Origin: Methanoculleus chikugoensis
Lineage (GTDB): Archaea > Halobacteriota > Methanomicrobia > Methanomicrobiales > Methanoculleaceae
NCBI RefSeq assembly: GCF_019669965.1
Contig: NZ_AP019781.1
Span: forward strand, 1,551,092-1,615,091
DNA: 64,000 nucleotides
Reading direction: 5' to 3'
Every line of letters begins with the position of its first letter. Within the stretch, counting starts at the first letter, position 1. A program made the translations under genes and the position numbers. Below the pieces are notes generated by a model, which saw only the letters and a program-made list of their open reading frames with translations, made no database searches and had not been told where the DNA came from. Positions 1-64,000 of this stretch are shown here, one piece after another.

Positions 1-722
1 ACTTCTTTGGGCATGGGACCCATCTCGGGCGGCTCGGGCGGGTCGCCCGCGAAAGCGTTCGCGGCCATCGCCCCGAACATGGGAAGGAGCGAGGAGACGG
101 CGAAGAAGATAACCAGGGTGTAGATCAACGCGTTCCCGCTCTCTTTTGCGACCGTCGACATCATGAGCGCGACGGCGAAGTAGGCGAGCAGGAACCCGAG
201 CGAGACCGCCCCGAAGACCAGGATGGCGGCAAACTCCTCCGCCGTCGGGACGACCGAGAAGAGGAGGAGCATGGCGATGGCAACGGCAAGAGCGAGCGCC
301 ATGGCGAACCCGAGCGCGGCGATGCCCCCGAGCGCCTTGCCGTTGATGATCTCGTCGCGGTAGACCGGGTGGGAGAGGAGCGTCTTTAACGATCGGGTCT
401 CCTTCTCTTTTGAGACCAGGTCGAACCCGATTGCGATGGCAAGGATGCCGCCGAGCATCGTCATGTAACTCATCATGGAGATGAAGACGTACATGATCGA
501 GGGTTTCTGGGGCATCCAGTTCCTGTACGGGTCATCGAACTCCTCCATCTGCCGGAGTTGCTCAGTATACGCCTCCAGGCTGTTGTTGTAGTTCTCGATG
601 CCGTCGTAGATACTGATCGTCGATATCACGAGGAGCAGGCCGAGAATGATGACAAAGCGCCTGCTGGTGATGTGGTCGGAGAACTCTTTTCGTGCTACGT
701 TGAGCAATCGATCGAGTGCCAT
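1..722 (-). CDS. ABC-2 type transporter permease (partial, C-terminus off window)
   Basis: Membrane subunit of an ABC exporter whose ATPase is the gene just upstream (727-1632). The visible 240 residues begin MALDRLLNVARKEFSDH, followed by a first hydrophobic helix near residues 21-38, a short extracytoplasmic segment, and then at least four more helices. This is the usual layout of ABC-2/NosY-type permeases. The ATPase stop is followed by ATGATG; GGAGG at 730-734 lies 7 nt from the second ATG (722) and only 4 nt from the first (725), so 722 is preferred. The two genes are clearly co-translated. The reading frame runs off the left edge of the window. The substrate cannot be told from sequence. 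Confidence 0.85.
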   Translation of the reverse strand, partial: MALDRLLNVARKEFSDHITSRRFVIILGLLLVISTISIYDGIENYNNSLEAYTEQLRQMEEFDDPYRNWMPQKPSIMYVFISMMSYMTMLGGILAIAIGFDLVSKEKETRSLKTLLSHPVYRDEIINGKALGGIAALGFAMALALAVAIAMLLLFSVVPTAEEFAAILVFGAVSLGFLLAYFAVALMMSTVAKESGNALIYTLVIFFAVSSLLPMFGAMAANAFAGDPPEPPEMGPMPKE

Positions 723-726
723 CATC

Positions 727-1632
727 TCACCTCCGGTAGGCCGCCATGAAGACGTCCTCGATCTCGGGTTCCTCAAGACGCATCTCCCGGACGTGCAGCC
801 CCTGTTCGAAGAGGGCCGCGGAAAGCCGGTCCCGGATATCGGCCTTTGCCCGGACGACCGCACGGTTAGCGTTCCCTTCGACGGAGATGATCGCGGGGTC
901 GTCGATCGCCGGCAGGCGCTCCCGGGTCTCGATGACGATACGGACGGCATCGCCGTCCGACGGTGCAAGCACCCGGGCGACTTCTTCGAGCGTCCCCTGC
1001 GCGACAAGCCTTCCTTTTGCGAGGAGCCCCACGGTCCGGCAGACCTCCCTGACCTCGGAGAGGATGTGGGAGGAGACGAAGATCGTCTTTCCTTCGCCGG
1101 CGAGGTGCGTGACGAGTTCCCGGTACTCCCGGACGCCCTCGGGATCGAGGTTTGCCGTCGGTTCGTCGAGGAAGAGCACCTTCGGATCGTTGATCAGCGC
1201 CTGGGCGAGCCCGAGCCGCTGCTTCATGCCGCGTGAGTACTCTCCGGCCTTCTGGGCGACGCCGTCGAGGTGGACGAGTTCGAGCAGTTCGGCGATCCGC
1301 TCCTTTCTCGCTTTCGCATCCATCCCGTAGAACCGGGCGAAGTAGTCCAGGTTCTGCTCGCCGGTCATGTTCCCGTAGAACCCGACATCTTCGGGGAGGT
1401 AGCCGATGATCTTCTTTACGTTCAGCGGGTCTTTTGCGACCTCGATCCCGCTGACGAAGCACCGGCCGCCGGTGGGCTCGATCATGCCGGTGAGCATCAG
1501 GATCGTCGTGCTCTTCCCCGCTCCGTTCGGGCCGAGGAAGCCGAATATCTCGCCTTCCCCGACCTCGAGATCCAGGCCGTCGACGGCAGTTTTTCCATTA
1601 TATATCTTCGTGAGGTTCTCCGTTCGTATCAT
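727..1632 (-). CDS. ABC transporter ATP-binding protein
   Basis: Cytoplasmic ATPase of an ABC-2 type exporter, 301 aa. Walker A GPNGAGKST lies near residue 36, the Q-loop region is LPEDVGFYGNMT, the signature is YSRGMKQRLGLAQAL, Walker B is VLFLDEPTANLDP, and the switch histidine is in VSSHIL. The roughly 80-residue C-terminal extension is typical of the CcmA/NatA-like exporter ATPases. It is first in an operon with the permease at 1-722. Family assignment is firm; whether it exports a drug, Na+ or a copper-related substrate is unknown. Confidence 0.92.
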   Translation of the reverse strand: MIRTENLTKIYNGKTAVDGLDLEVGEGEIFGFLGPNGAGKSTTILMLTGMIEPTGGRCFVSGIEVAKDPLNVKKIIGYLPEDVGFYGNMTGEQNLDYFARFYGMDAKARKERIAELLELVHLDGVAQKAGEYSRGMKQRLGLAQALINDPKVLFLDEPTANLDPEGVREYRELVTHLAGEGKTIFVSSHILSEVREVCRTVGLLAKGRLVAQGTLEEVARVLAPSDGDAVRIVIETRERLPAIDDPAIISVEGNANRAVVRAKADIRDRLSAALFEQGLHVREMRLEEPEIEDVFMAAYRR

Positions 1633-2116
1633 TTTACACTCCCACCAGGGCCGTTTTGGCGGCGTCTTATTGCAGACTATGACACCCTCATATTAACGTT
1701 TTCTGTGACAATCGTCTACACTTCAGGTGATGATCGCGATTCCGGTCTCTAAGACGTCACGATTATTCCGGCAGAGTCCCAAGATGCGTCGTGAATCGGG
1801 CACTGGACTGCGTATCGGCCCTCGCGCGGCACCAATCATAAGGCCTGCAGCGACGTCCCCCGAGGATACGGGCCATGCTCGTACCCCCTTTCGGTGTTCG
1901 GCGAGAGAGTATAGGGAGGATTGGGAGATAAGGCGATGGTAAACTACGAAAAAAATCGAACCTACCCATGGCAGGCATTCGGGCACCAGCAGGGCAGGAA
2001 ACTTCGATAACGGGTATCCAGAACTGTTCGGCCGTCCTTCTTCCTTAAGACCCCCTGGAGAAGGTCGCAATGCAAAAACCTTTTCTCCCGCCAGCCTGAA
2101 GGTTCTCCTGATTGAT
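1633..2116. other. Intergenic region between divergent genes, no gene seen
   Basis: This gap separates the leftward ABC operon from the rightward lipoprotein. The translations across it are short and low-quality. The A/T-rich stretch at about 1690-1700 (TTAATATG on the minus strand) is a possible TATA element for the ABC operon. I see no tRNA, repeat or conserved structure. Confidence 0.4.
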
Positions 2117-3124
2117 ATGAGAAGGCTATTCGGTACGGCAGCGGTCGCCGTGCTCCTCTTCCTGGTGCTCGCGGCTGGGTGCACGTCGTCCCAGCCTCCG
2201 GCGGGCTACGTGACGATTCGGAGCGTCGATGTCAGCATCCCGGACGGCCAACCGCCGTCGAACGTCACCCGGGTCACGGCGGTCCCCTACCTCGATGCGG
2301 TCTACGCGGACGTGGACGGCGTCGACCTGCAGGTCGTTGCAAAAGAAGCCGGGACGGATATCGTCGTCGAGGAGACGGTTCGTTCCATCGGCACCCTGGT
2401 CTCAGGGAAGACGGCGAAGGAGGAGATCACGCTCACGCTCGAGAACGGCCGGGGTTACGACATCTGGGTGACGATATGGCAGGACGGGCGTATGCGGGAG
2501 TCGGGTTCGGTGAATGTCTTTCTCCCCGACAGGACGGTCGCTACGCAACGACTGGCCTACTCGCTCCTCACTGTCTCTGCGATCGACGTCATGACCCCGG
2601 ATCTCGACGCCGACCCGATCACGCTCGACGTCATCACCGAGATTGCGAACGGCGGCAGTTCTTCCGGGAACCTCATGATGGAGATCCGGGCGGTCAACCT
2701 CCAGACGGGGATCACGGCCGTCCGCGAGTCCCGGCCGCTCGGGACGGTCCCCGGGGATTCTGCGACGAAGAAGGTGAGCATCACGGTGCCGAACGGCTAC
2801 GACTACGAGATCCGCATCCGGCTCGTCGAGGACGGCGCGGCCTTCGCGACCAGCACCGGCCGGATCACCCTGGCACCCCCGCCGCAGGTGATCCTCGCCG
2901 ACGGTGCGGTGCTCGACTCCACGAGGAGTACGTCACCGGTCGCTCTCCCGTTTCCGACCCCGGCCCCGACCCCGGCAAAGCCGTCCTCCGCGCAGGTAGG
3001 GCAGTTCAGGGTGCAGAGCAGCGGTGCGCCGACGCCAACGTACGCACCCGGGTTTGAGGCCGCACTTGCCGCCGCCGGGCTCTTCGGTGCCGGAATCGCG
3101 GTGCTTGCGAGGCGGAGGAGGTAG
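2117..3124 (+). CDS. Surface lipoprotein with DUF7490-like domains and PGF-CTERM tail
   Basis: Exported cell-surface protein of 335 aa and unknown role. It starts with a lipoprotein signal peptide with lipobox LAAGC (Cys22). Two beta-rich repeats follow (about residues 38-145 and 155-265); each opens with a variant of the RSVDV.. / ..SAIDVMTPD pattern and ends in a (L/I)TL-type strand, as in the DUF7490 family (family name from memory). A Pro/Thr-rich linker leads to a C-terminal PGF-CTERM signal: PGFEAALAAAGLFGAG followed by RRRR. That tail is the recognition site of archaeosortase A, which is encoded here at 53926-54750. Having both a lipobox and a PGF-CTERM tail is unusual, because either one alone would anchor the protein. 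The next gene starts 1 nt after its stop. Confidence 0.8.
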   Translation: MRRLFGTAAVAVLLFLVLAAGCTSSQPPAGYVTIRSVDVSIPDGQPPSNVTRVTAVPYLDAVYADVDGVDLQVVAKEAGTDIVVEETVRSIGTLVSGKTAKEEITLTLENGRGYDIWVTIWQDGRMRESGSVNVFLPDRTVATQRLAYSLLTVSAIDVMTPDLDADPITLDVITEIANGGSSSGNLMMEIRAVNLQTGITAVRESRPLGTVPGDSATKKVSITVPNGYDYEIRIRLVEDGAAFATSTGRITLAPPPQVILADGAVLDSTRSTSPVALPFPTPAPTPAKPSSAQVGQFRVQSSGAPTPTYAPGFEAALAAAGLFGAGIAVLARRRR

Positions 3125-3125
3125 G

Positions 3126-3488
3126 GTGGCACAGGAGGAGAGCCGGAGGGCCTCACCAGGAGGTGGGGCACCGGAGGAAGGCCGGAGGGCCTCACCAGGA
3201 GGTGGGGCACCGGAGGAGAGCCGGAGGGCCTCACCAGGAGGTGGGGCACCGGAAGGCCTCACCGCGTGGAGGGTTTACCTCTACGCCGTCTCGTTCATCG
3301 CGCTCATCGTCGCGATCGCGGGTGCCGTGAACCTCATCGCGATCGCAATCGAGGTCTTCGTCTACCCGGCCCCCCAGCCCTACCCGGTGCCGCAGTACTA
3401 TCCCGAACTTCCCGGGAGCGTGGCGCAGGTCGCGGTGGGGCTCGTCGTCTGGGGCTACCACTGGATGCTGCTTAAAAAAGAGCACTGA
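3126..3488 (+). CDS. Small membrane protein with a 13-residue tandem repeat (DUF5671-like)
   Basis: 120 aa, starting at the GTG directly after the upstream TAG, with GGAGGAGG about 6 nt before it, so it is probably co-translated with the lipoprotein. Residues 4-42 are three copies of a 13-residue unit, EESRRASPGGGAP. Two hydrophobic helices follow (YLYAVSFIALIVAIAGAVNL and SVAQVAVGLVVWGYHWML), with a Pro/Tyr-rich loop between them containing YPAPQPYPVPQYYPE. The two-helix part resembles DUF5671 proteins (weak recall). The longer frame opening at 3024 lies inside the upstream gene and is not a credible start. Function unknown. Confidence 0.65.
   Translation: MAQEESRRASPGGGAPEEGRRASPGGGAPEESRRASPGGGAPEGLTAWRVYLYAVSFIALIVAIAGAVNLIAIAIEVFVYPAPQPYPVPQYYPELPGSVAQVAVGLVVWGYHWMLLKKEH
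3134..3250 (+). repeat. 39-bp tandem repeat, three copies, in frame
   Basis: Three head-to-tail 39-bp units at 3134-3172, 3173-3211 and 3212-3250, then a partial fourth (GGAAGGCCTC). Units 1 and 3 are nearly identical; unit 2 differs by a base swap (GGAAGGCC instead of GAGAGCC). The period is a multiple of three, so copy number changes keep the reading frame of the 3126 gene. Confidence 0.9.
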
Positions 3489-3495
3489 AGAGGAT

Positions 3496-4206
3496 TCACC
3501 TCTTTTTGAGGGATCTCGCGGCAACCAGCAGTCCTGCGGCCGCCACCGCCGCCCCGAATCCAGGGAGCGGGGTGGGCACCGTCTCCGCCGGGAGGGAGGA
3601 GGTGTTCGGCGTCACCGAGACGGAGAAGTGAGGTGCCGGCTGCACCCGGGTGTAGACGTGAACCGTCCCTCCCGGCGGCGGCAGGGGCGGGAGTTGACAT
3701 CGCGACATCGTCCCCCTATCCTTATTCCTGCAGACGAACTCTTCCGGAGGCGGGAGCGTGGTGTTTACCGCGACCCGGAGGGTCCCGCCTTCGACGACGC
3801 CCACGAACGTGTTGTCGATGTAAATCTCCTCCCCATCCGGCTCGTAGATCAGGTACCAGCCGGTCTCGTTCACCTCCGCGCCCGGGGCGGGCTGCTCGAC
3901 CTGATAGCGCTGCGGGAAGAGGTCGATCGTCTCTCCGGTGGCGGGGGCTCGCTCGATGAACCCGGTATACATCAGGCGGTCTCCATCACGGACGGTATAC
4001 TTCCGTGCGGGCGGGGCCGCCGGATCCGCCGCCACGACAAGCTCGGTATCGGCGATCATCCCCCTGAACTCGCCGTCGAAGAAGACCTCCGCGCCGTCGC
4101 CGTTGAACCAGTGGACGACATAACGCCCGGTGTTCATATCGCCGGCCGCCGACACCGGGATGGACGCGGCAAGGAGGAGGATGCACGCGAGGCAGACAGT
4201 TCTCGT
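3496..4206 (-). CDS. Secreted protein with PGF-CTERM tail; ACG start suspected
   Basis: Exported protein of unknown role, convergent with the 3126 gene. The C-terminus PLPGFGAAVAAAGLLVAAR followed by SLKKR is a PGF-CTERM archaeosortase signal. The first standard start in frame is GTG at 4155, but that leaves no signal peptide. Reading upstream in the same frame gives a textbook one (RTVCLACILLLAASIPVSAAG) that begins at an ACG codon (4204-4206) right after GGAGGTGCG. I therefore extend to ACG and flag the start as uncertain: a rare ACG start, an ATG-to-ACG mutation, or a sequencing error. The mature part has two similar halves (GRYVVHWFNGDGAEVFFDG and TGWYLIYEPDGEEIYIDN), suggesting an internal repeat. 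Confidence 0.7.
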   Translation of the reverse strand, partial: TRTVCLACILLLAASIPVSAAGDMNTGRYVVHWFNGDGAEVFFDGEFRGMIADTELVVAADPAAPPARKYTVRDGDRLMYTGFIERAPATGETIDLFPQRYQVEQPAPGAEVNETGWYLIYEPDGEEIYIDNTFVGVVEGGTLRVAVNTTLPPPEEFVCRNKDRGTMSRCQLPPLPPPGGTVHVYTRVQPAPHFSVSVTPNTSSLPAETVPTPLPGFGAAVAAAGLLVAARSLKKR

Positions 4207-4308
4207 CGCACCTCCGGCTGAGTGATACAGGAAAGAAGAGGGGAGAGGGCACCATATATCGTTTCTGTGCCGCCCGTCTACCGGCCGGCACTCCTAAATC
4301 TCCTGCCG

Positions 4309-4764
4309 TCACGCACTCTGCGCCACGCCGTAGACGGTTCCGTTCCATTCGCAGAGGGCATACTTCGCGAGAATCCGCCGCATCTCCTCGGTTGTTATGC
4401 GGAGCGAACTGCACTTTTCATGTTCTTTTCCGAACGGGCTATACGAAGAACGGGGATCGAGCCAGAGGAGCGCATCGAACAGGGGGCCTTTCGAGACCAG
4501 GACACGTTTCTCATCGAGGATCAGCGCGCCGAGCGCCGGGTGGTCCCGGAAGTCCGCTTCGGTGAGATGCGTCACGGAAGCGGCGTCCACAGACCCTTCC
4601 CGGGGAAACGCAGCAAGGTGCGTCTCGTCGATCAGGTTGTTCCAGTGAAGGAATCCGAGCGCGATGACGCACAGGATAGCAAGGACGACAAGTGCCCCAA
4701 AGAACGGACCGCTCCCCCATTCAAGATCTTCCGCCGTTTTACCCGGTCGTCCGTTCCCTTCCAT
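4309..4764 (-). CDS. Hypothetical single-pass membrane protein
   Basis: 151 aa, not recognised. Residues about 20-42 (GPFFGALVVLAILCVIALGFLHW) form one transmembrane helix, with a charged N-terminus and a roughly 110-residue soluble C-terminal part rich in charged residues (DEKRVLVSKGPLFDALLW, RITTEEMRRILAKYALCEW). ATG at 4764 has GAAGG immediately before it. Codon use and base composition match the neighbours, so it looks genuine. No functional hint comes from context. Confidence 0.6.
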   Translation of the reverse strand: MEGNGRPGKTAEDLEWGSGPFFGALVVLAILCVIALGFLHWNNLIDETHLAAFPREGSVDAASVTHLTEADFRDHPALGALILDEKRVLVSKGPLFDALLWLDPRSSYSPFGKEHEKCSSLRITTEEMRRILAKYALCEWNGTVYGVAQSA

Positions 4765-4872
4765 CCTTCACCACCACCCGAGCCCCCGGAGCACGGCTGC
4801 CGTTTTCGGTGGAGGAGACTGGGCCGCCGGGGCATATGAGGATTTCGCGGGCGAGGGGAAGATCCGGGGCTC

Positions 4873-6789
4873 CTATTCCCTCTCGCCCTCGAACCGGTAT
4901 GCTCCGTTCGGTACAGTGATCTCGAACCGGGCACCCGTCCCGGATCTACCGGTCTCCCGGATCGTCATCCCGGTGATCCCGAGGATCCCCGCGACCAGGA
5001 AGAGCCCGTGGCCGTACCGCCGCTTATAGGTCTCGCGGAATATTGCCTCCTTCTCGCCGTCCGGAATGCCGGTGCCGTCATCCTCGCAGACGATCAGCAG
5101 GTCCTGCCCGGCCCTCGTGCACGAGAACCGGACCTCCGTCACGCTTCCGCCGTGGCGGACGGCGTTGTCGATGAGATTGTAAAAGACCTTCTTCACCATC
5201 GGGTCCGCGTAGATCTCAAGGCCCGAGAGGTCGGCGCGGACGTCGATCCCTGTCGGGAGGGCGAGATAGGAGACGCTCTCCGCGACAAGGTCCTGCGGCC
5301 TCTGCCAGACCGGCGTCTTCACCCCCATGTCGTGGTAGTCCCAGCTGAACTCGATTTGCTTCTGGATCTCGTCAACGGCGGCATGAGCACGCTCCAGACA
5401 GGCCCGAACCCCGGGATTCTCGCTATCCTCCCCGGCAAACCCGATGTAGGCACGTGCGACGGTGATCTGGTTGAGGATGTCGTGGCGGGTGATCCCGGCG
5501 AGAAGGTTCAATTTCGCGTTCGCTTGAACAAGCGCCTCCTCGGCGTGCTGCTGCTCGGTGATATCCTCCCCGGAGCTCAGGATCCCGCAGACGGCACCGT
5601 TCTCGTCACGGAGCACGGTGTTGTGCCACGCGATGATCCGTTCGCCGCCGTCTGTAGCGACGACCGGCATCTTCACGCGCTCATTCTCCCCGATCTCACC
5701 CCCTCTCAGCTCCGCGAAGAGCGCACGGAAACGCTCCCGCTCCGCCGGCGGGATGAACCGCTCGGCCCAGGCCTCGCCCACAGCCGCATCCGCCGGGCAG
5801 CCGAGAACCTCGGACGCCCGGCGGTTGATGAGGGCGACCCGCCCGTCTCCATCGAGGACGACGAAGAGGGCTCCGGCGATGTCCAGATACTGTGCGAGCC
5901 GGTTCTTCTCCTGCCTGAGCCGCTCTTCACTCGATTTCAGGCCGGTAAAGACCAGCGCATAAGGCTGCCGGATCCCCGTCTCGACGAACGCGACGTAGAT
6001 GAGCCCGAACGAGAGCACCATCAGGAGGTGGCCGATCATGTTTGAGGGGCCATAGACGCTGATATAAAGCGTAAAGGCAAGTTCCGAGGCGATCATCACG
6101 AGGACGGCCGCGAGCAGGTGGGCCGCCACCCGGGGCGAGAAGGCGGCCCGCACCCGGTAGACGGCGACCGCCCCGAGGGCGAGCAGCACCGCTATGATGT
6201 ACTCGCTCCAGATCTTGAACGGCGTCAGCCCCGAACCCACGATGTAGCAGTCGGGAAAGACCGGGACGACGAAGATCGAGAGGAGCAGGAGCACGGTAAC
6301 CCCGGCAAACGCGGCAAACACCTCCCGGGGACCGGGGTTTCTCCGGAGCAGGAGAGGCGCGGCAAGCAGCGTCCCGGCGAGGAGGTAGCGCGAGGCGATC
6401 CAGAGTTGCGTCGGGAGGTTTGCGTCGTAGCCGACGAATATCCCCATGCCGTCATACGCGAGGGTGTGGACCAGTGCGATGCCGGCCACGAAGAGCAGCC
6501 CGGTGCCGGCGACCAGCAGGTAGCCGTTCTCCCGCATCGTCCGGGCGTTCCATGCCACGATGAAGACGCCTAACGCAATCGCGATGGCGACGAATTCGGC
6601 GATCGTGTGGAAGAGGAGATACCTGTACAGGCCTGTTGCCGCGAGGGCGGCCAGAAGCACCGTAAGGACGATGAACGATCGCCAGATGCCGGATTCCGCG
6701 GCCCCCTGTTCTATGCGGCCCCACTGGCTCTCTGCTCCGCTCCGGGTTGTACGCGCCGAAGAATCTGTCTGCATAGAGTTGGTCTGCAT
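4873..6789 (-). CDS. Membrane sensor histidine kinase, MASE3-PAS-HisKA-HATPase
   Basis: Two-component sensor of about 638 aa. The N-terminal half carries seven or so membrane helices and resembles the MASE3 integral-membrane sensor domain (LLFHTIAEFVAIAIALGVF, HTLAYDGMGIF). A PAS domain follows (VLDGDGRVALINRRASEVLG), then the phospho-acceptor motif ITRHDILNQ, and a HATPase domain with the N box DNAVRHGG, the G1 box EDDGTGIP and the G2 region YGHGLFLVAGIL. The ITRHDILNQ form is typical of methanogen kinases. The start at ATG 6789 has AAGGAG only 2 nt upstream; GTG 6840 is the alternative. A TATA-like GGATATATTAG sits at about 6903-6913. No response regulator is encoded nearby. Confidence 0.88.
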   Translation of the reverse strand: MQTNSMQTDSSARTTRSGAESQWGRIEQGAAESGIWRSFIVLTVLLAALAATGLYRYLLFHTIAEFVAIAIALGVFIVAWNARTMRENGYLLVAGTGLLFVAGIALVHTLAYDGMGIFVGYDANLPTQLWIASRYLLAGTLLAAPLLLRRNPGPREVFAAFAGVTVLLLLSIFVVPVFPDCYIVGSGLTPFKIWSEYIIAVLLALGAVAVYRVRAAFSPRVAAHLLAAVLVMIASELAFTLYISVYGPSNMIGHLLMVLSFGLIYVAFVETGIRQPYALVFTGLKSSEERLRQEKNRLAQYLDIAGALFVVLDGDGRVALINRRASEVLGCPADAAVGEAWAERFIPPAERERFRALFAELRGGEIGENERVKMPVVATDGGERIIAWHNTVLRDENGAVCGILSSGEDITEQQHAEEALVQANAKLNLLAGITRHDILNQITVARAYIGFAGEDSENPGVRACLERAHAAVDEIQKQIEFSWDYHDMGVKTPVWQRPQDLVAESVSYLALPTGIDVRADLSGLEIYADPMVKKVFYNLIDNAVRHGGSVTEVRFSCTRAGQDLLIVCEDDGTGIPDGEKEAIFRETYKRRYGHGLFLVAGILGITGMTIRETGRSGTGARFEITVPNGAYRFEGERE

Positions 6790-7042
6790 GGCTCCTTTTC
6801 GGTGCGGGCGGGGAACAGCGGGCCGGCTCCCGGACGTCACGCCCGAACCCTGCCCCGGTGGTGCGGCGCCAGGGCCCGGACCATCCGCCCATGTTTCATC
6901 TCACTAATATATCCAATGGACCATTAAAGTATTGGATGGGGAAAAAACCCATATATGGCGCAATTCAGGAAAAACAAGGATTATATTATGACAATCAGAT
7001 GGGGCGCTCTCATGCGGATCGAGATTTATCCACACGAGATCG

Positions 7043-9895
7043 CTACACCAGTTCGTTCCTCCGCAGGAACTCCCTGATCTCGCGGGACTCGACCCAGCCC
7101 TCGTCGAGCTGCCTGACGATCGCGTTGATCCGCTCAACCTGCTCCCGGATCTTTGCCGACATCGCCTCATCATCGGCCAGATCGGCCATGCCGAGGATCA
7201 CCTGCAGGGGCAGCCGGATATGGTCCGCGAGAACTGCAAACTGCTCGATATTCTGCTCGATCTGGTAGAATGCCTGCAGCCGCATATCCTCGTAGCGCGC
7301 CCGGTCCGAGACGTCCCTGCCGACGATCTGTACGCCCACGACAAGGCCGTCTTCCACGATCGGAGACTCGTTCAGTTCGAGGAACGCCACCGACCCGTCT
7401 TTGCGGCGGAACTCGACCTCGACCCCCTCGACCGGTTTGCCGCGGGCGATCTTCTCCCGCCCATCCTCCCAGACGGGGAGGGACGAGGGGACGACATAGT
7501 CGTGACACCTGCGGCCGATGAGTTCATCGGGAGTATAGCCGAGGATGCGGGTCACCGCCGGGGAGATATAGGTGATCCCCCGGTCGCGGTGACAGGTGTA
7601 GATCATATCGAAACTTCGCTGCGCGATCTCGCGGAACCGCTCCTCGCTCTCCGCAAGAGCGTTCTGCATCTCCCGCCAGTCGGTGATGTCCTCCAGCATC
7701 GCGATGACCAGGCCTCCCTCCCCGGAGTCGTGGAGCAGCGACGTGGTCAGCCGCCCCCAGACTAACCTGCCGTCCTTCGTCAGGTAGCGCTTCTCCCGGC
7801 GGAGACCCTTCATCAAAGCGGTCTCTCGGTGGAGAGAACCGGCCTCCTCCCGGTCGGGCGGGTAGATCAGGTCGTATGACCGCATACCATACAGTTCGTC
7901 CTCGTCGTAACCGAACATGCGCACGAACGCCGGGTTCGCCTCCATGATCCGTCCGCCCGGGTCGATGAGCGCGATCCCGGTTCCCGCCTGCTCGAAGATC
8001 CCCCGGAACCGCTCTTCGCTCTCCCGCAGCGCAAGTTCCGCTTTCTTCTGTTCGGTGATCTCCTGCCCCGTGACGGCCAGCATCCCGGCCCGCGGCCGGT
8101 AGATCTGCAGGTCGTACCACCGCCCGGTTCTCGGCTCCTGCAGCCGCCGCTGAACCGGAAGACCGGTCTCTGTGACCTCCCCATAGAGAGCACGGGCACC
8201 CTCGCGGATCGCCGGGAAGATATCGAAGAGCCGCTGTCCGACCAGTTCTTCCCGGCTGCGGCCGAATACCTCGGCCGCTTTCTCGTTCAGCTCGCTGATA
8301 CGGTAATCGACAGGGTTCCCTTCGTCGTCCCGGATAACCTCGTAGAGGGTGTAACTCTCGAGCATCCGTTCAAAGAGAAGACGGTACTTCTCTTCGCTCC
8401 TCCCGAGAGCCTCGTTCGCCCGCATCCGCTCGATGACCCGGCCGAGTCGCCCGGCAACGGCATCGATCAGGCGGCGTTCATCGACGAGAAACGGCGTACC
8501 GTCGTCTTCGGGCCGCGGGTGGCGGTAGCAGACCTCCACCTTCCCGACGATCCTCCCCTTGACGACGATCGGGCTCTCCTGCCGCCAGGGGCTCTCGATA
8601 AAACCGGCCGACCGGTATTCCCGGCCGTCGACCACGATCCGGGCGGCGGCATCTTCCGGATGGAGCCAGCCGGCCGGGAGGATGACGGCAACATCCCGGA
8701 GAACCTCTTCGACCGAGTTCCCGGGCCGCTCGATGACGCCGCTCACGGCGTAAAGCGTCGCAAGTTCCCTCACCCGGTTGTCCAGGGCGATCCGCTGCTC
8801 CCGCAGCATCTCTTCAGCCCTGCGCCGTTCCGTGACGTCTCCTGCAATGACGACGAGCCGGTCATACTGCGGCCGGTATACCTTCAGTTCGTAGAAGGAG
8901 CCGGTATCCGGACTCGAGATCTCGCGGTGCACCGTCCTCCCGGTTGCGGCAACCTGGTAGAAGAGGTCGAGCGCAACGGTGCCGATCGCCGGAATAGCCT
9001 TCGGGAGGTCTTCTCCGACGACCTCCTCCTGCGGACGCCCGAGGTTTTCGGCGGCTTTGCGGTTGATCCGGACGACCCGGAAGCCGGCAGGGTCCCCTGA
9101 ACCGTCGCGGAGTATCTCAAGAAGGAGGCCGGCGTCCGGCATCTGGTCGAAGAGGAGGCGGTACTGGTGCCCGGACGAAGCAGCCCCGGCGGGTGCCGGC
9201 GCGACGGCCGCCCCGAGCATCGCGGCGACGGCACGGACGAGGGCATGCTCCTGCGGCAGGAACGGATCGTCCCTCCCCTCCGGGACCCTCCGGCACTCGA
9301 CCACGAGGTATGCGGCTGAACGTCCTCCGGCATCTATCCCGGCAACAATCCTTCCGGGCCCCGGAACGGCGATTCCGGGCACTATCCGCACCGACACCTG
9401 TTCAGGGTGGCGGAACCCGCGGGGCAGAAGGGCGGCCGTCTCCGGGAAGACCTCGCCGGCATCGGCGCCGCCTTCGATCGCACGGGCGACCGCGGAGAGG
9501 GTGCAGAGCTCCCTCGTCTGCCAGCACGGTTCGTCCCGGACGGTGACGTCGAGGTCGACCCCCGCCCAGAGGACGATCCTGCCCGTGGCGTCCCTGACCG
9601 GGATGCCCCTGCTCGCGATGGTGCGGTATCCGCCGTCGGCATCCCGGATCCGGTAGTTGCACCTCCATGGAAGACCGGCGTCGTTGCAACGTTCCCACCG
9701 GGCGAGCACCGTCCCGGCGTCCTCCGGGTGGAGGTTGCCCGCCCCCGCGGGATCAGAGCGCTCTTCGAGCGTCGTTTCCTTGAGGGGAGGCGCCACGCCG
9801 TCGGGCCCGCTGATCCAGATCCTGCAGGAGATTGCCTCGTCGGCAGGCAGGCCATGGTTGTCCGGAGCGGTCGCGGTGAAGTCTGGTGACGGCAT
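7043..9895 (-). CDS. Multi-PAS sensor protein with H-box but no ATPase domain
   Basis: A 950-aa cytosolic sensory protein. In order: PAS (about 15-125), a degenerate copy of an unassigned 115-residue module (128-245), PAS (250-365), a good copy of that module (370-490; RELATLYAVSGVIERPG, PAGWLHPED, RLGRVIERM), then three PAS domains (to about 870), the last with SFDMIYTCHRDRGITYISPA. The last 75 residues hold ADHIRLPLQVILGMADL, which matches the H box of HisKA dimerisation domains. The chain then ends at FLRRNELV with no HATPase domain. It has the same design as the protein at 19867-21615. Without ATPase it cannot autophosphorylate; it may partner with a complete kinase such as the one at 4873-6789 (inference). 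Confidence 0.85.
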   Translation of the reverse strand: MPSPDFTATAPDNHGLPADEAISCRIWISGPDGVAPPLKETTLEERSDPAGAGNLHPEDAGTVLARWERCNDAGLPWRCNYRIRDADGGYRTIASRGIPVRDATGRIVLWAGVDLDVTVRDEPCWQTRELCTLSAVARAIEGGADAGEVFPETAALLPRGFRHPEQVSVRIVPGIAVPGPGRIVAGIDAGGRSAAYLVVECRRVPEGRDDPFLPQEHALVRAVAAMLGAAVAPAPAGAASSGHQYRLLFDQMPDAGLLLEILRDGSGDPAGFRVVRINRKAAENLGRPQEEVVGEDLPKAIPAIGTVALDLFYQVAATGRTVHREISSPDTGSFYELKVYRPQYDRLVVIAGDVTERRRAEEMLREQRIALDNRVRELATLYAVSGVIERPGNSVEEVLRDVAVILPAGWLHPEDAAARIVVDGREYRSAGFIESPWRQESPIVVKGRIVGKVEVCYRHPRPEDDGTPFLVDERRLIDAVAGRLGRVIERMRANEALGRSEEKYRLLFERMLESYTLYEVIRDDEGNPVDYRISELNEKAAEVFGRSREELVGQRLFDIFPAIREGARALYGEVTETGLPVQRRLQEPRTGRWYDLQIYRPRAGMLAVTGQEITEQKKAELALRESEERFRGIFEQAGTGIALIDPGGRIMEANPAFVRMFGYDEDELYGMRSYDLIYPPDREEAGSLHRETALMKGLRREKRYLTKDGRLVWGRLTTSLLHDSGEGGLVIAMLEDITDWREMQNALAESEERFREIAQRSFDMIYTCHRDRGITYISPAVTRILGYTPDELIGRRCHDYVVPSSLPVWEDGREKIARGKPVEGVEVEFRRKDGSVAFLELNESPIVEDGLVVGVQIVGRDVSDRARYEDMRLQAFYQIEQNIEQFAVLADHIRLPLQVILGMADLADDEAMSAKIREQVERINAIVRQLDEGWVESREIREFLRRNELV

Positions 9896-10120
9896 GGTTT
9901 AACACTGAAGGGAAGTCAGGCAGGGTGACGGAGATTGACGGCAGGCCGTCACCCGGGCATGCTGTGCTGGGGGCGGTCGTTCCGATCAGTTGGGTCGAAC
10001 TCGTCATAATGGTTCTGCTCGGTGAAAGGGCGACCCCCTATTCGAGCAATTGCGCCGGCGACAGATCCGGATATGCGCCCGGACACCCTTTAAGTGAGAA
10101 GCGGCTAAGGTTGTACGATC

Positions 10121-10168
10121 ATGACGGAGACCTGCGCCCGAACGACTCCGGCCGGAGGCGGGCCGTGA
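10121..10168 (+). CDS. 15-codon leader ORF overlapping the Zn/Cd ATPase start
   Basis: ATG at 10121 opens MTETCARTTPAGGGP and its TGA (10166-10168) overlaps the GTG start of the metal ATPase (GTGA). A TATA-like CTTTAAG lies at about 10088-10094, roughly 30 nt upstream, so a transcript could begin close to this ATG. Its own ribosome site is weak (AAGG 10 nt away). The overlap suggests translational coupling or a leader peptide; the single Cys is suggestive but unproven. The CopB-type ATPase at 15848 has a similar small ORF. Confidence 0.4.
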   Translation: MTETCARTTPAGGGP

Positions 10169-12099
10169 CGGAGCATGAGGAAGGTCCGTCCTGTCCCCGC
10201 TGCCGGGTTGGGGCCTCTCACGGGCAGGTCGTCGGCCGCCGAGAGGTTGCTGTCTTCGGGGTCTCGGGCATCCTCCTCCTCGCGGGGGTGATCGTCGGGT
10301 ACCTCACCCCATATCCCTTCGCCGGGACAGCCCTGCTCCTCGCCGCCGCGGTCATATCCGGCTACGATATCCTGAGAACCGGGTTCTTCGCTCTCATCCG
10401 GCTCCGGTTCAGCATCGCCGTGCTCATATCCATCGCGGCGGCAGGAGCGTTCCTGACCGGAAATCCCGCCGAGGGGGCGACCGTGCTGTATCTCTACGCC
10501 GTCGCCGAGTTCCTGGAGGAGTACGCGGCCGGCAGGGCCGAACGCTCGATAGCCTCGCTCCTTGACCTCACGCCGCAGACGGCCCGGGTCAGGCGGGACG
10601 ACGCCGAGACGACTGTTCCGGTCGATGACGTCGGCGTCGGGGAGATTGTAATCGCGAGACCGGGCGACACCGTTCCGCTCGACGGCATCGTCGTTGCCGG
10701 CACCTCGTCGGTCGACCAGGCGGCGATCACCGGGGAGAGCGTCCCGGTGGCAAAGGAAGTCGGGGACGGCGTCTACGCAGGGACACGGAACGTCGACGGG
10801 TACCTCGAAGTCCGGGTGACGAAACCGGAACGAGAGAGCACGATAGCCCGGGTCGCCGCCCTGGTCGCGGAGGCCCAGTCCCACACTTCTCCCACCGAAG
10901 CGTTCATCGAGCGCTTCTCCCGCTACTACACGCCGGCGGTCATCCTCCTCGCCGCCCTCCTCGTCGTCGTCCCGCCGCTGGCCTTCGGCGTCCCGTTCCT
11001 CGAAGCGTTCTACCGGGCGCTGATCCTGCTCGTCATCGCCTGCCCCTGCGCGCTCGCGATCTCCACCCCGGTCTCGATGGTCTCGGGGATCACGACCGCG
11101 GCGCATAACGGCGTGCTGATCAAGGGCAGAGACTCGCTCGAAGCCGTGGGGCTTGCGCGGGTGGTCGTCTTCGACAAGACCGGGACGCTCACGACCGGGA
11201 GGCTTGAGGTGGACGACGTGGTAGGGTTCGGGGTCCCTGAGGCGGAGGTTCTCGCCGTCGCCGCATCGCTCGAGTCACGTTCCGGCCACCCGATCGCGGA
11301 GGCGATCCGGCGGCGGGCGGAAGAGGAGGGAGCCGTCCTGCGGGACGTCGAGGAGTTCGTATCACTGACGGGGAGAGGCGTCCGGGGGAGGATCGGCGGT
11401 GCGGCCTACACCCTCGGGAACGTTGCGCTCTTTGCCGACGGAGATGACCGGGCATGGCGGGCGGCGTACGACCGGCTGGAGAGCGAAGGGAAGACGGTCG
11501 TCCTCGCCGGTACCGCCTCAGGGGTGATCGGGCTCGTCGCTCTCTCGGACGTGGTGAAGAGGGATGCAGAAAAGACGGTTGCCGCTCTTCAGGCGCGGGG
11601 CATCAGGACGGTGATGCTCACCGGGGACAACGAACGTGTCGGTGAAGCAGTGGCCCGCCATATCGGGATCGACGAGTGCCATGCCGGGCTCCTCCCGGAG
11701 GATAAGGTGGCGATGGTCGAGCGGCTGATGGACCGCTACGGGCTCGTGGTGATGGTCGGCGACGGCGTGAACGACGCGCCGGCGCTTGCACGGGCGAACG
11801 TCGGGGTCGCGATGGGGGCGATAGGCTCAGACGTCGCGATCGAGGCGGCAGACATCGTCGTGATGGAGGACGACATCTCGAGGGTCGCCTACCTCGTCGC
11901 CCTCTCTGAGAAGACGGTCTCGGTCGTCCGGCAGAACGTCATAGCGGCGCTCGTGGTGAAACTCGGCATCGCCGGGCTCGCGGTCTTCGGGCTGGTCACC
12001 CTCTGGATGGCGGTGGCGTTCGGGGACATGGGGCTCTCGCTTGCGGTCATCGCAAACGCCCTCAGGATAGGCCGGCCGGATACCGGCAATCCTCCATGA
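10165..12099 (+). CDS. P1B-2 type heavy-metal (Zn/Cd/Pb) exporting ATPase
   Basis: Membrane efflux pump, 644 aa. It has the metal-site CPC motif (IACPCALAIS, about residue 293), phosphorylation motif DKTGTLT (Asp near 337), TGES in the actuator domain, SGHPIAEAI, and GDGVNDAP in the hinge. Helix 7 reads RQNVIAALVVK and helix 8 has GDMG, which fit the N(x)7K...DxG signature of the P1B-2 Zn/Cd/Pb class. The GTG start at 10165 has GGAGG 6 nt upstream; the frame extends further 5' but overlaps the divergent sensor gene. The short N-terminus carries CPRC instead of a full heavy-metal-associated domain. It is divergent from the PAS protein at 7043. Confidence 0.93.
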   Translation: MTEHEEGPSCPRCRVGASHGQVVGRREVAVFGVSGILLLAGVIVGYLTPYPFAGTALLLAAAVISGYDILRTGFFALIRLRFSIAVLISIAAAGAFLTGNPAEGATVLYLYAVAEFLEEYAAGRAERSIASLLDLTPQTARVRRDDAETTVPVDDVGVGEIVIARPGDTVPLDGIVVAGTSSVDQAAITGESVPVAKEVGDGVYAGTRNVDGYLEVRVTKPERESTIARVAALVAEAQSHTSPTEAFIERFSRYYTPAVILLAALLVVVPPLAFGVPFLEAFYRALILLVIACPCALAISTPVSMVSGITTAAHNGVLIKGRDSLEAVGLARVVVFDKTGTLTTGRLEVDDVVGFGVPEAEVLAVAASLESRSGHPIAEAIRRRAEEEGAVLRDVEEFVSLTGRGVRGRIGGAAYTLGNVALFADGDDRAWRAAYDRLESEGKTVVLAGTASGVIGLVALSDVVKRDAEKTVAALQARGIRTVMLTGDNERVGEAVARHIGIDECHAGLLPEDKVAMVERLMDRYGLVVMVGDGVNDAPALARANVGVAMGAIGSDVAIEAADIVVMEDDISRVAYLVALSEKTVSVVRQNVIAALVVKLGIAGLAVFGLVTLWMAVAFGDMGLSLAVIANALRIGRPDTGNPP

Positions 12100-12122
12100 A
12101 ACTGCTGAGGACAGGTGCCGGG

Positions 12123-12128
12123 AAAAAA
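12123..12128 (-). terminator. Short T-tract between convergent genes
   Basis: Six As on the plus strand read as T6 on the minus strand, 11 nt beyond the cupin stop codon. This fits archaeal T-tract termination but is short. It lies in the 39-bp gap between the ATPase and cupin genes. Confidence 0.35.
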
Positions 12129-12138
12129 GGAAGTGGAT

Positions 12139-13002
12139 CTATGCAAAGAGGACAGTCTTCTCCAGCGTCCATGCAGGGTCAATGAACGAGAGAAGCCTCG
12201 TCGTCGAGTCCGCGGCGTTCCGGGTCTCCTTCACCTGGTCGGGTCGGACGTAGGCGGCACTCCCGGCAGGAACCCGTATCGTCTCTCCGCCGGGCGTGGC
12301 GACCTCGATCTCCCCCTCGATCACGTAGAGGAGATCGGACGAACCGAGAATCCCGTCATAGCCTAGATATCCGCCCGGGAGGAGTTCCACGCAGGCAACG
12401 CTGTAGCCGACCGGGATCGTCGTCTCGTTCATCAGCACCGGGTTTACGAGGGTAAAGGCCGCGACACCGGACTCAAGGTCCCACTCGATCCCTTCGTGGG
12501 GATCGGCGACAACGATCGGCCTTCCGTCCGTCTTCACGTTGACCGCGTCAAGTTCATCCCCCGAGATCTCGATCTCGGGCGTGTAGGCCGGCTGGCTCAC
12601 GGTGATGTAGCGGAGATCGGCATCCCCGGCCGAGACTATCGACTGCAGCACCCCTTCCGGCAGGAGCACGGTCTCTCCCTCGCGGGCGGTCACCGTCTCG
12701 TTGTCGCAGCGGATCTCCGCAGTACCATCGAGCACGTAGACAAGTTCCGCCGTCCCGATCAGGCGGTGCGGCGGAGTCGCGTTGCCCGGTGCGATGGCGA
12801 CATATCCCATACTGTAGTTTGCCCGGATCTGCGGCGTCTCTTCACCGATGATCCCGGCATAGGTTGCCTGGCCGTCGAATATGGGTATCGGGTCAACCGG
12901 GGCGATCAGGCTGACACCCGCCTCCGCCGGAGAATCGTCTGCGGCGAGGCATCCGGCAGAGAGGAGGATACAGACAAAGAGAAGAGGAGCGATCCTATAC
13001 AT
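12139..13002 (-). CDS. Bicupin lipoprotein
   Basis: 287-aa secreted lipoprotein with two cupin domains. The start is ATG 13002 (MYRIAPLLFVCILLSAGC, lipobox SAGC); the longer frame upstream adds an unlikely polar leader. Cupin 1 (about residues 55-140) includes PPHRLIGTAELVYVLDGTAEI; cupin 2 (about 170-280) includes GGYLGYDGILGSSDLLYVIEGEIEV and ends RVPAGSAAYVRPDQVKE. Both keep the beta-barrel spacing, but some metal-binding His residues of classical cupins are replaced, so enzymatic activity is uncertain. It sits between a metal ATPase and a histidine kinase; a role in ligand or metal binding at the surface is only a guess. Confidence 0.75.
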   Translation of the reverse strand: MYRIAPLLFVCILLSAGCLAADDSPAEAGVSLIAPVDPIPIFDGQATYAGIIGEETPQIRANYSMGYVAIAPGNATPPHRLIGTAELVYVLDGTAEIRCDNETVTAREGETVLLPEGVLQSIVSAGDADLRYITVSQPAYTPEIEISGDELDAVNVKTDGRPIVVADPHEGIEWDLESGVAAFTLVNPVLMNETTIPVGYSVACVELLPGGYLGYDGILGSSDLLYVIEGEIEVATPGGETIRVPAGSAAYVRPDQVKETRNAADSTTRLLSFIDPAWTLEKTVLFA

Positions 13003-13064
13003 GATGAAATGTCTGCGACGGGAGGAATAAAGCAGATCGTCCGTAGCGGCATGCACGGGAGCGC

Positions 13065-15479
13065 TCAGGCGGAGGCACCTTCCCCGCGTCCGGCTTTCCG
13101 GAGGGTAAACCGGAACGCCGCACCCTCCCCGGGGCGGCCCGGGACACGGTCTTCGACCCAGATCCTGCCGCCGTAGCGCGCGGCAAGCATCCGGCAGATC
13201 GAGAGGCCGAGCCCCTGGCTCCCCCGCCTGCCGCCCTCCCGCTCGAACCGGAAGAAGATTGCCTCCTTCAGATCGTCCGGAACCCCGGGGCCGGTGTCGG
13301 CAACGGTGACGACGACGGTCTCTTCGTCCAGATCATCGACCCCCACCGTGACCTCGACGCCCGACCCGCCGTGCTTTGCGGCGTTGCCGATAAGGTTCGT
13401 GAAGATCTCGGGGAGGAGGTCGTCGGCGAAGACCTCCACGGGCAGCCCGGAGTACCTGATGCAGAGGTCGGGGAAGTGGGCGATCTCTCCCCGGATCACG
13501 TCGTAGAGGTTTTGCCGCGCAAGCCCGTCCCGGCCCTCCTGGATCTTTCTGAGGGTGGCGACGTTTGCGGTGATCTCGATGCTCTTCCTGATCCCGTCCT
13601 TCAGTTTCCGGGCGTGCCGGGCCGGCTCTCCCTCGAGCTCGTCGATGAGGAGGTCGGCGTAGATGTTTGCGACGTTGTCCGCGTTCCGGATATCGTGAGT
13701 GAGGATATCGAGGTAGAGGTTCGCCTCCCGGTTTGCCACTTCAAGCCTCCGGTAGAGCATTCCCCGCACGATTCCGGCCCCGATCTCGCGCCCGACGGCT
13801 TCGAGGAGCGCACGCTCGTCGCGAGAGAAGAATCCATGCCCCCTGGTTCCGATGAGGAGCGCCCCGACGACGTCCGACTCGACGACGAGCGGGATGCAGG
13901 CGAGTGCGGCAAACCCGAACTCCCGGAGAAGACGGGATCCCGGGGTGTTCGGGCCCCGGTTCTGTTCAAGGTAGCACGGAAGGCCGGTGGCGATGGAATC
14001 GGCAAACGATCTTCCAAAAACGGTCTCTGTAAGTTCCAGGCATGCATCCGGCATATTTCGCCGGCACTGGAGAGCAGCCTCTCCCCGCCCGGAATCGAGG
14101 CGATAGATTGCGCCGCCGTCGTAGCCGAGGAGATCGAGTGTCTGGCTGAGCGCCGTCTCCAGCAGTTCTCCCGGCAGGTGGGTCGAAGCGGATGTGCCGA
14201 TGATCCGGTTAAGCAGAAGGAGATGCCGGTTCCTCGCCTGCAGTTGCTCCTCCGCCTGTTTCCGGTGGCTGATGTCCCGCATGACGACCTGAACCGCAGG
14301 CCGGCCCTCAAAGATCGTCCGTGCCCCCCTCCCTTCGATGGGAACCGTCGTTCCGTCGAGTCTGACGACCAATAACTCAGCAAGCGGCGTCTCCACGCCC
14401 TGCAGGTCCCGCACGGCGAAGGCCTCGATGAGATCCCGGGTATCCGGGCGGACGATATCGAGGATAGCCGTCCCGATCACCTCTTCCGGGCGTGAAGCCC
14501 CGAGCAGTTTCAGGCCGGCGGGGTTGATGAATATGATCCTCCCGTCGCGATGGATCAGGGTCGCCTCGGCGGAGAGCTCGACGAGCGACCGGTATTTCTC
14601 CTCGCTCTCGCGGAGTTTTGCCTCCATCTGCTTCAAGGGGGTGATGTCCTGGACACCGGCAAGGAATCCCCGGCAGGTGCCGCCGGTGTCGATGATGGGA
14701 GTGGTCGCTATCAGCGTATGGATACGGCCACCGCCTTTTCGAACCAGTTCAAACTCGAAGACCTCGCGCATGTTCCGGCCAAGATTCTGCAGGTGTTCTT
14801 TTACGTCTCCGGCACTCCCCTCGTCGATGAACGCATAGACCGGCGCTCCAATGATCCCGGCGATCGAATAACCGATGATATCGGCCATCTTCCGGTTGGC
14901 AAAGACCACGATGCCCTCTCTGTCGATCAGCGCGATGCCCTCGTTGAGGTTTTCGACGAGGAACCGGTACCGGTCTTCGCTCTCCCGCAGTATCGCCTCG
15001 ATCCGCCTCCTCTTTGCGGTATCCATACCCCTTCCAGGGCCGTCGACCCGAAAGGCACGGGTTTCGGAGACCGGGACGGCCCCGGGGCCGGAGGTGTCGG
15101 GAGAGAAACGGACGAGCCGGCTGCCGCGAAGCCGGCCATCATGAACGGCGCGGCACGAGCAGCGGAACCGCCCTTCGCCGCCGTCGGGCAACCGCATCAC
15201 GCACGGAAAGTCGGCAACCGGAGTGCGGCCGGAGAGAAATGCGGTGATCTCGGATCTGCCCGACTTCCCGCAGATGCGGGGTATCAGGGCCTGGTGAGCG
15301 AAGCGATCCGCGTCGGTTCCGGCGGGCGCGTCACGGGTGATGCCGAGCAGGTGCCGCAGATGCTTGTTGATGCAGGCCACCCGGTTGTCGGGGCCGACTA
15401 TCAGCAGCCCTTCGTCGAACGCATCCAGGATGCCGGAGAGTTCGAGGATATCGCCATGTGCGGGTGTGCAGTCATGCAT
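13065..15479 (-). CDS. Cytosolic histidine kinase, PAS-PAS-PAS-GAF-HisKA-HATPase
   Basis: 804-aa sensor kinase. A divergent PAS (AFDEGLLIVGPDNRVACINKH) is followed by two PAS domains (FLVENLNEGIALIDREG; SLVELSAEATLIHRDG), a GAF domain at about 420-575 (ETALSQTLDLLGYDGGAIYRL), the phospho-acceptor LDILTHDIRNADNVANIYADLL, and a complete HATPase domain (IGNAAKHGG, ADTGPGVPDD, GSQGLGLSICRMLAARYGG). There are no membrane helices. AAGGTGAT lies about 9 nt before ATG 15479, and ACATTTTATC near 15530 is a possible TATA element. No response regulator is adjacent, which is common in methanogens. Confidence 0.9.
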   Translation of the reverse strand: MHDCTPAHGDILELSGILDAFDEGLLIVGPDNRVACINKHLRHLLGITRDAPAGTDADRFAHQALIPRICGKSGRSEITAFLSGRTPVADFPCVMRLPDGGEGRFRCSCRAVHDGRLRGSRLVRFSPDTSGPGAVPVSETRAFRVDGPGRGMDTAKRRRIEAILRESEDRYRFLVENLNEGIALIDREGIVVFANRKMADIIGYSIAGIIGAPVYAFIDEGSAGDVKEHLQNLGRNMREVFEFELVRKGGGRIHTLIATTPIIDTGGTCRGFLAGVQDITPLKQMEAKLRESEEKYRSLVELSAEATLIHRDGRIIFINPAGLKLLGASRPEEVIGTAILDIVRPDTRDLIEAFAVRDLQGVETPLAELLVVRLDGTTVPIEGRGARTIFEGRPAVQVVMRDISHRKQAEEQLQARNRHLLLLNRIIGTSASTHLPGELLETALSQTLDLLGYDGGAIYRLDSGRGEAALQCRRNMPDACLELTETVFGRSFADSIATGLPCYLEQNRGPNTPGSRLLREFGFAALACIPLVVESDVVGALLIGTRGHGFFSRDERALLEAVGREIGAGIVRGMLYRRLEVANREANLYLDILTHDIRNADNVANIYADLLIDELEGEPARHARKLKDGIRKSIEITANVATLRKIQEGRDGLARQNLYDVIRGEIAHFPDLCIRYSGLPVEVFADDLLPEIFTNLIGNAAKHGGSGVEVTVGVDDLDEETVVVTVADTGPGVPDDLKEAIFFRFEREGGRRGSQGLGLSICRMLAARYGGRIWVEDRVPGRPGEGAAFRFTLRKAGRGEGASA

Positions 15480-15801
15480 CGACCGGGATCACCTTCCTTT
15501 ACTCTCGGAGGAGTTTCATCCCCATGGGCAGATAAAATGTTCCCGCACACACCGGGCATATTCGACCAAAGTTCAAAGGAATTTTGACGATCCTGTCGGT
15601 CCTGCGGGCAAGTTCATCCGAGCACAGGCATTATGCTGTTTCCCAGAAGGTATAAATCTGTTCATTTTCACCGGCGGATATCCGTCACCCAGAAGAAGGC
15701 AACCACATGTCCCGATGCTCTCAGGCCTGCGCGCGACCGATATAGTTACATTCTGCAAGAACGGCATCACCCCCATGAGCGGGTACGCACGCGGAGTTAG
15801 C
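15480..15801. other. Divergent promoter region
   Basis: 322 bp between the kinase (leftward) and the CopB-type ATPase with its leader ORF (rightward). The rightward TATA-like element is GATATAGTTACA at about 15739-15750. No other gene or repeat is recognised here. Confidence 0.4.
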
Positions 15802-15846
15802 ATGCATGACTGGGCCGCAGAAGAGGAGCGGACGGGGAGGACGTGA
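15802..15846 (+). CDS. 14-codon leader ORF abutting the CopB-type ATPase
   Basis: [14 protein letters not shown], preceded by a good ribosome site (GGAG, 5 nt spacing). Its TGA at 15844-15846 is 1 nt from the GTG start of the ATPase, and GGAGG for that GTG lies inside the small ORF. A TATA-like element at about 15740 places it at the 5' end of the transcript. The arrangement parallels the 10121-10168 ORF before the other metal ATPase, though the peptides are unrelated. An alternative reading is that ATG 15806 is the ATPase start and this ORF is chance. Confidence 0.4.
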
Positions 15847-15847
15847 A

Positions 15848-17884
15848 GTGGGCCACGACCACGGTGAGGGCGGACGGCAGTACGAGACGCATCTCAAAGA
15901 GGCCGCCCAGGAGAAGCCGCCGGAGACCCACCGGCCCGGCCATGGCACGCACCGCCAAGCCCTCGATGACTTCCGGCGACGCTTCATCGTCTCGACGATA
16001 CTGACGATTCCAATCCTTCTCCTCTCGAAGCCGGTCCAGGAACTTCTCGGGATCGCCATCCGGTTCCCGGGCTCGGACTACCTGCTCCTCGCTCTTGCGA
16101 CCGCAGTCTACCTCTACGGCGGGTGGCCGTTTCTTACCGGCATCGTAAGCGAACTGCGGGCACGGATGCCCGGGATGATGACGCTCATCGCCGTCGCGAT
16201 CACCGTCGCCTACGTTTACAGTTCGGCGGTCGTTCTCGGCATCGTCGGCGAGGAAGGATTCTTCTGGGAACTTGCCACCCTGATCGACATCATGCTCCTC
16301 GGGCACTGGGTGGAGATGCGCTCGGTTCTCGGGGCATCGCGGGCGCTCGAGGAACTCGTCCGGGTCATGCCCTCGGAGGCGCACCGTCTCCGGGACGGCG
16401 AGACGGACGACGTGCCCGTCGACCGGCTCGAACCGGGCGACCGGGTCTTCGTCCGGCCCGGGGAGAAGGTGCCGGTGGACGGCGTGGTGGTCGAGGGGGC
16501 GACGAGCGTCGACGAGGCGATGCTCACCGGAGAGTCGAGACCGGTGGAGAAGCGGCCCGGGGATACGGTCATCGGTGGGGCGATCAACGGCGAGGGATCG
16601 ATCGTCGTCGAGGTCAAAAAGACAGGTGCGGAGACCTATCTCGCACAGGTGATCGACCTCGTGCGGAGAGCGCAGGAGAGCCGGTCCCGGACCCAGGACC
16701 TCGCGGACCGGGCGGCGTTCCTGCTGGTGGTGATCGCCCTCTCGGCCGGTGCGGCGACGTTCGCGGCATGGCTCACCCTCGGGGAGGGGGGCGGGTTTGC
16801 GGTGGAGCGGGCCGCGACCGTGATGGTCATCGCCTGTCCCCATGCGCTCGGTCTTGCCGTCCCGCTCGTGATCGCGGTCTCGACGGCGCTTGCCGCAAAG
16901 TCGGGGTTCCTGATCCGGGACCGGAGCGCGTTCGAGCGAGCAAAAGATCTGACAGCGGTCGTCTTCGACAAGACCGGGACCCTCACGACGGGGGTATTCG
17001 GTGTCACGGACGTCCTCGCCTTCGGCGGCGCGGCGGAGGAGGACGTGATCGGGACGACGGCATCGGTTGAGGCGCACTCCGAGCACCCGATTGCCCGGGG
17101 CATCGTCCGAAGCGCGGAGGAACGGGAATTAATCCTGCTCACGGTAGAGGGGTTCCGGGCGATCCCGGGGGTCGGCGTCGAGGGGACGGTCGACGGCCGA
17201 ACCGTCCGGGTGGTCGGGCCGGGTTACCTCGCGGAGCGGGGCATCGATGCCGGGGACGGACGGATTCGGCCGCTCCAGCGGCAGGGAAAGACCGTCGTCT
17301 TCCTGCTCGAGGATGACCGGCTCATGGGAGCGCTCGCGCTTGCCGACATCATCAGGCCTGAGTCGGGGGAGGCGATCCGCCGGCTCAAAGAGATGGGCGT
17401 TCGGTGCATGATGCTGACCGGGGACAATCGCGATGTCGCCGAGTGGGTGGCGGGGGAACTTGGCCTCGACGAGTTCTTCGCAGGGGTCCTCCCCCATGAG
17501 AAAGCGGAGAAGATCCGGGAGGTGCAGCGCCGTTACCGGGTGGCGATGGTGGGCGACGGGATCAACGACGCACCCGCGCTTGTCGAGGCCGATGTGGGCA
17601 TCGCCATCGGGGCCGGAACCGATGTGGCCGTGGAGAGCGCCGATATCGTGCTCGTGAGGAGCGATCCGCGGGACGCGGCGGCGGTCATCGGCCTTGCAAG
17701 GAAGACCTACCGGAAGATGTTCGAGAACCTCCTCTGGGCGACGGGCTACAACGCCGTCGCCATCCCGCTCGCCGCCGGGGTTCTGATCGGCGCCGGGATC
17801 CTTCTCACCCCGGCGGCAGGAGCGGTGCTGATGAGCGCAAGCACGGTGATCGTCGCGATCAATGCCCGGCTGCTCCGGGTGTAG
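15848..17884 (+). CDS. P1B-3 (CopB-type) copper/silver transporting ATPase
   Basis: Membrane metal efflux ATPase, about 678 aa. The intramembrane motif is CPH ([12 protein letters not shown], near residue 330), diagnostic of the P1B-3/CopB class. DKTGTLTTG (about 374), [18 protein letters not shown] and [17 protein letters not shown] complete the catalytic set. The N-terminus is His-rich ([15 protein letters not shown]), also typical of CopB. GTG 15848 has GGAGG 7 nt upstream and is preferred; ATG 15806 in the same frame would add 14 residues. It is the second metal pump within 6 kb, suggesting a metal-resistance cluster. Confidence 0.92.
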
Positions 17885-17985
17885 GGGCGGCCACTACACC
17901 ACTTCCTGGGTGGTTGATTGAACCGGGAAGCTCAATGCGGTCAAATAGAGGGGCAGGGCCAGTATCTACCGGAGATGAGGTACGC

Positions 17986-18828
17986 ATGAAACGAGATACC
18001 AAAATCCGAGTCGTCTCCCTCTTCATCGTCCTTGCCGTGGTGGTTCCTGCCGTGCAGGCCGCCCTCACGGTCGATGCCGGGGGCGACCGCACCGTCCTCG
18101 CCGGGGAGCCGGTCACCATCCTCGCTGCCTGCAGCGACACAGAGATCTTCGACGCGATGAACCTCTCGGCCTCCGTCGACTGGAGCACAGGAAGGACCGA
18201 GGCGGAGATCGTGCAGGACGACGAGCAGAACGGCACCGTCCGGGCAACCCATACCTACCTCGCCGCGGGCACCTATACGGTCACGGTAGAGGTCGCAAAC
18301 AACGCGACGGGTGCCGTCGCCTGCGACACCCTGAACGTGACCGTCGCCCCGCAGACGGCGGAGGTGAAGGTCGTCCCGAAGACCCTGAACCAGAAGAGCA
18401 ACGGTGTCATGACCGTCTTCGTCAGCATCGCGGACTGGCTCGGGTTTGCCGGAGCCGGCAACGCGAATGTGGCGGTATCAGACCCCTCTGAGTTCAGAAT
18501 CGGGAACGCAACACCGGAGAGGGTTAACTTCTGCATGAAAGACGGCGGCACGCTCATCCTGAAGTACCGGCATCAGGATCTTGATCTCGCTGCCGGCGAC
18601 GGCAACCTGACGGTGACCGGCGCCGCCATGACAGAGAACGGTACCGTATCGGTCGCCGGCACCGGGGCCGTCTCCGTGATCAATCCAGGCAATGGGAAGG
18701 GGGCGAAGTTCGGCAACGGTGACGGGCATGCCCGGGTCGCGCTGGTGAAGGAGAAGGCGAAGAACCAGAAGGAGTTACGCGAAGAGCAGCAGAGATCCAA
18801 CGGAAAAGCAAACGGACGGGCGCCGTAA
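17986..18828 (+). CDS. Secreted PKD-domain protein
   Basis: 280 aa with signal peptide (MKRDTKIRVVSLFIVLAVVV, cleavage after VQA) and a PKD-like domain at about 27-115 (TVDAGGDRTVLAGEPV ... ATHTYLAAGTYTVTVEV). A second beta-rich region (120-235) follows, then a highly charged C-terminal tail (VKEKAKNQKELREEQQRSN) with no anchor or sorting signal. The ATG at 17986 has GAGG 5 nt upstream; the frame opens earlier but without a signal peptide. It is presumably an extracellular binding or surface protein. Function unknown. Confidence 0.75.
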   Translation: MKRDTKIRVVSLFIVLAVVVPAVQAALTVDAGGDRTVLAGEPVTILAACSDTEIFDAMNLSASVDWSTGRTEAEIVQDDEQNGTVRATHTYLAAGTYTVTVEVANNATGAVACDTLNVTVAPQTAEVKVVPKTLNQKSNGVMTVFVSIADWLGFAGAGNANVAVSDPSEFRIGNATPERVNFCMKDGGTLILKYRHQDLDLAAGDGNLTVTGAAMTENGTVSVAGTGAVSVINPGNGKGAKFGNGDGHARVALVKEKAKNQKELREEQQRSNGKANGRAP

Positions 18829-18867
18829 CGGCGCATCGTGGGGCGAAAGCGCCCCCATTCCTCCTGT

Positions 18868-18880
18868 TACTATAAAGGTC
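18868..18880 (+). promoter_or_regulatory. TATA element of the MazF-like gene
   Basis: TTACTATAAAGG at about 18868-18880, 45-55 nt before ATG 18924 and about 25 nt before a TTG at 18903 in the same frame. Confidence 0.45.
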
Positions 18881-18923
18881 CGGATCAATTCTCTTATCGG
18901 TTTTGACGTCGACCGGTACGTAC

Positions 18924-19280
18924 ATGGGGCGGTACGCCAGCGGCGACGTCGTCTTAGCCGCCGTGTGCATCGGGGGAGGGGGCGCGCGGAAGGTGCGCCC
19001 GGTGGTGGTCGTTTCTGCAGGAGAGACCGGGAGCCTGCTGATCTGCCCGGTATCGAGCAGTCCGTCCACCGACGGAATCTCGATCCCCCTCTCGCTCGAC
19101 GACTTCGCCCGGGGCGGGCTCGACCTCTTCACCGAGAGTTACGCTCTCGCCGCCCACGCCGCCACCATCCGGACGGCGGACGTCGTCGGAAAGAAAGGCA
19201 CGCTCCTGCCGGAGACGCTCGCCGCCGTCCGGGAGGCCATGCCGGGGGTGCAGGAGAAGAGAGGGCGGGGGCGGCGGTGA
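18924..19280 (+). CDS. MazF/PemK-like protein, no visible antitoxin
   Basis: 118 aa resembling the PemK/MazF fold: an N-terminal GDVVLAAVC strand, the conserved RPVVVVSAG segment, LLICPVSSSPSTDGISIPL, and a C-terminal IRTADVVGKKGTLLPETLAAVREAM. MazF toxins cut RNA and usually pair with a small upstream antitoxin. Here the upstream neighbour is the PKD protein and no antitoxin-sized ORF lies on either side. It could be a solitary toxin, be neutralised from elsewhere, or have a non-toxin role. A TTG at 18903 in frame could extend it by seven residues. Confidence 0.72.
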   Translation: MGRYASGDVVLAAVCIGGGGARKVRPVVVVSAGETGSLLICPVSSSPSTDGISIPLSLDDFARGGLDLFTESYALAAHAATIRTADVVGKKGTLLPETLAAVREAMPGVQEKRGRGRR

Positions 19281-19494
19281 ATAGGTTTCCCAGGGATGCT
19301 GTCCTGTTCTTTGCGCTCCCGGACACGGATTTTCACCCAGAACGCACTTGATGCGAGTTGCGACTGTCGGAACGTGCTACGATTTGTTACGTGATGGTTC
19401 GCAGAACAGGAGTTTGAGAACTCGAAGAGTTTCGAGGCAGGAGTTCGAGAAGGCTGAAAACCTTCATTATGCGACAAACAAAGCGAGTGGAGCG

Positions 19495-19620
19495 AGGAAA
19501 TATCCCGATGCAGTGGACCGTGAGAGTATCGCCGTGGGGGAGGGGCTCAGGGGGGGGCTCGCCCCTCCCCTGAAACCCCTCCCCCAATGGCGATATCCAC
19601 TTGAAATCCGTGCATGGGAC
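19495..19620 (-). repeat. Dispersed repeat family A, copy 1
   Basis: Organised as quasi-symmetrical ends, GTATCGCC on the left and GGCGATATC on the right, around a G-rich/C-rich hairpin (GGGGGAGGGG ... CCCCTCCCC ... CCCCTCCCCC). The left flank, CCCGATGCAGTGGACCGTGA, is the reverse complement of the right flank of copy 3 near 62970-62995. The right flank TTGAAATCCGTGC matches copy 2 near 58620. It is non-coding in all frames. Confidence 0.75.
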
Positions 19621-19667
19621 TTGAGACGCCCCAAACCGCGACCCATTTCACGTAGCATCCCGTCAAC

Positions 19668-19795
19668 TCACGCGAAGCCGGGAAGAGCGATGGATGGAAC
19701 GCCCGGAGCATGAGCACTGTCAAGGTGCGGAGGAGGGCGAAATAATTCCCCGGACTTCGCGGCTTCGCGCTCTTCGCGTGAGGCGGCGATCTGCA
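19668..19795. repeat. Dispersed repeat family B, copy 1
   Basis: Contains CTCACGCGAAGCCG near the left end and GCTCTTCGCGTGAGG near the right end, an inverted pair. Between them is the internal module GGAACGCCCGGAGCATGAGC, also seen at 54860-54880. It ends just upstream of the PAS-protein terminus. Confidence 0.7.
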
Positions 19796-19866
19796 TCGGG
19801 ATCCACCTGATACGGTGAAATGCCCACTACGATCCTATGAAACAGTTTTGAGGCCGGAGCAGGCAC

Positions 19867-21615
19867 TTAAAGTTCGTATCGCTTCAAAAACTCCCGGATC
19901 TTCCGCGACTCCATCCATTCCCGGTCGAGCTCGCCGATCTGCACATTGATCCGCCGGACCTGCTCCCGGAGTTTCTCCGCGACCGCTTCGTCGTCGAGGA
20001 GATCCGCGACCCCCATGATCACCTGGAGCGGGTGGCGGACGTGGTCGGCAAGGATGGCGAACTGAGCGATATTCCGCTCGGTCATATCGAACGCCTGCTC
20101 CCGGAGCCGCTCGTGCAGGATCCGCTCGGAGATATCCCTGCCGATCACCTGGAATCCCACGATCGCCTTCTTCTCGATGATCGGCGACTCGTTCAGTTCC
20201 AGTATGGCGGTCTCCCCGTTCTTTCGCCGAACCTCAATCTGGAGCCCTTCGACCTGCTCGCCCCGGAGAACTCTCCGCCGCCCCTCTTTCCAGACCAGAA
20301 GGCTCGTCGGGAGGATGTAATCCTCCCAATCAGTTCCCACCATCTCTTCGGGGGAATACCCGAGTATCCGCTCCATCGCCGGCGAGATGTAGTTCAGCCC
20401 GTCGTCCCGGTATGACGTGACGATGAGGTCGAAACTTCGCTGGGCAATCCCCCGGAACTTCTCCTCGCTCTCCTCGAGCGCCGCTTCCACCTGCAGCCGT
20501 TCGATGATCCGGCCGAGCCGCTTCGTGATGGAGTCGAGCAGCATCTGCTCTTCCGGCAGGAACGGCCCTTTGCCGCCCTCCGGGACCTCCGCGAGGTACC
20601 GCACCTCGACCTCACCGACCAGTTCGCCGTGGACGGCGATCAGGCTCTTCTGTTTCCAGGGGGAATCCACCGGATCGCCCCGATAGTAATCCCGGCCGTC
20701 GACGGTGATCCGCACCCCGGTACTGTCCGGGTATTGCCATCCCATGGGGAGGGTATCGGCAACCGCCTGCAGGAGTTTCTCGAGCGTCATCCCGGGCGTC
20801 TCGACGAGGTGCGCGATGGTGTAGAGGCACCGGAGTTCGTCCATCCGTTTCTTCAGTTCGTGCGTCTTCTCCCGGAGCGCCTCCTCCACCCGGTTCTGCT
20901 CGGTCACGTCGAAGGCCGTCCCGGTAACGCCGACAATCGTCCCGTCAGCATCCCGAAACGGCTTGAGCGTCAGATCGCGGACACGTCGCTTGCCTGCGAT
21001 GGTGAACGTCACCGCAGCCCGCACGGTCTTTCCCGTCTCAAGAACCCGCCGCTTGAGCGCGGTAAGGTGCTCGGCATCCTCGGGAAAAGCATCCTCTTCG
21101 CGCATGCCGATGATGGACGCGTCCGTGGACCCCAGCTGCTGGTTGTACGACCAGATGTAGCGGAGTTCTTCATCCTGCACGAAGACGACCACCGGGGACC
21201 CTTCGAGCGCGGCCCTGAAGTGATGCGCATTCAGATCCGCAGTGGCGTCCCGGATCTTGATGAGCCGCTGCCCGGTCGCGGCGAAAGCCTGTTTGCTTGA
21301 TATCGAGATCCAGCGCCGGGTGCCGTCGTGGGTCCGGGTACGGCAGAGAAGAGGAGGCAGGTCCGCGCCGTTTTCAAGGACACGATGGAGCAGCTGCACG
21401 GAGTCCTCGTCTTCGATGATCGGCAGGAAGTACGTGTCGAGGAGAGAACCGAACTCCATCCCGATGGCGTTCGTCTGCCGGATGCCGAGGGTTCGTGCGA
21501 GGGCGGGGTTGTACCACCTGACCTTCCGGTCGTCGCCTATCACAAGAAGTCCATCTTCGAGAGCATTGAGCACCGCACGATGGAAGGGTGCCCGATCCTG
21601 ATGCGAGTCCGTCAT
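19867..21615 (-). CDS. PAS sensor protein with H-box but no ATPase domain (second copy)
   Basis: 582-aa cytosolic protein, smaller relative of the one at 7043-9895. Order: PAS (10-130), PAS (130-250), the unassigned 115-residue module (255-375; RCLYTIAHLVETPG, PMGWQYPD, SPWKQKSLIAVHGELVGEVEV, RLGRIIERL), PAS (380-500; SFDLIVTSYRDDGLNYISPA), then a terminal H-box segment ADHVRHPLQVIMGVADLLDDE. The chain stops at FLKRYEL with no HATPase. The last 80 residues match its paralog closely (KLREQVRRIN, ESRKIREFLKR). The gene is isolated between repeats and a nitroreductase. A signal-integrating or phosphotransfer partner role is inference. Confidence 0.85.
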   Translation of the reverse strand: MTDSHQDRAPFHRAVLNALEDGLLVIGDDRKVRWYNPALARTLGIRQTNAIGMEFGSLLDTYFLPIIEDEDSVQLLHRVLENGADLPPLLCRTRTHDGTRRWISISSKQAFAATGQRLIKIRDATADLNAHHFRAALEGSPVVVFVQDEELRYIWSYNQQLGSTDASIIGMREEDAFPEDAEHLTALKRRVLETGKTVRAAVTFTIAGKRRVRDLTLKPFRDADGTIVGVTGTAFDVTEQNRVEEALREKTHELKKRMDELRCLYTIAHLVETPGMTLEKLLQAVADTLPMGWQYPDSTGVRITVDGRDYYRGDPVDSPWKQKSLIAVHGELVGEVEVRYLAEVPEGGKGPFLPEEQMLLDSITKRLGRIIERLQVEAALEESEEKFRGIAQRSFDLIVTSYRDDGLNYISPAMERILGYSPEEMVGTDWEDYILPTSLLVWKEGRRRVLRGEQVEGLQIEVRRKNGETAILELNESPIIEKKAIVGFQVIGRDISERILHERLREQAFDMTERNIAQFAILADHVRHPLQVIMGVADLLDDEAVAEKLREQVRRINVQIGELDREWMESRKIREFLKRYEL

Positions 21616-21791
21616 ACCTCACCGGCATCAAAATATGGTCGCTGTAGTGGTTGTGCTCCGGGGACATTAAAAAGATTGCTATCTTGTCATCAGGTGAAAC
21701 CCGGGTTTTTTCCGACCTCCCGGACAATTTAGCGACATCTCCGGGTTGCCGGGGAAGCAGACAGAAAGCCCGGAGAGGTGGGCTACCAAGG

Positions 21792-21799
21792 TATAAATA
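21792..21799 (+). promoter_or_regulatory. TATA box of the nitroreductase gene
   Basis: TATAAATA, a near-consensus archaeal TATA element 27-35 nt before the start codons at 21826/21829, implying a very short leader. Confidence 0.6.
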
Positions 21800-21825
21800 T
21801 CGCCGGCAGGCCATAGCCGGAGCTC

Positions 21826-22413
21826 ATGATGACGGATGCCGAGTCCATCGAGATCTTCTCCGTGATCCGGGAGCGCCGGAGCGTCAGGAACTACACCGAC
21901 CGGGACGTCCCGGACGCGGCCCTGAGGGCGATCATCGCTGCGGGCATCCAGGCCCCGACCGCCCTCGGGCTTCAGCCCTGGCGGTTCGTGATCGTCAAAG
22001 ACCGTGCTCTGATGCAGCGGGTGTCCGATTACTGCAAACCGATCCTCATCGAGAGGATCGGAGCAGAGGGCGGAACAGGGATGGAGGAGTTTCTCGCGGC
22101 GCTCAAGAACCCCGGGTTCAACATCTTCTACAACGCCCCGGTGCTGGTCCTGGTTCTCGGCGCCCAAAATGCCATATCGAGTTTCCTCGACTGCGCGCTC
22201 TGCGCGGAGAACATGATGCTTGCCGCCTGGGCGCTCGGTATCGGCAGTTGCTGGATCGGTTCGGCGGCTCTCGTCCAGGAGAACCCCGACCTTCTTACGG
22301 CGCTGAAGGTTCCGGACGATCACCAGATCGTGGCGCCGCTGGTCTTCGGTTATCCGGCCCCTCTCTCACCGAAACCGGTGCGCCGGGAGCCCCGGATAGA
22401 CTGGGTCCCCTGA
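21826..22413 (+). CDS. Nitroreductase-family flavoprotein
   Basis: 195 aa, FMN-dependent oxidoreductase of the nitroreductase superfamily. Visible family features are the N-terminal IRERRSVRNYTDRDV (FMN-binding Arg/Ser), APTALGLQPWRFVIV, and the C-terminal AWALGIGSCWIGS with VPDDHQIVAPLVFGYP. The length is typical. Physiological substrate is unknown; in anaerobes such proteins often reduce quinones, nitro compounds or flavins. Either ATG (21826 or 21829) is possible; GGAG spacing favours the second. It stands alone with its own TATA box. Confidence 0.88.
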   Translation: MMTDAESIEIFSVIRERRSVRNYTDRDVPDAALRAIIAAGIQAPTALGLQPWRFVIVKDRALMQRVSDYCKPILIERIGAEGGTGMEEFLAALKNPGFNIFYNAPVLVLVLGAQNAISSFLDCALCAENMMLAAWALGIGSCWIGSAALVQENPDLLTALKVPDDHQIVAPLVFGYPAPLSPKPVRREPRIDWVP

Positions 22414-22424
22414 CCGTACCCCCT

Positions 22425-23480
22425 TCACCCGGAGGCAGTGCACGCGACCGCTTCCGCGGGAACGATCGGGAGCGTGATCCGCCGCTGGTTCCGGACAATC
22501 GTCACGGTTGCGGGTTCTGCGATAGGCCAGGCGGCAAGGAACCGGTGCAGGTCGTCGACACAGGTTACGCAGGTCTCGTTGATCGCGATGATCCTGTCCC
22601 CCGGCCTGAGTCCGGCCCTCCCGGCGGGGCTGGCCCGGTTCACCGAGACGACCTCGACCGCCTGGTTCGCGGCGAGGCCGAGCGCTGCAACGAGGTGCTG
22701 CGGGAGCGGTTGCGACTGGCCGGCGATACCAAGGTAGCCGCGCCGCACCCTGCCGTCGGCGACCAGCTGCGGGAGAACCCACGAGGCGGTGTTCGAGGGG
22801 ATCGAGAAGCAGATGCCCTGGGCCATCGGGATGATGGCCGTGTTGATCCCGATGACCCGGCCACGGGAGTCCACCAGCGGGCCGCCGGAGTTACCGGGGT
22901 TCAAGGGAGCGGTGTGCTGGATGATGTTCTCGATCAGGCGGCCGTCCCGGCTCCGGAACGCCCTCCCGAGAGCGCTCAGGACGCCCGTCGAGACGGTCGA
23001 GTCGAAGCCGAGTGGGTTGCCGATGGCTATCGCGAGCTGGCCGACCGCGAGCGCCCCGGAGTCGCCGAACGACGCGTAGGGGAGATCCGCCGTCCCGGCG
23101 CGGAGCACGGCAAGGTCGGTTGCCGGGTCGGCCCCGACCAGGCGTGCGGGGAGAGCGGTCCCGTCCGCCGTGCAGATCTCGATCCTCCCCGCTCCCTGCA
23201 CCACGTGGTTATTGGTCAGGATGTAGCCCTCCGGCGATACGGCCACGCCCGATCCTGCTCCCACCTGCTCGCCGCGCCACCCGGGAGAGTTCTTCCCCAC
23301 GACCACGCTCACGACCGCGGGGCCCACGGACTCGACGACCCGGACGACGGCGCGGGAGTAAGCGTCGAGGAGGTCGGCATCGGACTCCCCGGAATTGGGG
23401 CTTGCAGCGTGCCTTTCCTGAACGGATTTCTGAGAAGAATCTCCGGTATGCTGGAAGAGTCTGTGCCCAATATTATCCAT
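22425..23480 (-). CDS. HtrA/DegP-like serine protease with PDZ domain, apparently cytosolic
   Basis: 351 aa. The trypsin-like domain (about 40-230) has the full triad: His92 in TNNHVV, Asp122 in ATDLAVL and Ser198 in NPGNSGGPL. A PDZ domain follows (about 240-335; GYLGIAGQSQPL, GLRPGDRIIAINE). The N-terminus (MDNIGHRLFQHTGDSSQ) is polar with neither signal peptide nor membrane helix, unlike bacterial DegP/DegS. It is likely a protein-quality-control protease acting in the cytoplasm, unless the true start was misjudged. Convergent with the nitroreductase gene (11 bp gap). Confidence 0.9.
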   Translation of the reverse strand: MDNIGHRLFQHTGDSSQKSVQERHAASPNSGESDADLLDAYSRAVVRVVESVGPAVVSVVVGKNSPGWRGEQVGAGSGVAVSPEGYILTNNHVVQGAGRIEICTADGTALPARLVGADPATDLAVLRAGTADLPYASFGDSGALAVGQLAIAIGNPLGFDSTVSTGVLSALGRAFRSRDGRLIENIIQHTAPLNPGNSGGPLVDSRGRVIGINTAIIPMAQGICFSIPSNTASWVLPQLVADGRVRRGYLGIAGQSQPLPQHLVAALGLAANQAVEVVSVNRASPAGRAGLRPGDRIIAINETCVTCVDDLHRFLAAWPIAEPATVTIVRNQRRITLPIVPAEAVACTASG

Positions 23481-23631
23481 CGTAGTTTATAATTCACAAC
23501 CAATAGTAATGTACTTTCCGCACGGGTCTACGGAGCAACGCTACCCCGGTTGCGCGGGGTCGGTTTTTACCCGGGCGCGCGGAAACCTTCCTGCCGCAAA
23601 AGCCAAATAGGCTCAATCTCTATTGCCCCCC

Positions 23632-24330
23632 ATGCTCGGAACGGCTGCAATCGAAGTGGAGGGTGTGAGAGTCGACGTGCGCCCGACGGATCTCAGGCGA
23701 ATTCCGCAGGCCGGCGAGGCCTACGAGATCGTGGAGATCGCGACCGATCGGGGAACGACCGTCTGCCGCTACTACGAAGCGCAGGGAGCCCGGAGCGGCG
23801 TCGTCATGGTGGGCGGAACCGGCGGCGGATTCGACACCCCGGCACGGGGACTCTACCCGCGGCTGGCACAGGACCTTCCGAACGACCGGATCAGTGCGCT
23901 CCGGGTGCAGTACCGGCACCCGACCGACCTCGTGGAATCGGTCTTCGACACCGTCCTCGGGCTACGCTACCTCGAGAGCCGGGGCGTCGCAGCCGCCGGG
24001 GTGGTCGGGCACTCGCTCGGGGGAGCAGTAGCGATCCAGGCGGCGGCGAACGTCCCGGCGGTCAGGGTCGTCGTCGCCATTGCCACCCGGTCCGCCGGGA
24101 CGGAACCGGTCGCCGCCCTCGCCGGCCGTGCGGCGATCCTCCTGGTGCACGGGGACGCTGACCCGGTCCTCTCCCATACCTCCTCGGAGGAGGTCTACCG
24201 GCGTGCCGGTGAACCCAGGCGGCTGATCATCTACGAAGGTGCGGGGCACACCCTCGACGAGACGGCCGGGAGCCTCTACGTCGAGGTGAAGGCGTGGCTC
24301 CTCAAGCACCTCCCGGGGACGCTTGTCTGA
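23632..24330 (+). CDS. Alpha/beta hydrolase
   Basis: About 232 aa with the nucleophile elbow GHSLGG, the oxyanion-side VGGTGGGFD, the acid-bearing VHGDADPVL strand and the C-terminal GAGHTLDE catalytic His. It resembles dienelactone hydrolase or small acyl-hydrolase members of the fold; the substrate is unknown. ATG 23632 is chosen; a TTG three codons earlier is possible. Its 3' end overlaps the convergent glycerophosphodiesterase gene by 29 bp. Confidence 0.82.
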   Translation: MLGTAAIEVEGVRVDVRPTDLRRIPQAGEAYEIVEIATDRGTTVCRYYEAQGARSGVVMVGGTGGGFDTPARGLYPRLAQDLPNDRISALRVQYRHPTDLVESVFDTVLGLRYLESRGVAAAGVVGHSLGGAVAIQAAANVPAVRVVVAIATRSAGTEPVAALAGRAAILLVHGDADPVLSHTSSEEVYRRAGEPRRLIIYEGAGHTLDETAGSLYVEVKAWLLKHLPGTLV

Positions 24331-25006
24331 CCGATGCATCAAGGTATCGCCGCGCATTGCAGGGATCGTCGCTTGAGAACCCGTCGACGCCGAGCCGGAG
24401 CGCCTCAAGGATATCGTCCTCCGTGGTTAAGAGCCAGGGAACGACGAGCAGCCCGGCCGTGTGCGCCTCATCCACCAGCTCGTGCGAGACCCGATCCCAC
24501 CTCGGAAGGAGGAGATCGGCCTGCACCGAGCGGGCGAGTCCGACGGGATCGACGATCTCCTCAGAGTAGATGAGACCCGCCGGAGTTCCAGGGAGGAGCC
24601 TCTTTACCGTCGCAACGCTCTCAGAGTAAAACGAGACCAGAAAGAGCCGTTTTGGCATCATCTCCATGAGCGCCGAGACGACGATCGCCTCCGTCCCGGG
24701 CTCCTTGATCTCCACGACAAGCCCCGTAACGTTGCGGACGAGGTCGAGAACCTCCCCCAGGGTAGGAATTTTCTCCCCCTCCCCGGCGTCCAGTCTCGTT
24801 AAGTCCTCAATGGTATACCCCTTGACCGGCCCGGTCCCGTTCGTCGTCCGGTCGACGGTCGCGTCGTGGATTGCGACTAAAATACCGTCCCGCGTGAGGC
24901 GCAGGTCGACCTCGACGAGATCGGCGCACGCCATACCCCTTCGGAGAGCGCTCAGGGTGTTCTCCGGCCCGAGAGCCCTTGCCCCCCGGTGTCCGATGAT
25001 GAGCAT
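24302..25006 (-). CDS. Glycerophosphodiester phosphodiesterase family protein
   Basis: 234 aa TIM-barrel enzyme hydrolysing glycerophosphodiesters to glycerol phosphate and an alcohol. Hallmarks: IGHRGARALGPENTLSAL at the N-terminus (catalytic His, Arg, Glu, Asn), EVDLRLTRDGILVAIHD (metal Glu/Asp and second His), VEIKEPG, and VDGFSSDDPCNA near the end. The start MLIIGHRG at 25006 puts the HRG motif at the usual distance; ATG 25021 is an alternative, and CTATATCC at about 25030 is TATA-like. In archaea the substrate may be an ether-lipid head-group derivative (inference). Confidence 0.88.
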   Translation of the reverse strand: MLIIGHRGARALGPENTLSALRRGMACADLVEVDLRLTRDGILVAIHDATVDRTTNGTGPVKGYTIEDLTRLDAGEGEKIPTLGEVLDLVRNVTGLVVEIKEPGTEAIVVSALMEMMPKRLFLVSFYSESVATVKRLLPGTPAGLIYSEEIVDPVGLARSVQADLLLPRWDRVSHELVDEAHTAGLLVVPWLLTTEDDILEALRLGVDGFSSDDPCNARRYLDASVRQASPGGA

Positions 25007-25090
25007 GGCGGTGCCATGCACTCGGGACCGGATATAGATGATGGGGATCGGGGCCGGAGTAGCCTCAACGTTCGCGCCGAACAGAAAGCG

Positions 25091-25360
25091 TTACTTGATC
25101 CTTCCGAACTCCCGGCTCACGTCCGTCGCCGACTGGTATGACTTATCCTGGAACCTGCCGAGCGCCTCGATCACGGACTCCGGTGCATTGTTCTTCCTGG
25201 CATGGTCGATCAGGTCCTGCTTTCCAGCAGGGTAGTCCATGCCCTTGAGGTGGCTCTGGAGTGCGGATGCGCTCAGTTCCTCAAACGACCCTTCGGCATG
25301 GACCGCCGCCTGGCCTCCCCGGTGTCCGCCCTTCACGGACGGTCTCTCTTCTTCCGGCAT
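25091..25360 (-). CDS. DUF2795 domain protein (first of two)
   Basis: 89 aa. The C-terminal 60 residues (SASALQSHLKGMDYPAGKQDLIDHARKNNAPESVIEALGRF) form the DUF2795 helical domain, found in small proteins of unknown function and often stress-associated. The start ATG 25360 is preceded by AGGTGATTGAAG, almost the same leader as the paralog at 25750. The N-terminal 25 residues are charged and probably disordered. Confidence 0.75.
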   Translation of the reverse strand: MPEEERPSVKGGHRGGQAAVHAEGSFEELSASALQSHLKGMDYPAGKQDLIDHARKNNAPESVIEALGRFQDKSYQSATDVSREFGRIK

Positions 25361-25495
25361 CTTCAATCACCTACCTGTCGTGCACCTGCATGCAGATGCA
25401 CGGCCCCTGCAGGGCACCACCCGACTAAACGGTTTCGGTGGTCGGGACGGGAGTGAGTTCGGCAGGTGCCGGAGACGGCACCTGCGTAAAAGTTG

Positions 25496-25750
25496 TTATT
25501 TCTGCTGGATCTTGCTGAACTCAGACTTAATGTCTTCTACGTCTTTGTACTGCCTGTCTTCAAACTGGTTGAGCGCATCGATGACGATCTGGGGCGCGTC
25601 GGTTCCCTTCGCGCGGTCGATAAGGTCGCTCTTCGATGCGGGAAAGTTTAATCCCGAGGTGCTCACCTCGATGATCTGCGGGTCGAGTTCCTGTATGGTC
25701 CCGGCGACTGAGGACTGCCCGCCCATGCCGGATTCCTGCGTGCCTCTCAT
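25496..25750 (-). CDS. DUF2795 domain protein (second of two)
   Basis: 84 aa, paralog of the downstream gene: GLNFPASKSDLIDRAKGTDAPQIVIDALNQFEDRQY aligns with GMDYPAGKQDLIDHARKNNAPESVIEALGRFQDKSY. The frame is open far upstream to 26062, but that part looks non-coding; ATG 25750 has AGGTGATGAAAG before it, matching the paralog's leader. GGTATTTATG near 25810-25820 is a possible TATA element. The 130-bp gap between the pair suggests a tandem duplication with independent or shared transcription. Confidence 0.72.
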   Translation of the reverse strand: MRGTQESGMGGQSSVAGTIQELDPQIIEVSTSGLNFPASKSDLIDRAKGTDAPQIVIDALNQFEDRQYKDVEDIKSEFSKIQQK

Positions 25751-26212
25751 ATCTTTCATCACCTGGTCTTTGTTCCCTTCCGGGAGCGCTTCCGGAGAGG
25801 AAGCATTGTCATAAATACCTATCGTCTTCGCGGCAGAAGTAGAAGAATCGCGCTTTATCCGCCGGAACGACAGGGTTCTTGCGGCGATGTCGGGCAAACC
25901 GCATATGGCGGAAGTCCTCGCCCCGGGATGAGGGGGAGACAGGCGCCCCATGGCACCCCACAGCAGGAACGCGGGCATTATCCCCATCACGATCCCGTCA
26001 TCGCTCCGCCGGCCGGATCGACCCTTCAGAAAGGCCAAATCACAAATAGAGAACAGATCCATCCTGCCGTATTACGGGACGGCTGCTCGCCACCGCGGGA
26101 TATTTTTATCCCCGGAGATGGATTCGACCGTATCCGCTGCAAACGCCCTCCACGCCGCGCTCTCCGGGGTTCCAGCAACACTTAAGTATCAGGGGGAGGG
26201 GGAAGATGGGGT
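25751..26212. other. Divergent intergenic region, no gene recognised
   Basis: 462 bp between the DUF2795 pair and the aldolase-PFK operon. Frames on both strands continue across it but lack recognisable domains. CACTTAAGTATC (about 26177-26190) is TATA-like for the rightward operon. Confidence 0.4.
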
Positions 26213-27136
26213 ATGCCACCTGCACCCGATATCAGGATCCCTCTCGATGTGCCCTCCGAGGAGCAGGAGAGGTACCGGGAGAATTACCGGAGAATCACGC
26301 ACGGTACCGGGAGGCTGATGCTCTTTGCCGGGGATCAGAAAGTCGAGCACCTCAACGACGATTTCTACGGCGAAGGCATCCACCCCGACGACGCCGATCC
26401 CGAACACCTCTTCCGGATCGCGAGCCGGGCGAGGATCGGGGTTTTTGCGACGCAACTCGGGATGATCGCCCGCTACGGCGAAGATTACCGGGACGTGCCG
26501 TACCTCGTCAAACTCAACTCCAAGACCCACCTGGTCAAAACCGCCCAGCGCGATCCGCTCAGTTCGGAACTCCATCTCGTCCGGCAGGTCGTCGACCTCC
26601 GCGACCGGACGGGGCTTTCGATCCTCGGCGTCGGCTACACGATCTACCTCGGGAGCGAGTACGAACCGATGATGCTCTACCAGGCGGCGCAGATCGTCAA
26701 CAACGCGCACGCCAACGGCCTTATCACCGTGCTCTGGATGTACCCCCGGGGCAAGGCGGTCAAGGACGAACGCGACCCGCACCTGGTCGCGGGCGCGGCG
26801 GGCGTCGCGGCGGCCCTCGGGAGCGATTTCGTGAAGGTGAACCCGCCGAAGGCGGGCGGATCGATCGACGCCGCGCTGCTCCGGGAGGCGGTGGCGGCCG
26901 CAGGCAGGACGGGCGTCGTCTGTGCAGGCGGGTCGCATGCCGATATGCATGAGTTCCTGCAGCAGCTCCACGACCAGATCCACGTCGGCGGCACGGTCGG
27001 GAACGCGACCGGCAGGAACATCCACCAGCGGCCGCTCGACGAGGCGGTCCGGTTCTGCAACGCGATATCGGCGATCACCCTCGACGATGCGAGCGTGGAG
27101 GAGGCAAATAAGATCTGCATGGGAGGCAGGTGCTAG
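26213..27136 (+). CDS. Class I fructose-bisphosphate aldolase (DhnA/LacD-type barrel)
   Basis: 307-aa TIM-barrel enzyme. LMLFAGDQKVEHLNDDF, LVKLNSKTHLV, ITVLWMYPRGKAVKD and GSDFVKVNPPK (Schiff-base Lys candidate) place it in the archaeal-type class I aldolase family. The reaction is reversible cleavage of fructose 1,6-bisphosphate to GAP and DHAP. It is first in an operon; the PFK start codon is 1 nt after its TAG. An alternative is a 2-amino-3,7-dideoxy-heptulosonate-type aldolase, but pairing with phosphofructokinase favours glycolysis/gluconeogenesis. Confidence 0.83.
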   Translation: MPPAPDIRIPLDVPSEEQERYRENYRRITHGTGRLMLFAGDQKVEHLNDDFYGEGIHPDDADPEHLFRIASRARIGVFATQLGMIARYGEDYRDVPYLVKLNSKTHLVKTAQRDPLSSELHLVRQVVDLRDRTGLSILGVGYTIYLGSEYEPMMLYQAAQIVNNAHANGLITVLWMYPRGKAVKDERDPHLVAGAAGVAAALGSDFVKVNPPKAGGSIDAALLREAVAAAGRTGVVCAGGSHADMHEFLQQLHDQIHVGGTVGNATGRNIHQRPLDEAVRFCNAISAITLDDASVEEANKICMGGRC

Positions 27137-27137
27137 G

Positions 27138-28172
27138 ATGACGACGGTCGGCATCCTCACCGGGGGAGGAGACTGCCCGGGCCTGAACGCGGTGATCCGG
27201 GCGGTCGTGCGGACGGGGGCGAAACACGGGTTCGACGCAATCGGGATCCGGGACGGATGGCTCGGGCTGGTCGCCGGGAACGTCGAGCCGCTCACCGACT
27301 ACTCGGTGACGGGGATCCTCCCGAAGGGCGGGACGATCCTCGGGACGTCGCGGACGAACCCCTTCAAGAACGAGGCCGATCTCCAGCGGCTGCGCGACAA
27401 TATCAGGAAGTTCGGGCTCGACGCGATCGTTGCGATCGGGGGCGAGGATACCCTCGGCGTCGCGAACAAACTCTCGAAGATGGGCATCCCGGTCGTCGGG
27501 GTTCCGAAGACCATCGACAACGATGTCGGCGGGACCGACTACACTTTCGGGTTCGACACCGCGGTTTCCATCGTCACTGAGGCGATCGACCGCCTTCACA
27601 CCACGGCGGAGTCGCACCACCGGATCATGGTGGTGGAGGTGATGGGGCGGCACGCCGGGTGGATCGCGACCGTGGCCGGAATCGCTGGTGGAGCCGACGA
27701 GATCCTCATTCCGGAGATCCCGTTCGACCTCGACGAGGTCACCCACCATCTCCGGGTGCGCTACGAGCGGGGGAAGAAGTTCAGCATCGTCGTGGTCGCC
27801 GAAGGCGCCCAGCCGAAGGGAATGGCGGAGGCGATCGCGCAGTCCGCCCGGAAGGACGAGTTCGGCCACGTGACGCTTGGCGGTGTCGGGAACTACCTGC
27901 GCGACGAACTCGAAAAGCGGCTCGATATGGAGGTGCGGGTGACGGTGCTCGGGCACATCCAGCGCGGCGGGTCGCCGACGGCGCACGACCGGGTGCTCGC
28001 GACCCGGTTCGGGGTGGCGGCGGCGGATCTCATCAGGGATCAGGACTTCGGAAAGATGGTCGCGCTCCGGGGGAATGATATCGTCGCGGTTCCGCTCGAG
28101 GAGGCGGTGGCGAACCTCAAGACGGTGGATATGGATCTCTACAAGATCGCGAGCATCTTTTATGGAGGGTGA
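27138..28172 (+). CDS. 6-phosphofructokinase, PPi-type signature
   Basis: 344 aa, PFK-A superfamily. GGGDCPGLNAVIR lies at residues 9-21. The phosphoryl-donor site reads GGEDTLG with Asp104, and PKTIDND has Lys124. Known PFKs that use ATP have Gly at 104; Asp104 with Lys124 is the pyrophosphate-dependent signature, so PPi is the predicted donor. The remaining sugar-phosphate site is intact (EVMGRHAGWIA, HIQRGGSPTAHDR). It is co-translated with the aldolase. Methanogens more often have ADP-dependent PFK, so this gene may have been acquired from bacteria (inference). Its last 66 bp are duplicated at 29045-29110. Confidence 0.9.
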   Translation: MTTVGILTGGGDCPGLNAVIRAVVRTGAKHGFDAIGIRDGWLGLVAGNVEPLTDYSVTGILPKGGTILGTSRTNPFKNEADLQRLRDNIRKFGLDAIVAIGGEDTLGVANKLSKMGIPVVGVPKTIDNDVGGTDYTFGFDTAVSIVTEAIDRLHTTAESHHRIMVVEVMGRHAGWIATVAGIAGGADEILIPEIPFDLDEVTHHLRVRYERGKKFSIVVVAEGAQPKGMAEAIAQSARKDEFGHVTLGGVGNYLRDELEKRLDMEVRVTVLGHIQRGGSPTAHDRVLATRFGVAAADLIRDQDFGKMVALRGNDIVAVPLEEAVANLKTVDMDLYKIASIFYGG

Positions 28173-28184
28173 CGGGGGCTCTCG

Positions 28185-28973
28185 TTAGAACCCCGCCCCA
28201 CCATTAGCCTCCTCTACCTTAAAACTCCGTCGCGCAACCGCGCCGGCAACCCCCCCGGCGGTTCCGAGGAGGGTGAAGAAGTATACCAGGGCGATCGCGA
28301 CCATCCCCTCAAACGTCTCGGCGAACCCGAAATCGTGCAACGCGGTCCAGAGCAATGGAATGAAGAAGAGGAGGCCGGCTCCAAAGAGTGCCGCGACAAA
28401 ACCGGCTTTTAGACCATCTTTTGGCCTGCCCCCGGAGGCATACCCCGCGATGAATCCGCCGGCAAGCGGAGCGGCCATGACCAGCAGACCGGATACGAAG
28501 ACCAAGCCGGTGATGATGGCCAGCAGACCGGGTGCGAGGGCCAGACCGACGATGACGACCGTGCCGACGGCGATCCCGTGCCGCCCGCCAGCCCCGGCGG
28601 CGCCATCTCTCCGAAGAGCGCTACGCACTGCTCTTCCCGCTGCCCCGCCGATGGCGTTGTAGGGGAGGAGGAGCCCCGTGAAGATCAGGGCGTAGAACGC
28701 AAAGGTTGACAGGACCGAAGGGTCTTGCGCCGCGAGGCTCGTGAAAGTCGCCGCGAGCAGCGCCACGATCACCCCGCAGACGGCACCGGCAACCGCGCCG
28801 TCCCGGACCCTTCCCCGGGTGAGGAGCCCGGTGACGAGTCCTCCGCCAAAGAGGAACGCCACCGTCATCACCGGGTCCGGGAGGAGACCCGACCGACCGA
28901 GAAGAAAGAGACCACCGCCTGCCAGCGCTCCCGGGATCACCCCGGAAAAGCGGCGAGCGGCGAATGAAACCAT
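28185..28973 (-). CDS. DUF5518-like membrane protein, copy 1
   Basis: 262 aa with seven or eight hydrophobic helices, rich in Gly and Ala. Two similar halves are visible: LFGGGLVTGLLTRGRVRDGAVAGAVCG in the first and GGFIAGYASGGRPKDGLKAGFVA in the second, both with the (G)GFxxGY/GL..G.xxDGxxAG pattern of DUF5518-type proteins (family from memory). Function unknown. It is convergent with PFK and shares a recent duplication history with 29127-29939. Confidence 0.75.
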   Translation of the reverse strand: MVSFAARRFSGVIPGALAGGGLFLLGRSGLLPDPVMTVAFLFGGGLVTGLLTRGRVRDGAVAGAVCGVIVALLAATFTSLAAQDPSVLSTFAFYALIFTGLLLPYNAIGGAAGRAVRSALRRDGAAGAGGRHGIAVGTVVIVGLALAPGLLAIITGLVFVSGLLVMAAPLAGGFIAGYASGGRPKDGLKAGFVAALFGAGLLFFIPLLWTALHDFGFAETFEGMVAIALVYFFTLLGTAGGVAGAVARRSFKVEEANGGAGF

Positions 28974-29044
28974 GAGAGGCTCTCACCGCGCCGCGCGATA
29001 GCCTTTCCGATTTGTCTCCGACCGGCCGTAGGCTTATGGGGTGG

Positions 29045-29110
29045 TGCAGTGGCAAACCACAAGACGGCGGGTATGGACCTCTATAAGATCGCGAGCATCT
29101 TCTACGAGGG
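29045..29110 (+). pseudogene. Duplicated 3' tail of phosphofructokinase
   Basis: This segment aligns with the last 66 nt of the PFK gene with about ten mismatches. The shared peptide is MDLYKIASIFY, with VAN.KT before it in both. Several differences are at third positions (GAT/GAC, TAC/TAT, TTT/TTC). It lies just upstream of the second DUF5518-like gene in the same relative position as the real PFK tail next to the first, so it marks the edge of a tandem duplication. There is no full PFK around it. Confidence 0.85.
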
Positions 29111-29126
29111 GGAAAAGAGCTTCCCC

Positions 29127-29939
29127 TTAATCCTCAGGCCCTCTCAAGTTCCTGTCCTGCTCTTTCCCAAAACTCGCCCGCACGACCGCACCGGCAACCC
29201 CGGCGGCGGTCCCGAGGAGTGGGAAAAGCAGTCCCAGCGCGACCGCGGCCATCCCCGCGAGCCCGGCGACGAACCCCGTGGTATGCGATGCCGTCCAGAG
29301 GAATGGAATCAAGAAGAGGCCGGTCCCGAAGAGCCCCGCGACAAGCCCGGCCTCAAGGCCATCCTCCGGTCTCGGCCCGGCAGAGTACCCCGCGATGAAT
29401 CCGCCGGCGAGCGGAGGGCCCAGGATCAGCGGGCCGAGAAAGGCGATGACGAAAGACGAACCGCCGATGACGCCCGTGCCGATTCCTATCCCGACCCACC
29501 GGGCCCGCTCGCCCGCCCCAGAAGTGCCGTCTCTCCGGACCCCGTTTCGCACCGCTGTTCCCGCCGCCCCGCCGACGGCGTTGTAGGGGAGAAGAAGTGC
29601 CGTGAGGATCAGAGCGTAGAAGCCGAAGGTCATCCAGGGCGGGGGATACTGCGGACTGCTCTCTACCAGACTCATGAGGGTTATTGCGGAGGCTATGAGC
29701 AGCGCCACGATCACCCCGCAGACGGCACCGGCAACGGCGCCGTCCCTGATTGAACCCGGGGTGAGGAGCCCGGCGACGAGTCCCCCGCCAAAGAGGAACG
29801 TCACCGTCACAACCGGGTCGGGGAAGAACTCCAGCCGGCCGAGGAGCAAAACCGCACCGATCGCCACCGCTCCCACAACCGCGCCGATAAAGCGTTCGCC
29901 GACGGCACAGAGCTCCATGCGGGGAACTCGTCCCGCCAT
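29127..29939 (-). CDS. DUF5518-like membrane protein, copy 2
   Basis: 270 aa, paralog of 28185-28973 over its full length (FPDPVVTVTFLFGGGLVAGLLTPG against LPDPVMTVAFLFGGGLVTGLLTRG; IRDGAVAGAVCGVIVALL against VRDGAVAGAVCGVIVALL). Same helix count and internal repeat. ATG 29939 or ATG 29918 (MELCAVGERF) could be the start. Divergence is clear but the core is well kept, so both copies are probably functional. Confidence 0.75.
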   Translation of the reverse strand: MAGRVPRMELCAVGERFIGAVVGAVAIGAVLLLGRLEFFPDPVVTVTFLFGGGLVAGLLTPGSIRDGAVAGAVCGVIVALLIASAITLMSLVESSPQYPPPWMTFGFYALILTALLLPYNAVGGAAGTAVRNGVRRDGTSGAGERARWVGIGIGTGVIGGSSFVIAFLGPLILGPPLAGGFIAGYSAGPRPEDGLEAGLVAGLFGTGLFLIPFLWTASHTTGFVAGLAGMAAVALGLLFPLLGTAAGVAGAVVRASFGKEQDRNLRGPED

Positions 29940-30059
29940 ACGTTATCCTTTCTGGTTTGCCCCGGCGCCGGAGCACAGGTATTATACGGCAGAAAGGTAT
30001 GGAACTGCAACGGAGACCCGGCACAAGACCGGAGTGCGCTCCCCGACAGGACACATACC

Positions 30060-31901
30060 ATGAGCATTGCAGACTGTTGCCGGCGCACCGTCGCCTTCAC
30101 CCGGGATATCATGCGCCAGCCGGTGACGGCGAAGAGCGAACTCGGGTTCTCCGACCTCGCCTTCTTCCTCCGGTTCGCCCGGCCGATCCGGAACGTGGGC
30201 GTTCTGGCCCTCGCGGCGACCGTTCTCGTCTCAGCGGCAAAGACCGTGCTCCCGCTCAGCATCAAGTTCTTCATCGACAACATTCTGCTCGGCGGGACGG
30301 AGGCCCCCGACTCCCTCCTCGCAGGGGCCGGCGGGATCCTCTCGTCGCTCGACACCCTCATCGCCGCTCTCCTGGTGCTCGGGCTCTTCACCGGCGGCAT
30401 GGATCTGTTGCGGAACTACTGGACCGCCCGGTTCCGGGAAGGTTACGCCTTCAACCTCCAGACCGCCCTCGTCGAGCACGTCCTGAGTTTCCCGATCTCG
30501 TACTTCAAGTCGCAGCAGACCGGTTACATCATGTCCCGCCTCTCCGACGACGTCCAGATCCTGCAGTACACCGTCTCCCAGTATCTCCCCCTGATCGTCG
30601 CAAACGGCCTCTACGTCGCCTTCACCCTCGCCATCCTCTGCATCCTGAGTCTGAAACTCACCCTCGTCGTCGCTGCCTTCATCCCGCTCTACCTCCTCGT
30701 CAACGCCGTCTTCATCCGGCGGATCCGCGCCGCCACCCACCGGGAGCGCGAACGGCAGGCCTACGTCTCCCGCGACATCCAGGAGGTGATCTCCGGCATC
30801 GACACGGTAAAGACGCACGCCGCGGAGGAGCGGGAGGTTCACCGGGTCTCCGGAACGCTTGCACGGATGGTCGATGCCCGGATCAGAACCACGATGCTCT
30901 CGGCGTTCTCGGAGTACTTCAGGATCGGCACGATGTCGCTCATGCTGATCGCCGTCTTCTGGGTCGGCGGGAACGAGGTGCTTGCCGGCGGCATGACCGT
31001 CGGGGACTTCGTCGCGTTCGCGGTCTACGTTGTGACGTTCGCCCCCACCGTCAACACCTTCTTCGCCTTCCCGGTCGTCATGCAGCCCGCGGCGACGTCC
31101 GCCTCCCGCCTGCGCGACCTCTTCTCGATGCACGGCGAGCCGTCCGGCGGCGGGGTCGTGCCCGCCGTGGTGCAGGGCAGGATAGAGTTCTCCGGTGTCC
31201 GGTTCGGGTATACGGAGTCGGAACCGGTTCTCGCGGACGTGACCTTCGTCGCCCATCCCGGCGAGGTAGTCGCCGTCGTCGGGCGGACCGGCGCCGGGAA
31301 GACGACGCTTGCGAACCTGATCCTCCGGGCGTTCGCGCCGCAGGAAGGCACGATCACCCTCGACGGCCGCGATCTCGCGTCGCTCGATCCGAGGTGGCTG
31401 CGGCGGCAGGTATCGCTCGTCTCGCAGGATCTCTTCCTCTTCCACACCACCATCGAGGAGAATATCCGCTACAGCAGGCCCGAGGCAACCTTCGAGGAGG
31501 TCGTCAAAGCCGCACGGAAAGCGCAAATCCACGACGAGATCATGGGGTTCCCGGACGGATACCGGACGATCGTCGGGGAGCGCGGGACGCAGCTCTCCGT
31601 CGGTCAACGGCAGCGGGTCGCCATCGCACGGGCGTTTCTCAAAGACGCGCCCATCCTCATCCTCGACGAACCCACGTCCGCGCTCGACATGCAGACCGAG
31701 GAGCAGATCTGCCGGACGTTGCGGCTTCTCGTCCGGAACAGGACGACCATCCTCATCACCCACCGCCCGTCGCTCCTGACGCTTGCCGACCGAGTCCTCG
31801 CGGTCGAAGGCGGGCGGGTGCGGGAAGAGCAGTGGACGGGTCTCCCGCCGGGGCACGGTTCCGGCCGCATACACCGCCCCGGCCAATCCGCGGCCACGTG
31901 A
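30060..31901 (+). CDS. ABC exporter, fused membrane and ATPase domains
   Basis: 613-aa half-transporter of the MsbA/MDR type. The membrane domain (about 35-325, six helices) starts RNVGVLALAATVLVSAAKTVLP; the coupling region includes YFKSQQTGYIMSRLSDDV. The ATPase domain has Walker A GRTGAGKTTL, Q-loop SLVSQDLFLFH, signature LSVGQRQRVAIARA, Walker B ILILDEPTSALD and switch LITHRPS. It should homodimerise and export a lipid or drug-like substrate. A TATA-like GGTATTATACGG is at about 29977-29988. It is a single-gene unit. Confidence 0.92.
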   Translation: MSIADCCRRTVAFTRDIMRQPVTAKSELGFSDLAFFLRFARPIRNVGVLALAATVLVSAAKTVLPLSIKFFIDNILLGGTEAPDSLLAGAGGILSSLDTLIAALLVLGLFTGGMDLLRNYWTARFREGYAFNLQTALVEHVLSFPISYFKSQQTGYIMSRLSDDVQILQYTVSQYLPLIVANGLYVAFTLAILCILSLKLTLVVAAFIPLYLLVNAVFIRRIRAATHRERERQAYVSRDIQEVISGIDTVKTHAAEEREVHRVSGTLARMVDARIRTTMLSAFSEYFRIGTMSLMLIAVFWVGGNEVLAGGMTVGDFVAFAVYVVTFAPTVNTFFAFPVVMQPAATSASRLRDLFSMHGEPSGGGVVPAVVQGRIEFSGVRFGYTESEPVLADVTFVAHPGEVVAVVGRTGAGKTTLANLILRAFAPQEGTITLDGRDLASLDPRWLRRQVSLVSQDLFLFHTTIEENIRYSRPEATFEEVVKAARKAQIHDEIMGFPDGYRTIVGERGTQLSVGQRQRVAIARAFLKDAPILILDEPTSALDMQTEEQICRTLRLLVRNRTTILITHRPSLLTLADRVLAVEGGRVREEQWTGLPPGHGSGRIHRPGQSAAT

Positions 31902-31948
31902 TCCGCCGGGCCGCAGGATTATGAGATACGGCGACACACCCCAATGTC

Positions 31949-32662
31949 ATGGAGCATAAGGCAGGATGCCTGATCTGCGGCCGGGATCTGGTGTATGGCG
32001 AGAAGCCCCGCGACCTTGCGTGCGCTGTCTGCGGGGAGGTCATGAGCACCGCAGTCGCCTGCGAAGCCGGGCACTTCGTCTGCGACCGGTGCCACGGTCT
32101 GGAGGCGCTCGACCTCATCGAACAGTTCTGCATCGCAACGGATATCGAGGATCCGCTTGCCATCGCCTGTATCCTGATGCGGTATCCGGCGGTGAGGATG
32201 CACGGGCCGGAGCACCATTTTCTCGTGCCCGCATCCCTCATCGCCGCCTACTGCAACCACCAGGGGGAGCCGGGGAGAAAAGGAGACCTGCTCAGACAGG
32301 CTCGCACGAGGGCCGGCGTGGTTCCGGGAGGGGCCTGCGGAACCCACGGCACCTGCGGGGCGGCGGTCGGCACCGGCATCTTCGTGAGCCTGATCACCGG
32401 GTCAACGCCCTTAAAAAAGCAGGAATGGTCGCTTGCTAACCAGATGACCGCACGGAGCCTGATGACGATAGCCCGGCACGGCGGCCCCCGGTGCTGCAAA
32501 CGCGACTCGTGGCTTGCCATCCGCGCCGCGATCACGTTCCTTGCCGAGCGGTTCGGGGTGAACCTCCCGGTAGCAGAAGCGGTGCGGTGTGAGTTTGGCG
32601 ATATCAACCGCGAATGCCTGCGGGAGGAGTGCCCCTTCCACGCCGGCTACCCGACCGGGTGA
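31949..32662 (+). CDS. DUF5714-like cysteine-rich protein
   Basis: 237 aa with three Cys motifs at the N-terminus (CLICG, CAVCG, CDRCH) resembling zinc ribbons, then a helical domain containing HHFLVPASLIAAYCNH, GACGTHGTCGAAVGTGIFVSLITG and GGPRCCKRDSW, and finally CLREECPFH. The layout fits the DUF5714 family of methanogens (from memory). The numerous conserved His/Cys residues suggest a metal or Fe-S cofactor. Function unknown. Its 3' end overlaps the convergent small membrane gene by 16 bp. Confidence 0.72.
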   Translation: MEHKAGCLICGRDLVYGEKPRDLACAVCGEVMSTAVACEAGHFVCDRCHGLEALDLIEQFCIATDIEDPLAIACILMRYPAVRMHGPEHHFLVPASLIAAYCNHQGEPGRKGDLLRQARTRAGVVPGGACGTHGTCGAAVGTGIFVSLITGSTPLKKQEWSLANQMTARSLMTIARHGGPRCCKRDSWLAIRAAITFLAERFGVNLPVAEAVRCEFGDINRECLREECPFHAGYPTG

Positions 32663-32838
32663 CCCGCGGCCCGGAGAGCGGTTACGATGATAAGGTAGCC
32701 GGAAACGGTTCCGATAAGCGTCGCTATGACGGCGATGAGCCCGTCACCCCAGTGAGTGCGGCTCCACCACCCCGCTGCGCTGCCGATGAGGAAAGAGGCG
32801 AAGAGAATGAGGAACTCCTGCCGGTCCAGCGTTGTCAT
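32647..32838 (-). CDS. Small two-helix membrane protein
   Basis: 63 aa: MTTLDRQEFLILFASFLIG, a short WWSRTHWGDG loop, then LIAVIATLIGTVSGYLIIV. The two hydrophobic helices and amphipathic edges look protein-like. The frame continues upstream to 33216, but that part is antisense to the next gene, so ATG 32838 is chosen. No clear ribosome site. Function unknown. Confidence 0.55.
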   Translation of the reverse strand: MTTLDRQEFLILFASFLIGSAAGWWSRTHWGDGLIAVIATLIGTVSGYLIIVTALRAAGHPVG

Positions 32839-32898
32839 GATCCGGAGAGTTATCGGCGCTCTCTGGCCATTATCGTTTGCCCCACCCCGAACAGCAGA

Positions 32899-32905
32899 GA
32901 TATAA
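32899..32905 (+). promoter_or_regulatory. TATA box of the YdjM-like gene
   Basis: GATATAA, 27-33 nt before ATG 32932, with an A-run directly before the ATG and no ribosome site, which suggests a leaderless transcript. Confidence 0.55.
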
Positions 32906-32931
32906 CCGAGCGGCATCATTGTTATAAAAAA

Positions 32932-33618
32932 ATGTTCGTCGCCTGCCACCTCTTCCTCGGCCTGGTCCTGGGCCTCGCCTTCGCCGGACGCCTGGACGAC
33001 CGGCGGCTCATCGGCTTCTCTGCGCTCGGGGCCGTCCTCCCCGACCTGATCGATAAACCGGTCGGTCACCTTATTCTTGCAGGGTCCCTCAATTCCGGGC
33101 GGCTCTTCGGGCACGGGCTGCTCTTTCTCATGCTCCTCACTGTTGCGGGCATCACCCTGTATCGGAGACACGAATCCATTGCGCTCCTTGCCGTCGCAGC
33201 GGGAGCACTCTCCCACCAGATTCTCGACGCGATGTGGGCGATCCCCGTCACCTGGTACTTCCCGCTCCTCGGCCCGTACGAGCCCTACGAGTTCACCGAC
33301 TACTTCGGCGGCGCCATCTTTGCCGAGGTTTCTTCGCTCTCCGAATGGATATTCCTCGCGGCATCGGCCGGGATCGCTCTCGCCGCCTGCCGGAGCTCCG
33401 GTTCCGGCATATCCAGGTTCGCCGCGGCACTCGTCCGCGTCTCCGTTCCGCTCCTCGGAATCCTTGCCCTCGTCTCACTCCTCGCCTGGGCGGCCGGCAG
33501 CCCGGAGAGCATCCTGATGGCCGGGGCAGGGCCGGAGGATTACCTGCTGCTCGCAGTGGTGGCGGCAGTCGGGGTTGTCGGGGCGATACGGCACCGGGAT
33601 TACCTGTACGCCGGGTAG
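32932..33618 (+). CDS. Membrane-bound metal-dependent hydrolase (YdjM/DUF457-like)
   Basis: 228 aa, about six hydrophobic helices. MFVACHLFLGLVLG (His6), ALGAVLPDLIDKPVGH, GRLFGHGLLFL and GALSHQILDAMW carry the His/Asp residues typical of the YdjM/LexA-regulated membrane hydrolase family, named for its similarity to phosphatase/phospholipase folds. Substrate unknown. The long loop containing YFPLLGPYEPYEFTDYFGG is conserved in archaeal members (recall). The start is ATG 32932; the upstream in-frame region overlaps the small gene at 32647 and is not coding. Confidence 0.78.
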   Translation: MFVACHLFLGLVLGLAFAGRLDDRRLIGFSALGAVLPDLIDKPVGHLILAGSLNSGRLFGHGLLFLMLLTVAGITLYRRHESIALLAVAAGALSHQILDAMWAIPVTWYFPLLGPYEPYEFTDYFGGAIFAEVSSLSEWIFLAASAGIALAACRSSGSGISRFAAALVRVSVPLLGILALVSLLAWAAGSPESILMAGAGPEDYLLLAVVAAVGVVGAIRHRDYLYAG

Positions 33619-33623
33619 AGGCG

Positions 33624-34205
33624 TCAGTCAAGCCGGGTGATCGTGGTGATGCTGCCCGGCACCGTCCTCTCCACCCGGAGCGCCGGCCTCCCGGCCGGTT
33701 TGATCTCGACGGCAAACGTCCGGTACGCTATGCAATCCGACTTGATATCCGGCGAGACGTTCAGTATGAACTGCTCCCCGGGCTCGAGAAGGTGATCGGA
33801 ATCGGCGTTGAACCGCTCCTGGACGCTCCAGCGCCCGAGTATGGGAACCACGTCGACAAGGGGCTCGTTCTGGTCGATGATCGCCCTGTTTGCGGAACCG
33901 ATCAGGCGGACGGATATCGTGGTGATGTCAATCGGTTCGCTGCCTGCGGTGAGACCGACCGGGATGATGATGGCGTCTATCCGTTCAAGATTGCCGCTGA
34001 CGCCGTATACGCCGCCGATCACGGTGAGGCTCGACCCCGCTTCCTGGATGCCGCGGTGAACGGTGGATCGGCTCGCCTCCGAGAAGACGATGCCCGCCCC
34101 CAGAACGACGTACGCAAAGACGGCTGCAACGACGACAAATGCGATGAGCACGATCGCAGCCTCGAGTCCGGTGAACCCGGCGTCAGAAGAGTTCGACGTA
34201 GACAT
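33624..34205 (-). CDS. Archaellin/flagellin-like type IV pilin protein (downstream copy)
   Basis: 193 aa with a class III signal peptide (SDAGFTGLEAAIVLIAFVVVAAVFAYVVL), where the prepilin peptidase would cut before the hydrophobic helix. The rest is a beta-rich archaellin-type domain. ATG 34205 lies 23 nt inside the upstream gene, with GGGAAGA just before it, so translation is coupled. No archaellum genes (flaH, flaI, flaJ) are nearby; it may be a minor archaellin or a pilin-like adhesin. Confidence 0.82.
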   Translation of the reverse strand: MSTSNSSDAGFTGLEAAIVLIAFVVVAAVFAYVVLGAGIVFSEASRSTVHRGIQEAGSSLTVIGGVYGVSGNLERIDAIIIPVGLTAGSEPIDITTISVRLIGSANRAIIDQNEPLVDVVPILGRWSVQERFNADSDHLLEPGEQFILNVSPDIKSDCIAYRTFAVEIKPAGRPALRVERTVPGSITTITRLD

Positions 34206-34743
34206 TCTTCCCAATACCCGCGGGAACGTTTCTGGTCAGCGCAGCGGTCTCTCCCCCTCCGGCGGTCATCTGGAGGGTGAACGTATCTCCGCGTCCGATC
34301 TTCACGCTTCCCACCATCAGCTTCACCGTGACGACCTCGCCCGCCTCAAGGAGGGGTCCGCCGTCTTTGGGATACCGCCAGGTGACGGTTACGCGGGGAT
34401 CGCCGGGAGGGAACGTAACGAGGGTCTTCTTCGTGGCGATGGTGTAGGTCATGCGCCCCGTATCGATGACGGCGAGATCGGTCGCAGTCTCGAGATCGAA
34501 CTCCATGAACTCGATGAGACCCTGATCGTTATCCAGCTTGACGATGACCGACTGTCCCGGACGGAGGGCGGATCCGGCTTCGCCGAGAGCGGCATACATC
34601 GTCTCCTGGCTCTTCTGCGACGTGGTCATGCCCACCCCGAGAACGACGTACGCGAAGACCGCAGCGACGACGATAAAGGCGATGAAGACGATCGCCGCCT
34701 CAAGTCCGGTGAACGCCCGATCGTCCCAGTCTTCCCGGGGCAT
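34183..34743 (-). CDS. Archaellin/flagellin-like type IV pilin protein (upstream copy)
   Basis: 186 aa, paralog of the downstream gene: AFTGLEAAIVFIAFIVVAAVFAYVVLGVG is nearly the same N-terminal signal/helix. The C-terminal beta domain differs more and includes GKNVYVELF at the end. ATG 34743 is preceded by a TATA-like ATTAAAAG on the minus strand about 30 nt upstream, giving a short leader. The two genes overlap and form one operon. Confidence 0.82.
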   Translation of the reverse strand: MPREDWDDRAFTGLEAAIVFIAFIVVAAVFAYVVLGVGMTTSQKSQETMYAALGEAGSALRPGQSVIVKLDNDQGLIEFMEFDLETATDLAVIDTGRMTYTIATKKTLVTFPPGDPRVTVTWRYPKDGGPLLEAGEVVTVKLMVGSVKIGRGDTFTLQMTAGGGETAALTRNVPAGIGKNVYVELF

Positions 34744-34768
34744 ATGAATGCGGGTTGGTCGCGCTTCG

Positions 34769-34776
34769 ATTAAAAG
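34769..34776 (-). promoter_or_regulatory. TATA element of the archaellin-like operon
   Basis: ATTAAAAG on the plus strand (CTTTTAAT on the coding strand), 26-33 nt from the start codon at 34743. Confidence 0.5.
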
Positions 34777-34854
34777 ATGCTGATTTTTCCTGCAGGCCGC
34801 CTTCCATCGATTCCGGGCGTTCGTATCCCCAAAACAGGCCCTCGCCGGAGAACC

Positions 34855-34862
34855 TATTTATA
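34855..34862 (+). promoter_or_regulatory. TATA box of the DUF1616 gene
   Basis: TATTTATA at 27-34 nt before ATG 34889. GGAGG with 7-nt spacing precedes that ATG. Confidence 0.55.
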
Positions 34863-34888
34863 CCATGGCTATTTATGGAGGTAGCAGA

Positions 34889-35860
34889 ATGACATCAGAA
34901 ACCACCGTAGACACTCTCATCGGGTCGCTGGATCCCCGCACCATCCCGCTGGATTTAAAGGGCGCCTATCTCTGGGCATTTCTCGCCCTTGCGGGCATCT
35001 ACGCCCCAATCATCAGCGAGAGTCTCCTTCGCGTGGTCTTCGTCCTGCCGTTCATCCTCTTCATCCCCGGCTACCTCCTGACCGCGGCACTCTTCCCGGC
35101 AAGAGGCGACCTCGACGGAATAGAACGTGTTGCCCTCTCGATAGGGCTTTCCATAGCAATCGTGCCGCTCTTCGGCTTCGCGCTCAACTACACGCCCTGG
35201 GGCATCCGGCTTGACTCCATCGCCGTCACCCTCCTGGTATTCGGTCTCGCCGTCGGCTTCACCGCCCAGTTCCGACGCCGAGAGCTTCCGGAAGAGAGCC
35301 GTTTTGCGGTTCCTTTCGCCACGTACCGGACTTCGATACGGGAGGAGTTCTCCGGCGGTTCCGCATCCCGATTCGACCGGATTTTGAGCGTCGCCCTCAT
35401 CGCCGCCGTCCTCGTGGCCGCGGCAACGACTGTCTTCATCATCGCGGTCCCGAAAGAGGGCGAGAAGTTTACCGAGTTCTACATCCTCGGGCCGCGAGGA
35501 AAAGCGGCCGATTACCCGACCGAGTTCATGTCCGGGACGCCGCAGACGGTCATCATCGGGATCGGGAACCACGAATACCGGGATATCACCTACACGGTGG
35601 AGACGTTTGCCGTAGAGAGCAGGTTCAATAACGCGACGAATCAGTCGACGATCGTCTCGGCGACGCTCCTTGACCGGTTCTCCGTCACGGTGCCGCACAA
35701 CCAGACCGTCGAGCAGCCCTACTCCTTCCGGATCATGGATCCGGATACGAACCGGATCGAGTTCCTCCTCTTTGCCGGGACACCGCCCGACAACATCCCC
35801 AAGAACAATCTCACCGACGCCGGTTACCGCAACCTGCACCTCTGGCTGCGGGTGCACTGA
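34889..35860 (+). CDS. DUF1616 membrane protein
   Basis: 323 aa. Four helices at the N-terminus (about 25-130: AYLWAFLALAGIYAPII, VVFVLPFILFIPGYLLTAALF, VALSIGLSIAIVPLFGFAL, IAVTLLVFGLAVGF), one more at about 165-185, then an extracytoplasmic beta domain (IIGIGNHEYRDITYTVETFAVES) with several N-glycosylation sequons (NNAT, NQST, NQTV). This is the DUF1616 architecture, often found near surface polymer biosynthesis. The start is set by GGAGG 7 nt before ATG 34889. Divergent from the archaellin operon. Function unknown. Confidence 0.82.
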   Translation: MTSETTVDTLIGSLDPRTIPLDLKGAYLWAFLALAGIYAPIISESLLRVVFVLPFILFIPGYLLTAALFPARGDLDGIERVALSIGLSIAIVPLFGFALNYTPWGIRLDSIAVTLLVFGLAVGFTAQFRRRELPEESRFAVPFATYRTSIREEFSGGSASRFDRILSVALIAAVLVAAATTVFIIAVPKEGEKFTEFYILGPRGKAADYPTEFMSGTPQTVIIGIGNHEYRDITYTVETFAVESRFNNATNQSTIVSATLLDRFSVTVPHNQTVEQPYSFRIMDPDTNRIEFLLFAGTPPDNIPKNNLTDAGYRNLHLWLRVH

Positions 35861-36068
35861 CCGGGAACGGGAGCGGTGAGCTCCGTGTCGGGTCACGGGA
35901 GGCGGTATATCCCATGATCCCGGCTACATCCCTCACCCGGATCTTTTGAGATTTTATATTTTCAGTAAAATACAGCACAGAAAATCAGTTATTGAATTGC
36001 TGAACACAGAGGGTCTTTTTCCAAATGTTTAAATTTCCAAACAGTATATGGTTCATCGAGGTACAAGA

Positions 36069-36563
36069 ATGAAAAGCGGGATTCTGGTCGCCTCCCTTCT
36101 GCTCATGGCGGTTATTGTAGCTCCGGCCGGGGCATTCACCACAGACAACCTTCTGATAGCCGTGGACGAGGACGGGAGCGCAAGTATCACAATTAACTAC
36201 ACCCTCTCGTGGATCGAGACTATCGCCGTCTTCTTCAAGATCGCCGATCCGGCACAGGAACTGAAGTCCGCGCTCGAGGATGCGCTGGGGGTTCCCGTAA
36301 CGGTGACCTCGGCCGAGAGCGACAACGTTGCGTTCTCTGTCCGGGAGTTCGCGGAGATCGACGGCACCGATAGAGATCGGGTCTACTCGACACCGGGACT
36401 CGACTTCGCCGGGGCGCAGGAAGTGATCGACAGTTACTGGTTTGCATCGCTGGTCGAGACCGACCTCTCCCCGGGCCAGACGGTGGTCCGGTTCCCGGAC
36501 GGCCACGAGGAGACCTTCTCCGACCAGAGCGCACTTCCACCCCTCTCCCATACGGTTGAGTGA
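36069..36563 (+). CDS. Hypothetical secreted protein
   Basis: 164 aa. MKSGILVASLLLMAVIVAPAG is a signal peptide with likely cleavage before FTTDN. The mature part is acidic and beta-rich (LLIAVDEDGSASITINYTLSWIE, SPGQTVVRFPDGHEETF) and has no membrane anchor. GAGGTACAAGA precedes ATG 36069; the longer start at 36048 adds only seven residues before the signal. Not recognised; methanogens carry many such surface proteins. Confidence 0.62.
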   Translation: MKSGILVASLLLMAVIVAPAGAFTTDNLLIAVDEDGSASITINYTLSWIETIAVFFKIADPAQELKSALEDALGVPVTVTSAESDNVAFSVREFAEIDGTDRDRVYSTPGLDFAGAQEVIDSYWFASLVETDLSPGQTVVRFPDGHEETFSDQSALPPLSHTVE

Positions 36564-36624
36564 AACCCCCTCTCTTCTCTTTTCTGCACCAGTACTTCGC
36601 TAAAACGGTTGAGGTGATCTTCAA

Positions 36625-36790
36625 GAGGTCAAACCATCGACCTCCCTTCGCAACCTAACGGTTGCTCAAACTCCGGATGTTCCATCCATCGTCCTTCGCG
36701 TTCTTCGCGACTTCGCGTGAGTTAATGGGTGAAGATAGTAATATGGCCTCACGCGAAGAGCGCGAAGTCCGGTGCCCGGGTGCTGCCGAT
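36625..36790. repeat. Dispersed repeat family B, copy 2
   Basis: Contains a perfect 11-bp inverted repeat, CTTCGCGTGAG (36711-36721) and CTCACGCGAAG (36748-36758), with a 26-bp spacer. The module GGTTGCTCAAACTCCGGATG lies to the left. The same inverted repeat occurs at 53289-53337. Confidence 0.78.
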
Positions 36791-36975
36791 CCCGTTGCAG
36801 GTCGCTATGCGAGGCTGCAGTGATCGATTTCAGATGCCGAAATTAGCGAAGTACTGCGCACACAACCCCTCTTCATCAGCGTCCCGGATACGGAACCCGG
36901 ACAGAGGGATAATGCGGGCCTATCGATTGTCGGTGGTGTACTGTCGGCACCGCAGCTAACCGGTCGCAACCTACC

Positions 36976-36982
36976 AAAAAAA
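36976..36982 (-). terminator. T7 terminator of fdh operon 1
   Basis: Seven As on the plus strand are T7 on the coding strand, 14 nt beyond the fdhB stop codon, as expected for archaeal T-tract termination. Confidence 0.5.
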
Positions 36983-36995
36983 GAAGGGGGAGATC

Positions 36996-38234
36996 TTACT
37001 CGAAGATGTTGAAGATCTGGTCGCTGCCGGTGTCGGCGAGGCGCTTGCGTTCGGTCTGCTCCTCGACGAGCGCGAGCACCGGGAGCTCCATGTCCACACC
37101 CGGGGTGTGGCCGAACATCTCCTCAAGATCGACCTGCAGAGCGTGCATGAAGAGCGCGTTCGGGATATCCATCGCGCAGTTCTCCTCGCACTGGCCGCAG
37201 TTGATACACGAGTCCGAGATGTGGGCGTACCGGATCAGGTGGAACATGAAGGGCGGCGGAACCTGACCGGGCTCGACCAGGTATGCTTTCTTCGTGCTGC
37301 ACTCGACGCAGTAGCAGATCGGGCAGTTCTCGATGCAGGCGTAGCACTTGATACACCGGCTCGTCGCGTCCATAATCTTTTTCAGGCGGTCCTTGCCCTC
37401 GCCGAGGCCCTCGAAATCTTTCGCCCGCCACTTGTCGCCGAGCTTCAGCATCGCGTTCTCGACCTTGCCGCGGATCTCGATACCCTTCGGGTTCGCGGCT
37501 TCGGTCTTGAGAACTCCTGCCTTCAGAGCGCCGTCGAGGAGGTTTGCGCCCTTCTCGGAGCAGACCTCGACGAAGGTTGCCTTGCCGGCCTTATCCCCGA
37601 TGACGCCCCAGTTGCCGCAGGCGAGATCCGCCTGGCGCGGGATCTTCATCTTGCAGCGGCGGCAGTTCGACCGGCGGCCGTAGCCTGCCTCTTCGAGTTC
37701 GTCCATCGAGATGCCCTTGTGCTGGCCGTCCTTCGTGACGATGATGAACTGGCCCTTGTCGATCTCTTCCTTGACGACGTCGTCGGGGTCGACCTCGAAC
37801 TTCTCGGCGATCATCTTCCGGGCCAGGACCGGACTGACGGATCCGCCGCAGTTGAGACCGATCAGGAGGACGTTGTCCAGGTTGATCTGGTTGCGCTTCG
37901 CGAGCTCGTAGAGACCCATCGCGTCGCAGCCTTTCACCGGCATGGCGATCCGCATGTTCTCGGCGCCCTCCAGGTACTTCTTGAGCAGTTTCGAGAGCAG
38001 GAGCGTTCCGCAGTGGAGCGAGCCGGCCGTCTGTGCGATCTCGGCCGGGTCGGTGATGAGCACAGGCACGGCATCGTAGAGATCCTGTCCCTTCTTTACG
38101 GCAAGGACAGCGTCCACCATGCCGGACTTAAGCGCGTGCGTCAGCAGAGCGGTGACCGCTCCACCGCACTCGCCCTTCTCCTGGCAGGCGGCATCAGCTG
38201 CCCATGCGTAGACCATATCGCCTTTTGCAGCCAT
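36996..38234 (-). CDS. fdhB: F420-dependent formate dehydrogenase beta subunit, copy 1
   Basis: 412 aa, electron-transfer subunit that binds FAD and Fe-S clusters and reduces coenzyme F420 with electrons from FdhA. The N-terminal FrhB/FdhB domain includes KGECGGAVTALL, LHCGTLLLSK and GLNCGGSVSPVLARKMI, then RRSNCRRCKMKIPRQADLACGNWG. The C-terminus holds two [4Fe-4S] motifs: CIKCYACIENCP and CINCGQCEENCAMDIP. It begins 2 nt after the fdhA stop, so translation is coupled. Compared with copy 2 it has an extra Cys-containing stretch (CYCVECS) and a longer C-terminal tail (VDLEEMFGHTPGVDMELP). Confidence 0.95.
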   Translation of the reverse strand: MAAKGDMVYAWAADAACQEKGECGGAVTALLTHALKSGMVDAVLAVKKGQDLYDAVPVLITDPAEIAQTAGSLHCGTLLLSKLLKKYLEGAENMRIAMPVKGCDAMGLYELAKRNQINLDNVLLIGLNCGGSVSPVLARKMIAEKFEVDPDDVVKEEIDKGQFIIVTKDGQHKGISMDELEEAGYGRRSNCRRCKMKIPRQADLACGNWGVIGDKAGKATFVEVCSEKGANLLDGALKAGVLKTEAANPKGIEIRGKVENAMLKLGDKWRAKDFEGLGEGKDRLKKIMDATSRCIKCYACIENCPICYCVECSTKKAYLVEPGQVPPPFMFHLIRYAHISDSCINCGQCEENCAMDIPNALFMHALQVDLEEMFGHTPGVDMELPVLALVEEQTERKRLADTGSDQIFNIFE

Positions 38235-38236
38235 GT

Positions 38237-40303
38237 TCAGGCCTCCGTAATCTTCTCGACCTTCACAGCACAGGCCTTGAACTCAGGGATCTTTGCGATC
38301 GGGTCGAGTGCATTGTTCGTCAGGACGTTCGCTGCACACTCGGCGAAGTGGAACGGCATGAACATGACGCCCTTCTTGATCTCGTCGGTAACTTTCGCTT
38401 CGACTTCGACTTCGCCGCGGCGGCTGATTGCCCGGACCATTTCCTTGTTCGCTATACCGAGTTCTTTTGCGTCCTCGGTGTTGATCTCGATCCAGCCCGT
38501 CGGGACCTCGTTATCGAGGGTCGCGGAGCGGCGGGTCATGGATCCGGTGTGCCAGTGCCAGATGCAGCGGCCGGTGGTGAGGATGTAGGGGTACTCAGCG
38601 TCGGGGACTTCCGCCGGCGGTTTCCACTCGATGGGGTGCATTACGCCCATTCCATCGGGGTGCGAGCACTTGCCGATGTGCAGGATAGGCGTGCCGGGGT
38701 GCTCCGTGGTCGGGCAAGGCCAGTGGAGTGCTTCGGGCCGGTTGAGCCGCTCGTAGTTCATGCCGTGGTAGGACGGCGTGAGGGCGGCGATCTCGTTGAA
38801 GATCTCCTCGGCGCTCTGGTAGGGGAACTGCTTGGCGTAGCCCATGGCGGCCGCCACTTCGCAGAGGATCTTCCAGTCGACCTTGGCCTCGCCCGGCGGG
38901 TCCTGAGCCGTGCGCCACATCTGGACACGCCGCTCGGTGCTGGTCTGGGTGCCTTCCTTCTCTGCGTAGCAGGAGGCAGGCAGCACGACGTCCGCGTGCT
39001 GGGCGGTCTCGGTCAGGAAGATGTCCTGTACCACCAGGAACTCCAAACTCTTGAGTGCGTGCTCTGCGTGGGTGAGGTCCGGGTCGGAGAGCATCGGGTT
39101 CTCGCCCATGATGTACATCGCCTTGAGCTCGCCGGGGTTGTCGGTCAGGACGTTGAACATGACGGTGACCTCGTAGCCGTTCTTCGGCTCGCAGATGCCG
39201 TCGGGGAAGCCCCAGGCGTCGGCGAACTTCTTGTGGACGGCCTCGTCGATGACCTTCTGGTAGCCGGTGAAGACGACGGGGAGACATCCCATGTCGCAGG
39301 CGCCCTGAACGTTGTTCTGGCCGCGGAGCGCGTTCACGCCGCCACCGCGCTTGCCGATGTTTCCGGTAAGCATCTGGAGGTTTGCAGTCGACTTGACGTT
39401 GTCGACGCCGACGGTGTGCTGGGTGATGCCCATCGAGTAGAGGAGCGCGGAGGATTCGGCGGTACCGATCCATTCGGCTGCGGTCTTGAGATCTGCAGCG
39501 GAAATTCCGGAGATCTTCTCGACGTTCTCGGGGAGATAGGTGTCGCTGAGAACCGTCGCTTTGAGTTCCTCGTATCCCTTTGCGCGCTTCGAAACCCACT
39601 CCTTGTCCTCCCATCCGTTCCTGATGATCTCTCCCATCAGGCAGTTGAGGATGGCCACATCGGTGCCGGAGTAGAAGGATGCATAGAGATCAGCCTGCTT
39701 CGCGGTCGGCGTGTAGCGCGGGTCGAATACGATGATTTTTGCACCGTTCAACTTTGCCTGAACGATCTTGCGGCCGATGAGCGGGTGCTGTTCGAATGTG
39801 TTGGACCCGATGACGAAGACGCACTTGGACTCGGCGATGTCGAGGATGGAGTTGGTCATCGCACCGGAGCCGAACGAGGCGGCGAGGCCGGCGACGGTGG
39901 ACGCATGGCAGAGCCGGGCGCAGTGGTCGACGTGCCGCGTCTTGAAGACGCCGCGCGCCAGTTTCATCAGCAGGTAGTTCTCTTCGTTGGAGACACGGGC
40001 TGAGGAAAGGCAGGCGATTTCATCGGGCTTATACGACTTGAACTTCTGTGCGATCAGGTCGTAAGCCTCGTCCCAGGTCGCCTCGACGAACTTGCCGTCC
40101 TTCTTGATGAGCGGCTTTGTGAGGCGGTCCGGGCTGTTCACGAACTCGTGAGCGTAAGTGCCCTTGGGGCAGACTTTTCCCTCGTTGACCGGAGAACGCT
40201 TGTAAGGTTGTGTGCCGACAACCTTCCCGTCCTTCACGACGAGGTTGAAGCTGCACCCCGTACCGCAGTACGGGCATGTAGTTTGTACATACTTGAGATC
40301 CAT
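38237..40303 (-). CDS. fdhA: Formate dehydrogenase alpha subunit, copy 1 (Cys form)
   Basis: 688-aa catalytic subunit that oxidises formate to CO2 with a molybdenum/tungsten bis-pterin cofactor. The [4Fe-4S] ligands are Cys10, Cys13, Cys17 and Cys45 (CPYCGTGC, KVCPKG). The metal ligand is Cys132 in ARLCHASTVAGL; no selenocysteine codon is used. Pterin-binding regions include SGAMTNSI, FVIGSNTFEQHP and MGENPMLSDPD. It is followed immediately by fdhB. The promoter region on the minus strand contains TTAAATAT around 40340-40350. Confidence 0.96.
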   Translation of the reverse strand: MDLKYVQTTCPYCGTGCSFNLVVKDGKVVGTQPYKRSPVNEGKVCPKGTYAHEFVNSPDRLTKPLIKKDGKFVEATWDEAYDLIAQKFKSYKPDEIACLSSARVSNEENYLLMKLARGVFKTRHVDHCARLCHASTVAGLAASFGSGAMTNSILDIAESKCVFVIGSNTFEQHPLIGRKIVQAKLNGAKIIVFDPRYTPTAKQADLYASFYSGTDVAILNCLMGEIIRNGWEDKEWVSKRAKGYEELKATVLSDTYLPENVEKISGISAADLKTAAEWIGTAESSALLYSMGITQHTVGVDNVKSTANLQMLTGNIGKRGGGVNALRGQNNVQGACDMGCLPVVFTGYQKVIDEAVHKKFADAWGFPDGICEPKNGYEVTVMFNVLTDNPGELKAMYIMGENPMLSDPDLTHAEHALKSLEFLVVQDIFLTETAQHADVVLPASCYAEKEGTQTSTERRVQMWRTAQDPPGEAKVDWKILCEVAAAMGYAKQFPYQSAEEIFNEIAALTPSYHGMNYERLNRPEALHWPCPTTEHPGTPILHIGKCSHPDGMGVMHPIEWKPPAEVPDAEYPYILTTGRCIWHWHTGSMTRRSATLDNEVPTGWIEINTEDAKELGIANKEMVRAISRRGEVEVEAKVTDEIKKGVMFMPFHFAECAANVLTNNALDPIAKIPEFKACAVKVEKITEA

Positions 40304-40516
40304 GGTAAAAACCTCGGATACATAGAAATACGGGGTTCAGAATATTTAACTATAGTGATTAACACCCACTTTTTTGGTGAATAAGTGTGGGCAGGAGCAT
40401 GATCTTTACCGGGAGCCCGGTGCGATATCGATCATTCTCGCCCGAACCTGCATTCAGGAGCATGAAATAGGCCGGATCCGGGATGCGCACCTGAATACCG
40501 CATCAGAAAAAAATGG
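40304..40516. promoter_or_regulatory. Promoter of fdh operon 1 and end of fdh operon 2
   Basis: 213 bp between the two tandem operons. On the minus strand, CTATAGTTAAATATTC at about 40337-40352 is a TATA candidate for fdhA copy 1. A 7-T tract (40507-40513) lies just beyond the fdhB copy 2 stop. No ORF. Confidence 0.5.
40507..40513 (-). terminator. T7 terminator of fdh operon 2
   Basis: Seven As on the plus strand, T7 on the coding strand, 4 nt beyond the fdhB copy 2 stop codon. Confidence 0.5.
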
Positions 40517-41668
40517 TTAGTTGGTATAGGGTGCCTTCCCGAGCTTGGGCTCGAATGCAGTGTCGCCCTCGGTCCTGACGGCGTGGGAGAAGAGCGCAAG
40601 CGGGATATCCATCGGGCAGAGTTCCTCGCACTGGCCGCAGTTGATGCAGGAGTCCGAGATGTGCGCAAACCGCCGCAGGTGGAACATCGGGTTCGGCGGA
40701 ACCTCTCCCGAGACGACCATCCGGGAGTTTCCTTTGAGTTCGCCCGCTACCGGGAAGCAGACCGGGCAGTTCTCGATGCAGGAGTAGCACTTGATGCACC
40801 GGCCGGTCTCGCGGGCGATGGTGCCCCAGAGATCGGAGGCGAGAGCCTCGAAGTTCTTCTTCCGCCACTTGTTGCCGAGATTCAGCATGGCGCCTTCGAC
40901 CTTGCCGCGGATCTCGATGCCCTTCGGGTTCGCGGGCTCGGTGGCGACGGCCCCGGCTTTTGCGGCCGCATCCAGAAGTTTTGCGCCCTTCCCGGAGCAG
41001 ACTTCGACAAACGTGGCGTTCCCGGCTTTCTCCCCAATAACGCCCCAGTTGCCGCAGGCGAGATCCGCCTGGCGCGGGACCTTGTAGAGGCACCGGCGGC
41101 AGTTGCTCCGGCGACCGTAGCCCTCGTCCTCGAGATCGTCGATCTTGATCCCTTTATGGCCGCCCTCATACTCGATGATGAACTGGCCCTTGTCGATCTC
41201 CTCTTTGTGGACCTGGTCGGGGTCGACCTCGAACTTCTCGCGGATCATCTTCCGGGCCAGGACCGGACTGACGGAGCCGCCGCAGTTCACGCCGAGCAGG
41301 AGAAGGCGATCCATATCGACCGCATTCCGCTTCGCGAGCTCGATAAGACCCATCGTGTCGCAGCCCTTGACGGTGACGCCGAGTTTCGCGGTCTTGTTGT
41401 TATCGAGGTAGTCCTTCACCAGTTTCGAGAGCAGGAGCGTTCCGCAGTGGAGCGAGCCCGCCGTCTCTGCGATCTCCGCAGGATTGGTGATCACGGTCGG
41501 CACCGCGTCGTAGAGGTCCGCACCCTTCCTGACGGCAAGGACAGCGTCCACCATGCCGGACTTAAGGGCATACTGCTGCAGGGCGGTGATCGCACCTCCG
41601 CACTCTCCTTTCTTCAGCACATCGGCGTCCGCCGCCCATGTGTAGAACATATCTCCAATTGCTGCCAT
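40517..41668 (-). CDS. fdhB: F420-dependent formate dehydrogenase beta subunit, copy 2
   Basis: 383 aa, paralog of 36996-38234, same role. Starts MAAIGDMFYTWAADADVLKKGE; the frame is open far upstream inside fdhA but ATG 41668 matches the start of copy 1 and lies 2 nt after the fdhA stop. The F420-site domain is conserved (LHCGTLLLSKLV, GVNCGGSVSPVLARKMI). Fe-S motifs are CIKCYSCIENCP and CINCGQCEELCPMDIP. The linker between them (VCFPVAGELKGNSRM) differs from copy 1 and lacks its additional Cys pair, and the tail is shorter. Confidence 0.95.
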   Translation of the reverse strand: MAAIGDMFYTWAADADVLKKGECGGAITALQQYALKSGMVDAVLAVRKGADLYDAVPTVITNPAEIAETAGSLHCGTLLLSKLVKDYLDNNKTAKLGVTVKGCDTMGLIELAKRNAVDMDRLLLLGVNCGGSVSPVLARKMIREKFEVDPDQVHKEEIDKGQFIIEYEGGHKGIKIDDLEDEGYGRRSNCRRCLYKVPRQADLACGNWGVIGEKAGNATFVEVCSGKGAKLLDAAAKAGAVATEPANPKGIEIRGKVEGAMLNLGNKWRKKNFEALASDLWGTIARETGRCIKCYSCIENCPVCFPVAGELKGNSRMVVSGEVPPNPMFHLRRFAHISDSCINCGQCEELCPMDIPLALFSHAVRTEGDTAFEPKLGKAPYTN

Positions 41669-41670
41669 GT

Positions 41671-43737
41671 TCAGGCCTCCGTAATCTTCTCGACCTTCAC
41701 AGCACAGGCCTTGAACTCGGGGATCTTGGCGATCGGGTCGAGAGCGTTGTTCGTCAGGACGTTCGCTGCACACTCGGCAAAGTGGAACGGCATGAACATG
41801 ATGCCCTTCATGATGTCCTTGGTCACCCTCGCGGGGACGTCGACGGACCCACGGCGGGTGACGGCGCGGATCTTCTCCTTGTCCCTGATGCCGAGCGCCT
41901 GCGCGTCTTCGGGGTTGATCTCGATCCAGCCCGTCGGGACCTCGGCATCGAGGGTTGCGGAACGACGGGTCATGGTGCCGGTGTGCCAGTGCCAGAGGAC
42001 ACGGCCGGTCGTGAGCACGAACGGATACTCCGCGTCGGGGACTTCCGCCGGGGGTTTCCACTCGATGGGCGCAAAGACGCCTATGCCGTCGGGGTGCGAG
42101 AACTTGCCGATGTGCAGGATGGGTGTGCCGGGGTGATCTGTGGTCGGGCAGGGCCAGTGGAGCGCTTCGGGCTTGCTCAACCGCTCGTAGTTCATGCCGT
42201 GGTAGGACGGCGTGAGGGCGGCGATCTCGTTGAAGATCTCCTCGGCGCTCTGGTAGGGGAACTGCTTGGCGTAGCCCATCTTTGCAGCGAGCTCGCTGAT
42301 GATCTTCCAGTCGACCTTTGCCTCGCCCGGCGGGTCCTGGGCCGTGCGCCACATCTGGACGCGCCGCTCGGTGGAGGTCTGGGTGCCGTCACGCTCCGCG
42401 TAGCATGCCGCAGGCAGAACGACGTCGGCGAGTTCAGCGGTCTCGGTCAGGAAGATGTCCTGGACCACGAGGAACTCCAGGCTCTCGAGGGCGTGTCGGA
42501 CATGGTTGAGGTCCGGGTCGGAGAGCATCGGGTTCTCGCCCATGATGTACATACACTTGAGTTCGCCGGGGTTGTCGGTCAGGACGTCCATCATGACGGT
42601 GACCTCGTAGCCGTTCTTCGGCTCGCAGATGCCGTCGGGGAATCCCCAGGCGTCGGCGAACTTCTTGTGGGTGGCCGGGTCGATGACCTTCTGGTAGCCG
42701 GTGAAGACGACCGGGAGCGCACCCATGTCGCAGGCGCCCTGAACGTTGTTCTGGCCGCGGAGCGCGTTCACGCCGGCGCCGGGCTTGCCCAGGTTGCCGG
42801 TCAGCATCTGGATGTTTGCGACCGACCGGACGTTGTCGACGCCGACGGTGTGCTGGGTGATGCCCATCGAGTAGAGGATCGCGCCGGGCTTCGTGGTACC
42901 GAACCACTCGGCGGCCTGCTTGAGCTGGTCGACCGGGATGCCGGAGATCTTCGAGACGTTCTCAAGGCTGTAGGCGTCCTTCATGACGACCTCCTTGAGT
43001 TTCTCGTAGTCCTTCGTCCTCTTCTCGATGAACTCCCTGTCCTCCCAGCCGTTCTTGATGATCTCCTGCATCATGCCGTTTAAGATAGCGACATCGGAGC
43101 CGGAGACGAACGGCATGTAGAGATCGGCCAGCCGGGCGGTCGGGGTGTAGCGCGGGTCGGCGCAGATGACCTTGGCGCCGTTCTGCTTCGCCTGGACGAT
43201 TTTGCGGCCGATCAGCGGGTGCTGCTCGAGAGTGTTGGACCCAAGGACGAAGACGCACTTGGACTCGGCGATGTCGAGGATGGAGTTGGTCATCGCACCG
43301 GAGCCGAACGAGGCGGCGAGGCCGGCGACGGTGGATGCGTGGCAGAGCCGGGCGCAGTGGTCGATGTGACGGGATTTCATCACGCCGCGGGCGAACTTCA
43401 TCAGCAGGTAGTTCTCTTCGTTCGAAACCCTCGCCGATGCAAGCGCCGCGAACTCATCGGGCCTGTACGACTTGAACTTCTGCGCGATCAGGTTGTAGGC
43501 CTCGTCCCAGGTTGCTTCCTCGAATTTGCCGTTTTTCTTGATGAGCGGCTTTGTGAGGCGGTCCGGGCTGTTCACGAACTCGTGGGCATAGGTCCCCTTA
43601 GGGCAGACCTTTCCCTCGTTCACGGGTGAGCGGCGGTAGGGTGCCGTTCCAACAACTTTGCCGTCCTGGACGACAAGGTTGAAACTGCAGCCAGTACCGC
43701 AATAAGGGCATGTTGTAGGAACATACTTCAACGTCAT
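41671..43737 (-). CDS. fdhA: Formate dehydrogenase alpha subunit, copy 2 (Cys form)
   Basis: 688 aa, same length as copy 1 and highly similar throughout. CPYCGTGC and KVCPKG bind the Fe-S cluster; the metal ligand is the Cys in ARLCHASTVAGL. ATG 43737 is chosen because it aligns with the copy 1 start (MTLKYVPTTCPYCG against MDLKYVQTTCPYCG) and has AGGTGTGG upstream; the in-frame start at 43761 adds eight unlikely residues. Some blocks are identical at the DNA level to copy 1, others diverged, as expected from gene conversion. TATA candidate: CAATTTAAGTAG on the minus strand near 43780-43792. Confidence 0.96.
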   Translation of the reverse strand: MTLKYVPTTCPYCGTGCSFNLVVQDGKVVGTAPYRRSPVNEGKVCPKGTYAHEFVNSPDRLTKPLIKKNGKFEEATWDEAYNLIAQKFKSYRPDEFAALASARVSNEENYLLMKFARGVMKSRHIDHCARLCHASTVAGLAASFGSGAMTNSILDIAESKCVFVLGSNTLEQHPLIGRKIVQAKQNGAKVICADPRYTPTARLADLYMPFVSGSDVAILNGMMQEIIKNGWEDREFIEKRTKDYEKLKEVVMKDAYSLENVSKISGIPVDQLKQAAEWFGTTKPGAILYSMGITQHTVGVDNVRSVANIQMLTGNLGKPGAGVNALRGQNNVQGACDMGALPVVFTGYQKVIDPATHKKFADAWGFPDGICEPKNGYEVTVMMDVLTDNPGELKCMYIMGENPMLSDPDLNHVRHALESLEFLVVQDIFLTETAELADVVLPAACYAERDGTQTSTERRVQMWRTAQDPPGEAKVDWKIISELAAKMGYAKQFPYQSAEEIFNEIAALTPSYHGMNYERLSKPEALHWPCPTTDHPGTPILHIGKFSHPDGIGVFAPIEWKPPAEVPDAEYPFVLTTGRVLWHWHTGTMTRRSATLDAEVPTGWIEINPEDAQALGIRDKEKIRAVTRRGSVDVPARVTKDIMKGIMFMPFHFAECAANVLTNNALDPIAKIPEFKACAVKVEKITEA

Positions 43738-44166
43738 AATTTTACCACACCTGTATGGCAAGCCGAATATCGGAGGTTAAGCTACTTAAATTGTAATAGT
43801 TAACCGAATTCACCCCCCATTTGCTGACAGCATTCGCGGGCAAATAACAATCCGAATCAGTTATTTAGGTATTAACACACTTGAGAATCACCGGAACTCC
43901 GGCCCAAACCGGGATCGAAACCAGACATAAGTGCTGAACCAGTGCCCGACGGAGGCATCTCCGGGCGGCCGGGACAACCGCCCCGAACCTGCGTGAGAAC
44001 GGCAGAAAAAAAGCGTCCGCATTCCGGGACACTCCTCTACGTGTGGGAACGTCTTGCCGTCCGTTCCCATTTGACGGGAGATGTTATTATCGGTGGATGC
44101 ATACCCTCTCATATAACTGCACGGGAGAGAGTTGCCATCGCAAAGAAGACACTGCCGATCCCGCCG
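43738..44166. other. Divergent region upstream of fdh operon 2
   Basis: 429 bp. It holds the fdhA copy 2 promoter (minus strand) and, near 44111-44118, CATATAAC as a TATA candidate for the rightward zinc-ribbon gene. The reading frame of that gene is open back to 43942 but without recognisable protein features. Confidence 0.4.
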
Positions 44167-44766
44167 ATGCTCGTCGACCTGGTGGGAAACGCCCTCGCGT
44201 CGATGGACGGCGCGATATTTGACGGTCTCGACGCCTGCCCGTCGTGCGGGGGTCAGGTGATCGGGCACGACATGCGGGCAAAACGGTTTGCCGTCATGCA
44301 CGACAACGGAAAAGAACACACCGTCCGGGTCTTCGTGAAGCGGTTCTACTGCCGGGACTGCGGCGCCCTCTGCTATGCGGACGCTCCCTTCTACCCCGAC
44401 ACCCGTCTCGCGTCGCCCATCGTCGATCTCTGTCTCCTCCTCTCACAGCAGATGCCCTTCAACCAGGTGGCGCAACACCTCCGGGCGATGGGGATCGTCG
44501 TCGACCGGGGAACGATCCGGAACTACGCTTCCCGCGATTTCGGGACGATTCCCGCGACCAACCTCTTCGGTTTCCTGTTACCGCTCTCCCTGCTGAACCT
44601 CGCCACCTTCACCCTCGACCGTGAGCGGCGTCCCATCGTAGGGGCAGAAGCGCTCGCCGCCTGCGGTTTCCCACCCGCAGGCAGGACATCGCTTCGCGGC
44701 AGGGGGACGCCCGAAGAGCGGAACCAGCGGAATGAACAGGAAGAGAAAGAAGAACGGGAATCCTGA
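44167..44766 (+). CDS. Zinc-ribbon/helix-turn-helix protein, transposase-like N-terminal half
   Basis: About 199 aa from ATG 44167. A treble-Cys zinc ribbon is split around a beta hairpin: CPSCGG ... FYCRDCGALCYAD. It is followed by a helix-turn-helix-like segment QMPFNQVAQHLRAMGIVVDRGTIRNY. This resembles the DNA-binding front of some transposases or a methanogen regulator; no catalytic DDE/DEDD domain is present. The last 60 residues (from LLPLSLLNLATFT) are antisense to the gene at 44578-44838 and rich in charged residues (EERNQRNEQEEKEERES), so the true C-terminus may be an overrun. Start uncertain, no clear ribosome site. Confidence 0.55.
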   Translation: MLVDLVGNALASMDGAIFDGLDACPSCGGQVIGHDMRAKRFAVMHDNGKEHTVRVFVKRFYCRDCGALCYADAPFYPDTRLASPIVDLCLLLSQQMPFNQVAQHLRAMGIVVDRGTIRNYASRDFGTIPATNLFGFLLPLSLLNLATFTLDRERRPIVGAEALAACGFPPAGRTSLRGRGTPEERNQRNEQEEKEERES

Positions 44767-44838
44767 CACCAGCGACACGGCCGTGACGGCGATCGATACC
44801 GCGAGCAGAAGAAGGGTCAGGTTCCACCGGATCGCCGT
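44578..44838 (-). CDS. Two-helix membrane protein with C-terminal zinc ribbon; ACG start suspected
   Basis: About 86 aa. After AIRWNLT come two hydrophobic helices (LLLLAVSIAVTAVSLVSG and FPFFFLFLFIPLVPLFG) and a zinc ribbon, CPACGWETAGGERFCPYDG. The first standard start in frame is GTG 44778, which would remove helix 1. An ACG at 44836-44838, 7 nt after GGAGG, gives the complete protein. It starts inside the end of mfnF (22-bp overlap) and runs antisense to the zinc-ribbon/HTH gene. The clean domain pattern supports a real gene. Function unknown. Confidence 0.6.
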   Translation of the reverse strand, partial: TAIRWNLTLLLLAVSIAVTAVSLVSGFPFFFLFLFIPLVPLFGRPPAAKRCPACGWETAGGERFCPYDGTPLTVEGEGGEVQQGER

Positions 44839-45746
44839 AGCGCCACCTCCCTGACCGCGTATGCCGGCAGTGCGTCCGAGACCACGCCGATCTCCTCCTC
44901 AAGCGTAACGCCGCCAAGTTCGCGGGCAAAGAGGTCCGCTCCAATCCCGGCCGTGATCAGTCGCCCGGCACCGCTCCGGGACACTGCATGCTCCACTGCG
45001 CGGGCGATCAGCGTTCGCTGGGCATCCCAGAACTGCCGGGCGACGGCCAGGGCTCCGCCTCGCCCGATCTCGTCGAGATCGGCGCAGACCACCCGGGCAA
45101 GCCTCCGGAGCGCCGCTTCAGGGGTTTTCTCCCCGTTGTCGGGTGCAGGGGAGGTGTAGTCCTCCGGGGCGATCTGACCGAGCGCGAGGTGCGCGTCGGC
45201 GCTTGCGGCGAAGTACTCGGTGCTCACCGGGGTCGCCGTCCCATCGAGCGTGACCGACGAGAGCAACGTCGCGACGTTCGTCCGGAGCATGCCGGTATAG
45301 ACAAGGTACTGCTCCTGCAGCCGCCGGGTGTCGGTCAGACCTTTCAGTTCCTCAAAACAGTTCAGCGGGATGACGTCGGCGGTGGTGCTTCCCACGTCGA
45401 GGAGCACCGCGTCGGCGTAGTTCTCCCGCAGGTAATCGGCCGACGCCAGCCAGTTCGCGGCGGCAAGAGCCGGAACCGGCCGGGTATGGAACGCCGCATC
45501 GGTGCCGTAGAAGACGGTGTCGGGGATGACCTCCCGGACTGCCCCAACGATCCAGCGGATGCCGTCCATCTTGCTCGCAAAGCAGTCGGCGAGCTCCCCG
45601 CTCATCACCACGGCAGCGGGCTTTCCGGCATACGGTTTGAGGAGATCGGCGAGCGGTGCGCCCTGCCAGAGCGGGCAGTAATGGATATGCACGCCGGCAT
45701 CGTCGACGACCTTGAGGTTCGCACCGCCGATATCGATCCCGATCAT
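44817..45746 (-). CDS. mfnF: Methanofuran biosynthesis MfnF-like (hydantoinase/ASKHA-fold)
   Basis: 309 aa. MIGIDIGGANLKVVDD is the phosphate-binding start of the ASKHA fold, followed by VVMSGELADCF, VLLDVGSTTADVIPL and, near the end, LITAGIGADLFARELGG. It matches the family once called H4MPT-linked C1-transfer pathway protein, now assigned as MfnF, which joins the furan phosphate unit to glutamyl-tyramine in methanofuran synthesis. The ATG overlaps the stop of mfnD (ATGA). The longer open frame to 46130 lies inside mfnD and is not coding. Confidence 0.88.
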   Translation of the reverse strand: MIGIDIGGANLKVVDDAGVHIHYCPLWQGAPLADLLKPYAGKPAAVVMSGELADCFASKMDGIRWIVGAVREVIPDTVFYGTDAAFHTRPVPALAAANWLASADYLRENYADAVLLDVGSTTADVIPLNCFEELKGLTDTRRLQEQYLVYTGMLRTNVATLLSSVTLDGTATPVSTEYFAASADAHLALGQIAPEDYTSPAPDNGEKTPEAALRRLARVVCADLDEIGRGGALAVARQFWDAQRTLIARAVEHAVSRSGAGRLITAGIGADLFARELGGVTLEEEIGVVSDALPAYAVREVALRRSGGT

Positions 45747-46630
45747 AGCCGGTGAAGCCCCCCGTCCTTGTCGAACCGCACCCTCCCGGCGAGGTGCACC
45801 TCCGCCGGCGCCTCGCCGTGCGACGCTGCAACGAGGATATCGGCGATCTCCTCCTCCATGACGGCCGCGATGCCGACCAGGCTGGTCGTGGGCCTCGGGT
45901 TGACGTCCACGACGTAGATTCTCTCGCCGACGATGACGTCGATCCCGGTGTATCCCTGGCACCCGAGGACGTTCATCGCCCGGACGGCGACATCGACGAT
46001 CTCCTCCTCGCGATCGGGATGAACGGGCGTCTCTCCCCCGAGATAGAGGAATCTCCCGTCGTCCGCGACGGCTATCTCCTGCCGGTTGACGGCGAGCCGG
46101 AGCGGAGGAACGCCCGAGTAGAATTCGCATACGTTGCCGGTCACCCGGCTCCCCACCAGGCTCACGCTCAGCGCCTCTCCTTCGACGTAGGCCTGTGCAA
46201 ACTCGCCGGCTCCCGGCTCCTCATCCGTCAGCCTGACCCCCAGGGCGCCGCAGCCCATGATCGGCTTGACGACTCTCCTCCCTTCCCCGGCAGCGGGGGG
46301 GACGGCTATCCCGTTCCGGGAGAGGATATCCGCCGTCCGCTGCTTGTTGGCGCAGACTGCCGCGTTCATGCTCCCGCACCCGATGTTGTGGGTCAACCCT
46401 TCAAGGAGATGCGTGTACCGGAAGAGGAGATGATCCGGCGCGATGACCAGGCCCACATCGCATCCCGGCGCGAGCCTCCGGATCTCGCCCTCGAAGTCGG
46501 GGCGCTCGGGCGTCACCACGTCGTAGCCGCACCGCTCAAAACTCCCGCTTATGGCGGCAAGCATGGCGGCGCCCTCGGGCGCAAGCTCGGGGTCGTTGCA
46601 TACGGAGTATTCGGCGAGAAAGACCTTCAT
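45743..46630 (-). CDS. mfnD: Tyramine-L-glutamate ligase MfnD-like (ATP-grasp)
   Basis: 295-aa ATP-grasp enzyme. MKVFLAEYSVCNDPELAPEG opens the N-terminal domain; ANKQRTADILSRNGIAVPP, VVKPIMGCGALGVRL and GYTGIDVIVGERIYVVDVNPRPTTS are the ATP- and Mg-binding parts. Archaeal MfnD ligates glutamate to tyramine, an early step of methanofuran synthesis. The co-translated MfnF downstream supports that assignment over other ATP-grasp ligases. It is divergent from surE, with 83 bp between. Confidence 0.88.
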   Translation of the reverse strand: MKVFLAEYSVCNDPELAPEGAAMLAAISGSFERCGYDVVTPERPDFEGEIRRLAPGCDVGLVIAPDHLLFRYTHLLEGLTHNIGCGSMNAAVCANKQRTADILSRNGIAVPPAAGEGRRVVKPIMGCGALGVRLTDEEPGAGEFAQAYVEGEALSVSLVGSRVTGNVCEFYSGVPPLRLAVNRQEIAVADDGRFLYLGGETPVHPDREEEIVDVAVRAMNVLGCQGYTGIDVIVGERIYVVDVNPRPTTSLVGIAAVMEEEIADILVAASHGEAPAEVHLAGRVRFDKDGGLHRL

Positions 46631-46713
46631 TGCAGTAGAGGTTAGCTACAGAGAACTTGACCCTGACGATCGGGCAGGTTTTTGATGCGCGGGAACCATC
46701 CCTATAGACAAGG

Positions 46714-47505
46714 ATGAAGCCCAAGATTCTGCTCACCAACGACGATGGAATAACCTCTACGGGACTCTGGGCGGCATACGACGCACTCGCGCCGATCGCC
46801 GACGTCACCGTGGTCGCCCCCGCCACCCAGCAGAGCGCTGTAGGAAGGTCTATCTCCATCTTCGAGCCGATACGCGCGACAAAGGTGACGATGAACGGCG
46901 TGACCGCCTACTCGGTCGGTGGGAAACCGACCGATGCCGTGATCATCGGGCTCTTCGCGCTGCGCCTGAACCCCGACCTCGTGGTCAGCGGGGTCAACAT
47001 CGGCGAGAACCTCTCATTCGAGTCGATCATGACCTCGGGAACCGTCGGGGCCGCGCTCGAGGCATCGAACCAGGGGGTGCCGTCCCTTGCCTTCTCGCTC
47101 CAGGTGGAGGATCAGGGCGACAAGTTCGACGACCCCTCGCGGATCACCGACCGGTACTTCGACACGAAGCGGGTGGTTCGTGAGATCTGCGAGAGGGTGC
47201 TTGCAAACGGGTTCCCCGGAAAGGCCCACGTCATCAACGTGAATATCCCGGCGCAGGTGCGCGGCGGATACGAGATCACCCGCCTTGCCGAGAAACTCTT
47301 CTATACCGGTGTGGAGGAGCGCCTCGACCCGCGCGGCCGCCCCTATTACTGGATCGACGGGCCGCTCTACGAGGACGCGGAGGAGGGGACCGACGTGCAC
47401 GCGGTGCAGAGGGGTAACGTCTCCATCACGCCGATCACGCTCGACTGCACGGCGTATGCCGCCGCGGACGAACTCCGGGGCATCTTCGACGGCATGCATA
47501 TCTGA
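46714..47505 (+). CDS. surE: 5'/3'-nucleotidase SurE
   Basis: 263 aa. The metal-binding start ILLTNDDGITSTGL (Asp10, Asp11), the QQSAVGRSISI serine, and VVSGVNIGENL with its Asn are the SurE signatures. The enzyme dephosphorylates nucleoside monophosphates in a metal-dependent way. Length matches the family. rpiA follows after 21 bp, making a likely two-gene operon of nucleotide and pentose phosphate salvage. Confidence 0.94.
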   Translation: MKPKILLTNDDGITSTGLWAAYDALAPIADVTVVAPATQQSAVGRSISIFEPIRATKVTMNGVTAYSVGGKPTDAVIIGLFALRLNPDLVVSGVNIGENLSFESIMTSGTVGAALEASNQGVPSLAFSLQVEDQGDKFDDPSRITDRYFDTKRVVREICERVLANGFPGKAHVINVNIPAQVRGGYEITRLAEKLFYTGVEERLDPRGRPYYWIDGPLYEDAEEGTDVHAVQRGNVSITPITLDCTAYAAADELRGIFDGMHI

Positions 47506-47526
47506 ACGGGAGGGGAAGAGTACAGC

Positions 47527-48225
47527 ATGAGTACAGCAGAACAGGCGGTATCGAAGCGGAATGCAGGCCACCGGGCGGCAGAAGAGGTCGCTGACGGGAT
47601 GGTCGTCGGGCTCGGCACCGGGTCGACCGTCTTCTTCGCGATGGAACGGCTGGGCAAGCGGATAGCAGAGGACGGGCTCTCCATCGCCGGCGTCCCGACC
47701 TCCTACCAGGCGGCCATCCGGGCACGCCGGTACGGCATCCCCCTCACGAGCCTCGACGAGCACCCCGAACTCGATATCGCTATCGACGGGGCCGACCAGG
47801 TCGATCCGGCTCTCCGCCTGATCAAGGGGCGCGGAGCCGCGCTTCTGCGGGAGAAGTGCGTCTGCGACGCGGCGCGGAGGGCGGTCATCGTCGTCGATGG
47901 GACAAAGATGGTGGAGACCCTGGACGCGCCCGTGCCGGTCGAGGTGCTCCCGTTCGCCGTGGAGGCAGTCTCCCGCCGGCTCGCGGCGCTCGGTGCCGAT
48001 CCGGTCCTCCGGGAAGGGGTAAAGAAAGACGGCCCGGTCGTCACCGACAACGGCAACTTCATCGTCGACTGCAGTTTCGGGACGATCGCGGACCCCGGGC
48101 GCCTGGAGACGGCGATCGCCTCGATCCCCGGTGCACTGGAGTGCGGCCTGTTCTCGGCCTACACGGAAAAGATAACGGTTATTGTCGGTGAGGAGAAGGG
48201 TTGCAGTGTCGTATCACTGCGTTGA
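47527..48225 (+). CDS. rpiA: Ribose-5-phosphate isomerase A
   Basis: 232 aa, interconverts ribose 5-phosphate and ribulose 5-phosphate. VVGLGTGSTVFFAME near residue 20, the DGADQVDP metal/substrate loop, KGRGAALLREK (catalytic Glu), KDGPVVTDNGNFIVD and the C-terminal LECGLFS are all present. AGGGGAAGAGTACAGC precedes the ATG. The last 12 bp overlap the convergent winged-helix gene. Confidence 0.95.
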   Translation: MSTAEQAVSKRNAGHRAAEEVADGMVVGLGTGSTVFFAMERLGKRIAEDGLSIAGVPTSYQAAIRARRYGIPLTSLDEHPELDIAIDGADQVDPALRLIKGRGAALLREKCVCDAARRAVIVVDGTKMVETLDAPVPVEVLPFAVEAVSRRLAALGADPVLREGVKKDGPVVTDNGNFIVDCSFGTIADPGRLETAIASIPGALECGLFSAYTEKITVIVGEEKGCSVVSLR

Positions 48226-48594
48226 GATGCATTCCCGCATCTTCTGGATAAGGTCTAACTGATGCCGGGCTTCCTTCTTCTTTTCTTTCTCAAGTGTGTC
48301 CATGATCTCCGTTATTGAGCGCGAGAGGGTGTAGATCTTCACCGGCCTTCCCTTGCTCTCCGACTTGCTCTCGCGGGTATCGATCCAGTCGCACTCTTTG
48401 AGGTAGCGCATGGCGATGCTGACTTCGGGCTGGCGGAGATCGGTGCCGCGCTCGATGTCCCGGGATGTCGCTTCCTCTGTATTTGCCAGGTATACAAGCA
48501 CTTTGGAGACGTTTCGTTTGATTCCAATGCCCATCAAGAGCTCGGCGAGTTCTTCGTCGCGTGGCGTAAAATACCGTACCTTATCGGACCTCAT
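48214..48594 (-). CDS. Winged-helix transcriptional regulator
   Basis: 126 aa. ELLMGIGIKRNVSKVLVYLANTEEATSRDIERGTDLRQPEVSIAMRYL is a winged helix-turn-helix of the ArsR/TrmB-like group; the wing is GRPVKIYTLSRS. A C-terminal coiled coil (ITEIMDTLEKEKKKEARHQLDLIQKM) probably dimerises it. No metal-binding Cys cluster or effector domain is visible. The ligand and targets are unknown. An A/T-rich leader (TTTAAAACAATAG) lies upstream on the minus strand. Confidence 0.82.
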   Translation of the reverse strand: MRSDKVRYFTPRDEELAELLMGIGIKRNVSKVLVYLANTEEATSRDIERGTDLRQPEVSIAMRYLKECDWIDTRESKSESKGRPVKIYTLSRSITEIMDTLEKEKKKEARHQLDLIQKMRECISTQ

Positions 48595-48886
48595 CCATTC
48601 ACCATCAGATAGTTATCTATTGTTTTAAATCTGACTATAAAAATATTATTATTTCAATGGGAGATCCGGCGATTGTGTTTGTTTTAAGTGAATGGATGAG
48701 CCATCAAACCGCTGAGAACAGTCTTTTCTTCACCGGAGCGCGCTTCCGCAGGCAGTAAGAGGGTGCTCTCCGGAGGGGGAGAGAACGATCGGGATGGCGG
48801 GGGGAGCGGAAGACGGCGGCCACGCCATCAGACGGGGAGACTGCGGGTACCCGGTTCGCCGGAGATGCAAAACGGCTTGCACGGGG

Positions 48887-48944
48887 TGCCAACGGCCCTG
48901 AAGGCCCTTATGGGATGCCAACGGCCCTGAAGGCCCTTATGGAC
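48887..48944. repeat. Two-copy 29-bp direct repeat
   Basis: Copies at 48887-48915 and 48916-48944 start TGCCAACGGCCCTGAAGGCC and match at 28 of 29 positions. GGCCCTGAAGGCC inside each unit is near-palindromic, so each could form a small hairpin just beyond the TBP terminator. Confidence 0.8.
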
Positions 48945-48947
48945 CTT

Positions 48948-48955
48948 AAAAAAAA
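48948..48955 (-). terminator. T8 terminator of the TBP gene
   Basis: Eight As on the plus strand, T8 on the coding strand, about 23 nt beyond the TBP stop. Confidence 0.55.
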
Positions 48956-48977
48956 GAGAAGGACTATCAAACGGGCT

Positions 48978-49541
48978 TCAGATGAGACCGAGACTGGAGA
49001 GTTCGGAGAGAATCCGCCGTACCGCACGCTGGGCATCCTCGGGCACCTTGCCGCCCGTGATGATCAGTTTGCCGGACCCGAAGAGGAGAACGACCACCTT
49101 GGGGTCGTCGAGCCGGTATACGAGCCCGGGGAACTGTTCGGGCTCGTACTCAATCTTGTCCAGGTTGAAGCCCACGGCAATCTTGTTCAGGTTGATCGGC
49201 GTCCCGAGGTCTGCGGACGTGACGATGTTCTGGACCTTGTAGGTCGGGTTCTCAGGGATCTCGATGCCGAGCGCCCGCAACTTTTCGACAAGGATCTCAA
49301 GGCCCCGCGAGAGGCTGTCGATGCTCTTCGCACCGGTCAGGACGACCTTGCCGGAACCGAATACGAGCGCGGCGATCTTCGGGTCCTGCATCCGGAGAAC
49401 GACGCCGGGGAACCGCTTCTTATTGTATTCCGCGTCCTTCAACCGGGATGCAAGAGATGGCAGATCAAGAGAATCCGTCACTTTCGCGGAAGCAACGATA
49501 TTTTCTATCTTGAGGGACTCCTCTGGTCTGTGCTCATTCAT
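48978..49541 (-). CDS. tbp: TATA-box-binding protein (TBP)
   Basis: 187 aa, general transcription factor that binds TATA boxes and recruits TFB and RNA polymerase. The two symmetric repeats are clear: IENIVASAKVTDSLDL ... FPGVVLRMQDPKIAALVFGSGKVVLTGAK and VQNIVTSADLGTPINL ... FPGLVYRLDDPKVVVLLFGSGKLIITGGK. Length is typical for archaea. A strong TATA box is just upstream (49565-49572), which may permit autoregulation. Confidence 0.97.
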   Translation of the reverse strand: MNEHRPEESLKIENIVASAKVTDSLDLPSLASRLKDAEYNKKRFPGVVLRMQDPKIAALVFGSGKVVLTGAKSIDSLSRGLEILVEKLRALGIEIPENPTYKVQNIVTSADLGTPINLNKIAVGFNLDKIEYEPEQFPGLVYRLDDPKVVVLLFGSGKLIITGGKVPEDAQRAVRRILSELSSLGLI

Positions 49542-49564
49542 ATATATAGCATACTTAAAAATGG

Positions 49565-49572
49565 TATATAAA
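49565..49572 (-). promoter_or_regulatory. TATA box of the TBP gene
   Basis: TATATAAA on the plus strand, TTTATATA on the coding strand, 24-31 nt from the start codon; a leaderless or nearly leaderless transcript is likely. Confidence 0.65.
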
Positions 49573-49583
49573 TAGTTAGTATT

Positions 49584-51482
49584 CTACTCTTCCAGAGTCG
49601 AGATATCGCCGGGGTCCATACCCAGCTCCTGAGCCTTCAGGACCCGCCTCATGATCTTGCCGCTCCGGGTCTTGGGGAGCGACTCGACGAACTCGATCTC
49701 GGACGGTATGGCGATGGGACCGAGCGTCATCCTGACATGGTAGACGAGATCGTTCCTCAGTTTCTCGCCGGGACGGCGGCCGTTCCTGAGGATAACGAAG
49801 GCTTTGATGGCGTTCCCCTTCAGGGCGTCGGGTATCCCGATGACGGCGGCCTCCGCCACCGCCTCGTGGGAGACGAGCGCACTCTCGACCTCGGCCGTCC
49901 CGATGTTGTGCCCGGCGACGACGATCAGGTCGTCGGACCGCCCGATGACCATGATGTAGCCGTCCTTGTCCTTCACCGCGAGGTCGGCGGCCGTGTAGCA
50001 GCCCGGGATGGTGTTCCAGTACTTGCAGTACCGCTCATCGTCGTTCCAGATCGTCCGCATCATCGACGGCCAGGGCTCTTTGATGACCAGGAGGCCGCCC
50101 GTACCCGGCGGGACCGGTTTGCCCGCCATATCGACGACATCCGCGACGACACCGGGTAGCGGCCGCCCCACGAATCCGGGGCGCATCGGTTCGCCGATCA
50201 TCGTGGTCAGCATGTGCATCCCGGTCTCGGTCTGCCACCAGGTATCCATGATCGGGCACCGGTCTTTGCCGATGGTGCGGTAGTACCACTCGAACGCCTC
50301 GGGGTTGAGCGGTTCGCCGACCGACCCGAGGATGCGGAGCGACGAGAGGTTGTAGCGGTTCGGCCACTCTTCACCCACCCGCATGAACATCCGGATGGCG
50401 GTCGGGGCGGTGTAGAAGATGGTGACGCCGTACTCCTCGATGAGGTCCCAGTAGGTGCCCGGGTCCGGGTAATCGGGGGTTGCCTCCGTGATGAGACAGG
50501 TTGCACCGTTCAGGAGCGGGCCGTAGACGCAGTAACTGTGACCGGTGATCCAGCCGGGGTCGGCGGTGCACCAGAAGATGTCGCTGTCTTTGATGTCGAA
50601 GACGTTCTTCGTCGTGTAGTAGGTCCCGACCATATACCCGCCGCAGGTGTGGACGATGCCCTTCGGCGTCCCGGTGGTGCCGCTCGTGTACAGAACGAAG
50701 AGCGGATCCTCAGCATCCATCGGCTCGGCGGGACACTCACGCTCGACACCCTCCATCAGGTCGTAGTAGTCCACCTCCATCTCGGGGTGGATCTCCACGG
50801 GCTTGTCGAGATCCCGCCGGAGAATGACGATACGCTCGACGGAGGGCGCGTTGACGACCGCTTCCTCGACGACATTCTTGAGCGGGATCGCCTTGCCGCG
50901 CCGGTAGGTGAAGTCGGCGGTGACGACCACCTTTGCGCCGATGCCCTTGATCCGCTGGTTGAGCGCGCTGACGCCGAACCCGCCGAAGACGACCGAGTGG
51001 ATCGCCCCGATGCGGGCGCAGGCGAGCATCGCGATGATCTGCTCGGGGACGAGCGGCATGTAGATGCAGACCCGGTCGCCCTTCCCGACGCCGAGACGCG
51101 AGAGACCGTTCGCGAACCGGCAGACCGCGTGGTAGAGCTGGCGGTAGGTGAGGATTCGCTCCTCCTCCTCAGTCTCTCCCCGCCACATGATCGCGACCTT
51201 GTTGCGCCGCTGGTTCTGGACGTGACGGTCCAGGCAGTTATGGGTGATGTTGAGTTTCCCGTTCAGGAACCATCTGGCGTGGGGGTACTCCCATTCTTTC
51301 ACCCGATCCCAGGGCTGGAACCATTCAAGCTCTCTGGCGACGCTGTCCCAGAACCCGTCGGGGTTCGCAAGGAACTCCTGGTAGGCCCGGTTGTAATCCC
51401 CGACCCAGGACTGTTCCCTGCAGTGGGCTTTAGGGGTATAGTACTTCGCCTCATCGAGTTTGACATCAAAGTTCTCCGCCAT
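49584..51482 (-). CDS. acs: Acetyl-CoA synthetase, AMP-forming
   Basis: 632 aa. It converts acetate, CoA and ATP to acetyl-CoA, AMP and PPi, allowing acetate assimilation in hydrogenotrophic methanogens. Motifs: YTSGTTGTPKGIVHT (phosphate loop), DTWWQTETG (adenine site), GRSDDLIVVAGHNIG (hinge), and RSGKIMRR with the catalytic Lys. The N-terminal YTPKAHCREQSWVGDYNRAYQEF is the usual ACS cap. It is monocistronic, with a 22-bp palindrome in its promoter. Confidence 0.95.
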   Translation of the reverse strand: MAENFDVKLDEAKYYTPKAHCREQSWVGDYNRAYQEFLANPDGFWDSVARELEWFQPWDRVKEWEYPHARWFLNGKLNITHNCLDRHVQNQRRNKVAIMWRGETEEEERILTYRQLYHAVCRFANGLSRLGVGKGDRVCIYMPLVPEQIIAMLACARIGAIHSVVFGGFGVSALNQRIKGIGAKVVVTADFTYRRGKAIPLKNVVEEAVVNAPSVERIVILRRDLDKPVEIHPEMEVDYYDLMEGVERECPAEPMDAEDPLFVLYTSGTTGTPKGIVHTCGGYMVGTYYTTKNVFDIKDSDIFWCTADPGWITGHSYCVYGPLLNGATCLITEATPDYPDPGTYWDLIEEYGVTIFYTAPTAIRMFMRVGEEWPNRYNLSSLRILGSVGEPLNPEAFEWYYRTIGKDRCPIMDTWWQTETGMHMLTTMIGEPMRPGFVGRPLPGVVADVVDMAGKPVPPGTGGLLVIKEPWPSMMRTIWNDDERYCKYWNTIPGCYTAADLAVKDKDGYIMVIGRSDDLIVVAGHNIGTAEVESALVSHEAVAEAAVIGIPDALKGNAIKAFVILRNGRRPGEKLRNDLVYHVRMTLGPIAIPSEIEFVESLPKTRSGKIMRRVLKAQELGMDPGDISTLEE

Positions 51483-51496
51483 CCATATACCTCAAT

Positions 51497-51518
51497 TATA
51501 CATTATTAATAATGTATA
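51497..51518. promoter_or_regulatory. 22-bp perfect palindrome upstream of acs
   Basis: Half-site TATACATTATT at 51497-51507 is followed directly by its complement AATAATGTATA (51508-51518). It ends 15 nt from the acs start codon. It is symmetric enough for a dimeric regulator, and its A/T content could also serve as a promoter element. Confidence 0.65.
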
Positions 51519-51861
51519 TTGTATATCAACATTCTGGTTGACGGGATGGATGCACCAGAGGGAAGGCGGCAGGGAACTGTTGCCGGAACCGCACCGAAAT
51601 GACCGGCGGTTGCGCCGGAGCATGCATTACTTGCGATATTATGAGAAATCGAAACCCGGGGAGGCCGGGCCACCGGGCGGACGCCGGGACGGGATTGAGG
51701 GTTCGCCGGAAGGGGGGCACCGCGCAGCGAGGGGGTGCCTGCATGGCCGCCGCACCGAAATAGGCCGACGGGAATTGTAAGAGGTCAACGGCCGCCTCCG
51801 TAATGGGAATGACAAATGCCAACCTTTTTGCCGGGCACTTTTCCATATTCACGTGATCACC
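51519..51861. other. Intergenic region, no gene recognised
   Basis: 343 bp between acs and the small ORF at 51862. Frames here are open but contain low-complexity Gly/Arg translations. No repeat copy or RNA gene is seen. Confidence 0.4.
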
Positions 51862-52026
51862 ATGCACGACGGGGTGATTCAAAAGACCGTCTCCTTCCGG
51901 AACCACGAGCACGAGATGCTCGCCGGGATGAGCGACGCGACCGACCGGCAGATCGGCCTGCGGGCATACGAGTCGTATGGGCTCGCGGAGGACGAGGTGG
52001 CGATCGCGGAGGGGGCGAAGGGATGA
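51862..52026 (+). CDS. 54-aa small protein coupled to the HEPN-like gene
   Basis: Begins MHDGVIQKTVSFRNHEHEML and ends IGLRAYESYGLAEDEVAIAE then GAKG. Its ATG follows TCACC with no strong ribosome site; its TGA overlaps the next ATG (ATGA). The last 25 residues resemble the C-terminal tail seen in many DNA methylase/restriction proteins (a YELYGLTEEEI-VEG type tail, from memory), so it may be a remnant or a small partner protein. Together with the 52023 gene it resembles a toxin-antitoxin arrangement, but this is inference. Confidence 0.5.
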   Translation: MHDGVIQKTVSFRNHEHEMLAGMSDATDRQIGLRAYESYGLAEDEVAIAEGAKG

Positions 52027-52862
52027 AGGAGATTGAAGGGATCGAGCAGACGATAAACGGACTTGAGACGGATGCAATTGAGATCGAGAGGGCGGTAATC
52101 GAGCTACTTCGAGCCGTGGAACTGATCCACAAACCGGATCCTGCAGAAACACTCTTTTTTGCACCGAGTAACCAGTGGAGCGAGTTGTCCGACCTGGAGC
52201 AGCAGAAACAGCGAGATACGTTACGAAAGTACCAACGGTGGTACACGGTTGCCCACCGGTATGTCGGGGAGTACGCCTCCGAAAGGGTTGATGAGTTCAA
52301 CCAATGCTATTCCGGCGATAAGCACGGCAACTACGGCGTTATCGATTACATCAAACTGGAACGGCTCCAATGGTCACGCAACAAGTCCCGGATTATCGAT
52401 GAATTCTGGCGGGTCTTCGAGATTCAAAGGAGTATCCTCCTCTCCGTATCGGACGTGATCGGAATAGAGAGGATAAACCTCCGGGAACTCATATCGTCAG
52501 ACTTCATCGACCGGGAGGTTGACGGAGCCGATTGTCTCTGCAGGACAGGTCATCCTCGTGCCGCAGGCGTCCTCGCGAGGGTTGCACTCGAACGGCAACT
52601 GAGAACGTTGTGCGACAGGTATGGCCTCGAATACCGGAAGGAAGACGGTATCGAACCCCTGATGCAAAGATTGTATGAAAACGACTGCATTGATCTCACG
52701 CAACTTGGAACCATCCGGCACCTTGCCGAGATCGGGGAGAAGTGCGGCCATGCAGGCAACGTCACCGGCGATGAGGTCAGAGCGTCGATCGATCGGTTAA
52801 AGGAACTGATACGGCAGGGTTTTCCGACCGATCCTATGCGGCCGCAGGATACAATAGCGTAG
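52023..52862 (+). CDS. HEPN/DUF4145-like protein
   Basis: 279 aa, mostly helical. The first half (MKEIEGIEQTINGLETDA; EYASERVDEFNQCYSG) is unrecognised. The C-terminal third, HPRAAGVLARVALERQLRTLCDRYGLE ... IRHLAEIGEKCGHAGNVTGDEV, resembles DUF4145-type HEPN domains, which occur in RNA-cutting toxins and in restriction-linked proteins. The classical R-x4-6-H catalytic motif is not evident (RHLAEIGEKCGH has wider spacing). It is co-translated with the 54-aa ORF. Base composition is lower in GC than the neighbours, suggesting transfer. Confidence 0.58.
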   Translation: MKEIEGIEQTINGLETDAIEIERAVIELLRAVELIHKPDPAETLFFAPSNQWSELSDLEQQKQRDTLRKYQRWYTVAHRYVGEYASERVDEFNQCYSGDKHGNYGVIDYIKLERLQWSRNKSRIIDEFWRVFEIQRSILLSVSDVIGIERINLRELISSDFIDREVDGADCLCRTGHPRAAGVLARVALERQLRTLCDRYGLEYRKEDGIEPLMQRLYENDCIDLTQLGTIRHLAEIGEKCGHAGNVTGDEVRASIDRLKELIRQGFPTDPMRPQDTIA

Positions 52863-53485
52863 CAGAAGTAAGACTTCGCCCCCCATCCGCCAGCCCAGTT
52901 CCTGCATACGGATCGAGACCCCCGCACAGTGTCGCCGGGAAACCGGGCTACTTCCACCCACGGTTTGAGGAGGCGCTCACATCCGCACGCTCACGGGGAA
53001 TACAGGCATGAACGCGAGACTACTGCATCGTGTCACTTTATTTGGAACGTTTTATCGCACGCTGAAATAGGCACTATGACCTCACGCGGGAGGACGCGAA
53101 GACGGAGCGATACCTGCCGGCAACTTCACTTCGCACCTGACGGTGCTCGAACTCCGGGCAGATGGCCCATCGCACTTCGGGAAAGTCGCACTTCGAAACC
53201 CTCCGGGTTTTTCATGCTCCGTTCCGTTAGAACGTCGCACTTCGAAGGCCTTCGGCCTTCTCAAGCTCCGGATGGGACATCCGGAGCTCTTCGCGTGAGG
53301 CTATATTGCTGTCTCTACAACCTTGCCTCACGCGAAGCCGCGAAGATCGCGAAGGTGATGTCGGATTTTTGGGTTTTAGATGACAACAAGCACTAGGCCC
53401 TCGTGGAGAAGAGCCCGCCAAGATCAGCAGAATCAGCAGAAAGGAATGCGCCCCGAAGGGGCGCCAGAACAGTAAAGCGGCTGAA
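52863..53485. other. Intergenic region with family B repeat
   Basis: 623 bp. The right half is repeat family B copy 3. The first 200 bp show no gene. Confidence 0.5.
53070..53375. repeat. Dispersed repeat family B, copy 3 (longest)
   Basis: Begins CCTCACGCGGGAGGACGCGAAG, carries three variants of a GTCGCACTTCG(A/G) module, then GGAGCTCTTCGCGTGAGGC at 53283-53301. It ends with GCCTCACGCGAAGCCGCGAA. The perfect 13-bp inverted repeat CTTCGCGTGAGGC (53289-53301) / GCCTCACGCGAAG (53325-53337) has a 23-bp spacer. Confidence 0.78.
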
Positions 53486-53800
53486 TCAATCGTACTCGCG
53501 CCAGGTCTTACCGCAGGCGGTGCACCGGAAGAACCTGACCTCGCTCTCATCCGCCGCACGCAACTGCCGTAGCCACCAGAATGCCGTCGTGCAGTCGCAC
53601 TCCGGGCACTTGATGGTCGCGGTCGGGAGGGTCGCTATCTTATCCTCCTCGTCGACGATGGTGATCTCTTTCTCCACGCGTTTGTCTGTCTTCTTTAACC
53701 GGTCGGACTCATCGATCTCCCGGATATAGCCACATTTTTTGCATTTCAGCTGACCACCGGACGATATCATCAGACCTTTGCACTGCGGACAGAACATCAT
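53486..53800 (-). CDS. tfs: Transcript cleavage factor TFS
   Basis: 104 aa from ATG 53800 (or 53797). Two zinc ribbons: N-terminal CPQCKGLM ... CKKCGY and C-terminal CPECDCTTAFWWLRQLRAADESEVRFFRCTACGKTWRE. The C-terminal ribbon normally carries the acidic DE hairpin that stimulates RNA polymerase transcript cleavage; here ADESE is in the right place. Unlike the usual family sequence, the expected Q residues before AFWW are replaced by CTTAFWW. The in-frame extension to 53848 is a polar leader. A TATA-like ATTAATT lies at about 53826. Confidence 0.9.
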   Translation of the reverse strand: MMFCPQCKGLMISSGGQLKCKKCGYIREIDESDRLKKTDKRVEKEITIVDEEDKIATLPTATIKCPECDCTTAFWWLRQLRAADESEVRFFRCTACGKTWREYD

Positions 53801-53925
53801 TATAATGAATGGGGCGGTGATCACAATTAATTCTTGGTCATGCCGCATGATCGTTCAGCACGATGGGCGACCCGGGCAGAGCGGGTGCACAAATAATTAT
53901 AGCCGGATACGCCGAAGGGTAAAGG

Positions 53926-54750
53926 ATGAAGGATTACCTGGTGCTGATCTCCTGCATCTGCTTTCTCATCTTTCTTATCCCGGGCAGATTCCGGAAGTAC
54001 TTTGCACTCGGCGGGTGGATAAGCATCGTCGGATATCTCTTCCTCGAGCTCCCCTACTACTTCTCGCTCAATAACTTCATGTATCCGGCGATAGCCGTCC
54101 TCTCGGTACCCTTCCTCTACATCACCGCAAAATACCTGCTCCGCGACGATCCCCGGGTGATCCAGATCTCGATGATAGCCGCCGTGGCATTCCTGATCTA
54201 CGCTCCCTTCGGCTACATCCCCGCACTCGGGAACTGGCTGATTGCAGTCGTCACCGACCAGACCTCGGCGGCGCTCGCGGCCGTCGGCTACCCCGTATCC
54301 CTCCAGACCTGGAACCTGATGGAGCGCAACGGACTCCAGACCGAGATCATCCTCGCCTGTACCGGCATCCAGAGCATCGCGATCATGCTCGGGGTCGCCT
54401 GGGGCGTGCAGTCGACGCTGAAGCAGAAGATCGCCGGCTTTTTCATCGTAGTCCCGACGATCTACATCCTCAATATCGTGCGGAACGTCTTCGTGATCGC
54501 GGCCTACACCGAACAGTGGTTCCCCTACCTCCCCGAGATCGCCGGCAACGGCGAATTCGGGTACGAGAGTTTCTTCTGGGCGCACAACGTCATGGCGGAA
54601 CTCGGGGCGCTCATCTTCCTCGTGATCCTCGCGTACGCTCTCTTCATGATCGTGCCCCAACTCGGCACCCTCGCCGAGAACCTCTACCGTCTCTACCGCG
54701 GCGAAGTGGAGCGGATTGTCCGGCCGAACGCCGGAAAGACCGAACGCTGA
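53926..54750 (+). CDS. artA: Archaeosortase A
   Basis: 274-aa integral membrane transpeptidase-like enzyme that cuts PGF-CTERM proteins and enables their lipid attachment. Eight or so helices. The catalytic Cys145 is in ILACTGIQS and Arg186 in LNIVRNVFV; the 41-residue spacing equals that reported for C173/R214 of Haloferax volcanii ArtA. His220 in FFWAHNV is the likely third residue. Two substrates are in this window (2117 and 3496). TATA-like AATAATTATAG is at about 53890. The neighbouring CDP-alcohol phosphotransferase may supply the lipid anchor. Confidence 0.92.
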   Translation: MKDYLVLISCICFLIFLIPGRFRKYFALGGWISIVGYLFLELPYYFSLNNFMYPAIAVLSVPFLYITAKYLLRDDPRVIQISMIAAVAFLIYAPFGYIPALGNWLIAVVTDQTSAALAAVGYPVSLQTWNLMERNGLQTEIILACTGIQSIAIMLGVAWGVQSTLKQKIAGFFIVVPTIYILNIVRNVFVIAAYTEQWFPYLPEIAGNGEFGYESFFWAHNVMAELGALIFLVILAYALFMIVPQLGTLAENLYRLYRGEVERIVRPNAGKTER

Positions 54751-55058
54751 CGCCGGGCGGGAAGTGCCCGGCAGTCGCGCTCCGGAGTGTCGTTCTTCGC
54801 GGTTTCACATGAGATAACGAGTGCAGATAACAGTACAGCCTCACGCGAAGTGCGACGGATGGAACATCCGGAGCATGAGCACCGCAAGGTGCGAAGAACG
54901 CGAAGCCGCGAAGGCAGAAGGGGTGGAGTTTGAGAAGCCTGATGGCTTCGAAGGACGACATCACGAAGGGGCACGGTTTAAGCACCGCCGGGATGCGGGC
55001 TGCAACGCCCACCCACCACGCTCCACCTCAAGACCCGAAAAAGAGAGCTGCGAACCGG
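54751..55058. other. Intergenic region with family B repeat
   Basis: 308 bp between convergent genes, filled mainly by repeat family B copy 4. No gene. Confidence 0.5.
54800..54965. repeat. Dispersed repeat family B, copy 4
   Basis: Left arm TTTCACATGAG is a degenerate form of the CTTCGCGTGAG arm, right arm CCTCACGCGAAG is intact. The internal module GGAACATCCGGAGCATGAGC is followed by ACCGCAAGGTGCG, a small hairpin. Confidence 0.75.
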
Positions 55059-55691
55059 TCAGGAATACCGCCGGTAGAGGTAGAAGACCCGCTGGGCCGC
55101 GGAGAGGTTCGTGCAGATCGCGATGAGGAGCACCGAGACCCAGAGGAGCCCGGTCACGCCGCCGAGCACCAGCACGAGGATCGTCTCGGGCCGCCCGAAG
55201 AAACCGACCCCTTCGAGGGGATCCTCGATCTTCCCGGCGACCCTCTCGGAATACCCGATCTCTGCGTACGTGACCGGCTTGATGAAGGTGTTCAGCAGCG
55301 ATCCCGCGAGCGCCAGCCCCACGACACCGAAGTCGGCGACCGGGGGGACCTCGATGAGGTGGCTGATGATGGGGATACCGGAGAACCCTACGCCGAGGAT
55401 GACCGCCGCGTCGACATATTTGTCGGCGATCCAGTCAAAGACCGCCCCGAACCGGCTCTCCGTGTGATTCTTCCGGGCGACATTCCCGTCCACCAGGTCG
55501 AGGATCGCCGAGACGAACAGGAGCAGGCTGCCCGCGAGGAAGTGGCGCCCGGCAAAGGCAAAGGCGCACGAAAAGCCGAAGAGTACAGAGAGCACCGAGA
55601 CCTGGTTCGGCGTAACGCCCAGGCATATAAAAAACGACGCGATTCGCTCTGTATATTTGATGAATTTCGGCCGCAGGGAGGTTATATTCAT
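55059..55691 (-). CDS. CDP-alcohol phosphatidyltransferase family enzyme
   Basis: 210 aa, six helices. The catalytic motif D-x2-DG-x2-AR-x8-G-x3-D-x3-D is complete, from DLVDGNVARKNHTES through FGAVFDWIADKYVD. It transfers a phospho-archaeol unit from CDP-archaeol to an alcohol such as inositol phosphate, glycerol phosphate or serine. Archaetidylinositol phosphate synthase is the likeliest by similarity to methanogen homologs (weak). It is a neighbour of artA, convergent with it; haloarchaeal ArtA function depends on archaetidylserine/ethanolamine enzymes, so a functional tie is possible. Confidence 0.88.
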   Translation of the reverse strand: MNITSLRPKFIKYTERIASFFICLGVTPNQVSVLSVLFGFSCAFAFAGRHFLAGSLLLFVSAILDLVDGNVARKNHTESRFGAVFDWIADKYVDAAVILGVGFSGIPIISHLIEVPPVADFGVVGLALAGSLLNTFIKPVTYAEIGYSERVAGKIEDPLEGVGFFGRPETILVLVLGGVTGLLWVSVLLIAICTNLSAAQRVFYLYRRYS

Positions 55692-55834
55692 CGCATAATT
55701 TATCAGCCCGTATGGAGTTTAACCTTTGCTCTCTCCTGTCGCGGCGCAACGCTTCACCCGGAATACCGTTTACCGGCTAAAATCATCAGATTCATAAACG
55801 CTCCCGCCAGATAGATCATCGGGAACGAATTCCA

Positions 55835-56527
55835 ATGCCAGAACACGACAGGCCGCACGTGCTCATGATGTCGGAGATCACCGTCGACGGGAAACTTACC
55901 CTGAAGCGCGGGGCTTCGAGCAAGATCCTCATGAAGTACATGGCCCCCGAAACCGAACTCCTCCTTCACCGAACCCGGGCGGAATACGATGCTATCATGG
56001 TAGGGGCGAACACCATCAGGATCGACAACTCATTCCTGACGGTCAGGCTGGTCGAGGGAAAAAGCCCGCTCCGCGTCATTCCAAGCAGCCGGGCGGATAT
56101 CCCGCCGGACGCAAACATCCTTGGCCCGGATGCGCGGACGGTCATCGCCGTCAGCGGGGCCGCGCCGACGGAGAATGTCGCCCGGCTCCGGGAACGCGGC
56201 GTCGACGTCGTCGTCGCGGGAGAGAACGAGGTCGACCTGCCGGGACTGATGGCTATCCTGAAGAAAAACTACGGCGTCGGCCGGATGATGATCGAGGGGG
56301 GCCCGACGCTGAACTGGTCGATGCTGAACCACCGGCTCGTGGATGAGATACGCCTGATCCATCTGCCGTTCATCGTCGGCGGCGCAGACACCCCGTCTCT
56401 CGTCGGCGGAATGCATATCGAGACCGAAGACGAGATGTTCCGGCTCTCCCTGAAACGCCACTTCATGTGCGGGAGCAACCTGGTTACCGAGTGGGACGTG
56501 ATCTACCATCCCGTCCCTCGCAAATAA
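55835..56527 (+). CDS. 2,5-diamino-6-ribosylaminopyrimidinone 5'-phosphate reductase
   Basis: 230 aa of the RibD C-terminal/dihydrofolate-reductase-like fold. HVLMMSEITVDGKL, EYDAIMVGANTIRIDNSFLTVRL, and MIEGGPTLNWSML are diagnostic; archaeal members reduce the ribosylamino pyrimidine using NADPH in the riboflavin and F420 (deazaflavin) pathway. The length is typical. It is monocistronic and convergent with truD. Confidence 0.93.
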   Translation: MPEHDRPHVLMMSEITVDGKLTLKRGASSKILMKYMAPETELLLHRTRAEYDAIMVGANTIRIDNSFLTVRLVEGKSPLRVIPSSRADIPPDANILGPDARTVIAVSGAAPTENVARLRERGVDVVVAGENEVDLPGLMAILKKNYGVGRMMIEGGPTLNWSMLNHRLVDEIRLIHLPFIVGGADTPSLVGGMHIETEDEMFRLSLKRHFMCGSNLVTEWDVIYHPVPRK

Positions 56528-56547
56528 TCCTTTTTGACGCCGAACGC

Positions 56548-57819
56548 CTAGATCATCACGTACGGGTCGGCCTTCATGTACTCCCTGCAGACCGTCGTCG
56601 CGTAATGGCCGGGAGGGAGCGTGAATTTGAGCCGGACGTCCGTACCGGATACGTCAGCCTCTACGTCGGCGGAGAGGCTGATCGGTCGCAGAACACCGGC
56701 AAACGCCGTCTCCACGAACCGGGAGGCGCGCTTGAAGTCCCCGGCATCGATGCCCGACTCGGTCATCAGGCCCTGCATGATCTCGTCCATAGGTCCGTGC
56801 GATACCACCGGTTCGGCTCCCGGGATGAAGAGGGCGATCCGGCACCGGCCGCGGCGGATCTGCATCAGGGCCGCCTGCCGGTTCCGCGCGGAGACGATAT
56901 CCTCGCGGCCGCCTGAAAAGAGGAGCCGGTCGCCGACTTCAGGCTCGGTGAGCGAGATACCGGCGTCGATCCGGGAGGAGAGCGCGCGGTTGAAGAGGTA
57001 GGACTGGTATGCGCTCACGAGGAGCGAGAGGAGCTTCGGGGGGAGCGCCCGGAGCGCGCCGGCGTAGTCGCCGGGGTTCGCGACGAGGTGGTTCGCCATC
57101 GCCCGCTCGTAGGTCATCCGGACGGGGAGATCTGCGAGCGCCGCCCGTGCATCGTGGGTCTCGGCGAAATGAGTCCGGGCGCGCTGCACCGCCTCCGGCT
57201 CCCGGGGGTAGGCCCGACCGATGTAGGTGGTCACGGCGTCTTCATAGTCGCCCTTGAGGATTCTCTCGCCGACGAGGTGCGTGACCGGTCGGACGACGCC
57301 GAACCGCTGCAGCCCGTAGTAGTTCGGTATCCCGGCGGACGCCACCTCCGTCGCCGCCTGCACCCGCGCCGGGAGGTCTTCTGCAATGCAGTCGCGGATG
57401 ACGATCTCGAACCGGTTGCCCGCGAGGCTGCCGAGGGCGAGCGCGTGCTGCGACCGCCCCACGACGTCGAGCGAGATCTCCGCAAGATGCACCTGCTCGA
57501 CCGCTTCGGGCGGGACATCATAGATCGATATGAACTGGGTGGTCACCGCGTTCTTGTCCTTCGTCCCCGCCCAGGCGATCCGCCGGTGGCTGATGCCGAG
57601 CCGTTTGGCAATCTCCTTGACCGCTCGCTGGAGTTCCCAGTTCGTCTTGGTGAGCCGGCAGATGAGGTAGGGGCCGTCCGGGTCGGCGATCGGGAGCGGG
57701 AGTTCATCGACGACGAAGTCGGCGGGGCTTGTACGAAGCCGCCCGCCGATGCCGGGGGCATCGGACGCGTAGTAGCGCATCCCGAGGTCCTGTTCCAGGG
57801 GATAGGGCGAGGGCATCAT
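56548..57819 (-). CDS. truD: tRNA pseudouridine synthase D
   Basis: 423 aa. The catalytic motif WAGTKDKNAVTTQ has Asp88; further TruD signatures are NRFEIVIRDC and GIPNYYGLQRFG. The enzyme modifies U13 of tRNAs. The C-terminal TRUD insertion (about 170-310) is present. Its ATG overlaps the stop of pth2 (4 bp), so the pair is a tRNA-related operon. Confidence 0.94.
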   Translation of the reverse strand: MMPSPYPLEQDLGMRYYASDAPGIGGRLRTSPADFVVDELPLPIADPDGPYLICRLTKTNWELQRAVKEIAKRLGISHRRIAWAGTKDKNAVTTQFISIYDVPPEAVEQVHLAEISLDVVGRSQHALALGSLAGNRFEIVIRDCIAEDLPARVQAATEVASAGIPNYYGLQRFGVVRPVTHLVGERILKGDYEDAVTTYIGRAYPREPEAVQRARTHFAETHDARAALADLPVRMTYERAMANHLVANPGDYAGALRALPPKLLSLLVSAYQSYLFNRALSSRIDAGISLTEPEVGDRLLFSGGREDIVSARNRQAALMQIRRGRCRIALFIPGAEPVVSHGPMDEIMQGLMTESGIDAGDFKRASRFVETAFAGVLRPISLSADVEADVSGTDVRLKFTLPPGHYATTVCREYMKADPYVMI

Positions 57820-58178
57820 AGGAGCGAGAGGTCTCCGGTGATCCGGTCGAGGTCTTCGGAGCGGGCGGGGCCGAGGCCGAGCGCCGTCACGGTTCCCGGC
57901 GGGATCTCGGTCATCCCGGCGTCCTGGATGATCGACGCGGGGATGCCTGCCCGCTCCGCGATCGTCTTGAGTTCAAAGAGCTGCCGCTCGGTCGAAGCCT
58001 TCAGCACCACCTTCTTCTGCCCCTCGTCGAGCCAGGCTTTCTTTGCCGTCTTATCAGCCTTCTCGTACGCCCCGATGGCGGCGTGGGCGATCTGCGCACA
58101 CTTCTTGCCGCAACTCATCTTGATGTCGGCGCGCACGACCAGACACTGTTTCCATTTAAACTCCCGCATATCCGACAT
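57816..58178 (-). CDS. pth2: Peptidyl-tRNA hydrolase Pth2
   Basis: 120 aa, archaeal/eukaryotic type. KQCLVVRADIKMSCGKKCAQIAHAA is the conserved start, KVVLKASTERQLFELKTIAERAGIPASIIQDAGMTEIPPGTVT the rest of the fold. It releases peptides from stalled peptidyl-tRNA. The preceding gap contains dispersed repeat A. Confidence 0.96.
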   Translation of the reverse strand: MSDMREFKWKQCLVVRADIKMSCGKKCAQIAHAAIGAYEKADKTAKKAWLDEGQKKVVLKASTERQLFELKTIAERAGIPASIIQDAGMTEIPPGTVTALGLGPARSEDLDRITGDLSLL

Positions 58179-58892
58179 TTCGTACTACCTGGGGCATGAT
58201 CCGTCAAATACGCAGCTGTGGGGGCGAGGGGGGCGGGACTGATATCTGTATCGCCTGTCTGCACACGGGGAGGGGCACGTGGTAGGGGTTGGAGAGAGGA
58301 CTTCAGGAGAACCGGGCGTCAACCAGGATTTAAACCTAAATCACGTTCGTTTTCGATGGCAGGTACTGGAAAGATGGACATAGAGAAAACCCGTAAACTG
58401 GACCGTGGTGGATATCGCAAATGGGAGAGGGGTTGCAGGGGAGGGGGCGAACCCCCCTCCCCTGTCTCCGACCCTCAAAGTTCCGCACCTGTCACCCCAC
58501 CCCGCCCGCGCTTCGCGCTCCTCCTCCGCACCTTCGGTGCTCAAACTCCCGCCGTCCGCTACGCTCCCGGCAGTCGTTCCCCGCCCACGAGGGGCGGGGG
58601 CAGTGCGTGGCGATATCCCCTGAAATCCGTGCCAGGGCTTGCGCGGTCTAGAAGAATGCCGGGGGTTCTACCTGGATTTCGAACACCATCAGGCAGTCTG
58701 AGAGTGCAAGCGAAGTGAGCATGAGAAGAGCAAAGGTCTTCGAGAGGGACATGCTTACGACTCTACCCGCGCCCCCCCACCCGCTCCCTTTTATGTTACC
58801 GGAAGTCCACTCTACTCAGGAACCGGGCCGCCACCGGCGGCCGGGAACCAACTTGTGCGGGGCATGATACTCTGGTCTGGGATGTAGTCGTT
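58179..58892. other. Long intergenic region with family A repeat
   Basis: 714 bp. It holds repeat family A copy 2 (58400-58640). The right part, near 58790, contains CTTTTATGTTACC, a TATA-like element for the reductase gene. No ORF of quality. Confidence 0.5.
58400..58640 (+). repeat. Dispersed repeat family A, copy 2
   Basis: Left end CTGGACCGTGGTGGATATCGC, right end GGCGATATCCCCTGAAATCC, with the G-rich/C-rich hairpin (AGGGGAGGGGGCG / CCCCCCTCCCCTG) next to the left end. This copy has an inserted section containing CACCTTCGGTGCTCAAACTC and CCGTCCGCTACGCTCCCGGC. Confidence 0.75.
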
Positions 58893-60023
58893 GTGGGCGC
58901 AGGGCCTGCCGGGAGCGCGGCGGCGCGGGCGTGCGCGGAGGAGGGGCTTTCGACGCTCTGTATCGAGGAGCACGGAACGATCGGCTACCCCGTGCAGTGC
59001 GCGGGACTGCTCTCGGTCTCCGCTCTTGCCGAGTGCGGCGTCTCGAGCCGCTCGGTCCTGAACGAGGTGAGCGGCGCCCGCATGCTCTCGGGTCTCGGGG
59101 GGGAACTTCTCTTCGATGCGGGGGTCACGAAGGCCCATGTCGTCGACCGGGGCCTCCTCGACCGGGAGATGGCAGAGAAGGCGGCGAACGCCGGGGCGGA
59201 GTTCCGCCTGAAGACCAGCGCGTCGGGCATCAGGGGAACCTCACTCCTGACCCGGGGCGTCCATGGGCGGGAGGAGATCCCCTTCCGCCTCCTGATCGCC
59301 GCCGACGGGCCGCGGAGTTCCATCGCCCGCATGCTCGGCCTGCAGCGCCCTGCGCTCTACCTCGCCGGGGTGCAGGCGGAGGTTCCGTACGAGATGAATC
59401 CGCGCTACGTGGAACTCCACCCCAACGCCGCTCCCGACTTCTTCGGGTGGGTGATCCCAGTCTCGGCGACCCGCGCCCGGGTCGGCCTCTGCGCCAGGGA
59501 GCACGCAAAAGACCACTTCGACCGGTTCATCGCCCGCTACGGGCAAAATTCGCTCCACCTCGCGAGCGGGGTCATCCCGCTCGGGGTCATGCCGCGGACC
59601 TACGGCAGCCGGGCGCTCATCATCGGCGACGCGGCAGGGTTCGCGAAGCCCACGTCGGGCGGCGGGATCTACACCGGCGTCCGGTCGGCGAAGCACGCGG
59701 CCGCCGTCGCCGCGGCGTGCATGGAGCACGGGGAGTTCGACGACGAACGCCTCCGCAACTACGAGCGGCGATGGAAGGAAGATTTCGGAAAAGAACTCGA
59801 TATCGGGATGAAAGCGCTCCGGATGCGGCAGAAGATGACCGCGGAGGAGATCGACCGCCTCTGCCGGGCCCTCGACGATCCGGATCTCATCGCGACGATC
59901 GTGGAGCACGGCGACATGGACCGGCCGGGCACCCTGCTTCGCAAACTGGCCCTGAAACCCGCGCTGGCGCGGGCAATGGGCATACTTTTCGCATCGGGAG
60001 TACGCCGGATTCTTACCGGGTAA
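58893..60023 (+). CDS. Geranylgeranyl reductase family flavoprotein; start codon unclear
   Basis: 376 aa from GTG 58893, an FAD-dependent oxidoreductase that saturates isoprenoid chains of archaeal ether lipids. The dinucleotide-binding motif is GAGPAGSAAARACAEEG, with IGDAAGFAKPTSGGGIYTG farther on. From this GTG the first FAD-binding beta strand is missing, whereas the same frame upstream reads LVWDVVVVGAGPAG, starting from a CTG at 58872 with no ATG, GTG or TTG before it. The true start is probably upstream of 58893 (non-standard start or sequence error). The C-terminal half shows no catalytic surprise. Monocistronic. Confidence 0.85.
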   Translation: MGAGPAGSAAARACAEEGLSTLCIEEHGTIGYPVQCAGLLSVSALAECGVSSRSVLNEVSGARMLSGLGGELLFDAGVTKAHVVDRGLLDREMAEKAANAGAEFRLKTSASGIRGTSLLTRGVHGREEIPFRLLIAADGPRSSIARMLGLQRPALYLAGVQAEVPYEMNPRYVELHPNAAPDFFGWVIPVSATRARVGLCAREHAKDHFDRFIARYGQNSLHLASGVIPLGVMPRTYGSRALIIGDAAGFAKPTSGGGIYTGVRSAKHAAAVAAACMEHGEFDDERLRNYERRWKEDFGKELDIGMKALRMRQKMTAEEIDRLCRALDDPDLIATIVEHGDMDRPGTLLRKLALKPALARAMGILFASGVRRILTG

Positions 60024-60040
60024 GATATTCGATGCGCTTA

Positions 60041-60068
60041 GTAATACATTTATACCCGGATGTATTAC
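60041..60068 (+). promoter_or_regulatory. 9-bp dyad across the cbiM TATA box
   Basis: GTAATACAT at 60041-60049 and its exact complement ATGTATTAC at 60060-60068, separated by 10 bp that contain TTATACCC. The dyad straddles the TATA element, so a bound regulator would block initiation. This geometry fits a metal-responsive repressor such as NikR (inference). Confidence 0.65.
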
Positions 60069-60086
60069 CACTCCACAAGGTGTGTC

Positions 60087-60725
60087 ATGCATATACCTGA
60101 CGCGTTTATACCGATGGGGCAGGCCCTGGTCTACTGGGTCATCGCCCTCGTCTTCATCGCTCTCGCCCTCCGGTGGGCGCGGCGTTCGATGGGAGAGGAG
60201 AAGATACCGCTGGTCGCCGTGCTCGCCGCAGGCATCTTCGCCATCCAGGCGCTGAACATCCCCATTCCCTGGGGGACGAGCGGCCACATGGTCGGTGCTG
60301 CGCTCGCGGCAATCGTCCTCGGGTCGCCGTTTGCAGGGGTCTTCGTCCTGACGCTGGTGCTCCTCGTGCAGGGAATCATCTTCGGTGACGGCGGCATCAC
60401 CGTCATGGGCGCGAACATCGTCAACATGGGCGTCGTCGGAGGGTTCATCGGCTACTACGGCTATACCGCCGTCAAAGCCGTGATAGGGAATGCATATGCC
60501 GCCGCGTTCATCGCCGGGTGGGCATCGCTCTTCATCTCCGCAATCCTCTGTGCGATCGAACTCGCCGTCGCCGGCACGTTCCCGCTCGCTCTCGGCCTCA
60601 CCATGATGGGGACCTACCATGCGGTCATCGGTCTCATCGAGGGGGGCATCACCGCGGTCGCCCTCTACCTGATAGCCTCGGCACGGCCCGACATCCTCGA
60701 ACGCCCGACAGGGGTGAGCGCGTAA
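60087..60725 (+). CDS. cbiM: ECF-type Ni/Co transporter substrate-binding membrane subunit CbiM/NikM
   Basis: 212 aa, seven helices. The N-terminus MHIPDAFIP carries the metal-binding His2 right after Met, which fixes the start at 60087. [17 protein letters not shown] and [17 protein letters not shown] are the other conserved loops. It forms the metal-specific core of an energy-coupling-factor importer with CbiN, CbiO and CbiQ. The stop overlaps the ATG of cbiN. Whether Ni or Co is carried cannot be decided from sequence; both are needed for methanogenesis. Confidence 0.93.
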
Positions 60726-61075
60726 TGGAGACAAAGCGGTTCGTCGTCATCGGGATCGCGGTCGCCCTCGTGATCGCCGTTGCCGCGCCGTTCCTCGCGT
60801 CCGGGAACCCCGACGGGCTTGAGAGCGCGTTCTTCAGCATCTACGAAGCCAAACCCTTCATGGGGAGCGAGCTCGACGAAGATGCCGCAGGCGCTGCGGA
60901 GGAGCAGGTGATCGCCACGACCGGAAACGACTTCTCGTACGGGGCGCTCATGCCCGACTACAGCATCCCCGGCATGGATAAGACCGGAGAGGTTCTTGCG
61001 GTCGTTATCGGCACGCTACTTATGCTGGCACTGGTCTTCGCCGTCGCGAAGGTCTCCGCACGGCCCGATAACTAG
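60725..61075 (+). CDS. cbiN: Ni/Co transporter small subunit CbiN (PDGLE type)
   Basis: 116 aa. [22 protein letters not shown] is an N-terminal membrane helix, GNPDGLESAF is the PDGLE motif of the family, MPDYSIPG follows, and AVVIGTLLMLALVFAVAKV is the second helix. This small subunit is required for the CbiM complex to load metal. The start ATG overlaps the cbiM stop (TAATG). Confidence 0.9.
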   Translation: METKRFVVIGIAVALVIAVAAPFLASGNPDGLESAFFSIYEAKPFMGSELDEDAAGAAEEQVIATTGNDFSYGALMPDYSIPGMDKTGEVLAVVIGTLLMLALVFAVAKVSARPDN

Positions 61076-61105
61076 ATACCTGAAAAAATCTCACTTTTTG
61101 CCATT

Positions 61106-61939
61106 ATGCACCTGCTCGAGACCCGCGGTCTCACCCACACCTACCGCGGCGACGTCCGCGCCCTCGAGGGCGTGAACTTCGTTGCCGGGAGAAAGTCCCG
61201 CATCGCCATTATCGGGCCGAACGGTGCCGGGAAGAGCACCCTCTTCAAGCACTTCAACGGCATCCTCAAACCCACCTCCGGCGAGGTGCTGATCAGGGGC
61301 GAGCCCATCACGAACGAGAACGTCCGCGAGGTGCGCAAGTTCGTCGGGATCGTCTTCCAGAACCCCGACGACCAGATCTTCTCCCCCACCGTGGAGCAGG
61401 ACATCGCGTTCGGCCCGATCAACCTCGGCCTCGACGAGGCGACGGTCGCCCACCGTGTCGAGGAGGCCCTTCGCCTCCTCGGGATCGAGGGCCTGCGCGA
61501 GCGCGTGCCGCACCATCTCTCGGGCGGCGAAAAGAAACGGGTCGCGATCGCCGGCATCCTCGCGATGGAGCCGCAGGTGCTGGTGCTCGACGAACCGACC
61601 GCGGGGCTCGATCCCCAGGGCGTCGCCGATCTCGTTCGCTTCGTCAACCGGCTGCCCGAGGAGTACGGGATGACGGTGATCTTCTCGACCCACCATCTCG
61701 ACCTCGTGGCGGAGATGGCAGACTATGTCTACGTGATGGATAAAGGAAGGGTCGTGGGCTCCGGGACGGTCGGGGAGGTCTTCGCCCGGCCGGAACTGCT
61801 CGCCCGGACAAGGCTCGACGTGCCGCCCATACCGAAACTGATCCGGTCGCTCCAGGAGAACGACGTCGCCATCGATATGGCCTACACCTACGAGGACGCG
61901 AAGAAGGCGTTCCTCGAAGCCTACGCGAGACGAAGATGA
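61106..61939 (+). CDS. cbiO: ECF transporter ATPase CbiO
   Basis: 277 aa. Walker A GPNGAGKSTL, Q-loop VFQNPDDQIFSPTVEQDIAFGP (an ECF-type signature), signature LSGGEKKRVAIAGI, Walker B VLVLDEPTAGLDP and switch FSTHH. It energises Ni/Co uptake with CbiM and CbiQ. Last 4 bp overlap cbiQ. Confidence 0.96.
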   Translation: MHLLETRGLTHTYRGDVRALEGVNFVAGRKSRIAIIGPNGAGKSTLFKHFNGILKPTSGEVLIRGEPITNENVREVRKFVGIVFQNPDDQIFSPTVEQDIAFGPINLGLDEATVAHRVEEALRLLGIEGLRERVPHHLSGGEKKRVAIAGILAMEPQVLVLDEPTAGLDPQGVADLVRFVNRLPEEYGMTVIFSTHHLDLVAEMADYVYVMDKGRVVGSGTVGEVFARPELLARTRLDVPPIPKLIRSLQENDVAIDMAYTYEDAKKAFLEAYARRR

Positions 61940-62751
61940 TCGACGACCTCTACTTCATCGAGAAGTATGCTTATCGAACAAGCATCGTCCACCGTCTGGA
62001 CGCAAGGATAAAACTCCTCATAGCCCTCGCCGCCATCGTGGCCATGGTGGCCATGCCCTACTCGACGAGCGTCTACGAACTCGGTGCCGTCCTCTTCGTC
62101 CTCTTTGCTCTACTCTGGGCCGCATCCCGCCTCCCGCCGACCGTCTACTTGAAGAGGCTCGCGCTCATCCTGCCGTTCGGCATCTTCCTGGTCGGGTTCC
62201 AGGTATTCGTGAAAAACCCCTACTACGATATCTTTCATACGATTGCAACCCTGCCGTTCGGGATTGAGGTCTACGCAGAGTCGGTTGAGTTCGCGTCGAT
62301 CCTCCTCGTGAAGTTCGTCGTCAGCGTATCGTTCATCATCCTGCTCTCGTCGACGACGAAGATGCAGGATATGATCGAGGCGGCGGGGAGGCTCGGCCTG
62401 CCCCGGGAGTTCACCCTCACGCTCGCGATGATGGTCCGCTACCTCTTCGTCTTTGCCGAGATGTTTACCCGGATACGAACCGCGATGGCGACCCGGTGCT
62501 TCGATCCCCTCGACCGCACCCTCCCCTACCGCTACCGGCTGCACCAGCTCGGCTACACGGTCGGGACGATCTTCATCCGGTCCTACGAGCAGGGCGAACG
62601 CACCTACACGAGCATGCTCTGCCGGGGATACGGGGCGAACGCCGGCCTGTATGTCAAGAAAAAGCCTCTCCGCACCAGGGAGACCGTGTTATTCATCGCG
62701 ACGCTCGGCTTCATCGTGCTCTCTGCGGTTCTGATCTACGTGCAGCCGTAG
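61936..62751 (+). CDS. cbiQ: ECF transporter transmembrane subunit CbiQ
   Basis: 271 aa with six or so helices. MIDDLYFIEKYAYRTSIVHRLDARIKLL is the CbiQ start; AAGRLGLPREFTLTLAMMVRY and YRLHQLGYTVGTIFIRSYEQGERTYTSMLCRGY include the coupling helices that touch CbiO. It is the scaffold linking ATPase and substrate subunit. ATGA overlap with cbiO. Order cbiM-cbiN-cbiO-cbiQ. Confidence 0.95.
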   Translation: MIDDLYFIEKYAYRTSIVHRLDARIKLLIALAAIVAMVAMPYSTSVYELGAVLFVLFALLWAASRLPPTVYLKRLALILPFGIFLVGFQVFVKNPYYDIFHTIATLPFGIEVYAESVEFASILLVKFVVSVSFIILLSSTTKMQDMIEAAGRLGLPREFTLTLAMMVRYLFVFAEMFTRIRTAMATRCFDPLDRTLPYRYRLHQLGYTVGTIFIRSYEQGERTYTSMLCRGYGANAGLYVKKKPLRTRETVLFIATLGFIVLSAVLIYVQP

Positions 62752-63150
62752 GTGAGTGCGGGACGCTATAGAGCCCTTTGCCAGGAGTGGGGCCCCATCT
62801 GAAAATCTCCGCTTTTTCAGGCCTCAGTGTTTCTTTGGTACGGATTTTGAGGTATATCACCATTTGGGGGAGGGGTCGCAGGGGAGGGGGGTCTCCCCCT
62901 GTTCCCCAATTCGCACCTTCGGTGCTCAAACTCCTGTCCTTCGGACAGTCGTTCCCCCCCATGGCGATACTCCCACGGTCCACTGCATCGGGATTTTTCC
63001 CCGCTTCGATCAGTTTGTTTCTCGCAACCCGATGGAAACCGGTGATAGGTTTGAGGCAGGACCGACCCGCAGACCCGGAACCGTTTCTTTGGCACGATCA
63101 TCACACGAAAAACCAGATCGTTCATATTCCCCGGCGGTGCATAGGGTAGT
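62752..63150. other. Intergenic region with family A repeat
   Basis: 399 bp between cbiQ and a small gene. Repeat family A copy 3 occupies 62841-63010. No gene or RNA recognised in the rest. Confidence 0.5.
62841..63010 (+). repeat. Dispersed repeat family A, copy 3
   Basis: Left part GGATTTTGAGGTATATCACC, then TTGGGGGAGGGGTCGCAGGGG, the CACCTTCGGTGCTCAAACTC module, TCCTTCGGACAGTCG and CCATGGCGATACTCCCACGG with GTCCACTGCATCGGGA. The last part is the reverse complement of the left flank of copy 1. Confidence 0.75.
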
Positions 63151-63465
63151 ATGCCTGCAAAGAGCGAATTCGGCAGAGGGTTCGTCGTCAACCTGATGCT
63201 GCTTTCACGGCACTTCGGCCTGCCCCCCGAGCGAGCATTCTTCGGCGCCGCGGACCACCTCAACGACTTCATCGTGCCGGAACAGTTCCGGGGAACCGAG
63301 ATCGACGAACTCGTCGAGCGGCTCCGCAAGATGGTGATCTGGCACCAGCCGGGAACCCTGGACAAGGAGGACGCGGCCGATGTGAAACGGCTCCTCAACC
63401 GGCTCGCGGTCGCGGTCGATAAAGAACTCGGCATACCCGATCCGGATACAGGAAAATACGATTGA
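63151..63465 (+). CDS. Conserved small methanogen protein, unknown function
   Basis: 104 aa, soluble, helical: FGRGFVVNLMLLSRHFGLPPERAFFGAADHLNDFIVP, then TEIDELVERLRKMVIWHQPGTLDKEDAADVKRLLNRLAVAVDKELGIP. The many conserved-looking charged and aromatic residues suggest a real, compact helical protein. I recall no characterised family. It lies between the Ni/Co transporter and gyrB without an operon link. Confidence 0.65.
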   Translation: MPAKSEFGRGFVVNLMLLSRHFGLPPERAFFGAADHLNDFIVPEQFRGTEIDELVERLRKMVIWHQPGTLDKEDAADVKRLLNRLAVAVDKELGIPDPDTGKYD

Positions 63466-63623
63466 CGGGAGCGCATGCTTCCCATCCCATAACCGGGATG
63501 GCCGGAACGCCGGGGCTTTCCGGGCATGCCTGCGCTGGAGCCCCATCGAACCACAAAGCAGCAGGATTACCTCAAATCAGAGAATTTCCCGGATCCAAAC
63601 AGTATAAGTGGCTACACGACCAA

Positions 63624-63629
63624 TATATA
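63624..63629 (+). promoter_or_regulatory. TATA box of gyrB
   Basis: CCAATATATACTGTG contains TATATA at 63624-63629, about 52 nt before ATG 63681. GGAGGT with 6-nt spacing precedes the ATG. Confidence 0.55.
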
Positions 63630-63680
63630 CTGTGAGTTTTGCTGTGATTCAGGACGCCGCTCGTTCAGCGGAGGTCACAA

Positions 63681-64000
63681 ATGACTGATACCTACGATGC
63701 CTCCCACATCACGGTACTGGAAGGCCTGAGGCCTGTGCGGGAGCGCCCCGCCATGTACATAGGCAGCACGGGAACCCGGGGGCTGCACCACCTTGTCTAT
63801 GAGGTTGTGGATAACGCCGTAGACGAGGCGCTCGCCGGATTCTGCGACCAGATACAGGTGATCATCAACCGGGACGGCTCGGTCACAGTGGATGACAACG
63901 GGCGGGGTATCCCGGTCGATATCATGCCCCAGTACGGCAAGAGCGCTCTCGAGATTGTTCTCACCGTGCTCCACGCCGGCGGAAAATTCGATAAGAATAC
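63681..64000 (+). CDS. gyrB: DNA gyrase subunit B, N-terminal part (runs off window)
   Basis: The first 106 residues. [44 protein letters not shown] holds the GHKL N box, and [12 protein letters not shown] the Mg/ATP-binding DxGxG motif; HAGGKFD is the next conserved point. Gyrase introduces negative supercoils; its presence in Methanomicrobia derives from bacteria (known for the lineage). The gene continues beyond the right edge. Confidence 0.95.

Follow-up and report, generated by a model that had tools for sequence, protein, structure and literature searches.

Two PAS proteins and their gene neighbourhood

The window, that is, the whole stretch of 64,000 nucleotides of Methanoculleus chikugoensis DNA that was analysed, harbours two minus-strand genes, at 7043-9895 and 19867-21615, whose frames are open throughout and which encode proteins of 950 and 582 residues, respectively (hereafter the 7043 and the 19867 protein). 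The 7043 protein consists of several PAS domains, a weak GAF-like match and a C-terminal stretch of 80 residues (7043-7285 including the stop codon, minus strand; HisKA match at residues 884-936), and the 19867 protein consists of PAS domains and a corresponding stretch (19867-20106, minus strand) with a HisKA-like match; the two stretches, referred to here as tails, are candidate pseudo-DHp domains. Over the full proteins the HisKA scores were 23.4 bits (7043) and 24.8 bits (19867), just below the Pfam cut-off of 26.9, and the tail of the 19867 protein reached 28.5 bits when scanned alone. A Pfam-type domain scan found no HATPase_c in either protein. Both thus end, as the original prediction held, in about 80 HisKA-like residues without an ATPase domain.

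HATPase_c was present in two further products of the window, which bears out their proposed identity as kinases. Kinase 4873 (4873-6840, minus strand; MASE3-PAS-HATPase) has His in the acceptor position of its TRHDILNQ motif; its gene lies ~200 bp downstream of the 7043 gene on the same strand. Kinase 13065 (13065-15479, minus strand; PAS-GAF-HATPase; motif THDIRNAD) adjoins no tail gene and belongs to the conserved block described below. Two plus-strand genes for P-type ATPases, at 9886-12099 and 15806-17884, are interleaved with the two kinase and two tail genes, and their products are presumably of the heavy-metal type by their motifs. A small ORF of 125 residues (18903-19280, plus strand) separates the P-type ATPase block from the 19867 gene; it is conserved in six Methanoculleus genomes and may be MazF/PemK-like.

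The tails end where the ATPase domain of a kinase would be expected to start, a coincidence that truncated or decaying kinase genes would also produce. The block formed by kinase 4873, the 7043 tail gene, the two P-type ATPases, a cupin, kinase 13065 and the 19867 tail gene was sought in six other Methanoculleus genomes. In all six, the 7043 and 19867 proteins were syntenic, essentially full length and 75-98% identical, and the adjacency of the 7043 gene and kinase 4873 was kept; the block as a whole is largely conserved in the genus, with L358 and L355 each lacking a strong match to one of the ATPases. All seven Methanoculleus copies of each tail protein stop at the same residue. Pairwise dN/dS (NG86) was 0.078 for the 7043 tail and 0.146 for the 19867 tail versus 0.31 and 0.30 for the respective sensor parts, the tail being the most constrained part of both proteins and under purifying selection. 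Synteny, identical stops and low tail dN/dS together rule out truncation of the two genes, in line with what had been argued from their intact frames. With tail matches (E≤0.001) in 173 of the 232 genomes of the class, which here comprises the same order only, the probability that the tails are truncated or decaying kinases is close to nil.

Extent of the tail family and its links with two-component genes

Within the order, tail matches at E≤1e-4 were found in 113 of 150 genomes, with up to 20 per genome; the window's own genome encodes eight tail proteins. Beyond the order but within the phylum, many strong matches were found in one family (f9) and single weaker ones in two others (f8 and f24). 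One f9 genome, G330, is presumably Archaeoglobus fulgidus DSM 4304, and f9 is taken as Archaeoglobi on that basis. The scan of the genome collection, which relied on exact short patterns, gave matches in Methanomicrobiales only and is hence uninformative on bacteria. Among 136 distinct order-level tails, 134 end no more than 38 residues from the stop codon. With 113 of the 150 genomes and near-terminal positions in almost every case, the tail family is far beyond chance; the relatives retrieved by their tails are many PAS proteins that end in it without HATPase and co-occur with kinases, as the original prediction expected, rather than proteins that normally continue into an ATPase domain. A HisKA match (PF00512; E≤1, best E 4.1e-10) was obtained for 46 of 47 diverse tails, several of them under the gathering score, and among the NCBIfam matches there was no family-specific model.

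The two exceptions with a non-terminal tail are L057 and L149. In L057 (1090-2232, plus strand), a PAS-tail protein is followed by an RyR-type domain (PF02026, E 2.5e-18). L149 (G149:C1:140500-147779, minus strand) is a frame of 1919 residues with an internal tail, several PAS domains and, at its end, a complete kinase core with TRHDVFNQ and an ATPase domain; it is possibly a natural tail-kinase fusion or the product of a lost stop codon.

The inputs of 85 full-length members were mostly PAS, together with REC (12), GAF_2 (11), HAMP (10) and CHASE4 (7) as well as SBP, Cache and 7TM domains; the tail is one constant module behind varied sensor inputs.

The numbers of tails and kinases were compared in 108 near-complete genomes of the order, with HATPase and REC counts taken as first-look candidates and phylogeny disregarded. 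None of the 15 genomes with eight or fewer HATPase candidates had a tail, and 87 of the remaining 93 did. Within two families, tail number followed HATPase number (rho 0.80 and 0.90), also as a partial correlation on genome size (rho 0.76 and 0.84) and after correction for both genome size and REC number (0.69 and 0.74), and REC number added nothing once HATPase number had been corrected for (0.03 and 0.08); the relation of tails and kinases could reflect a joint expansion of PAS-type sensors. Some kinase-rich genomes lack a detected tail; G093 and G121, for example, have ~70 HATPase and ~60 REC candidates and no detected tail, in a family that also has genomes with 13-20 tails, which suggests loss or replacement of the tail module.

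Plain adjacency of tail and kinase genes showed a modest excess: a kinase ATPase domain (home-made profile) was found within 3.5 kb of 18 of 90 tail genes, about twice a rough expectation and hence a weak signal. At four loci from three families of the order (L079:440-3939, plus strand; L096; L146; L148), a kinase, a single-domain response regulator and a REC-PAS-tail protein are encoded in a row on one strand, and in the three runs read closely the genes overlap or nearly abut. The suggested pairing with kinases or regulation of two-component partners is possible, and the co-occurrence and these runs lend it indirect support.

Such pairing might take the form of tail-kinase heterodimers that share a DHp bundle, on the pattern of RetS and GacS, and in which the tail protein would silence or retune the kinase. 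The correlation with kinase number that persists after both corrections would fit this reading, as would the kinase gene next to the 7043 gene in six genomes and the joining of a tail and a complete kinase in the L149 frame. The L149 fusion is, however, a single case, and the kinases that adjoin tail genes differ in type and in their DHp sequences, which are divergent (HDILNQ, HELRTP and HisKA_2-like), and we regard kinase-directed heterodimers as rather unlikely.

Aspartate at the phospho-His position

The register of the tails was set by HMMER alignment of the tail profile to kinases in the PDB and by hhalign against 14 genuine kinase DHp sequences. Searching PDB sequences with the tail profile gave no match below E 0.07, yet the printed kinase alignments fixed the register: the LnDeIRnPLqvI segment of the profile pairs with ISHELRTPLTVI and LGHDLRNPLQSI of solved kinases, with Asp under the phospho-His. 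The hhalign alignment was ungapped through the motif and agreed with this register (probability 96.3, E 1.6e-9). In the kinases that the tail profile matched in other families of the phylum, the motif is HDIRNPLSV and ~150 residues follow.

Asp was found at the acceptor position in all 265 distinct tails (221 order-level and 44 Archaeoglobi-like; codons GAC in 170 and GAT in 95), a set that includes close relatives and does not represent 265 independent observations; one extra tail, outside the set because the search pattern missed it, also has Asp. In the 7043 protein the motif is DHIRL (7211-7225, minus strand), with the Asp codon at 7223-7225 followed by His at +1, Arg at +3 and Leu at +4, the phosphatase position; in the 19867 protein it is DHVRH (20032-20046, minus strand), with the Asp codon at 20044-20046 and His at +4. 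The ‘conserved H-box' originally reported for the two proteins has therefore to be revised, as the His noted there is the +1 residue, which aligns to the E/D column of kinases and is variable: over the 265 tails, +1 is H in 175, E in 35, R in 18, Q in 15, K in 9 and others (including N, S, A and G) in the rest, with His in 163 of the 221 order-level and 12 of the 44 Archaeoglobi-like tails. Position +3 is Arg in 258 of the 265.

All 42 HisKA matches of the window's own genome and G330 were read, and they comprised 19 Asp-type versus 23 His-type matches. The Asp-type matches end no more than 85 residues from the match start and have no ATPase domain, while the His-type matches are followed by at least 188 further residues and, in the window's own genome, each is adjoined by a HATPase_c match; across the 42, a long C-terminus went with every His-type match and with none of the Asp type. 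The tails fit the HisKA profile yet are without the phospho-accepting His. As a family they share with archaeal HisKA of the HDIRNPL type the helix-hairpin register, the R-N-P-L motif and Asn at +4, but differ from it in having no His, no acidic +1 and no ATPase domain and in their own C-terminal segment, LDxGWxESxKIRxFLxKH.

The phosphate acceptor of HisKA kinases is the His; an acidic +1 residue is required for kinase activity only, and T/N at +4 for phosphatase activity only (PMC3510030). Phospho-transfer through the +1 His, a role that the original prediction had listed for the two proteins and that the 2018 survey of the class (PMC5847659) also reads from its His, would be in keeping with the frequency of this residue in Methanoculleus and its presence in both window proteins. 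However, many homologs have E, Q, R, K, N, S, A or G there (the G034 ortholog of the 19867 protein has Arg), and the residue lies off the acceptor column. Because that column is Asp in every tail, transfer of phosphate through a tail His was rejected as unsupported, and we consider it very improbable.

The tails might instead be sensor-phosphatases, in that the ancestral motif, D-x-I-R-N, keeps the Asn with which HisKA kinases dephosphorylate response regulators, drops the His and the acidic +1 residue, and places Asp one helical turn before the amide, in DxxxN/Q spacing. At +4, Asn was found in all 44 Archaeoglobi-like tails and in 144 of the 221 order-level ones (Gln in 41, Leu in 22, His in 13 and Tyr in 1), being kept except in a Methanoculleus-centred group. 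A phosphatase role has been proposed for the class (Galperin et al. 2018; PMC5847659). For this activity HisKA requires T/N alone, and CheZ uses DxxxQ (PMC3510030). Tails would share with the DxxxQ phosphatases CheZ and HisKA_3 an acid and an amide four residues apart on a helix, but this likeness appears to be one of spacing, without sequence homology, and the tail amide is mostly Asn, with Leu in some. Further points weigh against the reading: the 22 order-level tails with Leu at +4 include the 7043 protein, an Asn-to-Gln change at the same position of the kinase CrdS abolished phosphatase activity (PMC3510030), the conserved Asn could be structural, and tail numbers follow kinases rather than REC domains. 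Judged by these residues, DxxxN tails may be phosphatases, but Leu at +4 makes this unlikely for the 7043 protein and His at +4 makes it uncertain for the 19867 protein; as a general account of the tails, phosphatase activity is rather unlikely. A broader version, in which the whole lineage would possess His-less sensor-phosphatases whose Asp and kept Asn form a CheZ-like DxxxN/Q site for response regulators, requiring no ATPase and with the sensors balancing a matching number of kinases, is likewise rather improbable.

Fold and proposed role of the tail

The AlphaFold2 model of the 19867 tail (84 residues) is a two-helix hairpin (helices 2-41 and 45-81; mean pLDDT 88, pTM 0.66), which is a common fold. 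The first rows of a Foldseek search with it were DHp domains, those of EnvZ and CpxA among them; the DHp complex of RetS and GacS (7n0e) and the DHp of ERS1 were also present, and no E was below 0.7; the presence of 7n0e, weak as its E-value is, is a structural point for the heterodimers discussed above. In VIA-align, DHp were mixed with unrelated helical hairpins. Since kinase DHp stand among many unrelated hairpins, the fold alone is no proof of a DHp; the predicted fold of the tail agrees with one but falls short of proof, and the sequence evidence is stronger.

The reading that we favour, though with little more than even confidence, is that the tail is a non-phosphorylatable pseudo-DHp under PAS control, which would form dimers and act as a docking module for response regulators and/or kinases in the manner of DivL. 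It is favoured because neither of the kinase residues, the His and the acidic +1, is conserved in the tails, because Asp at the acceptor position and Arg at +3 are kept, and because DivL provides a precedent. Counting against it are the merely modest excess in gene adjacency, the joint sensor expansion that could underlie the number correlations, the kinase-rich genomes without a detected tail and the commonness of the hairpin fold. A kinase DHp would have lost its ATP-binding domain directly after the DHp-to-ATPase hinge, the phospho-His becoming fixed as Asp, and the resulting tail would have served as a constant output module for PAS, GAF, REC and membrane sensors. Two hairpins would dimerise into a four-helix DHp bundle whose conformation is set by the sensor domains, and the bundle would dock on response regulators and/or partner kinases without accepting phosphate, so that the tail protein may tune phosphate flow as the Caulobacter pseudo-kinase DivL does. 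What is observed is the missing ATPase domain, the invariant Asp, the conserved response-regulator-docking Arg at +3, the purifying selection and the co-occurrence with two-component genes; what we infer is that the tail dimerises, what it docks on and which way it acts.

In DivL, Tyr replaces the phospho-His, binding of DivK~P is gated by PAS domains, R553 (the +3 position) is needed for docking, and essential functions are fulfilled without kinase activity (PMC4211667). PAS domains, a DHp with a replaced phospho-His and a response-regulator-docking Arg at +3 are thus common to DivL and the tails, but in DivL the replacement is Tyr and a CA/ATPase domain is retained, whereas the tails carry Asp, lack a CA domain and occur as multi-copy families.

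On these data, hundreds of HK-like archaeal proteins, often annotated as HKs, appear unable to make or carry phospho-His. If the Asp-for-His reading is correct, up to ~20 genes per methanogen genome would encode phosphate-free sensors plugged into two-component networks, kinase censuses would have to be counted differently, and an experimentally simple family would be available for DHp function without catalysis.

Only Asp was found at the acceptor position in the tails read from G330, G034 and G043, the latter two of which we take to be M. marisnigri JR1 and M. petrolearia, respectively. The only published description of the class that was found names it ‘nonenzymatic HK-like proteins' or ‘HisKA, no HATPase', credits it with ‘a conserved His' that accepts phosphate, lists seven genes each in A. 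fulgidus, M. marisnigri JR1 and M. petrolearia, and suggests that it serves as a phosphoacceptor, in phosphotransfer or as a phosphatase (Galperin et al. 2018; PMC5847659). PAS/GAF sensors, a C-terminal HisKA-like domain, the lack of HATPase and the occurrence in Archaeoglobi and Methanomicrobia are the same in that class (PMC5847659) and in the tail proteins, but where the survey has a conserved His, which the tails read from the three genomes do not show, the tails have an invariant Asp and a variable adjacent His. A literature text search, which reached few subscription papers, found no other published account of the Asp substitution. The class itself is thus already described; what is new is that the Asp is invariant and that the tails divide cleanly from true kinases. 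G034 encodes exactly seven tails, all of them with Asp.
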